From IMG/VR virus record IMGVR_UViG_3300050821_000756, positions 1 through 48,007 of that record: 48,007 nucleotides of DNA, one strand, 5' to 3'. The stretch comes from a virus. Under the pieces are notes generated by a model, which saw only the letters and a list, made by a program, of their open reading frames with translations, was not told the origin of the DNA and did no database searches. Made by a program: the position numbers and the translations under genes. Numbering within the stretch: position 1 is the stretch's first letter; each line of letters starts with the position of its first letter. Of the stretch, positions 1 through 48,007 are shown one piece after another.

Positions 1-97
1 GCACCCATCGAGATTAATCAAATTCAGCAATCATCAGCATTATTCTCTCGCCGCCGTCAGGCGTTAGAAGAAAGAGATAGACAGGAAGCAAAGATTT
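1..97. repeat. Terminal direct repeat, left copy (circular closure)
   Basis: These 97 bases are identical to 47911-48007. The reading frame of the 120-residue protein that starts at 47755 continues without a break when the two copies are overlapped. This is what an assembler leaves at the ends of a circular contig, and it gives a unit length of 47,910 bp. A genuine short packaged terminal repeat would look the same in sequence, but the repeat lies inside a gene, which makes an assembly overlap (circular or circularly permuted genome) more likely. Confidence 0.95.
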
Positions 98-207
98 TAG
101 CTGAACGGAAGAATGTAGGAGTTCCAGATCGACTTCGTCGAGTTGAATCTAATAATGATATTGAAAATCTAGAAAAGGAACTTGGTGTGGAAGAAAAGGA
201 AGGTTAA
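1..207 (+). CDS. C-terminal part of a protein that spans the circular join (unknown function)
   Basis: This is the 3' part of the gene that begins at ATG 47755, just after the terminase gene. Joined across the repeat it gives 120 residues ending at TAA 205-207. The N-terminus has a CKSC pair (residues 18-21). The rest is strongly charged and rich in Glu, Arg and Lys, as expected of a helical or coiled-coil protein. Its place between large terminase and portal suggests a packaging or head-assembly accessory protein, but no family is recognised. The next gene starts 3 bases after its stop. Confidence 0.85.
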   Translation, partial: APIEINQIQQSSALFSRRRQALEERDRQEAKILAERKNVGVPDRLRRVESNNDIENLEKELGVEEKEG

Positions 208-210
208 AAC

Positions 211-447
211 ATGGCAGGAAATGCAGCACCAGCAACGGTTACAATCACAGGAACAACTGGTCCAGGTTCAGCAGTGACAGCATTGAAGTTTACAGATGTG
301 AATGATATTGAATTTGATTTCTTTCATAATGTTATTAAGGTGGTGCGACAGGGTTCTGGCAGCACACAGATTTATGATTATAGTGCTATAAATACTGTTA
401 CACTCACTATTAGTGCTGGTGTAACGGCTGTTGTCATTTCGACTTAG
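211..447 (+). CDS. Small beta-rich protein, tandem paralogue 1
   Basis: A 78-residue protein beginning 3 bases after the upstream stop, with AAGGAAGG at 196-203 as ribosome binding site. It is rich in Thr, Val and Ile in alternating patterns, typical of an all-beta fold. Its second half (KFTDVNDIEFDF to the SAINTVTLTISAG tail) aligns with the next gene's product (QFNAVYGVNFDY to SAVITFTNVISGG), so the two are tandem duplicates. They lie in the head-gene block between terminase and portal. Function unknown; a small virion or decoration component is possible. Confidence 0.75.
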   Translation: MAGNAAPATVTITGTTGPGSAVTALKFTDVNDIEFDFFHNVIKVVRQGSGSTQIYDYSAINTVTLTISAGVTAVVIST

Positions 448-464
448 CACTGAGCGATAGCGAA

Positions 465-701
465 GTGGCAAATCAACCTGTAATTACTGCCTCAATGAAA
501 ATTACTGCTAAGGATATTAATGGAAACAATACTGTTAAACAGTTTAATGCTGTTTATGGTGTTAATTTTGATTACAATAAAGGAATGATGTCAGTCACTG
601 ATGCTACAGGTGAATTCTATTTTTCATTGAGTGCAGTAATCACATTTACAAACGTAATCTCTGGTGGTCTTGCAAACTTTCACACTATAACTGTGGCTTG
701 A
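465..701 (+). CDS. Small beta-rich protein, tandem paralogue 2
   Basis: A 78-residue protein with a GTG start at 465. It has the same length and layout as its upstream neighbour and shares an FDY/FDF core and a V-I-S-x-G end. Only a weak ribosome binding site is visible, so translation may depend on the upstream gene, 17 bases away. No signal peptide or membrane segment. Function unknown; its pairing with 211-447 suggests two related subunits of one structure. Confidence 0.65.
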   Translation: MANQPVITASMKITAKDINGNNTVKQFNAVYGVNFDYNKGMMSVTDATGEFYFSLSAVITFTNVISGGLANFHTITVA

Positions 702-717
702 TTCTGGAAAGAATAAG

Positions 718-1050
718 ATGCCAGCCTGGCAAAGTTCTTCGCTAAGCTTTAGTGATGGAATGAGTAGACATAGTAATGGGTTGTTAAAGAATACTAAAGA
801 ACGATTGAGTAAACAGGATATTCATGGTAAGAGGATGTTTGGTTCTAAAAAAGGAATGCACGGTAAAGATATGAAGGTTGGCAGTAAAATGTTTCGTAAG
901 AAGGGTAAGGATGTTGGAAAGACTGGTGCTATTAGTAGCCAGCCGCATGGTGGTATTTCTCCTAGTATTGAAGAATTTGACGATATGTTAAGTCAAGCTG
1001 GTGGGAAACAAAAGAAGAAGAGCCTCTTCAACAGGAAGAGTTTTGGATGA
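718..1050 (+). CDS. Highly basic small protein
   Basis: A 110-residue protein very rich in Lys, Gly, Ser and Met, with repeated short units such as GKRMFGSKKG and GKDMKVGSKMF, and no hydrophobic core. It looks intrinsically disordered and nucleic-acid binding. The C-terminal third (GISPSIEEFDDM then KKKSLFNRK) resembles the whole of the next tiny gene (GIGPSAEVFDEI then PKKRSLWKPK). Located between terminase and portal; it could be a DNA-condensing or packaging-associated protein, which is inference. Confidence 0.7.
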   Translation: MPAWQSSSLSFSDGMSRHSNGLLKNTKERLSKQDIHGKRMFGSKKGMHGKDMKVGSKMFRKKGKDVGKTGAISSQPHGGISPSIEEFDDMLSQAGGKQKKKSLFNRKSFG

Positions 1051-1175
1051 ATGGTAAGAAGAATAAAGGAATAGGTCCATCAGCAGAAGTGTTTGATGAG
1101 ATTACGAAGAAGTCTATTCCCAAGAAGCGTAGCTTATGGAAACCTAAAGCGTTGCCTTTGTTGAGAAAGAAGTGA
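1047..1175 (+). CDS. 42-residue basic protein, short paralogue of the upstream C-terminus
   Basis: ATG 1047 overlaps the upstream stop (ATGA), and the frame runs 42 codons to TGA 1173-1175, where it overlaps the next ATG. The product is basic and repeats the C-terminal pattern of the upstream protein: GIGPSAEVFDEI, a PKKRSLW segment, then a Lys-rich end. Stop/start overlaps on both sides and similarity to its neighbour support a real gene despite its size. Function unknown. Confidence 0.6.
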   Translation: MNGKKNKGIGPSAEVFDEITKKSIPKKRSLWKPKALPLLRKK

Positions 1176-1708
1176 TGGCTACTGATCTCGAAATCGCATG
1201 GCTAGCTGGATTATTAGAAGGAGAGGGTTGCTTCCTTATTCAGCATCATGCTTCTCCGAGTATTCAACTATGTATGAATGATTATGATGTTGTTGCTAAA
1301 GCTGCTAGAATTATGGAAATGAGTTTGGATAGAATTCATCTTAAGAAAACTAATCAACCTAATCATAAACCAGGTTATGTTCTTCGATGTGATGGTCCTG
1401 AAGCTTTTGTTTGGATGAGAGCTATTAGACCACATATGGGAGATAGGAGAGGAGCTAAGATAGATTATATTATATTTACTGTGAAAGCAGCGCGCCCTCA
1501 TATTGACAAGGGAAGAGATGTCTGCCGCAAAGGTCATAGTATTAAATACGAATGGGAATATTATGTCGGTTCCTCTGGTCAGAGACAGTGTAAAAGGTGT
1601 TTAGGAGTTAATCCTAAGCCTTCAGTACGTTTTGTTCCAATAGATAAGGATTTCGAAAAGAATAATCCTAATCATAACCCATTCAAGAAGAAAATATCTA
1701 ATGGCTAA
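1175..1708 (+). CDS. LAGLIDADG-type homing endonuclease
   Basis: A 177-residue protein starting at ATG 1175 (overlapping the upstream TGA; an in-frame GTG lies at 1172). It carries one LAGLIDADG-like helix near its N-terminus (WLAGLLEGEGCF, residues 9-20). A CRKGH...CKRC zinc-knuckle-like segment follows in the C-terminal half, and it ends with an NPFKKK tail shared with several other proteins here. Single-motif enzymes of this family usually act as homodimers. It is free-standing between head genes and overlaps the portal gene start by 8 bases, typical of a mobile endonuclease gene inserted into a phage operon. Confidence 0.8.
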   Translation: MATDLEIAWLAGLLEGEGCFLIQHHASPSIQLCMNDYDVVAKAARIMEMSLDRIHLKKTNQPNHKPGYVLRCDGPEAFVWMRAIRPHMGDRRGAKIDYIIFTVKAARPHIDKGRDVCRKGHSIKYEWEYYVGSSGQRQCKRCLGVNPKPSVRFVPIDKDFEKNNPNHNPFKKKISNG

Positions 1709-4100
1709 AGATTTTGACGACGAGATAGCGAGTCTATTAAAAACTTGTGCTGACCACTGGGATAAAGAGGACCGTGTCACCCGTGAACGTCAAATACGCC
1801 ACTGGCGTCGTCTCAAGCTTTATTGGTCGAATTTTTCTCTTATTTACTGGAGTGAATCAGCTCATGACTATAGAGTATATAATAGAGATCTTAACTCAAC
1901 CGACACCGATCAAGATTACTACGATAAACCTGTAAATGTCTTCAAAGCTTTTCTTGAAACTATTATAGCCGCATTGAGCATTCAGATTCCAGCCGTAAGC
2001 TGCGTACCAGATGATGCTGAAAACCCGCTAGATGCACAAACGGCTAAAGCTGGAGACAAGATAGCCGAACTGATATATAAACATAATGATGTAATGTTCC
2101 TGTGGCTTCATGCGCTTTATATTTATTGTACTGAAGGAATGATTGCTTGTTACAGTTATTTAGACAGTGATAAAGAATACGGAACATATCAGAAACCAAA
2201 ATATAAAGATGAAGAAGTACAAGCTCATGTTTGCCCGAATTGCGGCGCTCGTGTTCCAGATGAAATGTTCTCACAGGAAGAAGAGAGTGAATTTGACCCG
2301 GATGATAAAGATGCACCTTTACATTCAGAGATTTCCGCCGAAGGCGCTGTTTGTCTAGAGTGCGCTGCGCAACTCGACAAAAACTTACAAAAAACAAAGT
2401 TAATTGTTCCTCGACTTGTTGGATACACAGCAGAGCCGAAGAGCCGCATTTGCATGGAGATGTATGGTGGTTTATACGTAAAGATTGCAAATTATGCTAA
2501 GAAACAGAAAGATACACCTTATTTGATATACAGCTATGAAACGCATTATGCTAATGCACTTGAGTGTTTTCCAAATCTACGCGAGAAAATCCCTCACGGC
2601 GGTTGGAGTAATGTTGGAGTAAATGATCCATATGAACAATATGGAAGATTGAATACACAATACAGAGGTGAATTTCCAGATGAACAAGTAACAGTAAAGA
2701 ATAACTGGCTCAGACCGGCTAGCTTCAATGTGCTGGCAGAAAAAGATTATAAGAAACTAAAGAAGAAGTTTCCTGATGGCGCTCGGTTCGTGATGGTGAA
2801 TGACATTCCGGCTGAGTACGAAAATGAAAGCCTTGATGACCATTGGACTCTTACACAGAATCCAATGTCGGATTTTCTTAATCATGATCCGCTTGGTGAG
2901 CTTGTTACAAACATCCAGGATATTGTGAATGATTTGATTTCATTGACACTCCAGACAATAGAACATGGAATTGCTCAAACGTTTGCCGATCCGGCCGTTA
3001 TCAACTTCGCTGCTCAGAAGCAATTAGAAGCTCAGCCTGGCACTCTTTCACCAACTAAACCAGTTAGCGGCTCGAAGAATATTAAAGAGAGCTTTTTCAG
3101 TCTTCAACTTGCATCACTGAGCCCGGAAGTGATGAATTTTTATAAGATTGTACAAGAGTTGGGGCAATTCGTCAGTGGAGCATTGCCGAGCATATTCGGT
3201 GGGAATCAGAATGCCGGGAGTTCGAGAACGGCAAGCGAATATGCAATGTCTAAAGGAATGGCATTGCAAAGATTACAAACTCCTTGGCGAATGATGACAA
3301 TTTGGTGGAAGACTATTTTTGGTAAAGTTATCCCAATGTATATTAAAGGTATGGTTGAAGATGAAAGAGTCGTAGAGAAGAACGAGCAGGGTAATTTCGT
3401 CAACGTCTTTATTCGTAAAGCTGAAACAGATGGGAAAATCGGCTCGATTGAATTAGAACCAGATGAGAAGTTGCCGGTTTCGGACGAACAACAAGCTGAT
3501 ATGATTATGCAGTTATTCCAGATAAATAATCAGGAGCTAACGGCTGCATTGATGGACCCTGATAATCTTCCATATATTAGTAAAGTTGTTAAGATTCCAG
3601 AATTTAAGTTGCCTGGAGTTGAAGATCGACAGAAACAGTATGAAGAAATCCTTGAGCTTGTCAATTCAACATCAATTCCTCCAAGCCCTGAAGAAATGCA
3701 AGCGTTTCAGCAAGCATCTCAGCAATCTCAACAAACAGGACAACCACCGCCACTGCCACCTCAAGAGAAACCATCCGTTGAAATAGATCAAGATATAGAT
3801 AATCATCAAATTGAAGCTAGCATTTGTAAGAGCTGGTTAATTTCAGCCGCTGGCAGGTTGGCTAAAACTGAGAATCCTAACGGTTATAAGAATGTATTAT
3901 TACACATGAAACAGCATATGGCTATTGTCAATCAACAAGCACAAGCTGCTCAATTACATCAAGATCAAATTGCTTTAGCTACTGGTAAACCTGGACAACC
4001 TAAGTTGAGTGAAGTCTCTGATAAGGTTCAGCAGAAGAAGCCTCCGGCTCATTCCGGAAAAATAAGTGGAGAACATAATGCCAGCACCCCCGTCCAGTAG
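1701..4100 (+). CDS. Portal protein
   Basis: A 799-residue protein that would form the ring at the capsid vertex through which DNA is packaged. Support comes from length, position after terminase and before scaffold/capsid, and the portal-like C-terminal core (PSIFGGNQNAG then SRTASEYAMSKGMALQRL near residues 490-530). The end is rich in Gln and Pro. Unusual is an insertion with CPNC near residue 177 and CLEC near residue 217, separated by a very acidic stretch, which looks like a zinc ribbon. The scaffold-like gene overlaps its end. A short-tailed-phage type portal is most likely. Confidence 0.88.
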   Translation: MAKDFDDEIASLLKTCADHWDKEDRVTRERQIRHWRRLKLYWSNFSLIYWSESAHDYRVYNRDLNSTDTDQDYYDKPVNVFKAFLETIIAALSIQIPAVSCVPDDAENPLDAQTAKAGDKIAELIYKHNDVMFLWLHALYIYCTEGMIACYSYLDSDKEYGTYQKPKYKDEEVQAHVCPNCGARVPDEMFSQEEESEFDPDDKDAPLHSEISAEGAVCLECAAQLDKNLQKTKLIVPRLVGYTAEPKSRICMEMYGGLYVKIANYAKKQKDTPYLIYSYETHYANALECFPNLREKIPHGGWSNVGVNDPYEQYGRLNTQYRGEFPDEQVTVKNNWLRPASFNVLAEKDYKKLKKKFPDGARFVMVNDIPAEYENESLDDHWTLTQNPMSDFLNHDPLGELVTNIQDIVNDLISLTLQTIEHGIAQTFADPAVINFAAQKQLEAQPGTLSPTKPVSGSKNIKESFFSLQLASLSPEVMNFYKIVQELGQFVSGALPSIFGGNQNAGSSRTASEYAMSKGMALQRLQTPWRMMTIWWKTIFGKVIPMYIKGMVEDERVVEKNEQGNFVNVFIRKAETDGKIGSIELEPDEKLPVSDEQQADMIMQLFQINNQELTAALMDPDNLPYISKVVKIPEFKLPGVEDRQKQYEEILELVNSTSIPPSPEEMQAFQQASQQSQQTGQPPPLPPQEKPSVEIDQDIDNHQIEASICKSWLISAAGRLAKTENPNGYKNVLLHMKQHMAIVNQQAQAAQLHQDQIALATGKPGQPKLSEVSDKVQQKKPPAHSGKISGEHNASTPVQ

Positions 4101-5361
4101 CGGCTCCGCCGGAATTGCTACACCAGAGAAGCCGATTAGTCCTAAAACGGCTGATGATATCAATGACATGTTTAAGGAGCTAGACGTAGAACCAGAAAAG
4201 AAGACACCTAAAGAGAAAGAAGATAAAGAAACTAAGACATCAATTCCAGATGAAGATGACAGAGAAGAAGAGAAAGATGACGATTTAGAATTAATTGAGC
4301 CAGAAGAAGAGGAAGAGAAACTTGATCTCAAAGAAGATGATGAATTAAATATTGATGCACCACCTCGAAAGAAGGAGATTCTAAAAGAGTATCCTGAACT
4401 CTTTAAGAAGTTTCCATTTCTCGAGAAGATGCTTTATCGAGATAGACAATACTCTGAACTATTCGGCAGCTTTGATGATGCGAGAGAAATTGCCGAGAAA
4501 TCTGAAGCGTTTAATCAGTTTGAGAATCAGCTTTTAGCCGGAAACACCGAGCAAATTCTACGCGAGGTAAAAGAGACTGATGATAAAGCCTTCAAGACTA
4601 TAGTTGATGATTATCTTGTAACTCTTCATAAAGTCGATAAAGATGCATATTTGCATGTTACTGGAAACCTCAATAAACGATTGATTGCTGAGATGATTCA
4701 GGAAGCTAATGATTCTAATAATGAAGATTTAAAGCAAGCCGCACTCCTAGTCAATCAGTTCGTTTTTGGAACGTCTAAATACACGCCTCCTTCTCGTTTA
4801 ATTGAGAAAAAAGATAGTAGTGAACAAGATGAAATTGTAAAAGAGCGGCAGTCTTTCTTAAAAGAAAGATTTGAGACCGCTCGTGATGACTTACAGTCTC
4901 AAGTTGATAATACGTTACGAGCTACGATAAGTGATTATATTGATCCAAAAGGAAAGATGACTTCTTATGTAAAGAAGAATGCTATTGCAGATGCTATGCG
5001 TATTCTTTCAGATGCAGTTGCAGATGATCCTTCCGTAAGCAAGAATCTCAATAATCTCTGGAGAGCAGCATCAGAGTCTAAATTTGCAGACAAAAATGCA
5101 CTTGGAAAGATTAAGTCTTTTTATCTTTCCAAGGCTAAGGGTAATCTCAAGAATGCAATTCTAAAGGCTCGTGCGGAAGCTTTAAAAGATTTAGCTCCTC
5201 AACACAATCAACGAGAAACTGATGATGAGGAAGTAGAAACTGAAACAAACTCTCGGCGACAACCGAGAAATATTCCTGCTGGCAGACCTCGCCAAGAAAG
5301 AGGAAAAACTGATGGTCCAAGAAAAGGAGAAAGTGTAACCGATTTCTTTATGAGGGATTAA
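4078..5361 (+). CDS. Scaffold-like acidic head-assembly protein
   Basis: About 427 residues from ATG 4078. A GTG at 4066 is in frame, but GGAG at 4068-4071 sits correctly for the ATG. The first 100 residues are Pro/Ser- then Glu/Asp/Lys-rich and probably disordered; the remainder is predicted helical and highly charged, with no Cys. Its position directly between portal and capsid, its charge and its helical character fit a capsid scaffolding protein. The family itself is not recognised, so the role rests mainly on context. Confidence 0.75.
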   Translation: MPAPPSSSGSAGIATPEKPISPKTADDINDMFKELDVEPEKKTPKEKEDKETKTSIPDEDDREEEKDDDLELIEPEEEEEKLDLKEDDELNIDAPPRKKEILKEYPELFKKFPFLEKMLYRDRQYSELFGSFDDAREIAEKSEAFNQFENQLLAGNTEQILREVKETDDKAFKTIVDDYLVTLHKVDKDAYLHVTGNLNKRLIAEMIQEANDSNNEDLKQAALLVNQFVFGTSKYTPPSRLIEKKDSSEQDEIVKERQSFLKERFETARDDLQSQVDNTLRATISDYIDPKGKMTSYVKKNAIADAMRILSDAVADDPSVSKNLNNLWRAASESKFADKNALGKIKSFYLSKAKGNLKNAILKARAEALKDLAPQHNQRETDDEEVETETNSRRQPRNIPAGRPRQERGKTDGPRKGESVTDFFMRD

Positions 5362-5364
5362 ACT

Positions 5365-6618
5365 ATGCCAGGTGCAGTTGTAGAATCAGTAGTTGCTGGT
5401 ACAGAACTCGAAAAGGTGCTGCCGAAGGTAACTACAGTCTTTGAAAGTGATGATACGTTTTTCGGTAATATTAAGAAGAGAGATGTAGAGATTGTAAGTT
5501 ATAGAGAAATGCGTGCTCCAATGGAACTTAGACCTGGGGGACGCTTTCAGTATTTTAATCCTGATGGTGGAGATATGGGTCGAGGCGGTGGTCCAACTTG
5601 GGATAAGGCTGTTCTTCGACCGGTTTTTCTTAGTGAGAATATTGAATATACTAAATTGACTCAGTGGAGTACTGATGATAGACGCAAAAGCGTTATTAAT
5701 GCTGTTAGGCGTCTTACTGCTGGTGCTACTGTCGAGATTAAACGACAATTAGACGCACAACTACAGGGTACTGGAACTGGACAAGTAGGAACTATTATTG
5801 CTGTATCAACGGCTGGTGGTGTTGATACATATACATTAGATGCAGAATTTGGTGCGCGACTTGTTCGTTATGATCAGGTTGTTCAGATTTTTGATACTAC
5901 ACTATCCATCTTTAGAGGAAAAGGTGTAGTTACTCTTTGGGACGTTGAAAATAAGATTATTTCAGTAACTCCATCTATTCCAGGTGCGACTGCAACTGAC
6001 GTATTAGTTGTTGATGGATTAACAAATCCTACAGCATTACCTGGTTTGTATGGTGTTCCGTACCACCATAGCAACGCTAGCACTGGAACTTGGCTAGGAT
6101 ATGATAGAGCAACGACTCCCGAGATACGCGCTAACCGCGTAAATGGTGGAAATAGTGCTCTAACTCTTCCACTTCCAAGATTAGCAATTAATAAGATTGG
6201 TAATCGAGTTGGTATTGACAATAACTTCGATCCTCATGCTTGGACGCATCCTTGTCAGGCACAGGCTTATGAAGAGATTGGTCAGCTAATTTCTATTATC
6301 CACAAGGCACCAAAGGATGAATCACTTAATTTGTATTTCGGTGATAATATGCAGCTTGCTGGAGCGCCTATCAAGCAGCATTTCAATTGGTCTAAGAAGC
6401 GTATTGATTTTGTCGTTTCTAGCATTTGGGGCAGAGCAGAGATTCTGCCGATTGGATTTTACACTTCTGATGGTAGGAGAATTTTTGAGCTTCGTGGAGC
6501 TAGCGGCGGCGTAGCTGCTGCGGATATCTTTTATATGGTTGTTGGGTTCCAAACCTTTGTTTTAAACCCGGCAGCAACAGCTTACATTGATCAACTTGCA
6601 ATCCCTTCGGGGTATTAA
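5365..6618 (+). CDS. Major capsid protein (HK97-fold type)
   Basis: A 417-residue protein starting 3 bases after the scaffold-like stop. The size, the order portal-scaffold-capsid, mixed alpha/beta composition and a C-terminal region ending in a hydrophobic VVGFQTFVLNP segment fit an HK97-fold major capsid subunit. An N-terminal RPGGRFQYFNPDGG stretch may be the E-loop region. There is no obvious protease gene or cleaved pro-domain, so a separate scaffold rather than a delta-domain is likely. Strong ribosome binding signals for the next gene (AAGGAG at 6618-6623) follow. Confidence 0.85.
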   Translation: MPGAVVESVVAGTELEKVLPKVTTVFESDDTFFGNIKKRDVEIVSYREMRAPMELRPGGRFQYFNPDGGDMGRGGGPTWDKAVLRPVFLSENIEYTKLTQWSTDDRRKSVINAVRRLTAGATVEIKRQLDAQLQGTGTGQVGTIIAVSTAGGVDTYTLDAEFGARLVRYDQVVQIFDTTLSIFRGKGVVTLWDVENKIISVTPSIPGATATDVLVVDGLTNPTALPGLYGVPYHHSNASTGTWLGYDRATTPEIRANRVNGGNSALTLPLPRLAINKIGNRVGIDNNFDPHAWTHPCQAQAYEEIGQLISIIHKAPKDESLNLYFGDNMQLAGAPIKQHFNWSKKRIDFVVSSIWGRAEILPIGFYTSDGRRIFELRGASGGVAAADIFYMVVGFQTFVLNPAATAYIDQLAIPSGY

Positions 6619-6627
6619 GGAGATAAA

Positions 6628-6948
6628 ATGAGTGATGCCCTGTTTCAGCAAATGAGTTCGGTACAAGATATTACACAGCCTGTTCCGCAGACTATTGCGA
6701 GTGCCACTACGATAAGTCCAACTACCTTTTTGACATTTATTACTGGAGCCGTTGCGATATCAACCATTAACCCATTTACTACTGGTGCTCACATGATATG
6801 TTTGATTTTCACTAATGGCTCACCAGCCGCTTTCAGCGTAGCTGGTAATGTTAAAACGGCTATTCAGCCAATACAGAATTTACCTGTATTTCTGATATAT
6901 GATCCAGTTACTGCATTGTGGTGGGGTGCTCCTGGATTATTGACGTAG
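6628..6948 (+). CDS. Small structural protein next to capsid (unknown)
   Basis: A 106-residue protein preceded by AAGGAGATAAA. It is Thr/Ala/Ile-rich, beta-type, with few charges, and ends in an aromatic WWGAPGLLT segment. The position right after the major capsid gene and its composition suggest a head decoration or fibre-base protein. No family is recognised. A strong hairpin follows the stop. Confidence 0.65.
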   Translation: MSDALFQQMSSVQDITQPVPQTIASATTISPTTFLTFITGAVAISTINPFTTGAHMICLIFTNGSPAAFSVAGNVKTAIQPIQNLPVFLIYDPVTALWWGAPGLLT

Positions 6949-6954
6949 CAAGAC

Positions 6955-6986
6955 TGCCCTGCTATATAATCCTGTATAGCAGGGCA
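6955..6986 (+). other. Perfect 12-bp hairpin after the capsid unit
   Basis: TGCCCTGCTATA (6955-6966) pairs exactly with TATAGCAGGGCA (6975-6986) around an 8-base loop. It lies between the small head gene and the endonuclease VII-like gene. No T-run follows, so a classical intrinsic terminator is not supported. An mRNA-stabilising or processing hairpin that protects the abundant capsid message is a reasonable alternative. Confidence 0.6.
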
Positions 6987-7015
6987 ACGTTCTCTGTCTC
7001 GTTTTAGAGAAATGT

Positions 7016-7426
7016 ATGAGACATAAATTTAATTTAGATAAGTATCTCAAGAACTTAGAGTATCGTTCTCGTAATGCTGCTAAACTTAAAACAAAACGTA
7101 GAATTAGTGATAGTTACAAGCAAGAACTCTTAAAAACTCAAAAAAGAGAGTGGAATTATAAACGGCGTTATGGCGTGTCTTTCAAAGCAGCCGAGCGAAT
7201 GCTGAAAAGTCAAAACGGTAAATGTGCTATTTGCAGTAAATTAATATCATTTGGTGGACAAGCTGGTGCTCATGTTGACCATCATCATATGACTGCTGTA
7301 ATTAGAGGTATTTTATGTCATAACTGTAATAGAATGATTGCAGAGTGTAAAGAGAGTATAACTAATCTATTTAACGCAATTAATTATTTAAGAACTTTTA
7401 GTGGTTGGGGAAAGAAAGCTGGTTAG
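7016..7426 (+). CDS. Endonuclease VII-like HNH nuclease
   Basis: A 136-residue protein with the arrangement of the T4 endonuclease VII family: a basic N-terminus, RYGVSFKAAERML, then CAIC (residues 70-73), VDHHH (87-91, metal/catalytic His), RGILC and CHNC (101-104). The four Cys should bind one zinc. In this family the catalytic site cleaves branched DNA or acts as a free-standing mobile nuclease. It sits alone between head genes, flanked by hairpins and about 60 bases of non-coding DNA on each side, which favours an inserted mobile gene. The ribosome binding site is weak. Confidence 0.8.
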   Translation: MRHKFNLDKYLKNLEYRSRNAAKLKTKRRISDSYKQELLKTQKREWNYKRRYGVSFKAAERMLKSQNGKCAICSKLISFGGQAGAHVDHHHMTAVIRGILCHNCNRMIAECKESITNLFNAINYLRTFSGWGKKAG

Positions 7427-7440
7427 TGTGAGAATCCTGT

Positions 7441-7470
7441 CTCAGATTTCTGAGATGGCCCTTAATGGGC
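7441..7470 (+). other. Two small hairpins before a structural gene
   Basis: CTCAG/CTGAG with a 4-base loop (7441-7454) is followed at once by GCCC/GGGC with a TTAAT loop (7458-7470), then GGGAG (7471-7475) and the ATG at 7485. These could shape translation of the gene at 7485, or be remains of the boundary of the inserted nuclease gene. There is no terminator-like T-run. Confidence 0.35.
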
Positions 7471-7484
7471 TGGGAGAATAGATT

Positions 7485-8105
7485 ATGGCGACAGTGACGA
7501 TGGATCCTGATGTTCGCTCGTGGCAGCCAATTAATATGTGGGCGATGCTTCGTGCCCTCATAAATAATTCCTGCCCGCTTCTGACAATAAACGGTATCAC
7601 ATTCCCAATAGTCAATGGAGTAAATGGAACCTTTGTCGGACAAGCTGGTAAAGGTGCCCTTTTAATTGATTTTGGAAATGGTTTATTGTATCAGAATACA
7701 GGGACAATTTCAAACGTAAATTGGACATTAGTTTTAGAGACTGGTGGTGCTGGTCAAGCTCCATCAAATACAGCTCCTTATGCTCCTACACCACTAACTG
7801 CGAATGGAGCTATTAATCCCGCTGTTACAGCTACTTACATTATAACTAAACCTGGTGCTCTTCTTGCTACATTAGCTGCTCCAATAGCTGGTGCGATCAG
7901 TGCCGGCGGTCAGGATGGAACAAACATTATTATTGCTTCATCTACACCATATGAACATATTATCTCTTCTGTTGGAAATTTAATGACTGGTACTGCTGCT
8001 GTAAATTATATTACGTTTCCACCATATGCTGGTGGTGAGGTTGATTTGTTAGCCTTCAACGGTAAGTGGATTGTGATCAATTCACAGATGGTGACGTTCC
8101 AGTGA
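7485..8105 (+). CDS. Structural protein of unknown function
   Basis: A 206-residue protein with ribosome binding site GGGAG 10 bases before ATG. It has a Gly/Ala/Thr-rich middle (TAPYAPTPLTANGAINPAV) and a beta-type C-terminus resembling small phage head or fibre proteins. No catalytic motif. It is in the late virion block after the capsid gene. Its stop overlaps the start of the next gene (GTGA), indicating translational coupling. Confidence 0.65.
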   Translation: MATVTMDPDVRSWQPINMWAMLRALINNSCPLLTINGITFPIVNGVNGTFVGQAGKGALLIDFGNGLLYQNTGTISNVNWTLVLETGGAGQAPSNTAPYAPTPLTANGAINPAVTATYIITKPGALLATLAAPIAGAISAGGQDGTNIIIASSTPYEHIISSVGNLMTGTAAVNYITFPPYAGGEVDLLAFNGKWIVINSQMVTFQ

Positions 8106-8350
8106 GTGATTTAATCTCGAAACCTGCTATTCCAACTATTGGACAAGCTGAGCTTGTAGCCACAGTTGGTGTAGTGACTATTAAATGTCCATGCACTAAG
8201 AATACAATTATCATGGGCCAAATGGGAGTTCCTCTGGTCTGTGCTAACTGTAAAAGAGTATGGTTTGTTTCATCAAAATCTCAGATAACAATTCAGGAGG
8301 TGATTGGGGCAAAAGTACAAGAATCTACGTCTAATTTAGTAACACAATAA
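8102..8350 (+). CDS. Small zinc-ribbon protein
   Basis: About 82 residues from GTG 8102, which overlaps the previous TGA; a longer frame from 8066 would overlap the upstream gene by 40 bases and is less likely. A CPC...CANC arrangement (CPCTKN and VCANCKRVW) forms a four-Cys zinc ribbon. Homologous little zinc proteins are often found among phage head-tail genes, but no specific function is recognised. Confidence 0.65.
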   Translation: MSDLISKPAIPTIGQAELVATVGVVTIKCPCTKNTIIMGQMGVPLVCANCKRVWFVSSKSQITIQEVIGAKVQESTSNLVTQ

Positions 8351-8456
8351 ACATAATGAAGACTAAAGAAGGCGTGTTTACGGTGCTTTTCTGTTTCTGT
8401 CATTTTGGCAGAGAATGGTTAGTCGCTTCTGATTAACTGGAAAAGCGGAGAGCGAT

Positions 8457-9116
8457 ATGAGTCTTGGTTCACCAGCAGCGTTAAGCGTATTACCAATCAC
8501 AAGTCGAGACTTGGGACTTGGAGATTCTGCTAACTATTATGTAGCATCTAATCCTACTCCTGGTACAGGTATTATTACAGGCCATCCAACAACATTAGTG
8601 AGCACTACTCCAGCACTGATATTGTTTAATGGTGGTTTGTTAAATATTTATCTTCTCTGGATGAGACTTGGAATTACAGTTGCTAGTACAGGTAACGTTA
8701 CTAATACGAACTTCTCACATAGTATTGATCAGGGTAATAGAAACCTTGGAAATACTGCTGGTACAGCCTTAACCATTAACAATACTAATATTATGTCTAA
8801 CGTCAAGTCTAGCGCACAGGCTACATTTGGTGCTATTACAGGTGCCACAGCGGCATCTGGTCTTGAACGTATTATGGGTAATGATTGGTTTAGAGTTGCA
8901 TTAATTGATATTGTTGGTGATGTCTACGAATGGCAGTATGGTTCTCCAGGTTCAGTTGGTGTTGGTTCTACTCCTGCAACAGTCTGTAACTTTATCAGGA
9001 GTGCTCCTGCTATTGTGTTACAGCCGCAAAGCTCATACGTTTTGAATGTCTGGGCTACGACTACGTTTTCTACTGGTATCACATTTGAAGTCCAGATTGG
9101 CTTTGCGGAAAAGTAA
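8457..9116 (+). CDS. Virion surface-type protein, tandem paralogue A
   Basis: A 219-residue beta-rich, Gly/Thr/Ser-rich protein clearly duplicated in the next gene: both begin MSLGSP, share GLGDSANYYVA, LVSTTPAL, FNGGLLN, GNDWFRVAL and the C-terminal QPQSSY...GITFEV segments. Ribosome binding site is GCGGAGAG at 8445-8452. Low charge and repeated-strand character fit a capsid decoration or head fibre protein. The shared N-terminus and C-terminus with divergent middles suggest surface variation. Function is inference. Confidence 0.75.
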   Translation: MSLGSPAALSVLPITSRDLGLGDSANYYVASNPTPGTGIITGHPTTLVSTTPALILFNGGLLNIYLLWMRLGITVASTGNVTNTNFSHSIDQGNRNLGNTAGTALTINNTNIMSNVKSSAQATFGAITGATAASGLERIMGNDWFRVALIDIVGDVYEWQYGSPGSVGVGSTPATVCNFIRSAPAIVLQPQSSYVLNVWATTTFSTGITFEVQIGFAEK

Positions 9117-9130
9117 AAGGAGCAGAAAAA

Positions 9131-9775
9131 ATGTCACTTGGTTCACCATCTTCACTTAGTGTATTACCAGTTACAGGTAGAGATATTGGTCTTGGGGATT
9201 CTGCGAATTATTATGTTGCTGTGACTGCTACTCCTGGTACTGGTCAGATTACTGGAAACCCGACTGCACTGGTGAGTACTACGCCAGCTTTAACTGTATT
9301 TAATGGTGGATTGCTAAACGTATATCTAATCTATCTTCGCTTGTCATCCACGGTAGTGGGTGGCGGTGCCGCTACTAAACAGTTTACACATCAGGTAGAT
9401 CAGGGTAATAGATTTACATCTGGCGGTGCTGCTCTAACAATTAACAATACGAATATGCTGGCTAATGCTAAGTCATCTGTTCAGGCTAATTTTGGTGCTA
9501 TTACTGCTACAGCACAGACTGCCAATGTGAGAAGTTTAGGTAACGACTGGTTTAGAGTTGCTTTAGCCGACGTAGTCGGTGATGTTTATGAATTTCAGTA
9601 TGGTTCTTGTTTTGGTGATGCTGTTGGTTCTTCTCCCGCTACAGTTGCTAACTTTGCTCATGCCGCACCGGCCGTTGTATTGCAGCCGCAGAGTTCCTAT
9701 CTTTTGAATATTTGGTCAGGTACATTTACACAGGGTATTACATTTGAGGTTGAGTTGGCATTCGCTGAGAAGTAG
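9131..9775 (+). CDS. Virion surface-type protein, tandem paralogue B
   Basis: A 214-residue paralogue of the preceding gene, by eye more than half identical and collinear over its whole length. Preceded by AAGGAGCAGAAAAA. Both contain an internal ALTINNTN and a KSS-x-QA-x-FGAI segment. The pair ends at an intrinsic terminator, so this block may be transcribed at its own level. Likely role: minor or decoration virion protein. Confidence 0.75.
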   Translation: MSLGSPSSLSVLPVTGRDIGLGDSANYYVAVTATPGTGQITGNPTALVSTTPALTVFNGGLLNVYLIYLRLSSTVVGGGAATKQFTHQVDQGNRFTSGGAALTINNTNMLANAKSSVQANFGAITATAQTANVRSLGNDWFRVALADVVGDVYEFQYGSCFGDAVGSSPATVANFAHAAPAVVLQPQSSYLLNIWSGTFTQGITFEVELAFAEK

Positions 9776-9783
9776 CCTTCGGC

Positions 9784-9821
9784 TAGGAGCTGTGAGAAAT
9801 GTTCTTGCAGCTCCTATTTTT
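9784..9821 (+). terminator. Intrinsic terminator in the late region
   Basis: TAGGAGCTG (9784-9792) pairs with CAGCTCCTA (9808-9816), followed by TTTTT (9817-9821). A small AGCC-TTC-GGCT hairpin lies just upstream at 9774-9784. It would reduce transcription from the head genes into the connector/tail genes, unless an antiterminator acts. Confidence 0.8.
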
Positions 9822-9829
9822 GAGGATTT

Positions 9830-10042
9830 ATGGATAAAAATCCTTTTCGGAAGAGTAAAGATCCATTTCCACATGAATCAAAGTCTGAAAGCACTATTGC
9901 TAATGAAGTAGCAGAATTAGAGAAGATGTCTGAGTTGCAGGAGGTCGATCCGGCTGCTGTTCTCAAGGAATATGGTTTGGAATCAAACGTTCCCATAAAT
10001 CATCCGTATTGGAGGGTTCGTGGAACTCCGAGAAACAATTGA
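9830..10042 (+). CDS. Small acidic protein with N-terminal NPF motif
   Basis: A 70-residue protein with GAGG 8 bases before ATG. It starts with MDKNPFRKSKDPF, one of several NPF-x-K segments in this genome, followed by an acidic helical stretch (TIANEVAELEKMSEL). It overlaps the next gene by 23 bases. Function unknown; being at the head-tail junction block, it may be an assembly adaptor. Confidence 0.65.
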   Translation: MDKNPFRKSKDPFPHESKSESTIANEVAELEKMSELQEVDPAAVLKEYGLESNVPINHPYWRVRGTPRNN

Positions 10043-10544
10043 ACGGATAAACAAAAAGTTAATAGATGATTTTGGTTCGGAATTAGACGGAAGAGCACGT
10101 TTTCGAGTTGTATTCAGCGATGATCAATTCGAGAAGCGATGGATACAATTTACAGATGAAGGATTTCCATTACTAGAACCAGAAGTCCGGCTTCTTCCAA
10201 AATATAGACAGTTTATTCATCAAAAATATATACTCGAACGGCTAGTGCCAGTTGTTGGAGAGACAGATCTAGTTGAAAAGATGTCTTATGAGCCTTGCTG
10301 GGTTTTCCAGACAAAGAATCAAGAATACCTTCCACCTTTCTATGATGGATGTAAGCTCGTAATTGATTCTATGTATGTGAAAATGGGACGTAAAGATGGT
10401 TTCGCTAAATACAAAGATCCTAATGTGAGCGAAGAAGCGAGACTTGAACATATTAAAAAGGTTGAAGCTGAACTCTTTGGAAATGAGACGGAAATCGGTG
10501 ATGCATTAGCGTATGGTTCTGGTGTTGGATATGGAGTTCACTAA
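10020..10544 (+). CDS. Conserved-looking phage protein of unknown function
   Basis: A 174-residue protein with GTG start at 10020 and a GGAGGG sequence 4 bases upstream. Soluble mixed alpha/beta, with an aromatic core (EPCWVFQTKNQEYLPPF) and a Gly-rich C-terminus (ALAYGSGVGYGVH). It sits before the connector-like gene. No motif that identifies an activity; a virion-assembly role is suggested only by position. Confidence 0.65.
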   Translation: MELRETIERINKKLIDDFGSELDGRARFRVVFSDDQFEKRWIQFTDEGFPLLEPEVRLLPKYRQFIHQKYILERLVPVVGETDLVEKMSYEPCWVFQTKNQEYLPPFYDGCKLVIDSMYVKMGRKDGFAKYKDPNVSEEARLEHIKKVEAELFGNETEIGDALAYGSGVGYGVH

Positions 10545-10708
10545 TGATTGACCCACGTGTAATTCTCATTTTAGTTATACTTGCTGGTGGTTATTATGTA
10601 GGTGAAAAAGCTGTTGCTGGTATTAAAGTTGCTGATAGAGCAATTTGTCATGTAGTAACTTTTGGACATAAATGTAAGACTGTTATCGTAAAGAAGGCAA
10701 CTCCCTAA
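10544..10708 (+). CDS. 54-residue membrane protein
   Basis: ATG 10544 overlaps the previous stop (TAATG). The frame runs to TAA 10706-10708. Residues 6-20 form a hydrophobic segment (VILILVILAGGYYVG), followed by a basic C-terminus with two Cys (AICHVVTFGHKCK). It may be a small inner-membrane or virion-associated peptide. Too short for family recognition, but the coupled start supports a real gene. Confidence 0.6.
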   Translation: MIDPRVILILVILAGGYYVGEKAVAGIKVADRAICHVVTFGHKCKTVIVKKATP

Positions 10709-10727
10709 ATTAGGGAAAAGGTGAAAA

Positions 10728-11453
10728 ATGGCTGAAGAAGTCGGTCGTCCAATTCAAGCTGGTTCTACTCAGATGGAATTTACTAATACGATGTTAAATA
10801 GGAGAAAACTACGACAGTCAGTAAAGAATCCACTTGATAAGTGTACAATAGTTTCGATATTTCCTAAAGCTGTAGATGAAGAGAAATACACGATTCAGCC
10901 AGGAAAGTTTCATATCGAGAAGGGAACATTAGAGAATCCTTCAGTTCTAGTTATTGGAGGTTCTAGTTGGTGGAAAGATTTCGATCCAGATCAAGATCCA
11001 TTAGAAATGCCAAGATCTTCTGTTGAAGTGGCTGATGCTGTTATTACTGATTACTGCAACAGCATGGTTGGAGTTATTCCCGGTTCTGCTTCGCCGGGAC
11101 TATTCTTTGTTACAGGTGAGAAAAATAGATTAGAAATTAAGACAAATTATAAAGAAGAATTAAAGAAAGCTGACGAAAAGCAGAATCAATGGTATCAGAT
11201 TCTGATTCGTTTGGCTGATTCTCTCTGGGCTAGAGGAAATGGAAATCCTCTTGTCATTATGGATGATATGAGACTGGCAGCGAGAAGTTTGCATTTAGAC
11301 GACAAGCCTTGGTTGAAGGATTTCCAGAGTATTCAGAAAGTTCCATGCAAGTTCTGTGGAAATCTCAAAGATCCAAATTATCCTATTTGCGGAGTCTGTC
11401 GTGCTGTTGATACATCGCATCCAATGGGCAAAGATGTAAAGTTTGCCGTTTAG
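10728..11453 (+). CDS. Late protein with C-terminal zinc ribbon
   Basis: A 241-residue protein with AAAAGG upstream. The main domain is soluble alpha/beta and the C-terminus carries CKFCG...CGVC (about residues 209-225), a four-Cys zinc ribbon. It lies directly before the connector-like gene at 11457. No enzyme motif is seen. A structural or assembly role is suggested by location only. Confidence 0.65.
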   Translation: MAEEVGRPIQAGSTQMEFTNTMLNRRKLRQSVKNPLDKCTIVSIFPKAVDEEKYTIQPGKFHIEKGTLENPSVLVIGGSSWWKDFDPDQDPLEMPRSSVEVADAVITDYCNSMVGVIPGSASPGLFFVTGEKNRLEIKTNYKEELKKADEKQNQWYQILIRLADSLWARGNGNPLVIMDDMRLAARSLHLDDKPWLKDFQSIQKVPCKFCGNLKDPNYPICGVCRAVDTSHPMGKDVKFAV

Positions 11454-11456
11454 TGT

Positions 11457-12152
11457 ATGCCTAAACCATCGGATATAATTGTAACAGTTGCAGGACTGAT
11501 GAATGACTTCTCACAAACACAATACACGAATACTGTCTGCTTGCCGATGCTCAATTTGGCTCTTAATGAATTACAGGAGCTTTTCGAGTTAAATGGAATA
11601 CCAGTAACAAATGAGGTTTCAGCTGCAATCACCGTACCAGTGGGAGTTAATGAGATAGGATTTAGTACATCTCCGGCGCTTCCGGCTGATTTGATAGAAA
11701 TTCAAGAACTATGGGAGAGTCCTACAGGATTGAATAATTGGACTCCTATGGTGAAGAAGGATTTTATTCCTCATTATTTAGAAGATAATACTACTATCTC
11801 CATGTTCTTGATTTGGGCATTGGAACAAGGAGATGTACAGTTAATAGCCGCTAACAGCATCATCGATTTGAAGATTGATTATGTCTCTAACATGTTTAAT
11901 ACACCAATTCTTATTGGAGCTATAAATACAAATCTCCCATTTACGAATATCGGAACATATCTAGATTATAAAACAGCGGCGCTCTGTGCAATGTTCATTG
12001 CAGAAAATGGGTCACGAGCGGCTGCTCTCGACTCATTAGCTGGAACTGCATTAACGCGCGCATTAGGGATCCCAATTAAGGGAATGCAATCTATTACGAC
12101 TCGCAGACGACCATTTAGGGCAAGTTATAAGCGTAGAGGCGTAGTGTACTGA
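11457..12152 (+). CDS. Head-tail adaptor (connector)-like protein
   Basis: A 231-residue protein beginning with a helical segment typical of phage adaptor proteins (LMNDFSQTQYTNTVCLPMLN then LALNELQELFELNGIP), a beta-hairpin domain, a second helical part, and a very basic C-terminal tail (TTRRRPFRASYKRRG). That layout is like gp4/gp11-type adaptors that bind the portal ring in short-tailed phages. It sits immediately before the stabilisation-type protein. Assignment by pattern and order. Confidence 0.6.
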   Translation: MPKPSDIIVTVAGLMNDFSQTQYTNTVCLPMLNLALNELQELFELNGIPVTNEVSAAITVPVGVNEIGFSTSPALPADLIEIQELWESPTGLNNWTPMVKKDFIPHYLEDNTTISMFLIWALEQGDVQLIAANSIIDLKIDYVSNMFNTPILIGAINTNLPFTNIGTYLDYKTAALCAMFIAENGSRAAALDSLAGTALTRALGIPIKGMQSITTRRRPFRASYKRRGVVY

Positions 12153-12153
12153 A

Positions 12154-14412
12154 ATGCCAGTTAGGGATCATCAGGGAATAGAAATTTCCACCTTTAATGG
12201 ATTGTGGCAACGTGGTGATATAGACAATACTCCAATAGATCATTTTAGTGATTGTAACAATATAGATTTCGTAGGAAACGCATTCGGAACTCGTCCTGGG
12301 ATTGGAATAAGTCAAACTGTCAATGTTCCATTAGATAATATTATAAGAATTTACAATTATGCTACGCAAACGGCTAATACATTAATAGTTCTAGCTATAG
12401 ACGCTAGCAATAATGGCAATATCTACCATGTCGTTTCTCCATCACTCGTTTACGGTCCTATTTTAACTATTGCAGGAATGACAGATTTTGCGTTTGTTCC
12501 ATATGCCGGACGTGGCTATATTTCTCCAATAGCACTTTCTCAACCTGCTCTCAATCCTCCATCAGCTTTACTCGCACAAGTCGTTAGCGGCACAGGATTA
12601 TCAGCAGGAGTATATCAATATGCAAGTACATTTGTAAATCCTCTTGGAGAGACGACTGTATCAGCAATAACTACAGTCACTACACTTGCAGCATTAGCTA
12701 ATCCAGTTGTCACAGCAATAATATCAGATTTAGGCATTAGTGGTGGTAATGTTCTAGTTCCTGGAGCTACATATAAATGGTTATTCACTTATCAGAGACA
12801 AGGATTAGAAACAAATATTGGTAGCGCAAGTATAGGGTTCGTATCTCCAGCCGCAACTCATGGTATTGGACTTCAGCCGTCATCTGCATTCCCAATATTT
12901 ACTGATACAACTACATTAGTAAATGTTTATAGAACTGTAGCAAATGGAGCTACTTATTATCTTGAGAGTCAGATTCCATTTAGTACAATTCCTCTTATTA
13001 CTGGTAGTACATCTTGGATTATTGGTATTGTAAGTGATGCTCAATTAATAACAGCTCAGCAAGCGCCAGCAGCTAATGCTACGGCAATGGAGAAGGTTAA
13101 TCTAACTTCTATTCCTACAGATCCTACTGGTTCTGCAACTTCTAGAAATATTTATAGAACTAAGGTGAATCTAGCAGCATTGCTATTAGATCATACACTT
13201 GCAGATAATACTACGATTGCATACGCAGATACGAATGCTGATGCTACGTTGACGACTGCTGCTCCAACTGCTAATACAGCATTTACTGGAACTAATCTTA
13301 TTGCTAAAGGAATGTCTGGTCAATCAGTTTACGTATACGCTGGTGATGGCACTGCGGCTAGGAAAGCAGCCGGAGCTGGCTTAATCGGAACAATGACAGT
13401 TGCGAATGGAATAGGAGGACATACAGATCCAGGACAGCACATTTTCGGAATTGTTTCTCAGACGATTTCCGGTTATAACGCTCCTCCGTCAATTCTCACA
13501 CCATTTATCACTAATGGAACTTCTGTAAGTTTCGGTAGTATTCCCACAAGTGGTAGTGCAGCAGTAACAAAGAGACTTCTTGTATCAACCATAGCTATTC
13601 CAGCTGCAGAGTACGTACTAGATTCAAACCCTCTCGATTACGAATTCTTCTTTGTCCCAGGCGCAGTTATCAACAATAATACTGATACGTTTCTAAATAA
13701 CATCTCATTTTATGATGCAGATTTGCTAGCTGATGCCTCAGCACTCCTAAACAATTATACGTCGATTCCGGCTGGAGCAGTTCTCAATCTCTATCATAAT
13801 AGACTAGTCGTTGCGGCAACATTTACAGACATTTCACTAGCTCTATTAAGTCAAGTTGGTCAGCCGGAAGCTATTAGCCAAATCTCTGGATTAATTATAG
13901 CACCACTGGACGGCAATCCTATCACAAATGCGCAAGAATATCGTGATACGTTCTATTTATTTAAGCGTGCTAGGACTCTAAGCTACGTTGATAATGGTCA
14001 GGAGCCGTCTTTTTGGCCTCTTATTGTTATTGATAATGCTCTAGGAACGAGTATTCATGGAATTGCTACAGTTTTAGATTCTGGCTCATCCTCCGTAGAT
14101 TTCTTGCTGATTGCAACATATCAAGGAATTAGTCAATTTAATGGAAAATATGTGACTCCAGAATTGAGCTGGAAAATTAGTGATTTTTGGAAGAAACTTG
14201 ACAGAACTAAGTTTAATTCAATTCAAATTGTCAATGAGTCTATTTCAAAGAAGATTTATTGTGTTCTTCCAACTAAAAATCTTCTAGTTGGTGATTATGT
14301 TAATGGAATAGATTGGAAGAATGTTAAATGGGCTCCTTGGTCATTCTACCCAAAGATTAATACAATAGCGATTCAAAATATTAGTGATGTCATTCTCGGA
14401 GCTGCTCTATAA
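12154..14412 (+). CDS. Tail hub / stabilisation protein-like virion protein
   Basis: A 752-residue protein. Its N-terminus (NGLWQRGDIDNTPIDHFSDC then NNIDF, TRPGI) is the pattern of phage stabilisation/tail-hub proteins, which start by describing a loop and then form a beta-propeller. The middle has fibronectin-like strands (GVYQYASTFVNPLGET) and several NIYRT/NVYRT repeats around residues 255-330. The C-terminal half has propeller-like blades. It likely plugs the portal-adaptor channel or forms the short tail tube. Starts 1 base after the previous stop. Confidence 0.65.
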   Translation: MPVRDHQGIEISTFNGLWQRGDIDNTPIDHFSDCNNIDFVGNAFGTRPGIGISQTVNVPLDNIIRIYNYATQTANTLIVLAIDASNNGNIYHVVSPSLVYGPILTIAGMTDFAFVPYAGRGYISPIALSQPALNPPSALLAQVVSGTGLSAGVYQYASTFVNPLGETTVSAITTVTTLAALANPVVTAIISDLGISGGNVLVPGATYKWLFTYQRQGLETNIGSASIGFVSPAATHGIGLQPSSAFPIFTDTTTLVNVYRTVANGATYYLESQIPFSTIPLITGSTSWIIGIVSDAQLITAQQAPAANATAMEKVNLTSIPTDPTGSATSRNIYRTKVNLAALLLDHTLADNTTIAYADTNADATLTTAAPTANTAFTGTNLIAKGMSGQSVYVYAGDGTAARKAAGAGLIGTMTVANGIGGHTDPGQHIFGIVSQTISGYNAPPSILTPFITNGTSVSFGSIPTSGSAAVTKRLLVSTIAIPAAEYVLDSNPLDYEFFFVPGAVINNNTDTFLNNISFYDADLLADASALLNNYTSIPAGAVLNLYHNRLVVAATFTDISLALLSQVGQPEAISQISGLIIAPLDGNPITNAQEYRDTFYLFKRARTLSYVDNGQEPSFWPLIVIDNALGTSIHGIATVLDSGSSSVDFLLIATYQGISQFNGKYVTPELSWKISDFWKKLDRTKFNSIQIVNESISKKIYCVLPTKNLLVGDYVNGIDWKNVKWAPWSFYPKINTIAIQNISDVILGAAL

Positions 14413-15416
14413 TGGGCTCTTTTATTATTAGACCTACAGTGCTGAGTCAGGGTGGAACTCCTGTTCTGAGCATATTTGATCCTGCTCCGGCTGCTTATGC
14501 TGGATGGATTGTTAGCATCGAAGGTGGCACTGTCTTTGGAGCTGTAACTGATCCTACTAATGTACAAACTCTACAATCAAGTGTGTATGCGGCTGGAAGC
14601 GGCAATAGTCTTGCACAGACTGTACGATTCTCTACTACTCCTAATCCATCTATTTATCTGGATGGTTCATTAACTCCAATTGACTATCAACATTTACCGA
14701 GTGGGTTTATTCCTACATCAGCAGTTGTTAAAGTAGATGGTTTTTCTAGTGCTACAACTGGAACTGGTGTTGCTCATTTCTATCTGCAACAAGACTCTGG
14801 AAATGATGGCACTGTTAATACTGCTAGTTATCCATATGCAACTATTCCACCTATGTTTAATATTCTCTTTAATGGAATGGGATTTAGGGTTAATATTACT
14901 ACTAGTGCAGGTGGGGATACTGCCGGAAATGTCTTTTCAAATCTTAGAGTTGAAGGAACGTATGCAATAGTCAAATTCATAGCTACGTTGAATCCAGCAA
15001 ACTTGCTAACAAGCGTTGGAGATCCTATCACTATTAGTTCTGGTGGTCCAGGAAGCTCTAATGGGATGGATCTATCTCATATTACTGTTACAGTTTTCTA
15101 TCGCGACAGCTCTAATAATCCCTTTACTGTGAGTGTTTCTCCGACTTCTCAATCACCTACGCAGTATGTTTTTAATGCACCAAACTTCGATGGTGCTGTT
15201 CAGATATCTATTAACGTTGTTGGAGATGGAACACAGTTTACTGGTTCAGTTCCTCTCGGCTCTCTTCCTACAATCAATTTCACTGATGGAACTGGAATTT
15301 ATGTATTAACTCCTGGAAAGACATTTGATAGCCTCTACGCTCAAGGAACTAATCCTATTCAGATAGTGAGTATGGCAATTCCTAATCCATTTGTTAAGAC
15401 AGGATTTATTCCGTAA
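14412..15416 (+). CDS. Virion structural protein, tail region
   Basis: A 334-residue, low-charge, Thr/Ser/Gly/Pro-rich beta protein, coupled to the preceding gene (TAATG at 14410-14414). It contains an Ig-like or jelly-roll-like middle (LDGSLTPIDYQHLPSGFIP) and no enzyme motifs. The position between hub and fibre suggests a tail needle, collar or fibre attachment component. Family not recognised. Confidence 0.65.
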   Translation: MGSFIIRPTVLSQGGTPVLSIFDPAPAAYAGWIVSIEGGTVFGAVTDPTNVQTLQSSVYAAGSGNSLAQTVRFSTTPNPSIYLDGSLTPIDYQHLPSGFIPTSAVVKVDGFSSATTGTGVAHFYLQQDSGNDGTVNTASYPYATIPPMFNILFNGMGFRVNITTSAGGDTAGNVFSNLRVEGTYAIVKFIATLNPANLLTSVGDPITISSGGPGSSNGMDLSHITVTVFYRDSSNNPFTVSVSPTSQSPTQYVFNAPNFDGAVQISINVVGDGTQFTGSVPLGSLPTINFTDGTGIYVLTPGKTFDSLYAQGTNPIQIVSMAIPNPFVKTGFIP

Positions 15417-15421
15417 TTATC

Positions 15422-15724
15422 ATGGCAAGTAAGAAATCTGTAGATGAGGGAGTCATTAATCATTATGGAGCTGTTCGTTTACGTGTTACAGGTTCGGCAA
15501 ATCTTCAATTAACTCTATTCTCTCTTGATGAAGTCCAGAGTTTCGTGATGGTTCCAGTATTTTTAAATGCTGCAACAGCAGTAGAACCGAATAGATTAAG
15601 CAATTTTACTCAACAACGGGCTAAACTAGAAATACAGACAACGCAGTTGGGTGAGAGCTTTTTAATTTCTAAGATAATAGTCTTTATTAAACCAGTTGCC
15701 AAATCTTGGCCTGAAACTTCTTAA
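15422..15724 (+). CDS. Small tail-region protein
   Basis: A 100-residue mixed alpha/beta protein lying between two structural genes; its stop (TAA) overlaps the ATG of the fibre gene. The beta-strand N-terminal half (VRLRVTGSANLQLTLFSL) and conserved-looking size suggest a fibre-attachment or collar subunit. No specific family recognised. Confidence 0.65.
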   Translation: MASKKSVDEGVINHYGAVRLRVTGSANLQLTLFSLDEVQSFVMVPVFLNAATAVEPNRLSNFTQQRAKLEIQTTQLGESFLISKIIVFIKPVAKSWPETS

Positions 15725-17352
15725 TGGCTGCTGACGCTTCTCGTCTCTATACAATTTTATTAAATACAGGTCTACAAACTAAAGATAACCCATTACATCA
15801 ACTCTTGCATGATTTAATCGGACATGTTATATCCACAAATAAACAAGTTAGCACTATTATTTCTGGCGGCGGAGCTGGGGGAGGACTGCAAGGTATTCAG
15901 GGAATACAGGGACCACAAGGACTGCCTGGAATAGATGGAGAGAATTCAGCTTCTAGTTCTGATGATTTTGTCTCACCAATTATCTCAGTTCAGAATCTAA
16001 ATACTCTATTCACTGCCGGATCAGTCATTTTTTCTGGTCCATCGGGAAGTTTAGCTCAAGATCCAGCAAAGTTAGTATGGGATGATGTTAATTTCTTTTT
16101 AAGACTTTATAGAACATTTACTGACAGTTCAAATTATGAGAGACTTTCAATTGGGGCTTCTGGTACAACTTTAGCAATCTTATCTGAAGCATTAGGAACT
16201 GGAATTGTTCGTCGAATTAGAATTGGAAATGCGCTTGGCGGCGGCTATTGGGATATCATGGGCACCGATGGGGCGGGGAATGCAGGAGATTTGCGTCCCT
16301 CCACAGATAATTCCCAAAACATTGGACAATCGGGTTCTGCTATTCATAGTCTCTGGATAGGGTCCACGATTTCATTCACGGCTGGGGCAAGTACATTCGG
16401 CCGTCTCTATTCGACTGTCGATGCAACATTGGTGTTGAATAACTCATTACTTACGATTGGTGTTGGACTGGATTTCTCCACCGACCAACTGTTGAAGATT
16501 CGGAAAAGTGATTTTTCTGGGAATGCTGCCCTTTCAATAGGACTAGATGCCATAGGGTCTACTTCAACTGATGGATTAACTATTTCTAATGATACTATTT
16601 CTACATCTATAGTACCAGTTCAAACAGCTCCACGTATACATTTCAAAGGTCACGTTTGGAATACGACGGCAGTAGCAGCAGATAATCTTGATGAATGGTT
16701 TGCGGATGTCGTATTAGGTTCTGGATTGGCTCCAACATCCGTCATACGATTAATTCATCGTATTACTCCAGGTGGAACTGTTGTTCCTTATACCTTTAAT
16801 TCAAATGGAACACTGACTATCGTTGGCACGTCATCATCATCTCTATTGCTATCAACAGGTGCACAACGTATTTATCTTGGTTCTGGATTCTTTGGAATGC
16901 CAGCCGCGAGTCAATGGAACTTTCTCGATTCCACAGCCACAGTTGGTTTTGGATTAGACGGGGCAACTGATGGTATTCTCAAGATTCGTAATCGTGCTCA
17001 AAATGCAGATGCTGCCATTACCTATTCTAGTTACACGCATTCTGGCGCAGAAATCGACAAGACGTATCAGATATACGCCCCCGTCACAGGCGGGACGGTG
17101 ACGATGAGCGCGAATCAATCGCGTGCGATTATCAATCCATTAGCTGGATTGGCACTATTAACTGTTACTCTTCCACCTTCTCCTGTAGATGGTCAAGTTA
17201 CTGGATTCTCTTTTACTCAGATAATAACTGGATTAACTGTCAATGCTCCTAGTGGTGCAACTGTTGTAGCACCTCCAACAACGGCTGCTGTAGATAGTAC
17301 ATTTAGATTTATTTATCAAACTTCGTCAACGTCGTGGTTTCCATGTTCATAG
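15724..17352 (+). CDS. Tail fibre with collagen-like segment
   Basis: A 542-residue protein. After a helical N-terminal anchor (residues 1-50) comes a Gly-rich and collagen-like Gly-X-Y run (LQGIQGIQGPQGLPGIDGE, about 58-76), then a long repetitive beta region. Two internal repeats are evident: GLDFSTDQLLKIRKSDFSG and GLDGATDGILKIRNRAQNA. The C-terminal about 90 residues form a separate beta domain that ends in an aromatic/Cys tip (SWFPCS). The gene is locally GC-richer at about 16230-16520 and 17040-17120 than its surroundings, suggesting recombined segments. Role: host receptor binding. Confidence 0.8.
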   Translation: MAADASRLYTILLNTGLQTKDNPLHQLLHDLIGHVISTNKQVSTIISGGGAGGGLQGIQGIQGPQGLPGIDGENSASSSDDFVSPIISVQNLNTLFTAGSVIFSGPSGSLAQDPAKLVWDDVNFFLRLYRTFTDSSNYERLSIGASGTTLAILSEALGTGIVRRIRIGNALGGGYWDIMGTDGAGNAGDLRPSTDNSQNIGQSGSAIHSLWIGSTISFTAGASTFGRLYSTVDATLVLNNSLLTIGVGLDFSTDQLLKIRKSDFSGNAALSIGLDAIGSTSTDGLTISNDTISTSIVPVQTAPRIHFKGHVWNTTAVAADNLDEWFADVVLGSGLAPTSVIRLIHRITPGGTVVPYTFNSNGTLTIVGTSSSSLLLSTGAQRIYLGSGFFGMPAASQWNFLDSTATVGFGLDGATDGILKIRNRAQNADAAITYSSYTHSGAEIDKTYQIYAPVTGGTVTMSANQSRAIINPLAGLALLTVTLPPSPVDGQVTGFSFTQIITGLTVNAPSGATVVAPPTTAAVDSTFRFIYQTSSTSWFPCS

Positions 17353-17361
17353 AGGGTTAGA

Positions 17362-17721
17362 ATGGCAAATGGAACTGCAGTAATTCAGATGGCTCTCGCT
17401 CATGATTCTTCTTTTCTTGATCGTGTACAATATCTTATGACACAAGTTGCATTAGTAGTGTTGGCAGAAGTTAACACTACTCCTAATCACACTTTGAGAG
17501 TTCAGCTTGCACATCAAGTATTAAATAGCCCAGGTCAAGCAGCTGTTAACGCTTCTGTAACTATCGTAGGAAGTGCTAATCTTGTAGCTGCAAACACTAC
17601 AGTTATACCAGCAAATCCAGAGACAGGTACACCTCAAACTGCAACTACTGATGCTACTGATGCAGCAATTTTAAGCCAGATATCCACTCTGTGGAGTGCT
17701 CTTGCAGGAGTCTCAACTTAA
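17362..17721 (+). CDS. Small phage protein downstream of fibre
   Basis: A 119-residue protein, helical in its first 50 residues (SSFLDRVQYLMTQVALVVLA), then Thr/Ala/Asn-rich. GAGGG at 17352-17356 precedes the ATG. Small proteins of this style often sit next to phage fibre or ejection genes, but no function is recognised. Its stop abuts the next ATG. Confidence 0.65.
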   Translation: MANGTAVIQMALAHDSSFLDRVQYLMTQVALVVLAEVNTTPNHTLRVQLAHQVLNSPGQAAVNASVTIVGSANLVAANTTVIPANPETGTPQTATTDATDAAILSQISTLWSALAGVST

Positions 17722-18090
17722 ATGAATAATAGAGCCTTTCGCTTCGGTCCGATCGCATTAACTAATACTTTAACTACCAATCTGTTAAATCCAGCTACTC
17801 TTACGGGTGGAGTTAACTCTGGCTCAAGTCCTACGTATATCATATTGAGAAGAATTACAATAGTGAATAAGACAACTTCAGCGGCAACATTCTCTCTTTG
17901 GCTTGGTGCTACAGGTGGCAATGCTGCTGGAACTGAAGTTATTGGTCAAGGATTATCTATTCCAGCAAATAGTTTCTTTCCTTGGAGTGGATATTTAAGG
18001 CTAGATTCTACTGACTTTTTAGTTGGTGGTGCTTCTGTGAATACTGCTCTCACAATTGAAGGCGAGGGAGAGATTGGAGTAAGTGGATAA
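17722..18090 (+). CDS. Small beta-rich structural protein
   Basis: A 122-residue protein with alternating hydrophobic strands (YIILRRITIVNKTTSAATFS) and an acidic C-terminal end. The composition matches small jelly-roll-type proteins common in phage tail and decoration modules. Starts directly after the upstream stop; its own stop overlaps the next ATG (TAATG at 18088-18092). Function unknown. Confidence 0.65.
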   Translation: MNNRAFRFGPIALTNTLTTNLLNPATLTGGVNSGSSPTYIILRRITIVNKTTSAATFSLWLGATGGNAAGTEVIGQGLSIPANSFFPWSGYLRLDSTDFLVGGASVNTALTIEGEGEIGVSG

Positions 18091-18947
18091 TGCCTGGCAT
18101 TGGAGGAAATTTCAGCCCGCAACAAAATAATCTCCCTATTTCTTCATTTGGTGCTCCTAGTAACTTTGCGGCTGGTGCTAGTCAACAGGCGAGTGACTAT
18201 GATACGATAATGAAGCAGTATGGTGATTTTGTAAGAAATGCTTTACAAAATCCTGTAACTTCAACTAATGTTGGAACGACTAATGTCACCCCACAAACTG
18301 CAAACTATTCCCAATCTCCAGATGTTACTGCATCATTAGCTGGTTTAAAAGACCTGTCTGCTACAGGTGGATATACACCTCAAGGAATTGCTGATATTCG
18401 AGCACGAGACATTGCTCCTACACGTGGCATTTATGCTCAAGGACAGCAAGAATTACAGCGTAATAGAGCTTTGAGCGGTGGATATTCACCAAATTTCGAT
18501 GCTACACAGGCTTCAATGGCTCGTGATGAATCAAATCAGATTGCTGGAATAGATACTGCTGCTAATGCTGGAATTGCACAGAACGTTGCGGCAAATCGTT
18601 TAGCAGCCGCAAGCCCATATGCTGCGGCTAGTTCAACTGCTAATGCTGCACAAACACAAAATAATGAGTTTAATGCGAATGCAGTTAATGCAACTAATGA
18701 AGCTAATGCAGGAAGAAGTTTACAAGCGGGAACAGGAAATGCAGATAGAAATCTAACAGCACAATTTCAGAATAGAGGAAATATTCTACAAGGTATTCAA
18801 GGACAAACGAATCTTTATGGCACAACTCCAGCATTGACTAACACGTTTGGAAATCAAGTGATGCAGGCTGGACAACTTGGTCAGGGACAACAGAATATAG
18901 ATCAGAATAAGAATAATGCTATATACAGAATGGGAGGTGTAATGTGA
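18090..18947 (+). CDS. Ala/Gln/Asn-rich internal virion (ejection-type) protein
   Basis: A 285-residue protein rich in Ala, Asn and Gln with little hydrophobic core; the last 130 residues form a long helical stretch with TANAAQTQNNEF and QNRGNILQGIQGQTN segments. Such low-complexity helical proteins next to very large virion proteins are typical of DNA-ejection proteins that pass through the tail (P22 gp7-like by character, not by proven homology). Its stop overlaps the next gene start by 4 bases. Confidence 0.6.
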   Translation: MPGIGGNFSPQQNNLPISSFGAPSNFAAGASQQASDYDTIMKQYGDFVRNALQNPVTSTNVGTTNVTPQTANYSQSPDVTASLAGLKDLSATGGYTPQGIADIRARDIAPTRGIYAQGQQELQRNRALSGGYSPNFDATQASMARDESNQIAGIDTAANAGIAQNVAANRLAAASPYAAASSTANAAQTQNNEFNANAVNATNEANAGRSLQAGTGNADRNLTAQFQNRGNILQGIQGQTNLYGTTPALTNTFGNQVMQAGQLGQGQQNIDQNKNNAIYRMGGVM

Positions 18948-19756
18948 CATTCATGTCTAATTTAGCTTCTAATCCTTCTGGTTCTATTTCAGGTCAACCA
19001 GGACCAGATAACACTGATGCACTTGGAATTGTTAATCAATTAAAAGATAGAGAGATGAGAGATTTTCAGAATAAAGCTAATTTCATGAGTGAGTTAAGTC
19101 TGAAACAAGATAGACAGAGAATGCTGTTCGATCCCAATAATCCTAATCAGGATATAATGGGAACTAGAACATTAAATGGCATGACTGCTGCAATGCAGAA
19201 ACCTCAGCAGAGTTCTGGAATCACTCCTGGTTCTCAATCTGGACAGATGAATCCGCAACAAACTGCTGAAATGAGCATGAGACAGCAGGGAATGGATTTA
19301 GATAAAGCAAAGTTAGCACAAGCTGGAAAGATGGGCGAAGAACGCATTGCTAATCAAACTGCTCAAGAGAAGTTGAATCAACAGAAGAGTGACCAGATTC
19401 ATCAGCAAAAACAGGATGAATTGAATGCTAAGATTACAGAGGCTAATGGCAAATTATCTCAAGCTCAAGCTGCATTAGCCGCTAAGGGTGTTACTGCTGA
19501 ACAGCAATTACAATCTCATAAAGACCTAGCCGCAGCGATGGAAGAAAGACATAAATTAGAATTGGCTCAGAAGGATCATGAATTCCAGAAGACTTCTGAT
19601 CAGCATCAGCAGACTATTGATAATTTGACTAAACAACTAGAACAGAAAAAAGCTCCTAAAACTACTACAACTAGTGTAAATCCAGAAGGAACTCAAAGAA
19701 CTACTACAACGCAACAAGGTGGCGATGATGAGAATGATCCTCTAGGGATTAGATGA
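18944..19756 (+). CDS. Coiled-coil internal virion (ejection-type) protein
   Basis: A 270-residue protein starting at GTG 18944 inside the upstream stop. Residues about 120-235 are a long Gln/Lys/Ala/Glu-rich coiled coil. The C-terminus is Thr-rich and acidic (TTTTSVNPEGTQRTTTTQQG). Lies between another ejection-type protein and the deoxyhypusine-synthase-like gene, to which it is coupled by an ATGA overlap. Likely an internal or ejected particle component. Identity is by character only. Confidence 0.6.
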   Translation: MTFMSNLASNPSGSISGQPGPDNTDALGIVNQLKDREMRDFQNKANFMSELSLKQDRQRMLFDPNNPNQDIMGTRTLNGMTAAMQKPQQSSGITPGSQSGQMNPQQTAEMSMRQQGMDLDKAKLAQAGKMGEERIANQTAQEKLNQQKSDQIHQQKQDELNAKITEANGKLSQAQAALAAKGVTAEQQLQSHKDLAAAMEERHKLELAQKDHEFQKTSDQHQQTIDNLTKQLEQKKAPKTTTTSVNPEGTQRTTTTQQGGDDENDPLGIR

Positions 19757-20751
19757 TGCTTCCGAGAGAAATGAAACAACCAATAGAAGTTGAATTAAAA
19801 GGCCCTACAGCTAAGTTTGTCCGAGAGAACTATCATCATTATAGTGCTCAAACGCTGAAGAATGCTACATTCGCATATAAGCATCTGCTTGATAGTGGTG
19901 GTAAGATGTTCGTGTCTCTAGCCGGAGCCATGTCCACCGGCCGCATTGGAATTTCATTAGCTAAAATGATTAGAAAAAACTATGTTTCCGGCTTGAGTGT
20001 AACTGGTGCTAATCTGGAAGAAGATGTTTTTAACCTAGTCGCACATGATACGTATTTACAGATTCCAGATTATAAAGATCTAACTAAAGAACAAGAGGAG
20101 AAGCTGGCTAAGAAGAAATTTAATCGAGTCACAGATGCAGCGATTCCGGCTACTGCAATGAGAGAAGTCGAGGATCTTATTATTCAACGATGGAAAGATT
20201 CTTCTGATAAAAAGTTCCCGCACGAGTTTCTTTGTGAGATATTACTTGATGGAGCATTAGAGAAATACTATCAAGTTGATTCATCCGAGTCATGGCTGCT
20301 TGCGGCTGCTGAGATGAAAATACCGATTGTAACACCTGGATGGGAAGATAGCACTTTGGGCAATGTGTTTACGGCTTTAGTTAGAGATATGGAAGTTGAA
20401 TCCTCAATCATTAAGAGCGGTATTGAAGCGATGAATTATCTCGCAGACTGGTATTTGAAGGAAAAAGCAGAAAAAGGCTTCTTTCAAATCGGCGGCGGAA
20501 TTGCTGGTGACTTCGCAATATGCGTAGTTCCATTTCTTCGACAAGATTGTCATATGGGAGAGAAAGTCAAGCACTGGGCTTATTTCGCACAATGCACTAA
20601 TGCTATCGTTGAAGAAGGTGGATATTCTGGTGCTGAACCGAATGAGAAGATAACGTGGGATAAAATCTCGAAGAAAACGCCTTCATTTGTTGTTAAAGGT
20701 GATGCGTCGATTACCGTCCCATTAATCTTCAATCAGATTCTCGGTGAATAA
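19753..20751 (+). CDS. Deoxyhypusine-synthase-like protein
   Basis: A 332-residue protein of the deoxyhypusine synthase family (NAD-dependent transfer of the aminobutyl group of spermidine to lysine, or to another amine in bacterial relatives). Visible motifs are the NAD-binding AGAMSTG (57-63) and TGANLEED (84-91), PIVTPGWEDSTLGN (191-204), GGGIAGDF (247-254), and YSGAEPNEKITWDK (291-304), where Lys304 occupies the place of the catalytic lysine (WGK in eukaryotic enzymes). The GGGIAGDF version, lacking the KHH histidines, is that of bacterial DHS-like proteins. Length is nearly full. It overlaps both neighbours (4 and 1 bases) and so is a co-translated late gene. Substrate is unknown. Confidence 0.85.
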   Translation: MMLPREMKQPIEVELKGPTAKFVRENYHHYSAQTLKNATFAYKHLLDSGGKMFVSLAGAMSTGRIGISLAKMIRKNYVSGLSVTGANLEEDVFNLVAHDTYLQIPDYKDLTKEQEEKLAKKKFNRVTDAAIPATAMREVEDLIIQRWKDSSDKKFPHEFLCEILLDGALEKYYQVDSSESWLLAAAEMKIPIVTPGWEDSTLGNVFTALVRDMEVESSIIKSGIEAMNYLADWYLKEKAEKGFFQIGGGIAGDFAICVVPFLRQDCHMGEKVKHWAYFAQCTNAIVEEGGYSGAEPNEKITWDKISKKTPSFVVKGDASITVPLIFNQILGE

Positions 20752-23700
20752 TGGCTTATCCATTCAGACAACCACAGAATACAGAAGATCAGCCGGAACC
20801 TGCTCCGCAGGAAGAAGAAAAGCCTAGACTGGCGACATTAATAAGAAAGAAACATCCTGGCATCTATGATGATTTGAAGGATGATGAATTAGAGAAAGCT
20901 GTAATAGCTAAACATCCGCAATATAAAGATTTAATGCCTCCTGCGCAGCCAGAAGGTTTATTCAATAAAACTGTTGAAGCATTAAAACCAGCAAAGTCTA
21001 TCAAGGCTTCTAATACTGTATTTGCTGGAAAACAGTCTAGTGAGGCTAAACCAGGTCCAGATTTAGAAAAAAGACAAGACACTAATGCAGTAGGATTTGA
21101 TCAGGATAAATGGACTAATATTGCATCTAAGTTTCCTGAATCGTGGCATGGCATTCCTATTCGACAGCCAGCAGCATTTCTTGGAAGTTTAGCTGGAACG
21201 GCATTAGAAACTATATCAGCACCAGAGAACATTGCTGCAATGGGAGCCGGAGCCTTAAAAGGCGGAGCTTCTAAAGCATTAGATGAACTTCCAATTAGAC
21301 AGGGAAGAGAAATTCCTTATAGAATGGAACCTCCTACAGTTAAAGACATAAATCTGCCAGCAGCAAAGAAAGTTGAAGAAGAAGTTAAGCCTTCTGAAGC
21401 TGTAAAGCCAGCAAAGCCGAATCCATTTGAGAAAGCTAGACAAGCTAAGATTGCTGCTCTTCAGAAAGAAGTTATTGGAGAGAAGCCAACAGAACCTTCC
21501 ATTAAACAATCACAATCTCCATCTCCTGATATGGTTTCTGTTGGTGGAGAAAAAGATTATAATGCTTCACAAATTCAACCCCAAGCTACGGCTGAATTAG
21601 GAAAGCCTCGATATTCAGCAGAGGATCTTGCTATTGCGAAGAAAGAATCTGATAGATTAATAGCTAATCCTCCTTCTAGAGCTGGTGCATCCTTGCCTAG
21701 AGGTGGCGGAGAAATTCCTAAGACTGCTGATGAATTAGACATTGAGAAATCTAATAAACAATTTGCTGAATCTCCAGATTCTTCGATTGAGGATTCAAGA
21801 ACTCCTGGTGATTATCAACTAAATGACGCATCTAAGGCTTCTCCCGAGAGTCTGAAGAATCTTAATGAGTTTATGGATTCTGCTCTTCCGAAAGGTGAGC
21901 AAAGTGTTGAAGATATTAGGAATTCATTAAATGCTGATGAGTCAATAAGACAGCCTCGACATTTTCCTGGTGATGAGGCTATTGATATTAGTAACACTGA
22001 AGAACCCTCTGTGAGACAGACAGAACAACCCCTAGCGAAATTCAGCCATAACAATCCAGAACTAGGCGGACGACAATATGATGTTGGTGAAGGTTCTACA
22101 GTCGGAGAGAAAGAAGCCTTAAAGAGAGGATATAAACTTCCTGATTCTCCAACTGTTGAAGAAGCTGCTGCACAACAATCTAAAATACCTGCTGGTAAAG
22201 CAGCGGCTATTGCTAGACAGAAAGCTTTGGCGGATAAAGCTGCTGCTAAGGCAGCAGAGCCGCAAGCTGCTACAGCAGTTCAAGACATTCCTGAATTAAG
22301 AGCACATGATGTAAAAGCATCAATGGCTGAAAGAGCGACGAGTAGAATTCAAGATGCGCGAGAAGCTGCTAAAGCTAGAATTAAGAGCAGAAGTGGAAGA
22401 CTTCTTTCTGGAATACCAGCAGATGACTTAGCTGATTATGCTATTATTGGGGCATCTCATATAGCTGAGGGTGCTATCAAATTCGCAGACTTTTCTGCTA
22501 GAATGATTAAAGATTTTGGTGATGAAATCAAGCCGCACTTGCAGAAGATTTTTGGAGCTGCTCAAGAACAACATACCACAAATTCAGTCAAAGAACTGTT
22601 AAATTCATTAGTTGAATCTAAAGGAATGAATGCAGAACAACAAGAACTTTATAAGACTCAGAGAGCAGAAAGATTCAAGAACTTTGAGAGTGCGGGCGGA
22701 GAAGGAGTAGACTGGGCAAAGAAAGCAATGTCAACTCTAAAGGGTGAATATGAGAAAGTTAATCCAGGTGAAGGATTGGGATTAACACCTCATGAATCAA
22801 ATGCACTGTTTAGCACAGTGAAACAGGCCCAGATTTCAACTCCAGAAAAGGCTCGTGGAATAGCAACATTATTCAAATTGATGAATGGTGATTCAAACTT
22901 ACAGACTAATGAGATTGATCTTCTGGATAAGATATTTGCTAAACATTTTGGACCAGTAAGCGGCCCAGGAGCCGCAATGCCATATGATATTAAATCAGGT
23001 GGAAAGCCTATAACTTTCAGTGAAGCAGTTTCAAAGAAGCCTGATGATTTCTTAACAAAGCTTGCGAATTTCTCTACAAAAGCCACACGTTCAGTTTTGG
23101 GATTTCACGTCCCCGGAACGGCAATCTCATTTCATGGGTTTAATGAAGCTATTAGAAATACAGTATTCGGACCAGACTTTAATCCATTCAAAGCGGCTGG
23201 ACGCTTCGGACAAGCAGCATATTATTTAGCTAGACCACAGAAAGCGGCAGAATTTCTCGAAACTAATGCTGAGAGCTTGGCTAAAGCGATAGAAGAAGGA
23301 GGATTGAAAGCTCATACTGGTGATATTGGACAATCCTCGATGTTTAAAGGTGATAACATTCTTACGAAAGGAATTAATGCTTTAACTAATCCTAAGCCAT
23401 TATTCGGGCAGGTCATTCCGGCTCTCAAGCTCAAGGCTTATAATGGTTTATTGGAAAGCCTCGAAAAGACTGGAATGGAACATGGCAAAGCGGCTAAGAC
23501 GGCTGGATATGCTACGAATAATATTTTTGGTGGATTAAACTTACATGAATTGCAACGTTCTCAGAATACTCAAAAGCTCTTCCGGGCAGCCGCGTTAGCC
23601 CCTGATTGGCTTGAATCCAACATAAGGCTCGGAAAAGGCATGTTTGATGCTATTAAAAATCCTAAAGCTCCAGAAGCTAAAGTTTATCTTGCTGGAATGG

Positions 23701-24251
23701 CTAACTTTCTAGGAAGCTACGTAGCATTGAACGTTCTGAATGCCGTTAATAATAACGGTAGGTTTTCATTTCAGAACGAAGTCGGGCATGAATTCGATAT
23801 TGCTACTGGAAAAGACTCTGCCGGCCGCACAAGATATTTTAGTCCATACGGGACGGCTATGGATATGTTTAGAATTCCATTAGAAATTGCTCATGCTGCT
23901 GTTGAAGGAAATACCGGCAAGGCGTTTAGTGATATGCGGAGCAGAGCTTCTGAACCATTACAGTTTATGACTGATATGATGACTAATACAGACTACGCTG
24001 GCCGCTCTCTATATGATAAGACTAAATATGGTAAACATATTCCAGCATTGACTCAAGGTGCTAACGTCGCTGGTGATGCTGCTAGTCATTTTCTTCCTAT
24101 TGGCGTAGAATCTGGAATTAATCTATCTCAGGGTAAAATCAGTCCGGAACAATTTGCTTCACAAGTTTTACAGGCTCCGATGAAATATAAGACACCTGAA
24201 AGACCACAGGGTTCATTGCGGCTGAGAAACATGCGAAGTCTTAAACCTTAA
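20751..24251 (+). CDS. Very large internal virion / DNA-ejection protein
   Basis: A 1166-residue protein, the largest here. The N-terminus has a HPGIYDDLKDDELEKAVIAK segment of the kind found at the start of large phage virion proteins. The next 500 residues are low-complexity Pro/Lys/Ser/Ala. The C-terminal half (from about 650) is helical with Ala/Gly-rich and amphipathic segments (GMANFLGSYVALNVLNAVNN). No lytic transglycosylase motif was found. By place and size it is the main ejection or internal core protein. Its stop overlaps the stop of the converging early operon. It contains two NPF segments (KPNPFEKARQ, DFNPFKAAGR). Confidence 0.7.
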   Translation: MAYPFRQPQNTEDQPEPAPQEEEKPRLATLIRKKHPGIYDDLKDDELEKAVIAKHPQYKDLMPPAQPEGLFNKTVEALKPAKSIKASNTVFAGKQSSEAKPGPDLEKRQDTNAVGFDQDKWTNIASKFPESWHGIPIRQPAAFLGSLAGTALETISAPENIAAMGAGALKGGASKALDELPIRQGREIPYRMEPPTVKDINLPAAKKVEEEVKPSEAVKPAKPNPFEKARQAKIAALQKEVIGEKPTEPSIKQSQSPSPDMVSVGGEKDYNASQIQPQATAELGKPRYSAEDLAIAKKESDRLIANPPSRAGASLPRGGGEIPKTADELDIEKSNKQFAESPDSSIEDSRTPGDYQLNDASKASPESLKNLNEFMDSALPKGEQSVEDIRNSLNADESIRQPRHFPGDEAIDISNTEEPSVRQTEQPLAKFSHNNPELGGRQYDVGEGSTVGEKEALKRGYKLPDSPTVEEAAAQQSKIPAGKAAAIARQKALADKAAAKAAEPQAATAVQDIPELRAHDVKASMAERATSRIQDAREAAKARIKSRSGRLLSGIPADDLADYAIIGASHIAEGAIKFADFSARMIKDFGDEIKPHLQKIFGAAQEQHTTNSVKELLNSLVESKGMNAEQQELYKTQRAERFKNFESAGGEGVDWAKKAMSTLKGEYEKVNPGEGLGLTPHESNALFSTVKQAQISTPEKARGIATLFKLMNGDSNLQTNEIDLLDKIFAKHFGPVSGPGAAMPYDIKSGGKPITFSEAVSKKPDDFLTKLANFSTKATRSVLGFHVPGTAISFHGFNEAIRNTVFGPDFNPFKAAGRFGQAAYYLARPQKAAEFLETNAESLAKAIEEGGLKAHTGDIGQSSMFKGDNILTKGINALTNPKPLFGQVIPALKLKAYNGLLESLEKTGMEHGKAAKTAGYATNNIFGGLNLHELQRSQNTQKLFRAAALAPDWLESNIRLGKGMFDAIKNPKAPEAKVYLAGMANFLGSYVALNVLNAVNNNGRFSFQNEVGHEFDIATGKDSAGRTRYFSPYGTAMDMFRIPLEIAHAAVEGNTGKAFSDMRSRASEPLQFMTDMMTNTDYAGRSLYDKTKYGKHIPALTQGANVAGDAASHFLPIGVESGINLSQGKISPEQFASQVLQAPMKYKTPERPQGSLRLRNMRSLKP

Positions 24252-24442
24252 TGATGAAACAGCAAAACGGCTGCCATTGCTATTATCCCTGTAATATAGC
24301 CAAGAATCGTCCACCACATTAGCCTCTCCAGATTTTCAATTTTACTCTCTAGTTTTTTAACTCTATTTTCCCATCGGACACCCTCTTGCCATTCGTCTGA
24401 GGACTGTCGGCTGCGGCTGAATTCACTTGGCAACAATGTCAT
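24248..24442 (-). CDS. Coiled coil plus C-terminal membrane anchor (XhlA-like layout)
   Basis: A 64-residue protein: a charged heptad segment (ENRVKKLESKIENLERL, about 25-41) followed by a single hydrophobic span (MWWTILGYITGIIAMAAVLL) and a short HH end. This is the layout of haemolysin XhlA-type and other small holin-associated proteins. It is the last gene of the leftward early operon, and its stop overlaps the stop of the rightward ejection gene. A role in lysis is possible, but expression with the early genes is unusual for that, so a membrane or replication anchor is also possible. Confidence 0.65.
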   Translation of the reverse strand: MTLLPSEFSRSRQSSDEWQEGVRWENRVKKLESKIENLERLMWWTILGYITGIIAMAAVLLFHH

Positions 24443-24576
24443 TTGTGTCCTATCACTTCTTCTAGGGTTTCCATATAAGCCGTAGTTATCTCATCTATTT
24501 GTCGTGTAGTAATCTGATTACCTATTCGTTCAAGAATCTTATTTTTGAACATTCTCAAGAAGTCAACGGTATTCAT
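24439..24576 (-). CDS. 45-residue protein, unknown
   Basis: ATG at 24576 (minus strand); the TGA overlaps the next ATG by four bases (ATGA). Charged, helical (FLRMFKNKILERIGNQITTR). It overlaps the upstream gene end by 14 bases. The coupled start and stop are the only evidence that it is a gene; no family is recognised. Confidence 0.55.
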   Translation of the reverse strand: MNTVDFLRMFKNKILERIGNQITTRQIDEITTAYMETLEEVIGHK

Positions 24577-24745
24577 TCAGAACTCTCAATTCCGCATCAA
24601 CTTCTCGCAAATCCATTGAAGCATCAGCCACAGCATGAAAATCTTCTGCTTCAGTCTTCATCACCATATAATCAATCAATATAGCTCTTCTCTTTAAAAG
24701 AACTGTTTTTCGTCCATTTCTCACAGCCGTTTCCACATCTTTCAT
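24563..24745 (-). CDS. Small helical protein, unknown
   Basis: A 60-residue protein from ATG 24745, which overlaps the TGA of the MazG-like gene (ATGA). A longer frame to 24793 exists but would overlap that gene. It is charged and helical, with an N-terminal basic and a C-terminal acidic half. Function unknown. Confidence 0.6.
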   Translation of the reverse strand: MKDVETAVRNGRKTVLLKRRAILIDYMVMKTEAEDFHAVADASMDLREVDAELRVLNEYR

Positions 24746-25116
24746 CCTGCACTCTCCAGTTTCATGACTTTTGCCAGATTTGGTGGTTTCCATTCTGATC
24801 CCTTTATAGTCTTTCCATATTTATCTAATGCTGTTGATTTAGTCATATTACTTTCGTGAACTTCCCTAAAGACCTCATCAATAGGAATTCCATAACTCAC
24901 ACAAGTTCCAAATACTACGTATAGAAGATCGGCTAAAGAGTCTGCAATTTCCAATCTTATTTCTGCATCTTTAAATTCTTCAAATTCCTCAGCAATTAAT
25001 CTTTGTCGCAGAGCATGAACTATAGGTGGAACAGTATCATGTCTTTCTGGTTTATCGGCTATGTAATGCCCATATTTCTCATGAAACTCTCTTACCATTC
25101 CTAGATAATCAATCAT
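24742..25116 (-). CDS. MazG-like nucleotide pyrophosphohydrolase
   Basis: A 124-residue all-helical protein with the MazG/phosphoribosyl-ATP pyrophosphohydrolase metal-binding pattern: RLIAEEFEEF (Glu43, Glu44, Glu47) followed by EIADSLADLLYV (Glu56, Asp59, Asp63), then the helix pair FGTCVSYGIP and VFREVHESNMTK. Family members hydrolyse (d)NTPs to (d)NMPs and pyrophosphate, and in phages they may adjust nucleotide pools or alarmone levels. It is coupled by ATGA to both flanking genes in the replication operon. Confidence 0.8.
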   Translation of the reverse strand: MIDYLGMVREFHEKYGHYIADKPERHDTVPPIVHALRQRLIAEEFEEFKDAEIRLEIADSLADLLYVVFGTCVSYGIPIDEVFREVHESNMTKSTALDKYGKTIKGSEWKPPNLAKVMKLESAG

Positions 25117-25277
25117 TCATTCTCCTTCTTTTGTTCATTTTCACGAGCCTTCCTCACTTCAAGTGGCGGACAAGTATAAACTTCATCATAATAGCCACCT
25201 TCATCCGGCAAAAACCATCTTATACGTACTGTATCTCCTTTTTGAGCTTGGATTGTTCGTATTACTTTATCAGTCAT
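25113..25277 (-). CDS. Small acidic/basic protein, unknown
   Basis: A 54-residue protein beginning at ATG 25277 inside the stop of the ATPase gene (ATGA). A longer in-frame start at 25337 would overlap that gene by 64 bases. The strand-rich core (GDTVRIRWFLPDEGGYYDEV) is followed by a Lys/Glu tail. Function unknown. Confidence 0.6.
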   Translation of the reverse strand: MTDKVIRTIQAQKGDTVRIRWFLPDEGGYYDEVYTCPPLEVRKARENEQKKENE

Positions 25278-26515
25278 CTCTTTTTCCGAAATTCGGTAAG
25301 GTTCTCTCTTGGTTCTCCGGCCAAATGGTATAGCCAATCCATGTTACGGCCAACTCCTACACGTTCCCTGCGACACCAAGACATCTCAATCAGCGCATCA
25401 ATAATCCGGTCTAATACTTGCGGCTCGAAGTCACCAAATCCTTTCTGTAATAACTCTCTCCGCAGTATTTGATTTTCTGGTGCTGCGATAAGAATATCCA
25501 TGACTTTGCGAGTTGCAGCCGCTAGGGGGTCTATCCCATTTCCTTCAACCGTTTTCGTATTTGCATAAATTAATCCTGTAACCTTATGTATGGCTTCTGT
25601 CACGTCCGATTCGATAATAATCCCATGATTTTCATATCTGCTCAAACAGAGGCACATTGCCACTTTAAGGCAATGATCAGGGATTCTAGTGATAAAGCCA
25701 GTTTTATCATTATATCTTGTTTCGTTCGCACGCCACTGGCTTCGCCAAGTATTATAAAGTACACGAGCAGATTCTTCAGGGATAAGACGCATTTTATTAG
25801 ATGCTATATTAATCAAATGCGGAACATACTGTGGAATAGCTTTATCACGAAACCAGTCATTGTCAGTATTATCACCTTCTGGATTTAATAAATCTAAATC
25901 TCTGGCTCTTTTCTCTTCATATATCACTAAGTTTCTTCCTATATAACCGCCTTGTATGTTATGTTGTGGAATTGAATTATAGAAATGAGCCGGACTGCTC
26001 CCGAACAAACAACTGAAATAGGGTTCTTTTAGCCGTTCAGCCCCATCACCCTTCAATAAGTTAACCCAAGGTTTATTATGATAGTTTCTATCAAAAAGAT
26101 CAGTTAAAATTTCTAAGGCTTGTGGGTCGCCTATTATTGCTGATGATAATTCACCATTGATTATGGCTGCTCGACTATCTGTTATTATAGCCTTCCCTGG
26201 TGTACTACGCGTAGTTGAAGCCTCTTTTATAATCGCCTGAATACTTGAACGGCCAGCAATAACTCTAGTTACATCTGCTTCTAATAGAAATTGCTTAGCA
26301 AGATTTACTGGATAACCTTTTCCGCGACCGCTATCGCCCAATAGAATGATGTAAACGTTCGGGTAATAAGTTACTTTACCACTAAAAGATTTCAATGTAT
26401 AGGCGTTTGCGGCTACTGAACTTATCGTAAAGAGTAAAGACCAATAAATCCAGCTTTCGGGAGTTTCGACATCGGTGTGATCATTTAGAATATCTTGAAT
26501 CCAGGAGTTGCTCAC
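25274..26515 (-). CDS. DUF3987-like phage ATPase (primase/helicase-associated)
   Basis: A 413-residue protein. The N-terminal part has a P-loop-like LLGDSGRGKG (about residues 58-67; Gly follows the Lys where Ser/Thr is usual), followed by ARAS-like SSIQAIIKEAS and a Walker-B-like IITDSRAAI / NGELSSAI region. This order is seen in DUF3987-type proteins of phage replication modules. The C-terminus includes a winged-helix-like part (ILRRELLQKGFGDFEP). It probably works as a replicative ATPase alongside the polymerase. No separate DnaB or primase gene is visible, so this protein may fill part of that role. Confidence 0.6.
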   Translation of the reverse strand: MSNSWIQDILNDHTDVETPESWIYWSLLFTISSVAANAYTLKSFSGKVTYYPNVYIILLGDSGRGKGYPVNLAKQFLLEADVTRVIAGRSSIQAIIKEASTTRSTPGKAIITDSRAAIINGELSSAIIGDPQALEILTDLFDRNYHNKPWVNLLKGDGAERLKEPYFSCLFGSSPAHFYNSIPQHNIQGGYIGRNLVIYEEKRARDLDLLNPEGDNTDNDWFRDKAIPQYVPHLINIASNKMRLIPEESARVLYNTWRSQWRANETRYNDKTGFITRIPDHCLKVAMCLCLSRYENHGIIIESDVTEAIHKVTGLIYANTKTVEGNGIDPLAAATRKVMDILIAAPENQILRRELLQKGFGDFEPQVLDRIIDALIEMSWCRRERVGVGRNMDWLYHLAGEPRENLTEFRKKR

Positions 26516-26853
26516 AACTTATATGCATCTCGATTAGGAAACCATTCAGGTAAACTATCATGATAATAAACTTCATCATGATCTACGATAGAAAAATAGT
26601 CTGTTATAGTTTTACAAATAATGCAAGCCTTTCCGATCCACGAAAATCCGCCACCATAACTAGTTGCTATTTCAACTATTTGATGTTGATGAGTCTTATC
26701 TTTACAAACTTCCCATATTTGCTTTCTCCATTCAGCTTCCATTTCTTCGTATGTATTAAATAGTTTTGGCAACATGACATCTGCTGTTCCATTATATTCA
26801 CAATAATATATTTCACTATTAGGGAATCTAACGGCTCCAGTTGCATGGCTCAT
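26512..26853 (-). CDS. Unknown early protein
   Basis: A 113-residue protein beginning at ATG 26853, overlapping the upstream stop (TAATG) and ending in an ATGA overlap with the ATPase gene. It has a CIIC pair (GKACIICKTITDYF) and many aromatic residues in a soluble alpha/beta pattern. Function not recognised. Confidence 0.65.
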   Translation of the reverse strand: MSHATGAVRFPNSEIYYCEYNGTADVMLPKLFNTYEEMEAEWRKQIWEVCKDKTHQHQIVEIATSYGGGFSWIGKACIICKTITDYFSIVDHDEVYYHDSLPEWFPNRDAYKL

Positions 26854-27185
26854 TATTCAACCTCTTGCAGAATAACGTCAACTTCTACTATTTCTAAATC
26901 ATTAGCCGTTCTACCATCTGGTTTAATATCATAGTCATCTTCCCATTCTCCTGTCCATTGATTCTGATAGCCTTTATGTTTTCCGTTAGGATTAGACGCC
27001 CACATATATATGCACCTTGCAGCTCTACGTCTTGTATCTATTAATCTAGGAACTCCTAATCCTAATCCAAATTCATGTTCTGGGTGACTCGGATTCCAGT
27101 GAGAATAACCTTTATCCTTTCTACTCTGTGGCATTATCTCGCCAGTAGCTTTATGCCGAATGACGTAATATCTATATGAAGTCAT
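26853..27185 (-). CDS. Unknown early phage protein
   Basis: A 110-residue protein starting at ATG 27185, overlapping the upstream TGA (ATGA). Strand-rich with conserved-looking aromatic residues (YRYYVIRHKATGEIMPQ; SHWNPSHP; CIYMWASNPNGKHKGYQN). Proteins with this opening are seen in many phage early regions, but their role is unknown to me. Confidence 0.65.
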   Translation of the reverse strand: MTSYRYYVIRHKATGEIMPQSRKDKGYSHWNPSHPEHEFGLGLGVPRLIDTRRRAARCIYMWASNPNGKHKGYQNQWTGEWEDDYDIKPDGRTANDLEIVEVDVILQEVE

Positions 27186-27346
27186 GAAGCATCATTAAGT
27201 CTTGCTAGCAGTTTATGGTAAAGCTTAAAGTGTATTTCCTCAAGTTCTTTAGTGAGAGGCTGAGAAGATGCTATTGCATAAACTAATATTTGTAATTCTG
27301 CTCTTGTTAGGCTTATGAGAGTTTTAGGCTCGTCAGTATCGGCCAA
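27182..27346 (-). CDS. 54-residue helical protein, unknown
   Basis: TTG start at 27346 with GAGAGG 5 bases upstream, overlapping the previous gene's end by 14 bases. The stop overlaps the next ATG (ATGA). All-helical (SLTRAELQILVYAIASSQPL). Evidence is the open frame, coupled ends and ribosome binding site. Function unknown. Confidence 0.5.
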   Translation of the reverse strand: MADTDEPKTLISLTRAELQILVYAIASSQPLTKELEEIHFKLYHKLLARLNDAS

Positions 27347-27563
27347 TGCGGCCTCTCTCTAATGCTAAGTTATACGCCGCTTCAAAATTCGCTGGTGCTC
27401 CATCTAATTCAGTTATACCAACTACTAATACATGAAAATTCTTTTTAAAGCGCAAATCTGTAATAGAATGAGGATAAAACCAACACTCTCTACCCCAATT
27501 TTGAGTTTGCGCGAACCTAGAGGCTTCAAGTTCGCTTTTAGCGAAAATGCATATTCTTGTCAT
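27333..27563 (-). CDS. Small alpha/beta early protein, unknown
   Basis: A 76-residue protein with ATG at 27563, coupled to the upstream stop (ATGA). It has a Rossmann-like opening strand-helix (MTRICIFAKSELEASRFAQT) and a second strand (FHVLVVGITEL), resembling small nucleotide- or DNA-binding phage proteins. No specific activity is recognised. Confidence 0.6.
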   Translation of the reverse strand: MTRICIFAKSELEASRFAQTQNWGRECWFYPHSITDLRFKKNFHVLVVGITELDGAPANFEAAYNLALERGRIGRY

Positions 27564-27736
27564 TTCTTCTCAATTCTATTATAGCAAGATGAGCATTTAG
27601 GAATATGTAGGACAATTTCTCCTTCAATTTGCATTGGTTTTCTCTTCCTTAAATATGGACAATCTAAATATTTATGAACACAATATCCCAGAGTGATTCT
27701 ACTATCTTTTTGAATGTGAAATGTCACGTATGTCAT
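27560..27736 (-). CDS. Small zinc-binding-type protein
   Basis: A 58-residue protein from ATG 27736, which overlaps the HNH gene's stop (ATGA); GGAAGGTGG lies just upstream. CSSC near the C-terminus plus two upstream Cys (GYCVHKYLDC) give a plausible zinc site. Function unknown. Confidence 0.6.
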   Translation of the reverse strand: MTYVTFHIQKDSRITLGYCVHKYLDCPYLRKRKPMQIEGEIVLHIPKCSSCYNRIEKK

Positions 27737-28206
27737 GTCCACCTTCCTAATTTCCTAGCTTTTTCCTGTCTCTTACGTATTCTACATGTATTACAAATTC
27801 TTACTATCTTACCTTTACTCCAACCAGTTTTAGTTATTCTTGTTGTATAAGGTCCACCACATTCAGGACATACTTCTTTATAGTTTGAAGTTCCATCTCT
27901 TTTTCTATCTCTCATATTGTCTGTATGAGTGCCTGGCTGTAAATGGTCTGGATTAAAGCAGGCTCTACTACATCCAGTATTATGTCTAGAATCCCACTTA
28001 GCATCACTATAATCAAGATTATGATAAATGGCTACTATGAGTCTATGTAATCTAAAATAGACCTTCTCAACTTGTATTGGTACATATCCTTCATCATCAG
28101 GTCTATTAGGAGGTATCCAACAGTTATTTTCATTTATAGTTTTAGGAAAATTATTAACCCACTCTCTATTTAATTGTGATAGTTTATAAACTTTATATCC
28201 TTTCAT
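27733..28206 (-). CDS. HNH homing-type endonuclease
   Basis: A 157-residue protein with the HNH motif SRHNTGCSRACFNPDHLQPG (about residues 73-92) followed by THTDNMRDR, and a C-terminal four-Cys zinc ribbon (CPECG...CNTC). Such enzymes cut DNA at a recognition site and are commonly inserted as free-standing genes in phage operons. Here it sits directly behind the DNA polymerase gene with a four-base overlap, a favourite insertion context for homing endonucleases. Confidence 0.82.
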   Translation of the reverse strand: MKGYKVYKLSQLNREWVNNFPKTINENNCWIPPNRPDDEGYVPIQVEKVYFRLHRLIVAIYHNLDYSDAKWDSRHNTGCSRACFNPDHLQPGTHTDNMRDRKRDGTSNYKEVCPECGGPYTTRITKTGWSKGKIVRICNTCRIRKRQEKARKLGRWT

Positions 28207-30680
28207 ATCTTGACGTGTTCAAATTCTGCATAGTTGGTGTGAGAAATTTCAATGTCACAAGGAATAATAAGATCATAATCACGCTTTAACGTGCAATATG
28301 TTCTGAAGTTTACAGGTGTTTCCATATGTTTCTTCATCAATCGAGCATATGGTTCCCAGTTATTTGCTGGAGCCTGTAGAGTGAGAGAGTCATGTTTCTC
28401 TTCTGCCCATAAAACTTCACCATCTCCATTGAGTTCTTCGTCTATCTTTAGTGCGGCACCTTGAACTACATGAGAGACTGTTCTCTGTGGAAGATTTGCG
28501 AAAGCTTCTTGATACAAACTATTGTCTAATCTTCCATTAAACACACGTACACCCCCCATTGGGTCGATGAGAACTCTTGAAGAATCAATTGCGTTTTTAA
28601 TGTCAATGTGAAATTTACCACGAATCTTAGGACTAGCATTATGAAAAAGTTCTAGAAGTTGGTTAGCTTTCCACTCACTAATGTCCATAGGAATCTCAAA
28701 TTTTTGTGCATTCGTATTGAAAGTCAGCATAAAAGTATGCTTCTTCATGTCATATGATGCAGCATATCGAACAGTTTTAGCTGTATATCTCTCAACTCCT
28801 CCTTTTGGTAGATTGTCTATTATCGTATCATGAAACTTTATACTGAGTTCTAATTTTTGTGTATAACCGAAAAGTAAACCAGCCGTTCGTCTATGCACAT
28901 CGACTCTATCGAAAGCTTGTAAGAGTTCATAATCCTCACTCAATACTGCAATCACTCTAGCTTCCGCTTGTGAGGAATCTGCCTGAAGAATAACTTTTCC
29001 TTCATCAGCTATAAACATTGATTTAATATCTTTGCCTAATCGACCATGAGCACTAATGGTGTGATCGGCTAATCCTATTTTCTTTGGCCTAAATGGTTTC
29101 TTTAAGATACCTGTAGATGAACGACATGTTTCTGTAGCGATTATATTATATGCGCTCTTTGTTCTTCCGTCATAGTCTGGCGAAAAGTTAATCTGACGTG
29201 ATTTTTGATCTCTTATGCGTCTCTCTTCTAATACATCCTTTAAGATTTCTTTTTGTTCCTTTTTCTTACAACTACTCATTAGCGAGTTAATAGTGTCTTC
29301 GGAAGTTGGATCACGCTTACGAACTTTAAATTTCATTATCTGATATAATAAACGGTGCATTTGGGGATATGATTTCGTATTAATATCATCGCCGATTGCC
29401 GCAACCAGTTTCTCATGCACTTCTTTCTGCATAGCAGAGTATTTGATAAGCAACTGGTGCTTGCGGCTGAAATCTATCCGCTTACCAGTTGTCTGAAGCT
29501 TCAAGTAAAACTTATGTTTTCGCATCATGTAATCATAGTAATATTTTACCAGCGGAACGCTGAACTGTTCTTGCATTTCATATAAATCTTTTTCTTGTGC
29601 TTCGTCTACTTCAAACTCGACCGCACAATCTCTTGCATTATATTTAAGGAAGTTTTCAAACTTGACTTTTCCCAGCTTGTATTCTTTCCCCTCATCCTTA
29701 TAAAATGGTTCCCTGGTCCATATCGAAGAGACAACGTGTAATTTTTTGACTGGGAGTTCTGGAAAGATAACTCTAGTTTTAATGAGAGTGTCTGAATAGA
29801 CAGTTGGGCATTCAAATCCGATAAGTCCAAGCTTGTACTCATCGTAGAGGAAGTTATGACCGATGATTTTAGTTCGGCGCAGCCGTTCATCTATGATTCT
29901 CCAACATTCCTCTAACTCGTTATCTCCCATATCAGTCAGTTTATTAGTTCCGATGTGTCTTAAAAGCGGTATTGAAATGGCGTGGTGTTTATTAAATGCG
30001 AAGCCTACACAGCACGGGACACAGTTGATAGATTCTATGTCCACAGCGGCTTTGTCCAGCTTCTCATACGATCTAAAGAAGCGATGCAATTCAAGAGAGT
30101 TTCTTATCACGCTCAGTTCGCGTGTTGGAAGAATCAGCTCCGCTGTGAGAGATTCCTCTGCGGCTCGGATTACGTCTGCCTGTATAATTTTATTCCAGAC
30201 CCAACTTAATCCGCCTTTAGATTCATCATCTTCTGTTGCACCGCGAGAGAACAATGCGGCTGGATGAATTGTGGGGACTACTTTTGTGATACCATCTTTG
30301 GCGGAAAGAATACTTCCGCGATAATTAAGAATGCCAGAGACATTACACACAGCTTGGAGAGCAAGATCGCCAACTGCCAAAATACAATTAGGATGGAGTT
30401 TGTTGATTTCATGAGTCCAGAGTTCCTCGATGCTCCTCTCGATTGAAACATCTATCAAGTGAAGCTTTTTCAAGTCGTTATACGGCGGTCTGAATTTAAC
30501 TACATTTGTTATAAAGCAATCTGAGCGACGTATTCCAGCCTTGAAGAGATGATCATTTAAAATCTGTCCTGTGGGACCAACGAACGGCTGACCTTGTTCA
30601 TCTTCATATTTTCCTGGCGCTTCTCCAATTATCATTAATTTTGGGTCTACGGGGCCGGTGCCAGGGATGTATTGAGGCAT
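28203..30680 (-). CDS. Uracil-DNA-glycosylase / family A DNA polymerase fusion
   Basis: An 825-residue replicative polymerase. Residues 1-170 resemble family 4 uracil-DNA glycosylase: GEAPGKYEDEQGQPF (19-33) and the HPAALFS catalytic-loop segment (139-145), but without the usual Fe-S cysteines at the N-terminus. A complete 3'-5' exonuclease follows: DIES (Asp214, Glu216), NFLYD (Asn276, Asp280) and YNARD (Tyr347, Asp351). Polymerase motifs are A, ADSSQAEAR (Asp568, Glu573); B, RYTAKTVRY (Arg631, Lys635, Tyr639); and C, KHDS (His763, Asp764). Tyr639 takes the place of Phe762 of E. coli Pol I, as in T7 polymerase. No 5' nuclease domain is present. Confidence 0.9.
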   Translation of the reverse strand: MPQYIPGTGPVDPKLMIIGEAPGKYEDEQGQPFVGPTGQILNDHLFKAGIRRSDCFITNVVKFRPPYNDLKKLHLIDVSIERSIEELWTHEINKLHPNCILAVGDLALQAVCNVSGILNYRGSILSAKDGITKVVPTIHPAALFSRGATEDDESKGGLSWVWNKIIQADVIRAAEESLTAELILPTRELSVIRNSLELHRFFRSYEKLDKAAVDIESINCVPCCVGFAFNKHHAISIPLLRHIGTNKLTDMGDNELEECWRIIDERLRRTKIIGHNFLYDEYKLGLIGFECPTVYSDTLIKTRVIFPELPVKKLHVVSSIWTREPFYKDEGKEYKLGKVKFENFLKYNARDCAVEFEVDEAQEKDLYEMQEQFSVPLVKYYYDYMMRKHKFYLKLQTTGKRIDFSRKHQLLIKYSAMQKEVHEKLVAAIGDDINTKSYPQMHRLLYQIMKFKVRKRDPTSEDTINSLMSSCKKKEQKEILKDVLEERRIRDQKSRQINFSPDYDGRTKSAYNIIATETCRSSTGILKKPFRPKKIGLADHTISAHGRLGKDIKSMFIADEGKVILQADSSQAEARVIAVLSEDYELLQAFDRVDVHRRTAGLLFGYTQKLELSIKFHDTIIDNLPKGGVERYTAKTVRYAASYDMKKHTFMLTFNTNAQKFEIPMDISEWKANQLLELFHNASPKIRGKFHIDIKNAIDSSRVLIDPMGGVRVFNGRLDNSLYQEAFANLPQRTVSHVVQGAALKIDEELNGDGEVLWAEEKHDSLTLQAPANNWEPYARLMKKHMETPVNFRTYCTLKRDYDLIIPCDIEISHTNYAEFEHVKI

Positions 30681-30844
30681 TAGTCCTCGTAATCATCTGG
30701 AAAGTATTCTTCTCCATCATCTAAATCTTCTCTATACATCGTCACTATTCTATCATACATTTCACATTTTGTATTTAAACACACTCTATCATTGAAGTTT
30801 ATAGTGAATAAGTGTTTGCCGCAAGCGACACATTCAGTTCTCAA
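30680..30844 (-). CDS. 54-residue zinc-ribbon protein
   Basis: An open frame from TTG 30844, overlapping the previous gene's end, to TAA 30682-30680, where it overlaps the polymerase ATG (TAATG). It has CVACGK and CLNTKC, a four-Cys zinc site, then an acidic tail (EDLDDGEEYFPDDYED). The coupled stop/start with the polymerase and the zinc pattern support it as a gene. The exact start codon is uncertain. Function unknown. Confidence 0.6.
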   Translation of the reverse strand: MRTECVACGKHLFTINFNDRVCLNTKCEMYDRIVTMYREDLDDGEEYFPDDYED

Positions 30845-31088
30845 GTTCTCGCTCCTTCTTTTTTAATCTAATGAAGTTGAGAGCTTCGTAGGCGTATGAG
30901 AACTGCTCTAAATCATAAATCTTCGATTCTTTCGCCAATAAAATATCTTCACATACTGATCCCAAGGAGCGTCTTAGCGACTTGGCTGTCTGAGTGAGGG
31001 TCCATTTCTTATCGTGAGTGAGTCTCTGCTTGCGGTGATAATCGGCTGTCTGTCTTGCTTGTTTAAGCCAGTCTGGTTCTGAAGACAT
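30834..31088 (-). CDS. Small helix-turn-helix-like protein
   Basis: An 84-residue basic helical protein with a possible helix-turn-helix (WTLTQTAKSLRRSLGSVCED, about 29-48). It lies next to the tRNA gene and before the polymerase. It may be a small DNA-binding regulator or replication accessory. The helix-turn-helix reading is by eye. Confidence 0.55.
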   Translation of the reverse strand: MSSEPDWLKQARQTADYHRKQRLTHDKKWTLTQTAKSLRRSLGSVCEDILLAKESKIYDLEQFSYAYEALNFIRLKKKERELEN

Positions 31089-31095
31089 TAAAGAA

Positions 31096-31177
31096 TCCCG
31101 GCAGAAGGACTCGAACCTTCACGCTTTTCAGCGTCTGATCTTAAATCAGATGCGTCTTCCAATTTCGCCATGCCGGG
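31096..31177 (-). tRNA. tRNA-Leu (anticodon UAA)
   Basis: On the minus strand an 82-base cloverleaf folds: acceptor CCCGGCA/TGCCGGG with discriminator A73, D-arm, anticodon stem TCTGA/TCAGA with loop TTTAAGA (anticodon TAA, reads UUA), long variable arm CGCT/AGCG (type II, as expected for Leu), and T-arm GAAGG-TTCGAGT-CCTTC. No CCA is encoded. It sits between early genes within the leftward operon. UUA is a frequent Leu codon in this AT-rich genome, so the tRNA probably supports translation of phage genes. Confidence 0.95.
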
Positions 31178-31187
31178 AAAGACTAAC

Positions 31188-31583
31188 CTACGCTGCTTTC
31201 AACGGCTTGTAATCCTCAATCGTATCATATCCAGTCTTCTTATCCTTAATGATATAAATCATCATCTTATGTCCAACTGTTTGTTGAAACAATTCACTTG
31301 ATACTTCATATCCACCATTTGCTGTCTTAGGAAAGCCAAGAACAGCGTAGAGATGTCTACCCATTCCTAATGCCTTCTCATTAAAGTATCGACGCAGTTC
31401 TCGACCTTTATATTGACCGTCTATAATAGTGAAAAAGAAGATACTGTTCATAGAACCATCAGAAGGCTTATCATCTTTATCCTTAACTACCGCTTCATCA
31501 TACTTGGTGATTTCAGCCGGATACCACCCTGGTAGGATTGTTTCTCTTTCCTTCAGATCTTCTGGTGAAAGGACTACTCTCAT
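31188..31583 (-). CDS. Single-strand-binding / recombination accessory-like protein
   Basis: A 131-residue protein from ATG 31583 with GAGG 6 bases upstream; an in-frame TTG at 31595 overlaps the upstream stop. It is rich in beta-strands (GWYPAEITKYDEAVVKDKDD; FFFTIIDGQYKGRELRRYF; HKMMIYIIKDKKTGYDTI), like the OB-fold or DUF669-type phage proteins that often accompany Sak4-type ATPases. Being directly behind the Sak4-like gene supports an ssDNA-binding role. Not proven. Confidence 0.6.
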   Translation of the reverse strand: MRVVLSPEDLKERETILPGWYPAEITKYDEAVVKDKDDKPSDGSMNSIFFFTIIDGQYKGRELRRYFNEKALGMGRHLYAVLGFPKTANGGYEVSSELFQQTVGHKMMIYIIKDKKTGYDTIEDYKPLKAA

Positions 31584-31591
31584 TGTGTGCC

Positions 31592-32452
31592 TCAAACTTT
31601 CCAGTTTGTCGTGGTTTGCGTGTCGTTAGCTGTTTTATTAAATGGGTTTGGTTTGGGTGCTTGCGGCTCTTTGCTTGGTTGTTTTGTGTCTCCTTTATCT
31701 AGCAAGTCTTTCCATACACTATAAAATAATTTATTAGTTATATCAAATTCTCCAGGAATGTCTAAGGCGGTTTTAGCAAAGTCGTCTCCTATTTGATCCG
31801 TAAACACTACTCTCTTATTCGTATTATCATTAAAATCAACGCGTCTAGCAAAATGATAAATTTCATTAAAATATCCAGGAACTATTGCTCCAACTTTCTG
31901 TCCATAGCTCACAATAGATACTACTTTGCTCACAATCATACTACCACCTGAACCAGTCATACTCAATGATGGCAGAGGATGAGCTGTTACTATTACGTGA
32001 CACGAAAGAGTTTTCATTATGTCAAGAGCTTGACTGACTAGGCTGGTTTCCACCTTGTAAGAATCAAAGTCTGGAATGAGGTTAGGTCCATCGCTTTTCC
32101 TGGCTTTTGGACTTCTGAATCCCAATGACCAATTAACTGCTGAGGCTGTGAGACTGGTTATTGAGTCTGTTATAACTGCTCTATAGGGACAGTCTTTGCT
32201 GAATCCAATTAGCTTGTTTAAGAACTCATTAGCATTGTGGCTACTGTATGTATCGTAATTAACATTATCTAGCAGTTCCGGACAATGTTTCTTGAAGAAA
32301 GTTAATACTGGAAGCATTCTACCATCGAAATCAAATACGTATATAGGTCCTTCAGAGGCAAATGTGCAAGCGGCTATAGTCTTGCCCATTCCATTAGCTC
32401 CTTTAAGAAGCATTGATATATTTCTACTTGGAGTTAGTTGACTAAGTTTCAA
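31592..32452 (-). CDS. Sak4-like RecA-fold recombinase ATPase
   Basis: A 286-residue protein with Walker A GANGMGKT (residues 18-25), the strand IYVFDFDGR (about 37-45), a Walker-B-like AVITDSITSL segment (about 94-103), and a RecA-fold order typical of phage Sak4-type single-strand annealing/recombination ATPases. The C-terminal tail (about 255-286) is disordered and includes KPNPFNK, an NPF motif found in other proteins here. It lies between zinc-ribbon and SSB-like genes, coupled by ATGA to the former. Confidence 0.78.
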   Translation of the reverse strand: MKLSQLTPSRNISMLLKGANGMGKTIAACTFASEGPIYVFDFDGRMLPVLTFFKKHCPELLDNVNYDTYSSHNANEFLNKLIGFSKDCPYRAVITDSITSLTASAVNWSLGFRSPKARKSDGPNLIPDFDSYKVETSLVSQALDIMKTLSCHVIVTAHPLPSLSMTGSGGSMIVSKVVSIVSYGQKVGAIVPGYFNEIYHFARRVDFNDNTNKRVVFTDQIGDDFAKTALDIPGEFDITNKLFYSVWKDLLDKGDTKQPSKEPQAPKPNPFNKTANDTQTTTNWKV

Positions 32453-32817
32453 ATTTCTTCCTCCTTTTCTTGAGCTTTGTGGATCTCCATTTGCATCTTC
32501 TCTGCTAAACTTAATTCTTCTAGTTCTGGTTGTGGATGCATAGATTCTAATAGAAGTGAGTCTTGTAAAATTCCGGGACCAACTTCTATTAATCCATTCT
32601 TAGGTTTGTGACATGAATCGCAATGCGGCTTTGCCAGTCGAAGCGCGTATTCACTCATGATAAAGGATTCACCGCATCGCCAACAGATTGAACGCTTGCC
32701 GAGAGCTAATGCGATGTTGCATTTATTACTGCAATCTGGTAAAACACAAAAAAAGATAATGTTTCCAGTTTTATAACGGAGCCTCTTATATTTATGAATA
32801 TGATTACTTTTTGTCAT
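32449..32817 (-). CDS. Zinc-ribbon early protein
   Basis: A 122-residue protein starting at ATG 32817 inside the previous stop. Two Cys clusters (CVLPDCSNKC; CWRCG...HCDSC) can hold two zinc ions. The C-terminal third is acidic and helical. Proteins opening with HKYKRLRYKTG-like segments and several CxxC pairs recur in phage replication modules. Probably nucleic-acid or protein binding; exact role unknown. Confidence 0.7.
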   Translation of the reverse strand: MTKSNHIHKYKRLRYKTGNIIFFCVLPDCSNKCNIALALGKRSICWRCGESFIMSEYALRLAKPHCDSCHKPKNGLIEVGPGILQDSLLLESMHPQPELEELSLAEKMQMEIHKAQEKEEEI

Positions 32818-33260
32818 CTAGGTGGCAAACCTTTCATCATTCTCCAAGCTTGCTCTGCTTTCGTTCCATGATGATAACGATATCTAGATTCAATTGCTTT
32901 AGGATTCATACTGTAATTATTCTTAATATGATTCTTTATGAAGGGTATAGCTATTTTCTTATATTGTGCTTTTTTAGTCGGTCCCAACCATTTCCACAGC
33001 ATACATATTGCTTGTTGAGAATGCTCAAATTTAGTAATAGTCATATAAAAATACCACTTCTTATAAAGTTTATCTTTATATGTTCTTATATATCCAAATC
33101 CTACAGCTTTTACAAATCTCTCTAATGGAAAAGACTCGGCTTGTCCCAGTTGAATAACTGGAGCCATACTTCTAGCTCTTCCACTAGGTTTAGTTGTTGA
33201 GCCTTCTCCATCAAAGAATCCAGCAGCCCAAGCTAACTCATGAGTGTCGATCTTTATCAT
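32814..33260 (-). CDS. LAGLIDADG-type homing endonuclease (second)
   Basis: A 148-residue protein with a single LAGLIDADG-like helix LAWAAGFFDGEGS (residues 8-20) followed by a basic beta-alpha domain (FGYIRTYKDKLYKKWYFYMT). It is not closely similar to the first LAGLIDADG gene at 1175 outside the motif. It is inserted upstream of the zinc-ribbon/Sak4 pair and preceded by a 160-base non-coding stretch with a long inverted repeat. ATGA overlap with the next gene. Confidence 0.75.
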   Translation of the reverse strand: MIKIDTHELAWAAGFFDGEGSTTKPSGRARSMAPVIQLGQAESFPLERFVKAVGFGYIRTYKDKLYKKWYFYMTITKFEHSQQAICMLWKWLGPTKKAQYKKIAIPFIKNHIKNNYSMNPKAIESRYRYHHGTKAEQAWRMMKGLPPR

Positions 33261-33280
33261 CTGTTTCTTTCAGAGAAAGC

Positions 33281-33338
33281 GATTCAGCCGCAGTCAACGG
33301 CAGTCCGAAGACTTGCTCAATGTGAATGCGGCTGAATC
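33281..33338. repeat. 12-bp inverted repeat in an early intergenic region
   Basis: GATTCAGCCGCA (33281-33292) and its exact inverse TGCGGCTGAATC (33327-33338) flank 34 bases. They lie in the 159-base gap between the small gene ending at 33420 and the LAGLIDADG gene (start 33260). A CTTTC-AGA-GAAAG palindrome is adjacent at 33268-33280. In the leftward transcript this would form a stem upstream of the endonuclease gene. It could be a processing site, an attenuator or the edge of an inserted mobile gene. No T-run on either side. Confidence 0.6.
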
Positions 33339-33419
33339 TATCATCACTCCATAAGCACTACTGTTAGGTTCTGCCACTTTCACAGACATATAACGGCTCT
33401 GGAGCAATGAATCTTGTTG

Positions 33420-33635
33420 TTAGTCCATTAAGACTTCATAAAATCTAATATCCGAACGGTCTATAATATGATGTTTAAATGCTGGATTGTCTTTTTCTTG
33501 TTCCAAGTATTCCTCTCTTGTCGCTTCTCTGACAACTAATACTGTTACATCATAATGCCAAGCTGCATTCATATCAGTCATATCATTCGTTACTGTCTTA
33601 CCAATTGGCAATTCCATATATGTATAGCAAATCAC
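33420..33635 (-). CDS. Small early protein, unknown
   Basis: A 71-residue protein with a GTG start at 33635, overlapping the nuclease gene's TAG, and GGAG about 7 bases upstream. Acidic alpha/beta (YDVTVLVVREATREEYLEQE). Function unknown. Confidence 0.6.
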   Translation of the reverse strand: MICYTYMELPIGKTVTNDMTDMNAAWHYDVTVLVVREATREEYLEQEKDNPAFKHHIIDRSDIRFYEVLMD

Positions 33636-34558
33636 TACTCAACTCCTAGAGGTTTTGTAACGTCCCACTCTTCAACTTCCACAAAGTTATTTTCCAACTT
33701 GAAATCTTTGGCTTCTTGTCCACTACTGTCACAAATTGAATAATACTCACAGAGACGGTTAAATTTGTTGCAGCTCGATGAAACTTCCGGCCAATAGCCT
33801 TCAGCTACACAAGTTAGATATTGTTGTAACAGCATCTTCGTAAGATTGTTTTTCCAGTCATTTATGTAAATGGGGTCATAAGATAGCGGCAACCTTTTAA
33901 ATTTCTCGCTTGCGGGTATTGGCTTTTTCACGTCTGGGTCTTGCAAGCCGATTCTATTCACTATTAGATAATTGGATTCTGTTGCATTGCAATAGTTGAT
34001 GAATTGATTGCTCTTTCTCAATATCATGCTGTCGCGTGAATATGTTTTGTGGTCGTAGGGTAATCGACTATACGAAGATTGATTACCAATTCCTTTTTGA
34101 TTCACTAATAGGTCTATCTTGCCGCTGATGATAATACGGATTGAGTCATCCTCATACAGAGTGTAAGCGAATGGAGTTTCTACGTTTAAAATCTCTAATG
34201 TGTTCTCATCTTCACTTCTCCAATAGTCTACATTTTCTTCAACGGCACGTAGCAAGCGGCTGACTTCTTCCGGTTCACTGTTTGATTGCATCGGGTCGGA
34301 TGATATTTCCCTAATCTTCATCAGGCACGCTTCGCTTCGTTCAGAGAAATGCTTTCCCTCTCCAAGCATTCTGTAATAGATTGCCAAACCTTCATGCGCG
34401 AGTCCGCCCAAGTCTAGAGCTTTATTCTTGTAAATTACAGGAAGTCCCTTATTTCTAATGTGTCTGAAATAATAACGTCGAGGACAAGTTTCGAACAAGT
34501 CTATCTTTGAGGCGTCAAGGATTATATTTGCTTTAGGAGATTTAATAATATCAGTCAT
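33635..34558 (-). CDS. PD-(D/E)XK nuclease with Fe-S-type cysteines (Cas4/RecB-like)
   Basis: A 307-residue protein. It opens with an interrupted CPRRYYF motif (Cys25), then LGGLAHEGLAIYYR helix (50-63), the core GKIDLLV (Asp149) and YDHKT (Asp169, Lys171), which is the D-D-x-K catalytic set. Three C-terminal cysteines (Cys263, Cys270, Cys276) join Cys25 in the pattern of Cas4/AddB-type Fe-S nucleases. Such exonucleases resect DNA for phage recombination, in line with Sak4-like and SSB-like proteins nearby. Confidence 0.82.
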   Translation of the reverse strand: MTDIIKSPKANIILDASKIDLFETCPRRYYFRHIRNKGLPVIYKNKALDLGGLAHEGLAIYYRMLGEGKHFSERSEACLMKIREISSDPMQSNSEPEEVSRLLRAVEENVDYWRSEDENTLEILNVETPFAYTLYEDDSIRIIISGKIDLLVNQKGIGNQSSYSRLPYDHKTYSRDSMILRKSNQFINYCNATESNYLIVNRIGLQDPDVKKPIPASEKFKRLPLSYDPIYINDWKNNLTKMLLQQYLTCVAEGYWPEVSSSCNKFNRLCEYYSICDSSGQEAKDFKLENNFVEVEEWDVTKPLGVE

Positions 34559-34736
34559 TTAGTTCTTCTTTCAGAAACTTATAGACTTCTTCATCAGTTA
34601 CTACTGCATTTAAAGATACATTAGAACCTTCATGGTCATACTGTTCAAGGAAAGGCAATAGTAATTCCTTTCTAGAAGTGTAAAGTCTGCTCGTTGTTTC
34701 ACCATCTACCCAATTGATAATTAGATCATATTTCAT
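34551..34736 (-). CDS. Small early protein, unknown
   Basis: A 61-residue protein, ATG 34736 overlapping the upstream TGA (ATGA), ending within the nuclease gene start. Beta-strand N-terminus (MKYDLIINWVDGETTSRLYT) with acidic helical C-terminus. Unknown function. Confidence 0.6.
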   Translation of the reverse strand: MKYDLIINWVDGETTSRLYTSRKELLLPFLEQYDHEGSNVSLNAVVTDEEVYKFLKEELND

Positions 34737-34906
34737 TTCATCATCTTATGAGTCCATCTATGTTCTGGAATTGTATTCTTAGCCGCTTCCAACGTTGAGA
34801 AGTCTATCTTATAGAATGTCCAATTATCCATGATTGAGGTATCACGGCCATCTGAACAGCACTGAATACGAAAGACTTGACCATCTGTAACTATTCTACG
34901 AATCAT
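34733..34906 (-). CDS. Small early protein, unknown
   Basis: A 57-residue protein from ATG 34906, with GGAG 7-8 bases upstream; a longer in-frame start at 34933 lacks a good site. Contains a CC pair (FRIQCCSDGRDTSI). It overlaps its downstream neighbour by ATGA. Function unknown. Confidence 0.58.
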   Translation of the reverse strand: MIRRIVTDGQVFRIQCCSDGRDTSIMDNWTFYKIDFSTLEAAKNTIPEHRWTHKMMK

Positions 34907-35039
34907 TAGAATTCTCCATTTCTCTTTTAACAATTCTAATTCCTTCTAAAGTTGGCTCTCGTAATCCATCACTCTTGCATTTTCGGAAGAGTGCTTCGAG
35001 CAGTCCTTCTAGTAATTGTAATTCTTTAAGAGTCATCAT
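34896..35039 (-). CDS. 47-residue helical protein, unknown
   Basis: ATG ATG at 35039-35034 on the minus strand opens a 47-residue frame to TAG 34898-34896. It is charged and helical (LKELQLLEGLLEALFRKCKS). It overlaps the end of the upstream tiny gene and the start of the next. Supported mainly by the unbroken packing of the operon. Confidence 0.5.
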   Translation of the reverse strand: MMTLKELQLLEGLLEALFRKCKSDGLREPTLEGIRIVKREMENSNDS

Positions 35040-35196
35040 GGTCTGTCTCTGTTTCTTCTACTGTCATTAAACTTATATTTTCTAATTCATCATCTAATCC
35101 ATCATCTAGAGCGTCTCTAATAATATTCTCCAAATTTCTTTTCGAGATTGACTCATCATTTGAATTAATATATACTACAACCTTAAAACTCCTCAT
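35026..35196 (-). CDS. 56-residue acidic protein, unknown
   Basis: ATG 35196 overlaps the TGA of the upstream gene (ATGA). The frame ends at TAA 35028-35026. An opening strand (MRSFKVVVYINSNDES) is followed by an Asp/Glu-rich tail (DALDDGLDDELENISL). Similar in style to its upstream neighbour (strand first, then acidic helix), so the two may be distant duplicates. Function unknown. Confidence 0.55.
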   Translation of the reverse strand: MRSFKVVVYINSNDESISKRNLENIIRDALDDGLDDELENISLMTVEETETDHDDS

Positions 35197-35351
35197 AATT
35201 TCTCCTCATCAAACTCTTGAATTACTTCAACTTCCACAATAACAGGATTATGAACTTTTTCTTTTGCTACCTTCTCAAAGTATTCTTTAACAAACTCTAC
35301 TGTAACAGTATCTTTCTGATGAAACTCAAATGTCACTTTGAAGATTTTCAT
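35193..35351 (-). CDS. 52-residue protein, unknown
   Basis: ATG 35351 begins 1 base after the helicase stop. The frame ends at TGA 35195-35193 with an ATGA overlap. Strand-helix-strand pattern (MKIFKVTFEFHQKDTVTVEF; NPVIVEVEVIQEF). Looks like a small ferredoxin-like or beta-hairpin accessory protein. Unknown. Confidence 0.55.
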   Translation of the reverse strand: MKIFKVTFEFHQKDTVTVEFVKEYFEKVAKEKVHNPVIVEVEVIQEFDEEKL

Positions 35352-35352
35352 T

Positions 35353-36942
35353 TTAAAGTCTCCAAGCATTCATGCCGCGAGTGACCAATATTTCTGCAAG
35401 TTCTTTCATAAGTGACGCTTGGTTCCAAATCACTTCTTGATTATCCATTGTTGCTGCAATCCTTGCTCTTTTAATCTCTACAAGTTCAGTGAAAAAATCA
35501 TCGATGGTTCCGGCTGCAATCATGTATGTAATGCTTACATTATTCTGTTGCCCGAAACGGTGAAATCTATCTTCGGCTTGTTCTTCTCTTGTTGGTGTCC
35601 ACTGCCTTTCAAGTATTACTGCGTCAGAACAGAATTGCAAGTTAATGCCCTCGGTGAAGATGCAGAGCATCAATCTGTTCTCAGGTAACTTGAATTTATC
35701 AATTGCTCTCTGACGTTCATCTCCAGACATTGAAGCTTGTAATGTAATGACTTTTGGAAAACCTCCGTCTTTCATGTATTCATTAAGCTTCACTTCTAGC
35801 ATTCCCATTACATCTTGATGATGTGTAAAGATTACCAGCTTTCTATCTGTTGATAAGAGAAATTCTGTAGCGAAGTCTACACATTCTACAACCTTACTCC
35901 GCCCTGTAATGTGACGAAGTTTAGACATTATTGCAATCTTCGGGTCATTCGGCCCGAAATCGCTTTCTTCGTAGAATGAAGCTTCTAACTCTTTCATCCC
36001 TTGCGCGTATTCCTTGCTCAAATTCTTATTCAATTCGACGTGATGAAACTTGCGTTCTTTTGCTGGCAAGTCTTTTAATACTTCAGCTTTAGTGCGACGG
36101 ATGATTAAATCTTTCGTATCTTCGTGAAACTTGTCTTTGTCTTTCAATCCGCCGTATTTATTACTCCATCCGTCACTATACGAGTCAACGTAGTTATCAA
36201 TGTATTTCTGGAAATGTGTGAATCTCTTTGGGTCTACAAGGTTTAGAACAGTGAAATACTCAGCGGCATTATTGCTAATTGGTGTGCCGCTCATTGGCAG
36301 AATGTGTTCAATTTCTTGATTCCGCACAAGGCGCTGGACAGCTTTCGCTCTATCAGAAAGATGATTCTTGATTTTCTGGCATTCGTCGATTATTAAAGTT
36401 TTGATGCTGCCTACCGGCAGGTATTCAAAGAGGTCATCTTTCTTCAGAATGTCATACGTTACGACATAAATCTGAAAGCCTGGCATTGCTCTTTCTTTGC
36501 CGGATGATATTACTTGTGTGAGAAATGTCTTATCGTATGCACCGTTTACTGCACAGATACGATGTATTTCACGCATCCATTGCAGTTTCACTGTAGCAGG
36601 ACATACTATCACTGCTGGCAGTAATTTCTTTGGATGAAGGCGAAGTAATACAGCCGATTCAATCGTCTTACCTAGACCTTGTTCATCTGCAATGATACAG
36701 CGAATATTGCTGTCTTCCGCGAAACGAATAGCTTCAATCTGATATGGTCTAGGTTTACCACCATCAGAGAATATGATTGATTCATACGCTGCATCGGTCG
36801 TTTTCTTGACGATAGACTGTTTAATGACATGACCGCAAGCAAGCTTAATTCTTAATTGCCCACCAAACTTAAAACGAGAAGCTTCGACTGCGATTTTATT
36901 ACACTCGGGGCATTCTTGTCGGAGTATTTGTGTTAATGACAT
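35353..36942 (-). CDS. SNF2-family (SF2) DNA helicase
   Basis: A 529-residue protein. An N-terminal zinc-ribbon-like part (CPEC...CGH, residues 11-38) precedes the helicase core: Q-like PRPYQIEAI, motif I DEQGLGKT (86-93), motif II DECQ (186-189, in place of DEAH/DEGH), motif III SGTP (218-221), and in the C-terminal half a THHQ-like region and motif VI QAEDRFHRFGQ. The order and spacing are those of compact SNF2/RapA-type phage helicases. It is likely to help in replication, recombination or template remodelling. Confidence 0.88.
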   Translation of the reverse strand: MSLTQILRQECPECNKIAVEASRFKFGGQLRIKLACGHVIKQSIVKKTTDAAYESIIFSDGGKPRPYQIEAIRFAEDSNIRCIIADEQGLGKTIESAVLLRLHPKKLLPAVIVCPATVKLQWMREIHRICAVNGAYDKTFLTQVISSGKERAMPGFQIYVVTYDILKKDDLFEYLPVGSIKTLIIDECQKIKNHLSDRAKAVQRLVRNQEIEHILPMSGTPISNNAAEYFTVLNLVDPKRFTHFQKYIDNYVDSYSDGWSNKYGGLKDKDKFHEDTKDLIIRRTKAEVLKDLPAKERKFHHVELNKNLSKEYAQGMKELEASFYEESDFGPNDPKIAIMSKLRHITGRSKVVECVDFATEFLLSTDRKLVIFTHHQDVMGMLEVKLNEYMKDGGFPKVITLQASMSGDERQRAIDKFKLPENRLMLCIFTEGINLQFCSDAVILERQWTPTREEQAEDRFHRFGQQNNVSITYMIAAGTIDDFFTELVEIKRARIAATMDNQEVIWNQASLMKELAEILVTRGMNAWRL

Positions 36943-37094
36943 CTTATAGTTCTCACTTGTCCTACATGTATCTTTTGTATATCATTATTAGTGTTTACGA
37001 ACTTAATGAAGTTATTTTCTACAAATATCATTGTGTTAGGCTTTATGTCTACCTCTGAGAAAATACCTTCGTCACTCATATAAGCAATAGTCAT
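36933..37094 (-). CDS. 53-residue early protein, unknown
   Basis: ATG 37094 overlaps the upstream stop (TAATG), with AAGGA 6 bases before it. The frame ends at TAA 36935-36933, overlapping the helicase start by 10 bases. Beta-type (NTMIFVENNFIKFVN). The good ribosome binding site and coupling make it a likely gene. Function unknown. Confidence 0.6.
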   Translation of the reverse strand: MTIAYMSDEGIFSEVDIKPNTMIFVENNFIKFVNTNNDIQKIHVGQVRTIRCH

Positions 37095-37402
37095 TATTTA
37101 TCCTTTTTAGCAAATGGATTCTTATACATTGGTTTCTTCGGCGTTTCTGGGAGAACTCTTCTATAGCTCACCTTTAATCGGAGATAAGCCTCAAAAATGT
37201 CAGAAGGACAATCTCTACGATTGCGTTCAATATCGCTAATGTATGGACCTGAAGTATTAGTTTCTCTGCCGAATGCTCTTTGGTCCATTTGAGCATTCTC
37301 ACGAATATTCTTTAGCCATTGTCCATTGATAACCTTGCGTCTACCGTTACAGCAAGGGCATGGAACTAGAATCCACTTAGTAATATTATGTTGTGTATGC
37401 AT
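37094..37402 (-). CDS. Helix-turn-helix (Cro/CI-type) protein with zinc knuckle and NPF tail
   Basis: A 102-residue protein starting at ATG 37402 on the upstream stop (TAATG). An N-terminal CPCC cluster is followed by a Cro/CI-type helix-turn-helix (LKNIRENAQMDQRAFGRETN then TSGPYISDIERNRR, about 30-63), then a basic tail PKKPMYKNPFAKKDK almost identical to the end of the upstream protein. Likely a transcription regulator of early genes or of the control region at 39.3-39.9 kb. Confidence 0.72.
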   Translation of the reverse strand: MHTQHNITKWILVPCPCCNGRRKVINGQWLKNIRENAQMDQRAFGRETNTSGPYISDIERNRRDCPSDIFEAYLRLKVSYRRVLPETPKKPMYKNPFAKKDK

Positions 37403-38178
37403 TATTTATTCTCTTTCTTAGCAAAAGGATTCTTATACATTGGCTTTTTAACTTCTGGCGTAGCCTGCGGCTCTGTTGCACGGACAATAAGTTTCGCGGT
37501 ATCTCCGGTGAGAATAGCCGCAATAGCCTCATCTTCTCTTGTAACTTTTTTGGCAAACGGATTCGGCTTTCGCGTATCCCGCACTCTGTTCACAACGCCT
37601 GAAAGATTCCTTGCACTGACAGCAGCTTCGGCATCTTTAGCCGCATCTGGGTTGCCAGCGGCTCTGTATAATTCATCTATCTGTTTCTGTATCTGCTCTT
37701 TGCGAGAGAGTCGTTTCGTCTTGATGATGTTTATTGCATTGCTTGTTGTTTCGTCCGCGTTCGCGTTCCTGGCAAATCCCTGAGTCTTGCCGTTTTTCTC
37801 TTTGTCTTTCAGAAGAGTATCGCCAGCATACACAGCGGCTCTAGCTTCTGCAGCTACAAGAGAATACTCTTCTATGTATTTCCTTATTTCTAGTCCAGTC
37901 ATATTCTTCACAAGCATAATGTCAGTATGCTTCTTGAAGAATTTAGCGAATAACTCTTCTCCTGGTGTCATAGGTTTGTCTCCTTGCGTAAGATGATAAA
38001 TTCTAATATCTCTAACATATGTAACGTCTGGATTGTAAACTTTAGTTCCATAATCAAAATAACAAAACTCGCACCATGGATTTAATTCTCCTAATTCTTC
38101 GTTGCAGTTTGGACATTGCCAGCTTCGCTGTTCGCTCAATGCTGATGTTGCTGTGACCGTATCATGGTTAGTGCTCAA
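37402..38178 (-). CDS. Zinc-ribbon protein with repeated NPFAKK motifs
   Basis: A 258-residue protein with a likely TTG start at 38178 and no clear ribosome binding site. An N-terminal CPNC...CEFC ribbon (about 22-38), a helical middle, then two NPFAKK segments: RKPNPFAKKVTRED (about 206-219) and the final PMYKNPFAKKENK. The end is nearly identical to the end of the next gene, at protein and DNA level. A scaffold or adaptor role in a replication complex is possible (inference). Confidence 0.65.
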   Translation of the reverse strand: MSTNHDTVTATSALSEQRSWQCPNCNEELGELNPWCEFCYFDYGTKVYNPDVTYVRDIRIYHLTQGDKPMTPGEELFAKFFKKHTDIMLVKNMTGLEIRKYIEEYSLVAAEARAAVYAGDTLLKDKEKNGKTQGFARNANADETTSNAINIIKTKRLSRKEQIQKQIDELYRAAGNPDAAKDAEAAVSARNLSGVVNRVRDTRKPNPFAKKVTREDEAIAAILTGDTAKLIVRATEPQATPEVKKPMYKNPFAKKENK

Positions 38179-38218
38179 TTGAGACGCTAAATGATAGCAC
38201 TTAGCGGCTCTCAGAGAA

Positions 38219-38512
38219 CTAAGCTACTTCATCATCCGACTTTACTGCACTAGCCGGAACTAGGTCAATCTTTCGAGTCATTTGAATTGCCTGAACAAGC
38301 TTAAAGACCAGACTCGCAGGAATTGTAATCTTGTCCCAATTTTCTATTCCATCCTTATCCGTATGCACTCCCGTTGTCAGTGTAATCTTACCATTCTCTT
38401 TGATTGAGCACTGAATACCATAGTGGTCAAACGTTAGCGGTTGATGCTTGTAAACCTTCTTTACTTCTTGTCCCTGTTCGTTTGTCATTCCTGGGTTATT
38501 GTGGAAAGTCAT
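38219..38512 (-). CDS. Early protein, unknown
   Basis: A 97-residue protein with predicted strands (YGIQCSIKENGKITLTTGVH) and an acidic C-terminal tail (ASAVKSDDEVA). Starts 1 base after the upstream gene's stop. Acidic-tailed small strand-rich proteins can be ssDNA-binding, but no OB-fold signature is evident. Function unknown. Confidence 0.62.
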   Translation of the reverse strand: MTFHNNPGMTNEQGQEVKKVYKHQPLTFDHYGIQCSIKENGKITLTTGVHTDKDGIENWDKITIPASLVFKLVQAIQMTRKIDLVPASAVKSDDEVA

Positions 38513-38513
38513 C

Positions 38514-38714
38514 TTACTTCTCCTTATTAAAAGCCGAGTTTGCCGTCAAACTATCATCTTGATAATCGTCTCTAATCTCGTATGTAACATCCTGTATTGC
38601 AGAATCCTCTAAATCATAGATATAATCCTTTATTGTCTCTGCAAAGTTTGCTAACTCAATCTCAGTTATTACTTTTTCATCTGCTACTTGTATTCTAATC
38701 TCGATAATTCTCAT
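38514..38714 (-). CDS. Small acidic early protein, unknown
   Basis: A 66-residue, strongly acidic protein (IELANFAETIKDYIYDLEDS) in the first part of the leftward operon. The strand-helix layout resembles the small acidic proteins at 35026 and 35193. Function unknown. Confidence 0.6.
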   Translation of the reverse strand: MRIIEIRIQVADEKVITEIELANFAETIKDYIYDLEDSAIQDVTYEIRDDYQDDSLTANSAFNKEK

Positions 38715-38717
38715 AAT

Positions 38718-39074
38718 CTATTCTCTCCTATAACACTTACACGATGGTTTATTCGGTGACGCACTGTCGAAACACACGAAATAGTGAAAGTGATTAACCT
38801 TGTATTTGACGTTGTAATACCACGCAGGCCAGTCAATCACTTTATCACACAGACAGCATCTAATCTCGTTCCAGTCAAATCCGGCTAAAGACTTTGGTTT
38901 ATCCATTATCAGGATAAACTTGCGCGACTTGTAAATCTCTAACGAGCCACTGGTGTTTGCGGCTATGTGACTCAAGTTTTTATGATTGCCCAGAACTACG
39001 TTCTGCCGAGCCTGATTCCTGATAGACTCGTTAACAGACTCTCGTAATGCTTCTATTTCCTTGCTGTCGAACAT
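38718..39074 (-). CDS. Early zinc-binding-type protein
   Basis: A 118-residue protein from ATG 39074 with AAGGA 8 bases upstream; the longer frame to 39122 is rejected because it would overlap the upstream small gene more deeply. A C-terminal Cys cluster (CCLCD...CFD...CKC) looks like a zinc finger. Second gene behind the early promoter, so probably made very early. Function unknown. Confidence 0.65.
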   Translation of the reverse strand: MFDSKEIEALRESVNESIRNQARQNVVLGNHKNLSHIAANTSGSLEIYKSRKFILIMDKPKSLAGFDWNEIRCCLCDKVIDWPAWYYNVKYKVNHFHYFVCFDSASPNKPSCKCYRRE

Positions 39075-39078
39075 CGGC

Positions 39079-39255
39079 CTATTCCTTGTGTCTGTCGATG
39101 CCGAATAGCGCAGCGGCATCATCTCTCAGCTTCGCTGACTCTTTCTTTCTCTTACTCTTTCCCTTCTCTTTTTCCTTACACTGTTTACACCATTTGTTAT
39201 CATCTTCGTCCAGGAGCCTCTTACATTGATTGCATTTTCGAGCGTTAATCCACAT
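39079..39255 (-). CDS. First early gene: 58-residue zinc-ribbon protein
   Basis: ATG 39255 to TAG 39081-39079. Product: CNQCKRLL then CKQCKEKEKG (four-Cys zinc ribbon, residues 8-26) followed by a very basic Lys/Arg stretch. It is the first open frame downstream of the leftward consensus promoter (39415-39443), with a leader of about 150 bases. Its placement and zinc/basic character suggest an early DNA- or RNA-binding takeover protein. No family recognised. Confidence 0.65.
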   Translation of the reverse strand: MWINARKCNQCKRLLDEDDNKWCKQCKEKEKGKSKRKKESAKLRDDAAALFGIDRHKE

Positions 39256-39314
39256 TTATTATATCTCGATTCGGAGTAAGAGTGTAACGTTGTTAATCAT
39301 TGTGCGACCCTCGG

Positions 39315-39696
39315 TGACGTGACGCCTTGCTGCGAGAGACCGATACGACCGTAACCCGTTGCGCGTGTTGACGTTAGGTGCCCGGCGTGACGTGCAAGGC
39401 TCTGCATGTCTAAGAGTATAGCATACCCGGTGGCCGTTGTCAAGCGGTTTCGGTGTCCTGTTTTGGGGACAGTGATTTATATATCTATATCTTATAATAA
39501 TATATATAATAATATATAAAAAAATATATAAGAGAATACCACGACCATACTACCACCGTCCAGGGGTTGACGTTGCTACTGGCGCGCGCAAAACACGCAA
39601 AAAGCCGCTAAACGCCCGTGTTTGCAGCCTGTTAGGTGCCAAGGGGCACGTTCGCCCGCGTGCTCTACCGGAACGCTGCCGTGACGAGACTTGACG
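39315..39696 (+). repeat. Iteron-like TGACG repeats with AT-rich element: candidate replication origin
   Basis: TGACG occurs seven times on the same strand, at 39315, 39320, 39369, 39388, 39568, 39682 and 39692, with no copy seen on the other strand in this stretch. GTTAGGTGCC is repeated at 39373 and 39631. Between them is a run with 48 of 50 A/T bases (39481-39530) that would unwind easily. The region is non-coding (39256-39934) and separates divergent transcripts. Together these are the usual parts of an initiator-bound origin. Function inferred. Confidence 0.5.
39415..39443 (-). promoter_or_regulatory. Leftward early promoter, sigma70 consensus
   Basis: Minus strand: TTGACA (39443-39438), 17-bp spacer, TATACT (39420-39415). 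Both boxes are at or near consensus with ideal spacing. It faces the whole early operon (39255 down to 24248), with no other gene between. It probably drives it with the host polymerase; no phage RNA polymerase gene is seen. Confidence 0.85.
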
Positions 39697-39749
39697 GAAC
39701 GTGAAGGGCCAAGCGACAACGTTACGAGTAGCTGCCTGGTAAATAATAG

Positions 39750-39778
39750 TTGACAAGTCTATCGTTTTGTGTCATACT
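39750..39778 (+). promoter_or_regulatory. Rightward promoter 1 of the isolated gene
   Basis: TTGACA (39750-39755), 17-bp spacer, CATACT (39773-39778). Near-consensus sigma70 promoter, 97 bp upstream of a second one with the same layout. It reads into the gene at 39935. Confidence 0.8.
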
Positions 39779-39846
39779 TTTAATTGTCAGACCGAGCCAA
39801 GGTGCAAAAAATCGCAACCTTGAGCAAGCGAAGCGAGAGAAAGGGC

Positions 39847-39875
39847 TTGACAGACGAAGAGAAACGTGCTACACT
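39847..39875 (+). promoter_or_regulatory. Rightward promoter 2 of the isolated gene
   Basis: TTGACA (39847-39852), 17-bp spacer, TACACT (39870-39875). With promoter 1 it forms a tandem pair. Start of transcription would fall near 39882, giving a leader of about 53 bases before ATG 39935. A CAAGGT...ACCTTG imperfect hairpin lies between the promoters (about 39797-39825). Confidence 0.82.
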
Positions 39876-39934
39876 TATCTTGTTGGTTACGAACGACCGA
39901 CAGACGTAAACGGAGAAGGAAAGTGAGACACAAA

Positions 39935-40444
39935 ATGGCCGAAAAAGTCGAGACAGCCGAAGAGAAGGCAGAGCGAGAAGCACGAGAGAAGGCGAGAGCA
40001 GATGCGGTCGCTGCGAAACAGAAGATTGCTGATGCAGAGAATGCCAAGCGCACTGGTCAGGGAACTAGACTTCTAGTCGGCACTACTCGCGGTCGTTCAA
40101 CAGTTCCATTCACTTACGAGGCATTCGATTCTTCTCTTCCTGAGACAATGCCGAAGTCTGTGGAAGATTTCATGGGACTCACGACTACCGACGACGGCCC
40201 ACTTCTGAACTATCTGGTCGAGGGTTACAATTCACTGAGCGAGAAGAATGCTGCCGACCCAGTGAATGAGTTTGTTGATGCTTCCTGGCCTGAAGATGTG
40301 CAGAAGCGTTTCAAGATTGTCATCCGCAATTACTCGAACGATGCGAATGTTTCAATCGAGGATGCGGTTTCGCTTTTGAAGCCTGGCATTCAGAAGGGAA
40401 TTGACGCAATACGCCTTGCAGAAGCGACTCCGGTGACTGCTTGA
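39935..40444 (+). CDS. Strongly expressed 169-residue early-type protein, unknown
   Basis: ATG 39935 follows GGAGAAGGAAAG. An earlier in-frame ATG at 39866 falls inside the -10 region of promoter 2 and is rejected. Residues 1-45 are a highly charged Ala/Glu/Lys coiled coil; the rest is soluble, partly helical, ending in ATPVTA. GC content and codon choice (GAG, AAG, GCC, GTC) clearly exceed those of the surrounding genes. It has two consensus promoters, a strong ribosome binding site and a terminator of its own, so it should be one of the most abundant phage proteins. Candidate host-takeover or DNA-binding protein. No family recognised. Confidence 0.78.
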   Translation: MAEKVETAEEKAEREAREKARADAVAAKQKIADAENAKRTGQGTRLLVGTTRGRSTVPFTYEAFDSSLPETMPKSVEDFMGLTTTDDGPLLNYLVEGYNSLSEKNAADPVNEFVDASWPEDVQKRFKIVIRNYSNDANVSIEDAVSLLKPGIQKGIDAIRLAEATPVTA

Positions 40445-40446
40445 GA

Positions 40447-40584
40447 ATGCAATTACTTCGTGTCTATGGATTGCTGAGAGCAGTCAAGCTGGACATTAAG
40501 TATCTATCCTTTCCCAGATGCGTAAGAGCATTTATCAGATGGGATAGGATGTGGCAAGCTGGATTTGGACGTAGCGACGACTAA
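40447..40584 (+). CDS. 45-residue basic protein, unknown
   Basis: ATG 40447, 2 bases after the upstream stop, to TAA 40582-40584. Basic and aromatic (LRVYGLLRAVKLDIKYLSF). It ends just before the terminator, so it shares the strong transcript. No separate ribosome binding site; translation would be coupled. Unknown function. Confidence 0.5.
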   Translation: MQLLRVYGLLRAVKLDIKYLSFPRCVRAFIRWDRMWQAGFGRSDD

Positions 40585-40589
40585 ATGAG

Positions 40590-40629
40590 AATAGCCCGGA
40601 AGGAGTAAAATCCAACCAGGCTATTTTTT
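40590..40629 (+). terminator. Intrinsic terminator of the isolated unit
   Basis: AATAGCC (40590-40596) pairs with GGCTATT (40619-40625), with an inner GGA/TCC pair, followed by a run of seven to eight T. It closes the unit driven from 39750/39847, isolating it from the late operon that starts at 41310. Confidence 0.85.
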
Positions 40630-40694
40630 TGTTCAAAAACCAAACAAACCGCAAGCGAGTAACAGCCAGAATGAGATAACGAAAATGGCTTGAC

Positions 40695-40931
40695 TCATTC
40701 TGCACCTTCCGCGTAATAATCCGCTGTGACAGTTTTCATGTTGCTTCGAGTGTGATGATAGCTGCCGACCCTCTCTACGCCATGTGCGGCAATGATTGAA
40801 ATGAAATCACTATTGGCATTCAGAACGGAAGGAATGCCGAGACACGAATACTTCGCAGGAGTCGCGCCGCACACTTGGCAATGCTCTCGACGGTCAGAGT
40901 TGAGAGTGAGGCAGATAGTGCATTCATACAT
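40695..40931 (-). CDS. Small zinc-ribbon protein, opposite strand
   Basis: A 78-residue protein, ATG 40931 with GGAG about 11 bases upstream. An N-terminal CTIC...CQVCG zinc ribbon precedes an alpha/beta part. It is the only leftward gene between the control region and the late promoter, facing the terminator of 40590. Its own promoter is not evident. Function unknown. Confidence 0.55.
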   Translation of the reverse strand: MYECTICLTLNSDRREHCQVCGATPAKYSCLGIPSVLNANSDFISIIAAHGVERVGSYHHTRSNMKTVTADYYAEGAE

Positions 40932-41064
40932 GATTTATATCGCTCCAATGAAATGGTTTACCGCTAGCGATTAGTTCAAGAGCTGCATTAGCTCACCTTC
41001 CTTGCTCTCTTATACTGCATTGACTGTGCCGTCTGAAAACTTCAGTTTCATTAGACTTTGCCGC

Positions 41065-41124
41065 TAGGTGCTGTAGTTATTTGATTCAGACAGTGTAATC
41101 GGTGCATTGAATGACTACAGCCTA
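41065..41124. other. Long imperfect hairpin upstream of the late promoter
   Basis: In the 413-base gap 40932-41344, which has no other gene, TAGG (41065-41068) and CTGTAGT (41071-41077) pair with ACTACAG and CCTA (41114-41124); ATTCA (41084-41088) pairs with TGAAT (41108-41112). It could be a small RNA, a boundary element or a regulator-binding region. No T-run follows. The rest of the gap is AT-rich, with a C-rich run at 41135-41153 and the late promoter at its end. Confidence 0.4.
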
Positions 41125-41309
41125 TTAGGAGTGACCCCCCAGGGACACCCCACCATATATTGTGGATGTTAAATGTCTTACAGTGCGGAATGTCTATATT
41201 TCACTCAATCATTTTCAATTGAATTCTAAGTGGTTTTACAGAAAAAATAAAAATAAAAAATGAGCAACTGAAAATTTCAGACGGCCCCAAAACCTTAACA
41301 AAAACCCCC

Positions 41310-41339
41310 TTGACTTTTTCAAGACGTTCGACCTACAAT
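41310..41339 (+). promoter_or_regulatory. Late-region promoter
   Basis: TTGACT (41310-41315), 18-bp spacer, TACAAT (41334-41339). It is the only strong rightward promoter before the chain of late genes 41345-47910 and 1-24251. The first ATG (41345) lies only five bases after the -10 box, so the transcript would begin at or about the start codon, giving a leaderless message. Confidence 0.75.
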
Positions 41340-41344
41340 GGGGG

Positions 41345-41836
41345 ATGAAAAGTCGAAGGGGACGTGTATTTGTAAAGCCAAGAGATACATTTACAGAAGA
41401 AGAAATAGCATATATAATAATTTTTAGATTAAAACATATTGATGAGGAGAGTATAGAGTTAGCTACTAGATTATTAAGGAAAGTTAAAATATTACATGAT
41501 ACTGGTTGTTGGGTAACAAATGAAGACTGGTCTGAATATAGAAATTTTAATCATGAGGCAGTTCATATATTATCTTACAGATTATTTGTAGGAAAGATAG
41601 TTAAATATATTCTTCATCACTGTGATAGAAAAGGATGTATGAATTATACACATTTATTTCAAGGATCATGTAGTGACAATAAGAAGGATTGGGAAGTGAA
41701 GAAGGCAACTTATTTAAAAGTTAGACAGATAGAGCTTCTGAGAAGGAGAGAGCAATCTCCTAATGGAAGAGTAGCTTCAGGGGATAAAATCATTAGATCT
41801 TGGAGAGAGATGGCGAACGGTAGAGTGAGGTTATGA
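41345..41836 (+). CDS. HNH homing-type endonuclease, first gene of the late region
   Basis: A 163-residue protein with the HNH_3-type motif HHCDRKGCMNYTHLFQGSCS and DN (about residues 90-112), preceded by a basic helical domain. No ribosome binding site precedes ATG 41345, and the promoter ends five bases away. If translated from a leaderless message it would be the first late product; otherwise it is an inserted mobile gene using the promoter region. The AT content is higher than in the neighbouring genes, consistent with separate origin. Confidence 0.75.
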   Translation: MKSRRGRVFVKPRDTFTEEEIAYIIIFRLKHIDEESIELATRLLRKVKILHDTGCWVTNEDWSEYRNFNHEAVHILSYRLFVGKIVKYILHHCDRKGCMNYTHLFQGSCSDNKKDWEVKKATYLKVRQIELLRRREQSPNGRVASGDKIIRSWREMANGRVRL

Positions 41837-41837
41837 A

Positions 41838-42302
41838 ATGATTGTTTCAGATTCTGACGCCGTTGCTAGATTAAACTCACCTCTCAATTTAATCAATAAA
41901 TTAAAGTCTTCTTCTGCGAAGCAGCCTGCGAAGCAGGCAATGGAGCTCTTCACCGGCCCGCTGCGCAAGGTGAATTCCTTGCCGATTGAATTGCCCGCTA
42001 AAGACGAGCCGAACCTAGACACAATCCTTGCGAACAATGAGAGCCAGATTAAGCTAGGTTTGGCTCATGACAAGTCTTTAAATCTTCTGGCAAGAGCCGT
42101 TGACATGCTAGACGCGAAACTTGACGATGTAAATGCAACGAAGTTACCGGCTGTAGTAATTGCCGCTAGCAAAGTTGTCGAGTCGATTAGACGTGAACGG
42201 CTAGAATCATCTAAGAATGCGAAAGATAGAGAAGTCCATTATCATTTCTACACTCCACAGCAAAAAGTAGTCGAAGACTATGAGGTTATAGAAGTTGCCT
42301 GA
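41838..42302 (+). CDS. Late protein, possible small terminase (uncertain)
   Basis: A 154-residue mostly helical protein; ATG 41838 follows GAGG. An N-terminal disordered stretch with a Lys/Pro run is followed by a helical bundle (LGLAHDKSLNLLARAVDMLD; KVVESIRRERLESS) and a C-terminal EVHYHFYTPQQK strand. Its size, helicity and position a few genes ahead of the large terminase would suit a small terminase, but no helix-turn-helix or family signature is certain. Confidence 0.5.
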   Translation: MIVSDSDAVARLNSPLNLINKLKSSSAKQPAKQAMELFTGPLRKVNSLPIELPAKDEPNLDTILANNESQIKLGLAHDKSLNLLARAVDMLDAKLDDVNATKLPAVVIAASKVVESIRRERLESSKNAKDREVHYHFYTPQQKVVEDYEVIEVA

Positions 42303-42741
42303 GTTAGACGGCGTAAAGAGACGGCTGACTGATATACAGAGTGATGTAGCCTCTAAACCTTCCATCGTTCCAGTTCCAAATAATCTTCCGTATATAGTTG
42401 CAGTGGTATTAATGATGATTATTGGTGTAGGTGGAGTCGTCACTATAAGTCTTGCTCGCCCAAATCAGGATAATACATCAATAATAACTACAATTCTTGG
42501 ATTCCTCGCACCCACTACCCTTTCACTTCTAGCCTTTATGAAAGCTCAAGAGACGCACCTTTCAGTAAATTCTCGACTTGACGCATTCATGAGAAATGCA
42601 GAGTTAGCGGCTAGGGTTCAAGGAGTCATTGAGGGAAGAAGTCAAGGAAGAGATGATGCGAATTTAAGAACAGATGCTTTAGCTCAGCAATCTCCAACTA
42701 AAGTTGAAATCACAAACATTCCGCCGCAAGGAGCAAAATGA
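42295..42741 (+). CDS. Membrane protein, holin candidate
   Basis: A 148-residue protein, TTG start at 42295 overlapping the previous gene. Two predicted membrane spans (PYIVAVVLMMIIGVGGVVTI; ITTILGFLAPTTLSLLAFM, about 32-52 and 63-83) are followed by a soluble helical tail. The layout fits holin- or antiholin-like proteins. With the next small membrane gene it may form a lysis pair. Identity is by topology only. Confidence 0.55.
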   Translation: MPELDGVKRRLTDIQSDVASKPSIVPVPNNLPYIVAVVLMMIIGVGGVVTISLARPNQDNTSIITTILGFLAPTTLSLLAFMKAQETHLSVNSRLDAFMRNAELAARVQGVIEGRSQGRDDANLRTDALAQQSPTKVEITNIPPQGAK

Positions 42742-42929
42742 GAGCATTTTTGTGGAGAATCTTATACGCTGCAATCTGTTACGTTCTTTTCTGGCTAGTG
42801 TTTCCTCTCTTTTTAGACGTGATTCACATTCCAGTTCAAGGTAGCCTAGTAGAACTAATGCGTATAGTGACTGCGGCTATAGCTATCTTATATGTATTCT
42901 TTGGTCCAGCACCTCCGATGCCTTTCTAA
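42738..42929 (+). CDS. 63-residue membrane protein, holin candidate
   Basis: A short protein with two hydrophobic spans (LYAAICYVLFWLVFPLFLDV and IVTAAIAILYVFFG), coupled to the previous gene by an ATGA overlap and with AAGGAG 6 bases upstream. Class II holins are this size with two spans. Function inferred from size and topology. Confidence 0.6.
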   Translation: MRAFLWRILYAAICYVLFWLVFPLFLDVIHIPVQGSLVELMRIVTAAIAILYVFFGPAPPMPF

Positions 42930-42944
42930 GAGTGGTGAGATAAG

Positions 42945-43322
42945 ATGGCACTGACAACTATTCCAGCCGCAATGAGCGGCGTTCCATTCGCATTGCAGGC
43001 TGCTGCGGCTACAGGTAACGGAAATGTTCTAGCAATTCCACCTAGTTTTAATAATCATACATTTATGGTGACCGCTTCAGTCGGAACGACTGCAGGTGCA
43101 GTCACAATAGAAACAAGTAATGATCCAAATGATCCGAATACTTGGGCGGCTATTGTTCCGGATAAGAGCATTGCTAATCCATTGACGGTGAATGCTGGAG
43201 CCGATTTGCTTGTTCCGTATTCTGGAAGATTGAATATTATCCGAGCCAGAATAAGTACGACAATCTCTGGCGGAAGTTCACCAAGTGTGACAGTGATGTA
43301 TGAAGGAGCCAAGTCGTACTAA
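42945..43322 (+). CDS. Small beta-rich virion-type protein
   Basis: A 125-residue Ala/Thr/Val-rich beta protein (SFNNHTFMVTASVGTTAGAV, TIETSNDPNDP). Such small jelly-roll-like proteins are frequent among phage virion genes. The ribosome binding site is weak. Function unknown. Confidence 0.65.
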   Translation: MALTTIPAAMSGVPFALQAAAATGNGNVLAIPPSFNNHTFMVTASVGTTAGAVTIETSNDPNDPNTWAAIVPDKSIANPLTVNAGADLLVPYSGRLNIIRARISTTISGGSSPSVTVMYEGAKSY

Positions 43323-43539
43323 ATTAAGTACTGGATTACTAAGAATTCGTACTGAGATTAGAGAGCTATGGAAGAAGTTAGATGAAATACCAATGAGACA
43401 AACTCATGGGAATAGAAAAGAAGAATGGGATAGATTAAAAAGAGGAGATTATGCTAAGTTGATAAAGCAAATTAATGCAGCCGCAACGAGGTATAATGAT
43501 CTAGTTGCGAAAGAGGAAAAAATGGAGAAAGATAAGTGA
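43300..43539 (+). CDS. Small charged helical protein
   Basis: A 79-residue basic/acidic helical protein (RIRTEIRELWKKLDEIPMRQ) that overlaps the upstream gene by 23 bases and whose stop overlaps the next GTG. It looks like a coiled-coil accessory to the following hydrolase-like gene. Unknown function. Confidence 0.6.
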   Translation: MKEPSRTKLSTGLLRIRTEIRELWKKLDEIPMRQTHGNRKEEWDRLKRGDYAKLIKQINAAATRYNDLVAKEEKMEKDK

Positions 43540-44717
43540 TCGGCAAACTAATCCTGTTTACGGCAAATCCGGCTGCGTCAGTGGTTTTAATTAGTGACTC
43601 TGGTCCATCTGTGTCTGGAACTTCTGTGAATGGAACTGTAGAACTAGATTTTGATTTTCCTGATGGAATTGGAAATACGTTAATAATTGATAATGTCACT
43701 TATCGTGGAGTTCTTTGGATTTCAAAACTCAATCCTGTGAATGGCTCAGCATCATTTGCAGTAGATACATTCCCTTTTAGACATTCTTTTCCAGCGGTCC
43801 CGACGCGGGAAGAGGTATTGGGAATTGGGATGCACTTTCGTGGCGGCATTGTTATTGATTCAGTTGAATTTGGAAAGATGCCTTGGTGGCCTCCTGCATT
43901 GTGTTGGTGCAATTCTGATACTAGACAGTTAGTATATCAAGCGATGCGAGCAGCCGGAGACACCCATGTAATTATAGATATTCCTGATGGAGTTCCACTC
44001 TATAATGAAGCTGGTCAATTCTATGATCCAATTCGATTTGGGGCTCTAGATTGGACAAATGGTCTGACAACTTTTGATTCAAGATTGTCTGATTTAGTTG
44101 ATGAAGTTATTGGAGAAGGATTTAAATTTTATATGACATTAGATGATAGAATGGATGTTTCATATAAATTAGTTCAAATGGTGACAGAAACTCTTACTGA
44201 TGAACAGTTAAAATACGGAGTAATAGTTCCAGGATTTGATGGAGTGTTCTACGGATGGCCTCTTCCATCAGACATTACTAACTGGGCTACGTTAGCTCGC
44301 GAAGCAAAGCCGCAAGCGTATTTAGGAATTCAATTTAATCTTGCTCATATTCCAGTAGGTGGCGGTCCAGCCGACTATGAATCTGGCGGACCAATGGATG
44401 GATTTGATTTAATCTCTGGCTCTTTTCCTTCACTTCCTTGGACAGTTCCTGGTAATAGCTGGCAGATAATGAGCCGTTGTGTTCATCCTTATATTCGACC
44501 AGCAGATGAACCAGCCGATGCAGATGGTATTTCGCCTCCATTTTTTCTTGTAGATAGTCCTCGTGGAGTGCGATTCTTTTGTGCATTTGAAACAAGCTAT
44601 CCATACAATTGGGTTAGAGTTGATATGAATAATCAAATTGCAATTAATAATGCTATATTAGAGATGGATAAAGAGAGAATATATTTCAAATCAATGGGCT
44701 GCCACTTCGTGGGTTAG
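43536..44717 (+). CDS. Hydrolase-like late protein (candidate glycosidase / lysin)
   Basis: A 393-residue protein with GTG start at 43536 inside the upstream stop; GGAG lies 9 bases before. An N-terminal beta domain (1-110, carbohydrate-binding-like) is followed by a TIM-barrel-like domain: PWWPPALCWCNSDTR, THVIIDIPDG, GFKFYMTLDDRMDVS, PGFDGVFYGWPL, AYLGIQFNLAHIPVGGG. The order of Asp/Glu-ending strands resembles glycoside hydrolases. It could act as a lysin or a virion depolymerase. No standard endolysin family was recognised elsewhere in the genome, so this is the best lysin candidate by exclusion. Confidence 0.55.
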   Translation: MIGKLILFTANPAASVVLISDSGPSVSGTSVNGTVELDFDFPDGIGNTLIIDNVTYRGVLWISKLNPVNGSASFAVDTFPFRHSFPAVPTREEVLGIGMHFRGGIVIDSVEFGKMPWWPPALCWCNSDTRQLVYQAMRAAGDTHVIIDIPDGVPLYNEAGQFYDPIRFGALDWTNGLTTFDSRLSDLVDEVIGEGFKFYMTLDDRMDVSYKLVQMVTETLTDEQLKYGVIVPGFDGVFYGWPLPSDITNWATLAREAKPQAYLGIQFNLAHIPVGGGPADYESGGPMDGFDLISGSFPSLPWTVPGNSWQIMSRCVHPYIRPADEPADADGISPPFFLVDSPRGVRFFCAFETSYPYNWVRVDMNNQIAINNAILEMDKERIYFKSMGCHFVG

Positions 44718-44719
44718 TT

Positions 44720-45142
44720 TTGCTAAATGAACCGCATGTTTACGGTTACGGCTTTCCACCGATTCCTATTATCCAAGAGACACAGAAAGCGAGTCAGACA
44801 ATGGATTGGGCAAAGTTCGCAACGATCATTGAATCCGTTCTGCCAGGAATTCTATTTTCAGTTAATCCTGCATTTGGATTTATTGCTAGTGATGTCGTAG
44901 CTTTAGTTAAGAAGTTTCAAACTCCTGGAGCTACAGGACAAGATAAGCTTAATGCTGTAGTTGCTGGAGCTACTGATATTGTTATTCAGACAAATACTGC
45001 CGCTGGTAAAGTTGTTATTGACCCCACTCTGGTTAGTACTGATTTGCCGCTAGGCATCGCGCTTGGAGTTGATTTAGCGAATAAGATTTCTGGAAATAAG
45101 CCGCTTACTGCTGCTCCAGTTGTTCTGGTTCCAACAGTGTGA
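44720..45142 (+). CDS. Late protein, unknown (uncertain start)
   Basis: Up to 140 residues from TTG 44720; ATG 44801 is in frame and may be the real start (113 residues). Ala/Val-rich with a moderately hydrophobic stretch (IESVLPGILFSVNPAFGFIA) and a C-terminal Pro/Val tail. It may be membrane-associated. Follows the hydrolase-like gene. Stop overlaps the next ATG. Confidence 0.55.
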   Translation: MLNEPHVYGYGFPPIPIIQETQKASQTMDWAKFATIIESVLPGILFSVNPAFGFIASDVVALVKKFQTPGATGQDKLNAVVAGATDIVIQTNTAAGKVVIDPTLVSTDLPLGIALGVDLANKISGNKPLTAAPVVLVPTV

Positions 45143-45426
45143 TGTCGATAGAGGAGTTATTCGATTACGTCTCAGATAAGAAATGGACTTTTCGTGGTGG
45201 TTTAATTCGTTGTGCAACTGGAGACTGTCCAATTCTAGCAGCGTTTCATAAGAAGTTTCCTTCTGATGTATCTCATCGAAATGATAATTATAGAGATGCT
45301 GGAGCACTGTTAGGAATGACGGTAGATGATATTAGAAATGTGGTGGATGCGGCTGATTATGGCTATTCACAATTCGCGCTGCACGATGAAATGATGAAGA
45401 AGTTGAACGTGCATATTATTGTTTAA
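45142..45426 (+). CDS. Small late protein, unknown
   Basis: A 94-residue protein from ATG 45142, overlapping the previous stop (TGATG; the in-frame GTG 45139 is less likely). Helical alpha/beta with paired Cys (CATGDC). It ends by a TAATG overlap with the next gene. Function unknown. Confidence 0.62.
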   Translation: MSIEELFDYVSDKKWTFRGGLIRCATGDCPILAAFHKKFPSDVSHRNDNYRDAGALLGMTVDDIRNVVDAADYGYSQFALHDEMMKKLNVHIIV

Positions 45427-45602
45427 TGTGGAAGAAGAATAAAGTGCATAGTTCTTTTAAGAAGTTGCACATAGAGAATGATCATCTAATCTATTGTAGA
45501 TGTGCAGTTCCAGAGCCTTTAAAAAATAAGTCGCCTGGTAGGAGTAAAGTAGTGTATTGCAATTATTGCAAGCTTGTTGTTAGAGGAGAAAGAGAGCAAT
45601 GA
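45426..45602 (+). CDS. 58-residue zinc-binding-type protein
   Basis: ATG 45426 overlaps the previous stop (TAATG). The frame ends at TGA 45600-45602, overlapping the next ATG (ATGA). It has CRC...CNYC (YCRCAVPEP and YCNYCKLV), a four-Cys site, and is very basic. Stop/start coupling on both sides strongly supports it. Function unknown. Confidence 0.6.
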   Translation: MWKKNKVHSSFKKLHIENDHLIYCRCAVPEPLKNKSPGRSKVVYCNYCKLVVRGEREQ

Positions 45603-46054
45603 TTTTTCTTCTAATTCTAGCGCAGCTAGCAGGTGAGCCAGGTGGAATTTGCACTGCTGGAGACAAACCAGATTTGAAATGCACTCCTGGAGTAGCAAGG
45701 CAAATACTGCAATCTGAAATCTGCTCGACGGCTTGGGGATTGGATAATAGGCATGTTACTGAACAGATGAAAAGAGAGATTGCCGTTCGGTATGGTATTT
45801 CTTGGAATGATAGAGCAAAATATGAATTCGATCATTTGATTCCTCGTGAACTTGGCGGTTCGGATGATATTAAAAATGTTTGGCCTCAGCCGAAGGCTGC
45901 TGCGGCAAAGAAAGATCAATTAGAGAATCGTTTTCATAAATTAGTCTGCACTGGAGAGCTTTCACTGCACGATGCCAGAGAGCAGATCGTAAACGATTGG
46001 ATTGGTGCGTACGAGAGATATATTTTCAAATATACTCCTCCAGTTAATAAATAG
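45599..46054 (+). CDS. Secreted-type HNH endonuclease
   Basis: A 151-residue protein. It starts with a short hydrophobic signal-like segment (MIFLLILAQLAGEPGG), then Cys-containing loops, and the HNH-family core YEFDHLIPRELGGSDDIKNV (His and Asp of the metal site), WPQPKAA, KKDQLENRFHKLVC and a helical C-terminus (DWIGAYERYIFKYT). This family of small nucleases occurs in bacteria with export signals. In a phage it could act in the periplasm or on the particle, or be exported at lysis. Just upstream of the terminase. Confidence 0.75.
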   Translation: MIFLLILAQLAGEPGGICTAGDKPDLKCTPGVARQILQSEICSTAWGLDNRHVTEQMKREIAVRYGISWNDRAKYEFDHLIPRELGGSDDIKNVWPQPKAAAAKKDQLENRFHKLVCTGELSLHDAREQIVNDWIGAYERYIFKYTPPVNK

Positions 46055-46060
46055 AGTCAG

Positions 46061-47755
46061 ATGGGTATCTCTCTCACGAATGGCATAGAAGTCAGCGATC
46101 CTGGTAATAGATTTTATGAAGATTTCATTCGCGAAAAGAATATTAAACCTCATCCAATACAAGAGCAACTATTACAGTTGCCTGATCAAATATTTGAGGC
46201 ATTGTATGGTGGTGCGGCTTATGGGGGGAAGAGTTGGATTCTTACTCTTTTACCTCTCTTTAGAGGATTCTATAAATTTAGAGGATACAAAGGTATTATA
46301 TTTCGACGCAAGTTCCCTGACCTGGAAAAAGAAATCATACGGTTATCTAAAGAGTATTATCCTAAAACAGGGGCTAAATACAATGAGCAGAAGCACAGTT
46401 GGGAGTGGTTAGAGTTTAATTCTTATCAGGACTTCGGCCACGTCCAACATGACTCAGATATAAGTCAATATGACTCTTCGCAATATAATTATTGTGCCTT
46501 TGATGAACTGACACATTTTAGTGCTCATCCATATCATTACATGGTTGGCTCTCGTGTTAGACCTTCTAGTTCTTTCAATATCGCTTTTGTTAGGAATGGG
46601 TCAAATCCTGGAGGTATTGGACAGACATTCGTTTATAACAGGTTTGTTAGACCGTATGAAGATGGATATAAAGTTATTAAGGATGTTAACACTGGACTCT
46701 ATAGGATATTCATTCCTGCGAAAGCAGAAGATAATCCATATGGAATGGAATACGATCCGCTCTATGTTAAGAAACTCGAAATTCTCAAACAAGTAAGTGA
46801 AGCCGAATATAAAGCTAAACGGTGGGGAGATTGGCACGCTTACAAGGGAAGTGTCTTCACCTCTTTTAGACCGATGCGATTTCCTGGTGAACCAGATAAT
46901 GCATTGCATGTTATACCACGCTTTCAAATCCCAGAATGGTGGCCGCGAATATTGTCAATTGACTGGGGAAAGCGAGCAATGTGCTATGCGATGTGGGGAG
47001 CCGTTAGTCCAGGTCATAAGGTTTATATATACAGAGAACGAGCTTGGTATGGAAGAGATATTCCATATTGGGCCAGTGAAATAAGAGAGATTCATAACGA
47101 AAATAACGAGTTGCTTTCTTATACAGTACTCTGCGGAAGTGCTTGGCAAGCTAGAGGTGGTGAATTGATTTGTGACGAGTTCCAGAAATATAGTGATCTT
47201 GTGCCATCAAACAGTGAAAATACTCCCGGTAGCAGAGTTGCAGGAATACAGCTCATACACGACTTCTTGAGATGGGAAAAGAAGGTTAGTTTAAAGTCGA
47301 AGAATGAATTCTACGATATGCAACTCGCACAGGAAATATACCGGAAACATGGCCCGGAAGCATTAGAAAGTTATAAGAAGCAATTCTATGATGAGCCGGA
47401 AGAGGAGAATTTGCCAATTCTACAGATATTCGACAACTGTAAAGTTTTAATCGATACGATTCCAATGGCGATTTATGATGATGTGAAAATAGAGGATATT
47501 GCTGAGTTCGAGGGCGATGACCCATTGGATTGTTTTAGGTATTTCTGCAAAGCCGCAAAGAGGTTTATCGCTGGTGAAATCGGCGGTTTGGACGTTGCGG
47601 CTAAGAAACAAGAGATAGTTGAGAGATTAAATGTAACTGGTGATATGACAGCATTTTACCGTCAACTCGAATTCATCGAAGCTCAAAATAGAGCTTCTAT
47701 TTCAGACTGTTTGCCGGTGTCTCGTCGCTCAAGATTCGCTCGAAGGATGCACTAA
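46061..47755 (+). CDS. Large terminase subunit (TerL)
   Basis: A 564-residue packaging motor. The N-terminal ATPase has Walker A GGAAYGGKS (50-58), Walker B CAFDEL (145-150, with catalytic Glu) and the SNPGG coupling motif (181-185). The C-terminal RNase-H-fold nuclease has its first acidic strand at LSIDWGK (Asp301) and further Asp residues near the end (DDPLDCFRYF). Length is typical of TerL. Upstream is the secreted nuclease; downstream the gene crossing the circular join overlaps its stop by one base. Confidence 0.92.
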   Translation: MGISLTNGIEVSDPGNRFYEDFIREKNIKPHPIQEQLLQLPDQIFEALYGGAAYGGKSWILTLLPLFRGFYKFRGYKGIIFRRKFPDLEKEIIRLSKEYYPKTGAKYNEQKHSWEWLEFNSYQDFGHVQHDSDISQYDSSQYNYCAFDELTHFSAHPYHYMVGSRVRPSSSFNIAFVRNGSNPGGIGQTFVYNRFVRPYEDGYKVIKDVNTGLYRIFIPAKAEDNPYGMEYDPLYVKKLEILKQVSEAEYKAKRWGDWHAYKGSVFTSFRPMRFPGEPDNALHVIPRFQIPEWWPRILSIDWGKRAMCYAMWGAVSPGHKVYIYRERAWYGRDIPYWASEIREIHNENNELLSYTVLCGSAWQARGGELICDEFQKYSDLVPSNSENTPGSRVAGIQLIHDFLRWEKKVSLKSKNEFYDMQLAQEIYRKHGPEALESYKKQFYDEPEEENLPILQIFDNCKVLIDTIPMAIYDDVKIEDIAEFEGDDPLDCFRYFCKAAKRFIAGEIGGLDVAAKKQEIVERLNVTGDMTAFYRQLEFIEAQNRASISDCLPVSRRSRFARRMH

Positions 47756-48007
47756 TGTTTCGATTCATCTCTTTTCTCCTTCACCGAGAGTGGGAACCCT
47801 GCAAGTCCTGTGAAAACTTGAAACAGCAGCTTGAATTTGAACGCTCAGAAAAGAGACTCTTAATTGACACATTAGTTTCTATTGTGAAGCCTAAAGAAGT
47901 TGAAGCAGCCGCACCCATCGAGATTAATCAAATTCAGCAATCATCAGCATTATTCTCTCGCCGCCGTCAGGCGTTAGAAGAAAGAGATAGACAGGAAGCA
48001 AAGATTT
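47755..48007 (+). CDS. N-terminal part of the protein that spans the circular join
   Basis: ATG 47755 overlaps the terminase TAA. The frame runs to the window end and continues at base 98 once the 97-base repeat is overlapped, ending at 207 (120 residues in total). The N-terminus has an aromatic start (MFRFISFLLHREWEP) and a CKSC pair, then a charged helical region. Unknown function. Confidence 0.85.
   Translation, partial: MFRFISFLLHREWEPCKSCENLKQQLEFERSEKRLLIDTLVSIVKPKEVEAAAPIEINQIQQSSALFSRRRQALEERDRQEAKI
47911..48007. repeat. Terminal direct repeat, right copy
   Basis: Identical to bases 1-97. See the left copy: it shows the sequence is a closed circle of 47,910 bp, with a gene crossing the join. 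Confidence 0.95.

Follow-up and report, generated by a model that had tools for sequence, protein, structure and literature searches.

The DNA analysed here, called the window below, comprises the 48,007 bases of a virus record in IMG/VR. Since its ends (1-97 and 47911-48007) overlap exactly over 97 nt, indicating a circular assembly or a complete genome, the genome is probably complete. Just upstream of a conserved replication operon, next to the end that carries the SNF2 helicase, is the region of interest (39256-39934). The other members of the operon encode a Sak4-like protein, a PDDEXK nuclease, a uracil-DNA glycosylase fused to a family A DNA polymerase (UDG-PolA) and a DUF3987 protein (Table 1). 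A single tRNA-Leu(TAA) is found within this operon (31095-31178). A search of Rfam gave no match in 39256-39934 and only a tRNA elsewhere in the window. For the gene on the other side, g39935, the structure model has a pLDDT of 91, yet no match at E<=0.001 was obtained in the PDB or among the viral folds of BFVD, and tblastn found no homologue in annotated phages. One homologue is present in a Pacearchaeota MAG, on a contig of 7.2 kb that may be a misbinned phage sequence.

Table 1. Features of the element and of the genes considered with it (positions in the window)
Feature	Position	Strand	Remarks
DUF3987 helicase/primase-like protein, winged-helix-like C-terminus	25274..26515	-	candidate iteron-reading initiator (putative role)
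Uracil-DNA glycosylase fused to family A DNA polymerase (one protein)	28203..30680	-	replication operon
84-aa ParB/KorB-like helix-turn-helix protein	30834..31088	-	alternative candidate repeat reader (putative role)
SNF2-type helicase	35353..36942	-	replication operon
Left array zone, degenerate: GTAACGTTGT 39284-39293, TGACG 39315 and 39320	39284..39345	+	matches array position in relatives
Left box, homologous to consensus TGTAAGTCGTTG...GTTAG	39349..39376	+	inverse CAACGACTTACAG on other side in several relatives
Leftward sigma70-type promoter TTGACA-N17-TATACT, extended -10	39415..39443	-	predicted to drive replication operon, from sequence; conserved in relatives
Inverted repeat TGTCC-TGTTTTGG-GGACA, between island and promoter	39454..39471		in most of window-type subgroup
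A/T island, proposed unwinding region	39475..39531		AT-richest 50 bp of genome; island present in ~30 relatives
Second GTTAGGTGCC	39631..39640	+	first copy 39373-39382; not conserved in relatives
Right array zone, degenerate: TGACG 39682, TGACG 39692, TGAAG 39702; ACAACGTTAC 39716-39725	39660..39730	+	matches array position in relatives
Rightward promoter 1, TTGACA-N17-CATACT	39750..39778	+	conserved in L002/L003
Rightward promoter 2, TTGACA-N17-TACACT	39847..39875	+	conserved in L002/L003
Neighbour gene g39935, 169 aa, no known fold or function	39935..40444	+	accompanies element in either orientation

A preliminary description of the region, made from the window sequence, proposed a replication origin combined with a bidirectional control region that separates divergent early transcripts, with TGACG as the iteron. 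The sequence features on which it relied are all present. TGACG occurs seven times on the + strand (39315, 39320, 39369, 39388, 39568, 39682 and 39692) and its inverse, CGTCA, is absent from 39256-39934. Dinucleotide shuffles of the 679-bp region predict 1.4 copies and none of them reached seven, so that the count exceeds random expectation. When any 5-mer with at least two G/C is allowed to reach seven copies, the probability falls from 0.03 over the whole region to 0.001 within 39310-39710. The repeated sequence reported there, GTTAGGTGCC, is indeed confined to its two copies (39373 and 39631) within the 48,007 bases. Likewise, the run of 50 bases with only two G/C falls in 39475-39531, which contains the lowest-GC 50-mers of the 48-kb genome, and the one leftward and two rightward promoters lie where they had been placed and are conserved in relatives. 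The TGTCC-TGTTTTGG-GGACA inverted repeat is likely to be a protein site.

Relatives were collected using the SNF2 helicase and the two genes beside the region as probes, which yielded about 40 IMG/VR contigs with the same gene order as the window. No DNA match to the window was detected in 50,697 phage records, annotated phage relatives show less than 60% identity for the helicase, TerL and PolA, and a search of the literature found no description of the element. One architecture is shared by some 30 related phages, all uncultured, whose protein identities range from about 30 to 96%: an A/T island between two inverted arrays of 10-bp repeats, with a promoter inside. When 15-20 kb pieces of 16 relative genomes were scanned with a composite score for this plan, the element was the top site in all 16, and in about 12 of them the score stood clearly above that at other lags. 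The same scan did not find the element in distant helicase relatives (L012-L024), nor the array plan in phages that share the UDG-PolA and DUF3987 genes (L111-L114).

The arrays sit about 120 bp from the A/T island on both sides, in zones running roughly from -180 to -235 and from +150 to +240 relative to the island start. Averaged over 32-34 genomes, matching at lags of 10, 20 and 30 is 0.37, 0.32 and 0.31 in the left flank and 0.38, 0.34 and 0.33 in the right flank; other lags in these zones give 0.23-0.28 without peaks, and the peak at 10/20/30 is missing 400 bp further out in the same genomes. Individual arrays reach 30-41 matches out of 50, compared with an average of 19 and a 99th percentile of 27 for other segments of the same loci. 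For most relatives with strong arrays, no other windows within 15-20 kb have as high a lag-10 signal as those on either side of the island. The core of the decamer is mostly TCG(G/T)A, with sequences such as ACGTTGACAG or CTTTTGGACG in other lineages. TGACG is absent from the relatives and must be rejected as a conserved iteron: what these phages carry instead of same-strand TGACG copies are inverted, phased 10-bp arrays of lineage-specific sequence.

The two flanks align better in inverted than in direct orientation in 22 of 29 cases (mean score 33 versus 17). Moreover, the left array of a genome matches its own right array better than a swapped one (27.3 versus 16.4; 0 of 20,000 permutations), and this excess over mismatched pairs holds within the TCG(G/T)A group too. 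The two arrays have thus evolved in concert, and since those of one genome match each other, both are probably read by one protein. The space between array and island contains a box, TGTAAGTCGTTG, the inverse of which appears on the far side in several genomes.

The island is the lowest or near-lowest GC 50-mer in the relatives. In most of them it is enclosed in a long dyad (mean z -3.3, many below -4) whose arms differ in sequence from genome to genome. The most regular component is the embedded promoter, which faces the helicase operon in every one of 31 genomes and has its -35 hexamer at a median of 85 bp from the island start. It has on average 10.8 of 12 consensus matches, versus 6.2 in the mirror position across the island, where none of the 31 genomes has a promoter. 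The separation of divergent transcripts emphasized in the preliminary description is a feature of the window and its subgroup, in which promoters face outward on both sides. This is not conserved where the neighbour gene is inverted, as it is in most relatives; the element itself nevertheless remains intact in these genomes. The element is therefore not merely a divergent promoter.

Considered by itself, the window is a poor representative of this plan. Its 10-bp arrays are not significant (23 and 19 of 50, versus 23 and 27 at control lags), nor are its composite score and its island dyad (z -0.5). Its repeats are eroded, and arrays are degenerate throughout its subgroup; in L002 and L003, its closest relatives, the dyads are strong and the arrays weak. 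Some vestiges are left. Two TGACG copies and a TGAAG in the right array zone follow one another at 10-bp spacing, like the decamer arrays of the relatives, and ACAACGTTAC in the right zone is the exact inverse of GTAACGTTGT in the left one. Given the lack of significance of its own arrays, composite score and dyad, the case for the window rests on the element's homologous position and homologous inner parts.

It appears, with moderate confidence, that the region is the main replication origin of the phage, with the operon promoter embedded in it. The origin proposed at the outset is thus retained as the best explanation, although by virtue of the island, array and promoter plan of some 30 relatives and not of TGACG, which is not the conserved unit. 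Origins typically have helically phased iterons beside an A+T-rich region (PMC5043065). Phased tandem repeats are evident in the relatives at lags 10/20/30 and not significant in the window, and an adjacent A/T-rich region is present in both. GC skew, in contrast, lends no force to this reading. The cumulative minimum does fall near 39 kb, but the switch at this site arises since the genes change strand there: skew tracks the coding strand, and inversion of g39935 leaves the skew of its coding strand unaltered (0.12 versus 0.10, P=0.64). It was rejected as origin evidence for that reason.

How such an origin might work can be outlined from its layout. A phage initiator would bind the 10-bp sites, one per helical turn, on both flanks. 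The arrays being inverted, the two complexes would face each other and could bend or wrap the ~300 bp between them, straining and opening the A/T island. In most relatives, the island dyad might in addition form a cruciform or hairpin. Transcription of the replication genes from the embedded promoter, 35 bp outside the island, may help the opening or supply a primer for the family A polymerase, and occupation of the flanking arrays could repress this promoter, resulting in autoregulation.

The best candidate for the initiator is the DUF3987 protein, which matches phage primase/helicase families and is encoded in 16 of 17 relatives; the remaining one is a record of 41.7 kb and possibly incomplete. 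In one relative (G001) the gene runs across the contig ends. The C-terminal stretch of the protein is more variable than the rest (53% versus 71% identity) and, as judged by eye from the sequence and not from a computed fold, resembles a winged helix. An alternative candidate reader is the 84-aa protein, predicted to fold like the helix-turn-helix domains of ParB and KorB with middling Z scores (up to 7.3). Covariation gives no preference between the two: in both proteins the TCG(G/T)A group is distinct from the other relatives, but the difference tracks phylogeny, and one genome, G008, is ambiguous.

The most regular trait of the element, a promoter between arrays, is also what would be expected of a transcriptional switch without any origin. 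A repressor or nucleoid-type protein on the phased arrays would loop or wrap the DNA and silence the early promoter, the A/T island being an upstream activating or bending element. The divergent promoters and the operator-like TGTCC palindrome conserved in the window's subgroup speak for it, and arrays flanking a promoter would suit a repressor as well as a centromere. We regard it as unlikely, however. A switch needs neither a 50-bp A/T core within a long dyad nor a mirror symmetry centred on the island rather than on the promoter, and the arrays are on both sides regardless of the direction of the neighbour gene. Nor was an integrase family found in six genomes searched with a working control, a result that argues equally against a centromere-like (parC-like) partition site, in which a small DNA-binding protein on the arrays would serve segregation. 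This last function has a precedent in the split parC of plasmid R1, where two repeat sets surround the par promoter and ParR contacts 10-bp repeats (PMC5016525), and the ParB/KorB-like protein is conserved in the present phages. Still, it is very unlikely: parC is made of tandem direct repeats, whereas the arrays here are inverted, and no ParA-type ATPase was found in the six genomes, again with a working control. In the corresponding search for StbA/ParM (PF06406), the positive control remained silent.

The origin could also reside in the other gene-free stretch (about 41130-41340), leaving a regulatory role to the element at 39.3-39.9 kb. Noncoding DNA is indeed conserved there (90-93% over 50-60 bp in L002 and L003), together with a palindrome, CCACCATATATTGTGG, an A-rich tract and a promoter, yet no iterons were seen and the motif TTACAGTSCGGA is found only in the window-type subgroup and not in most relatives, which makes this location quite improbable. 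As for chance or composition, with a few TGACG copies happening to lie near an A/T run and promoters, the modest statistics of the window taken alone (P=0.03 to 0.001 allowing any 5-mer) and the aperiodicity of its own arrays would be compatible with an artefact. The comparative data contradict it, the architecture having been kept in about 30 genomes across the protein identities given above, and such an accident is extremely unlikely.

The closest parallel to the proposed origin is offered by the phage-inducible chromosomal islands (PICIs), in whose origins two sets of iterons invariably enclose an AT-rich region (PMC6092414), and by SaPIs, whose Rep helicases read the iterons through their C-terminal domain (PMC7581432). 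In these systems, too, iterons are lineage-specific and surround a probable melting site (PMC6092414, PMC7581432), and the candidate initiator considered here is likewise helicase-like with a C-terminal part that may bind DNA. Two repeat sets around the AT-rich region are present in the relatives and degenerate in the window. The differences are also clear. PICI and SaPI origins are located immediately 3' of the rep gene, while the element is upstream of the operon and, in the window, separated from the DUF3987 gene by about 13 kb. Rather than integrating satellite islands, its carriers are tailed-phage genomes of ~44-50 kb (~48 kb in the case at hand) with terminase and DNA polymerase and without a detected integrase. 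Furthermore, the iterons are here 10 bp long and mirror-symmetric, with a promoter inside, and the initiator is only a candidate.

Other systems resemble the element in part. Lambda ori and the origins of iteron plasmids have helically phased initiator sites beside an A+T-rich region, which transcription can help to open (PMC5043065), but the repeats of the element are on both sides and in opposite orientation, a DnaA box (TTWTNCACA) is absent from 33 of 34 elements, and a search for the Rep_3 initiator family found none. Points in common with herpes simplex oriS (PMC12543377) are inverted recognition boxes around an AT-rich spacer, the potential to form a hairpin and an SF2 origin-binding helicase. 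However, oriS consists of single boxes within ~80 bp, compared with arrays over 450 bp here, and the likeness is one of design, an analogy and not kinship. The parC sites of R1 and pB171 share two arrays of ~10-bp repeats around a promoter (PMC5016525), and differ in repeat orientation and in the ParA-type ATPase as described above.

Taken further, and only tentatively, the comparison suggests a lineage of apparently non-integrating tailed phages with a mirror-symmetric origin of the PICI/SaPI type. It might combine inverted decamer arrays, a hairpin A/T island, a built-in operon promoter and a DUF3987 winged-helix reader, the array sequences evolving fast and together with the initiator. To our knowledge, only a few virulent tailed phages have a mapped origin, and no such origin has been assigned to DUF3987 proteins. 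A PICI-like plan in whole phage genomes would provide a natural series of array and initiator variants for work on initiator specificity, and the element may serve as a signature for finding origins in uncultured viruses. A cloned PICI pri-rep-ori has been assayed for plasmid maintenance (PMC6092414).

An A/T dyad with a promoter is also seen in the Microcystis phage Mel-JY34, which shares the UDG-PolA and DUF3987 genes. Its lowest-GC 50-mer lies inside a 28-bp intergenic inverted repeat (L111:44120-44260) that scores 41, against a shuffle maximum of 24, and a TTGACA promoter stands beside it. This A/T dyad is a possible origin of that phage.

Several other features of the window deserve mention. 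In the second conserved noncoding element, at 41130-41340, CCACCATATATTGTGGATGTTAAA and TTACAGTGCGGA are accompanied by an A-rich tract containing CTGAAAATTTCAG and by a promoter pointing to the right arm. Within the phage structural arm there is a deoxyhypusine-synthase-like gene (19753-20751; PF01916, 1e-40). Genes for HNH- or LAGLIDADG-like endonucleases, recognized by sequence, are found at 1172-1708, 7016-7426, 27733-28206, 32814-33260 and 41345-41836. The last of these matches phage endonuclease families, is AT-rich and CpG-poor, and is probably a recent insertion.
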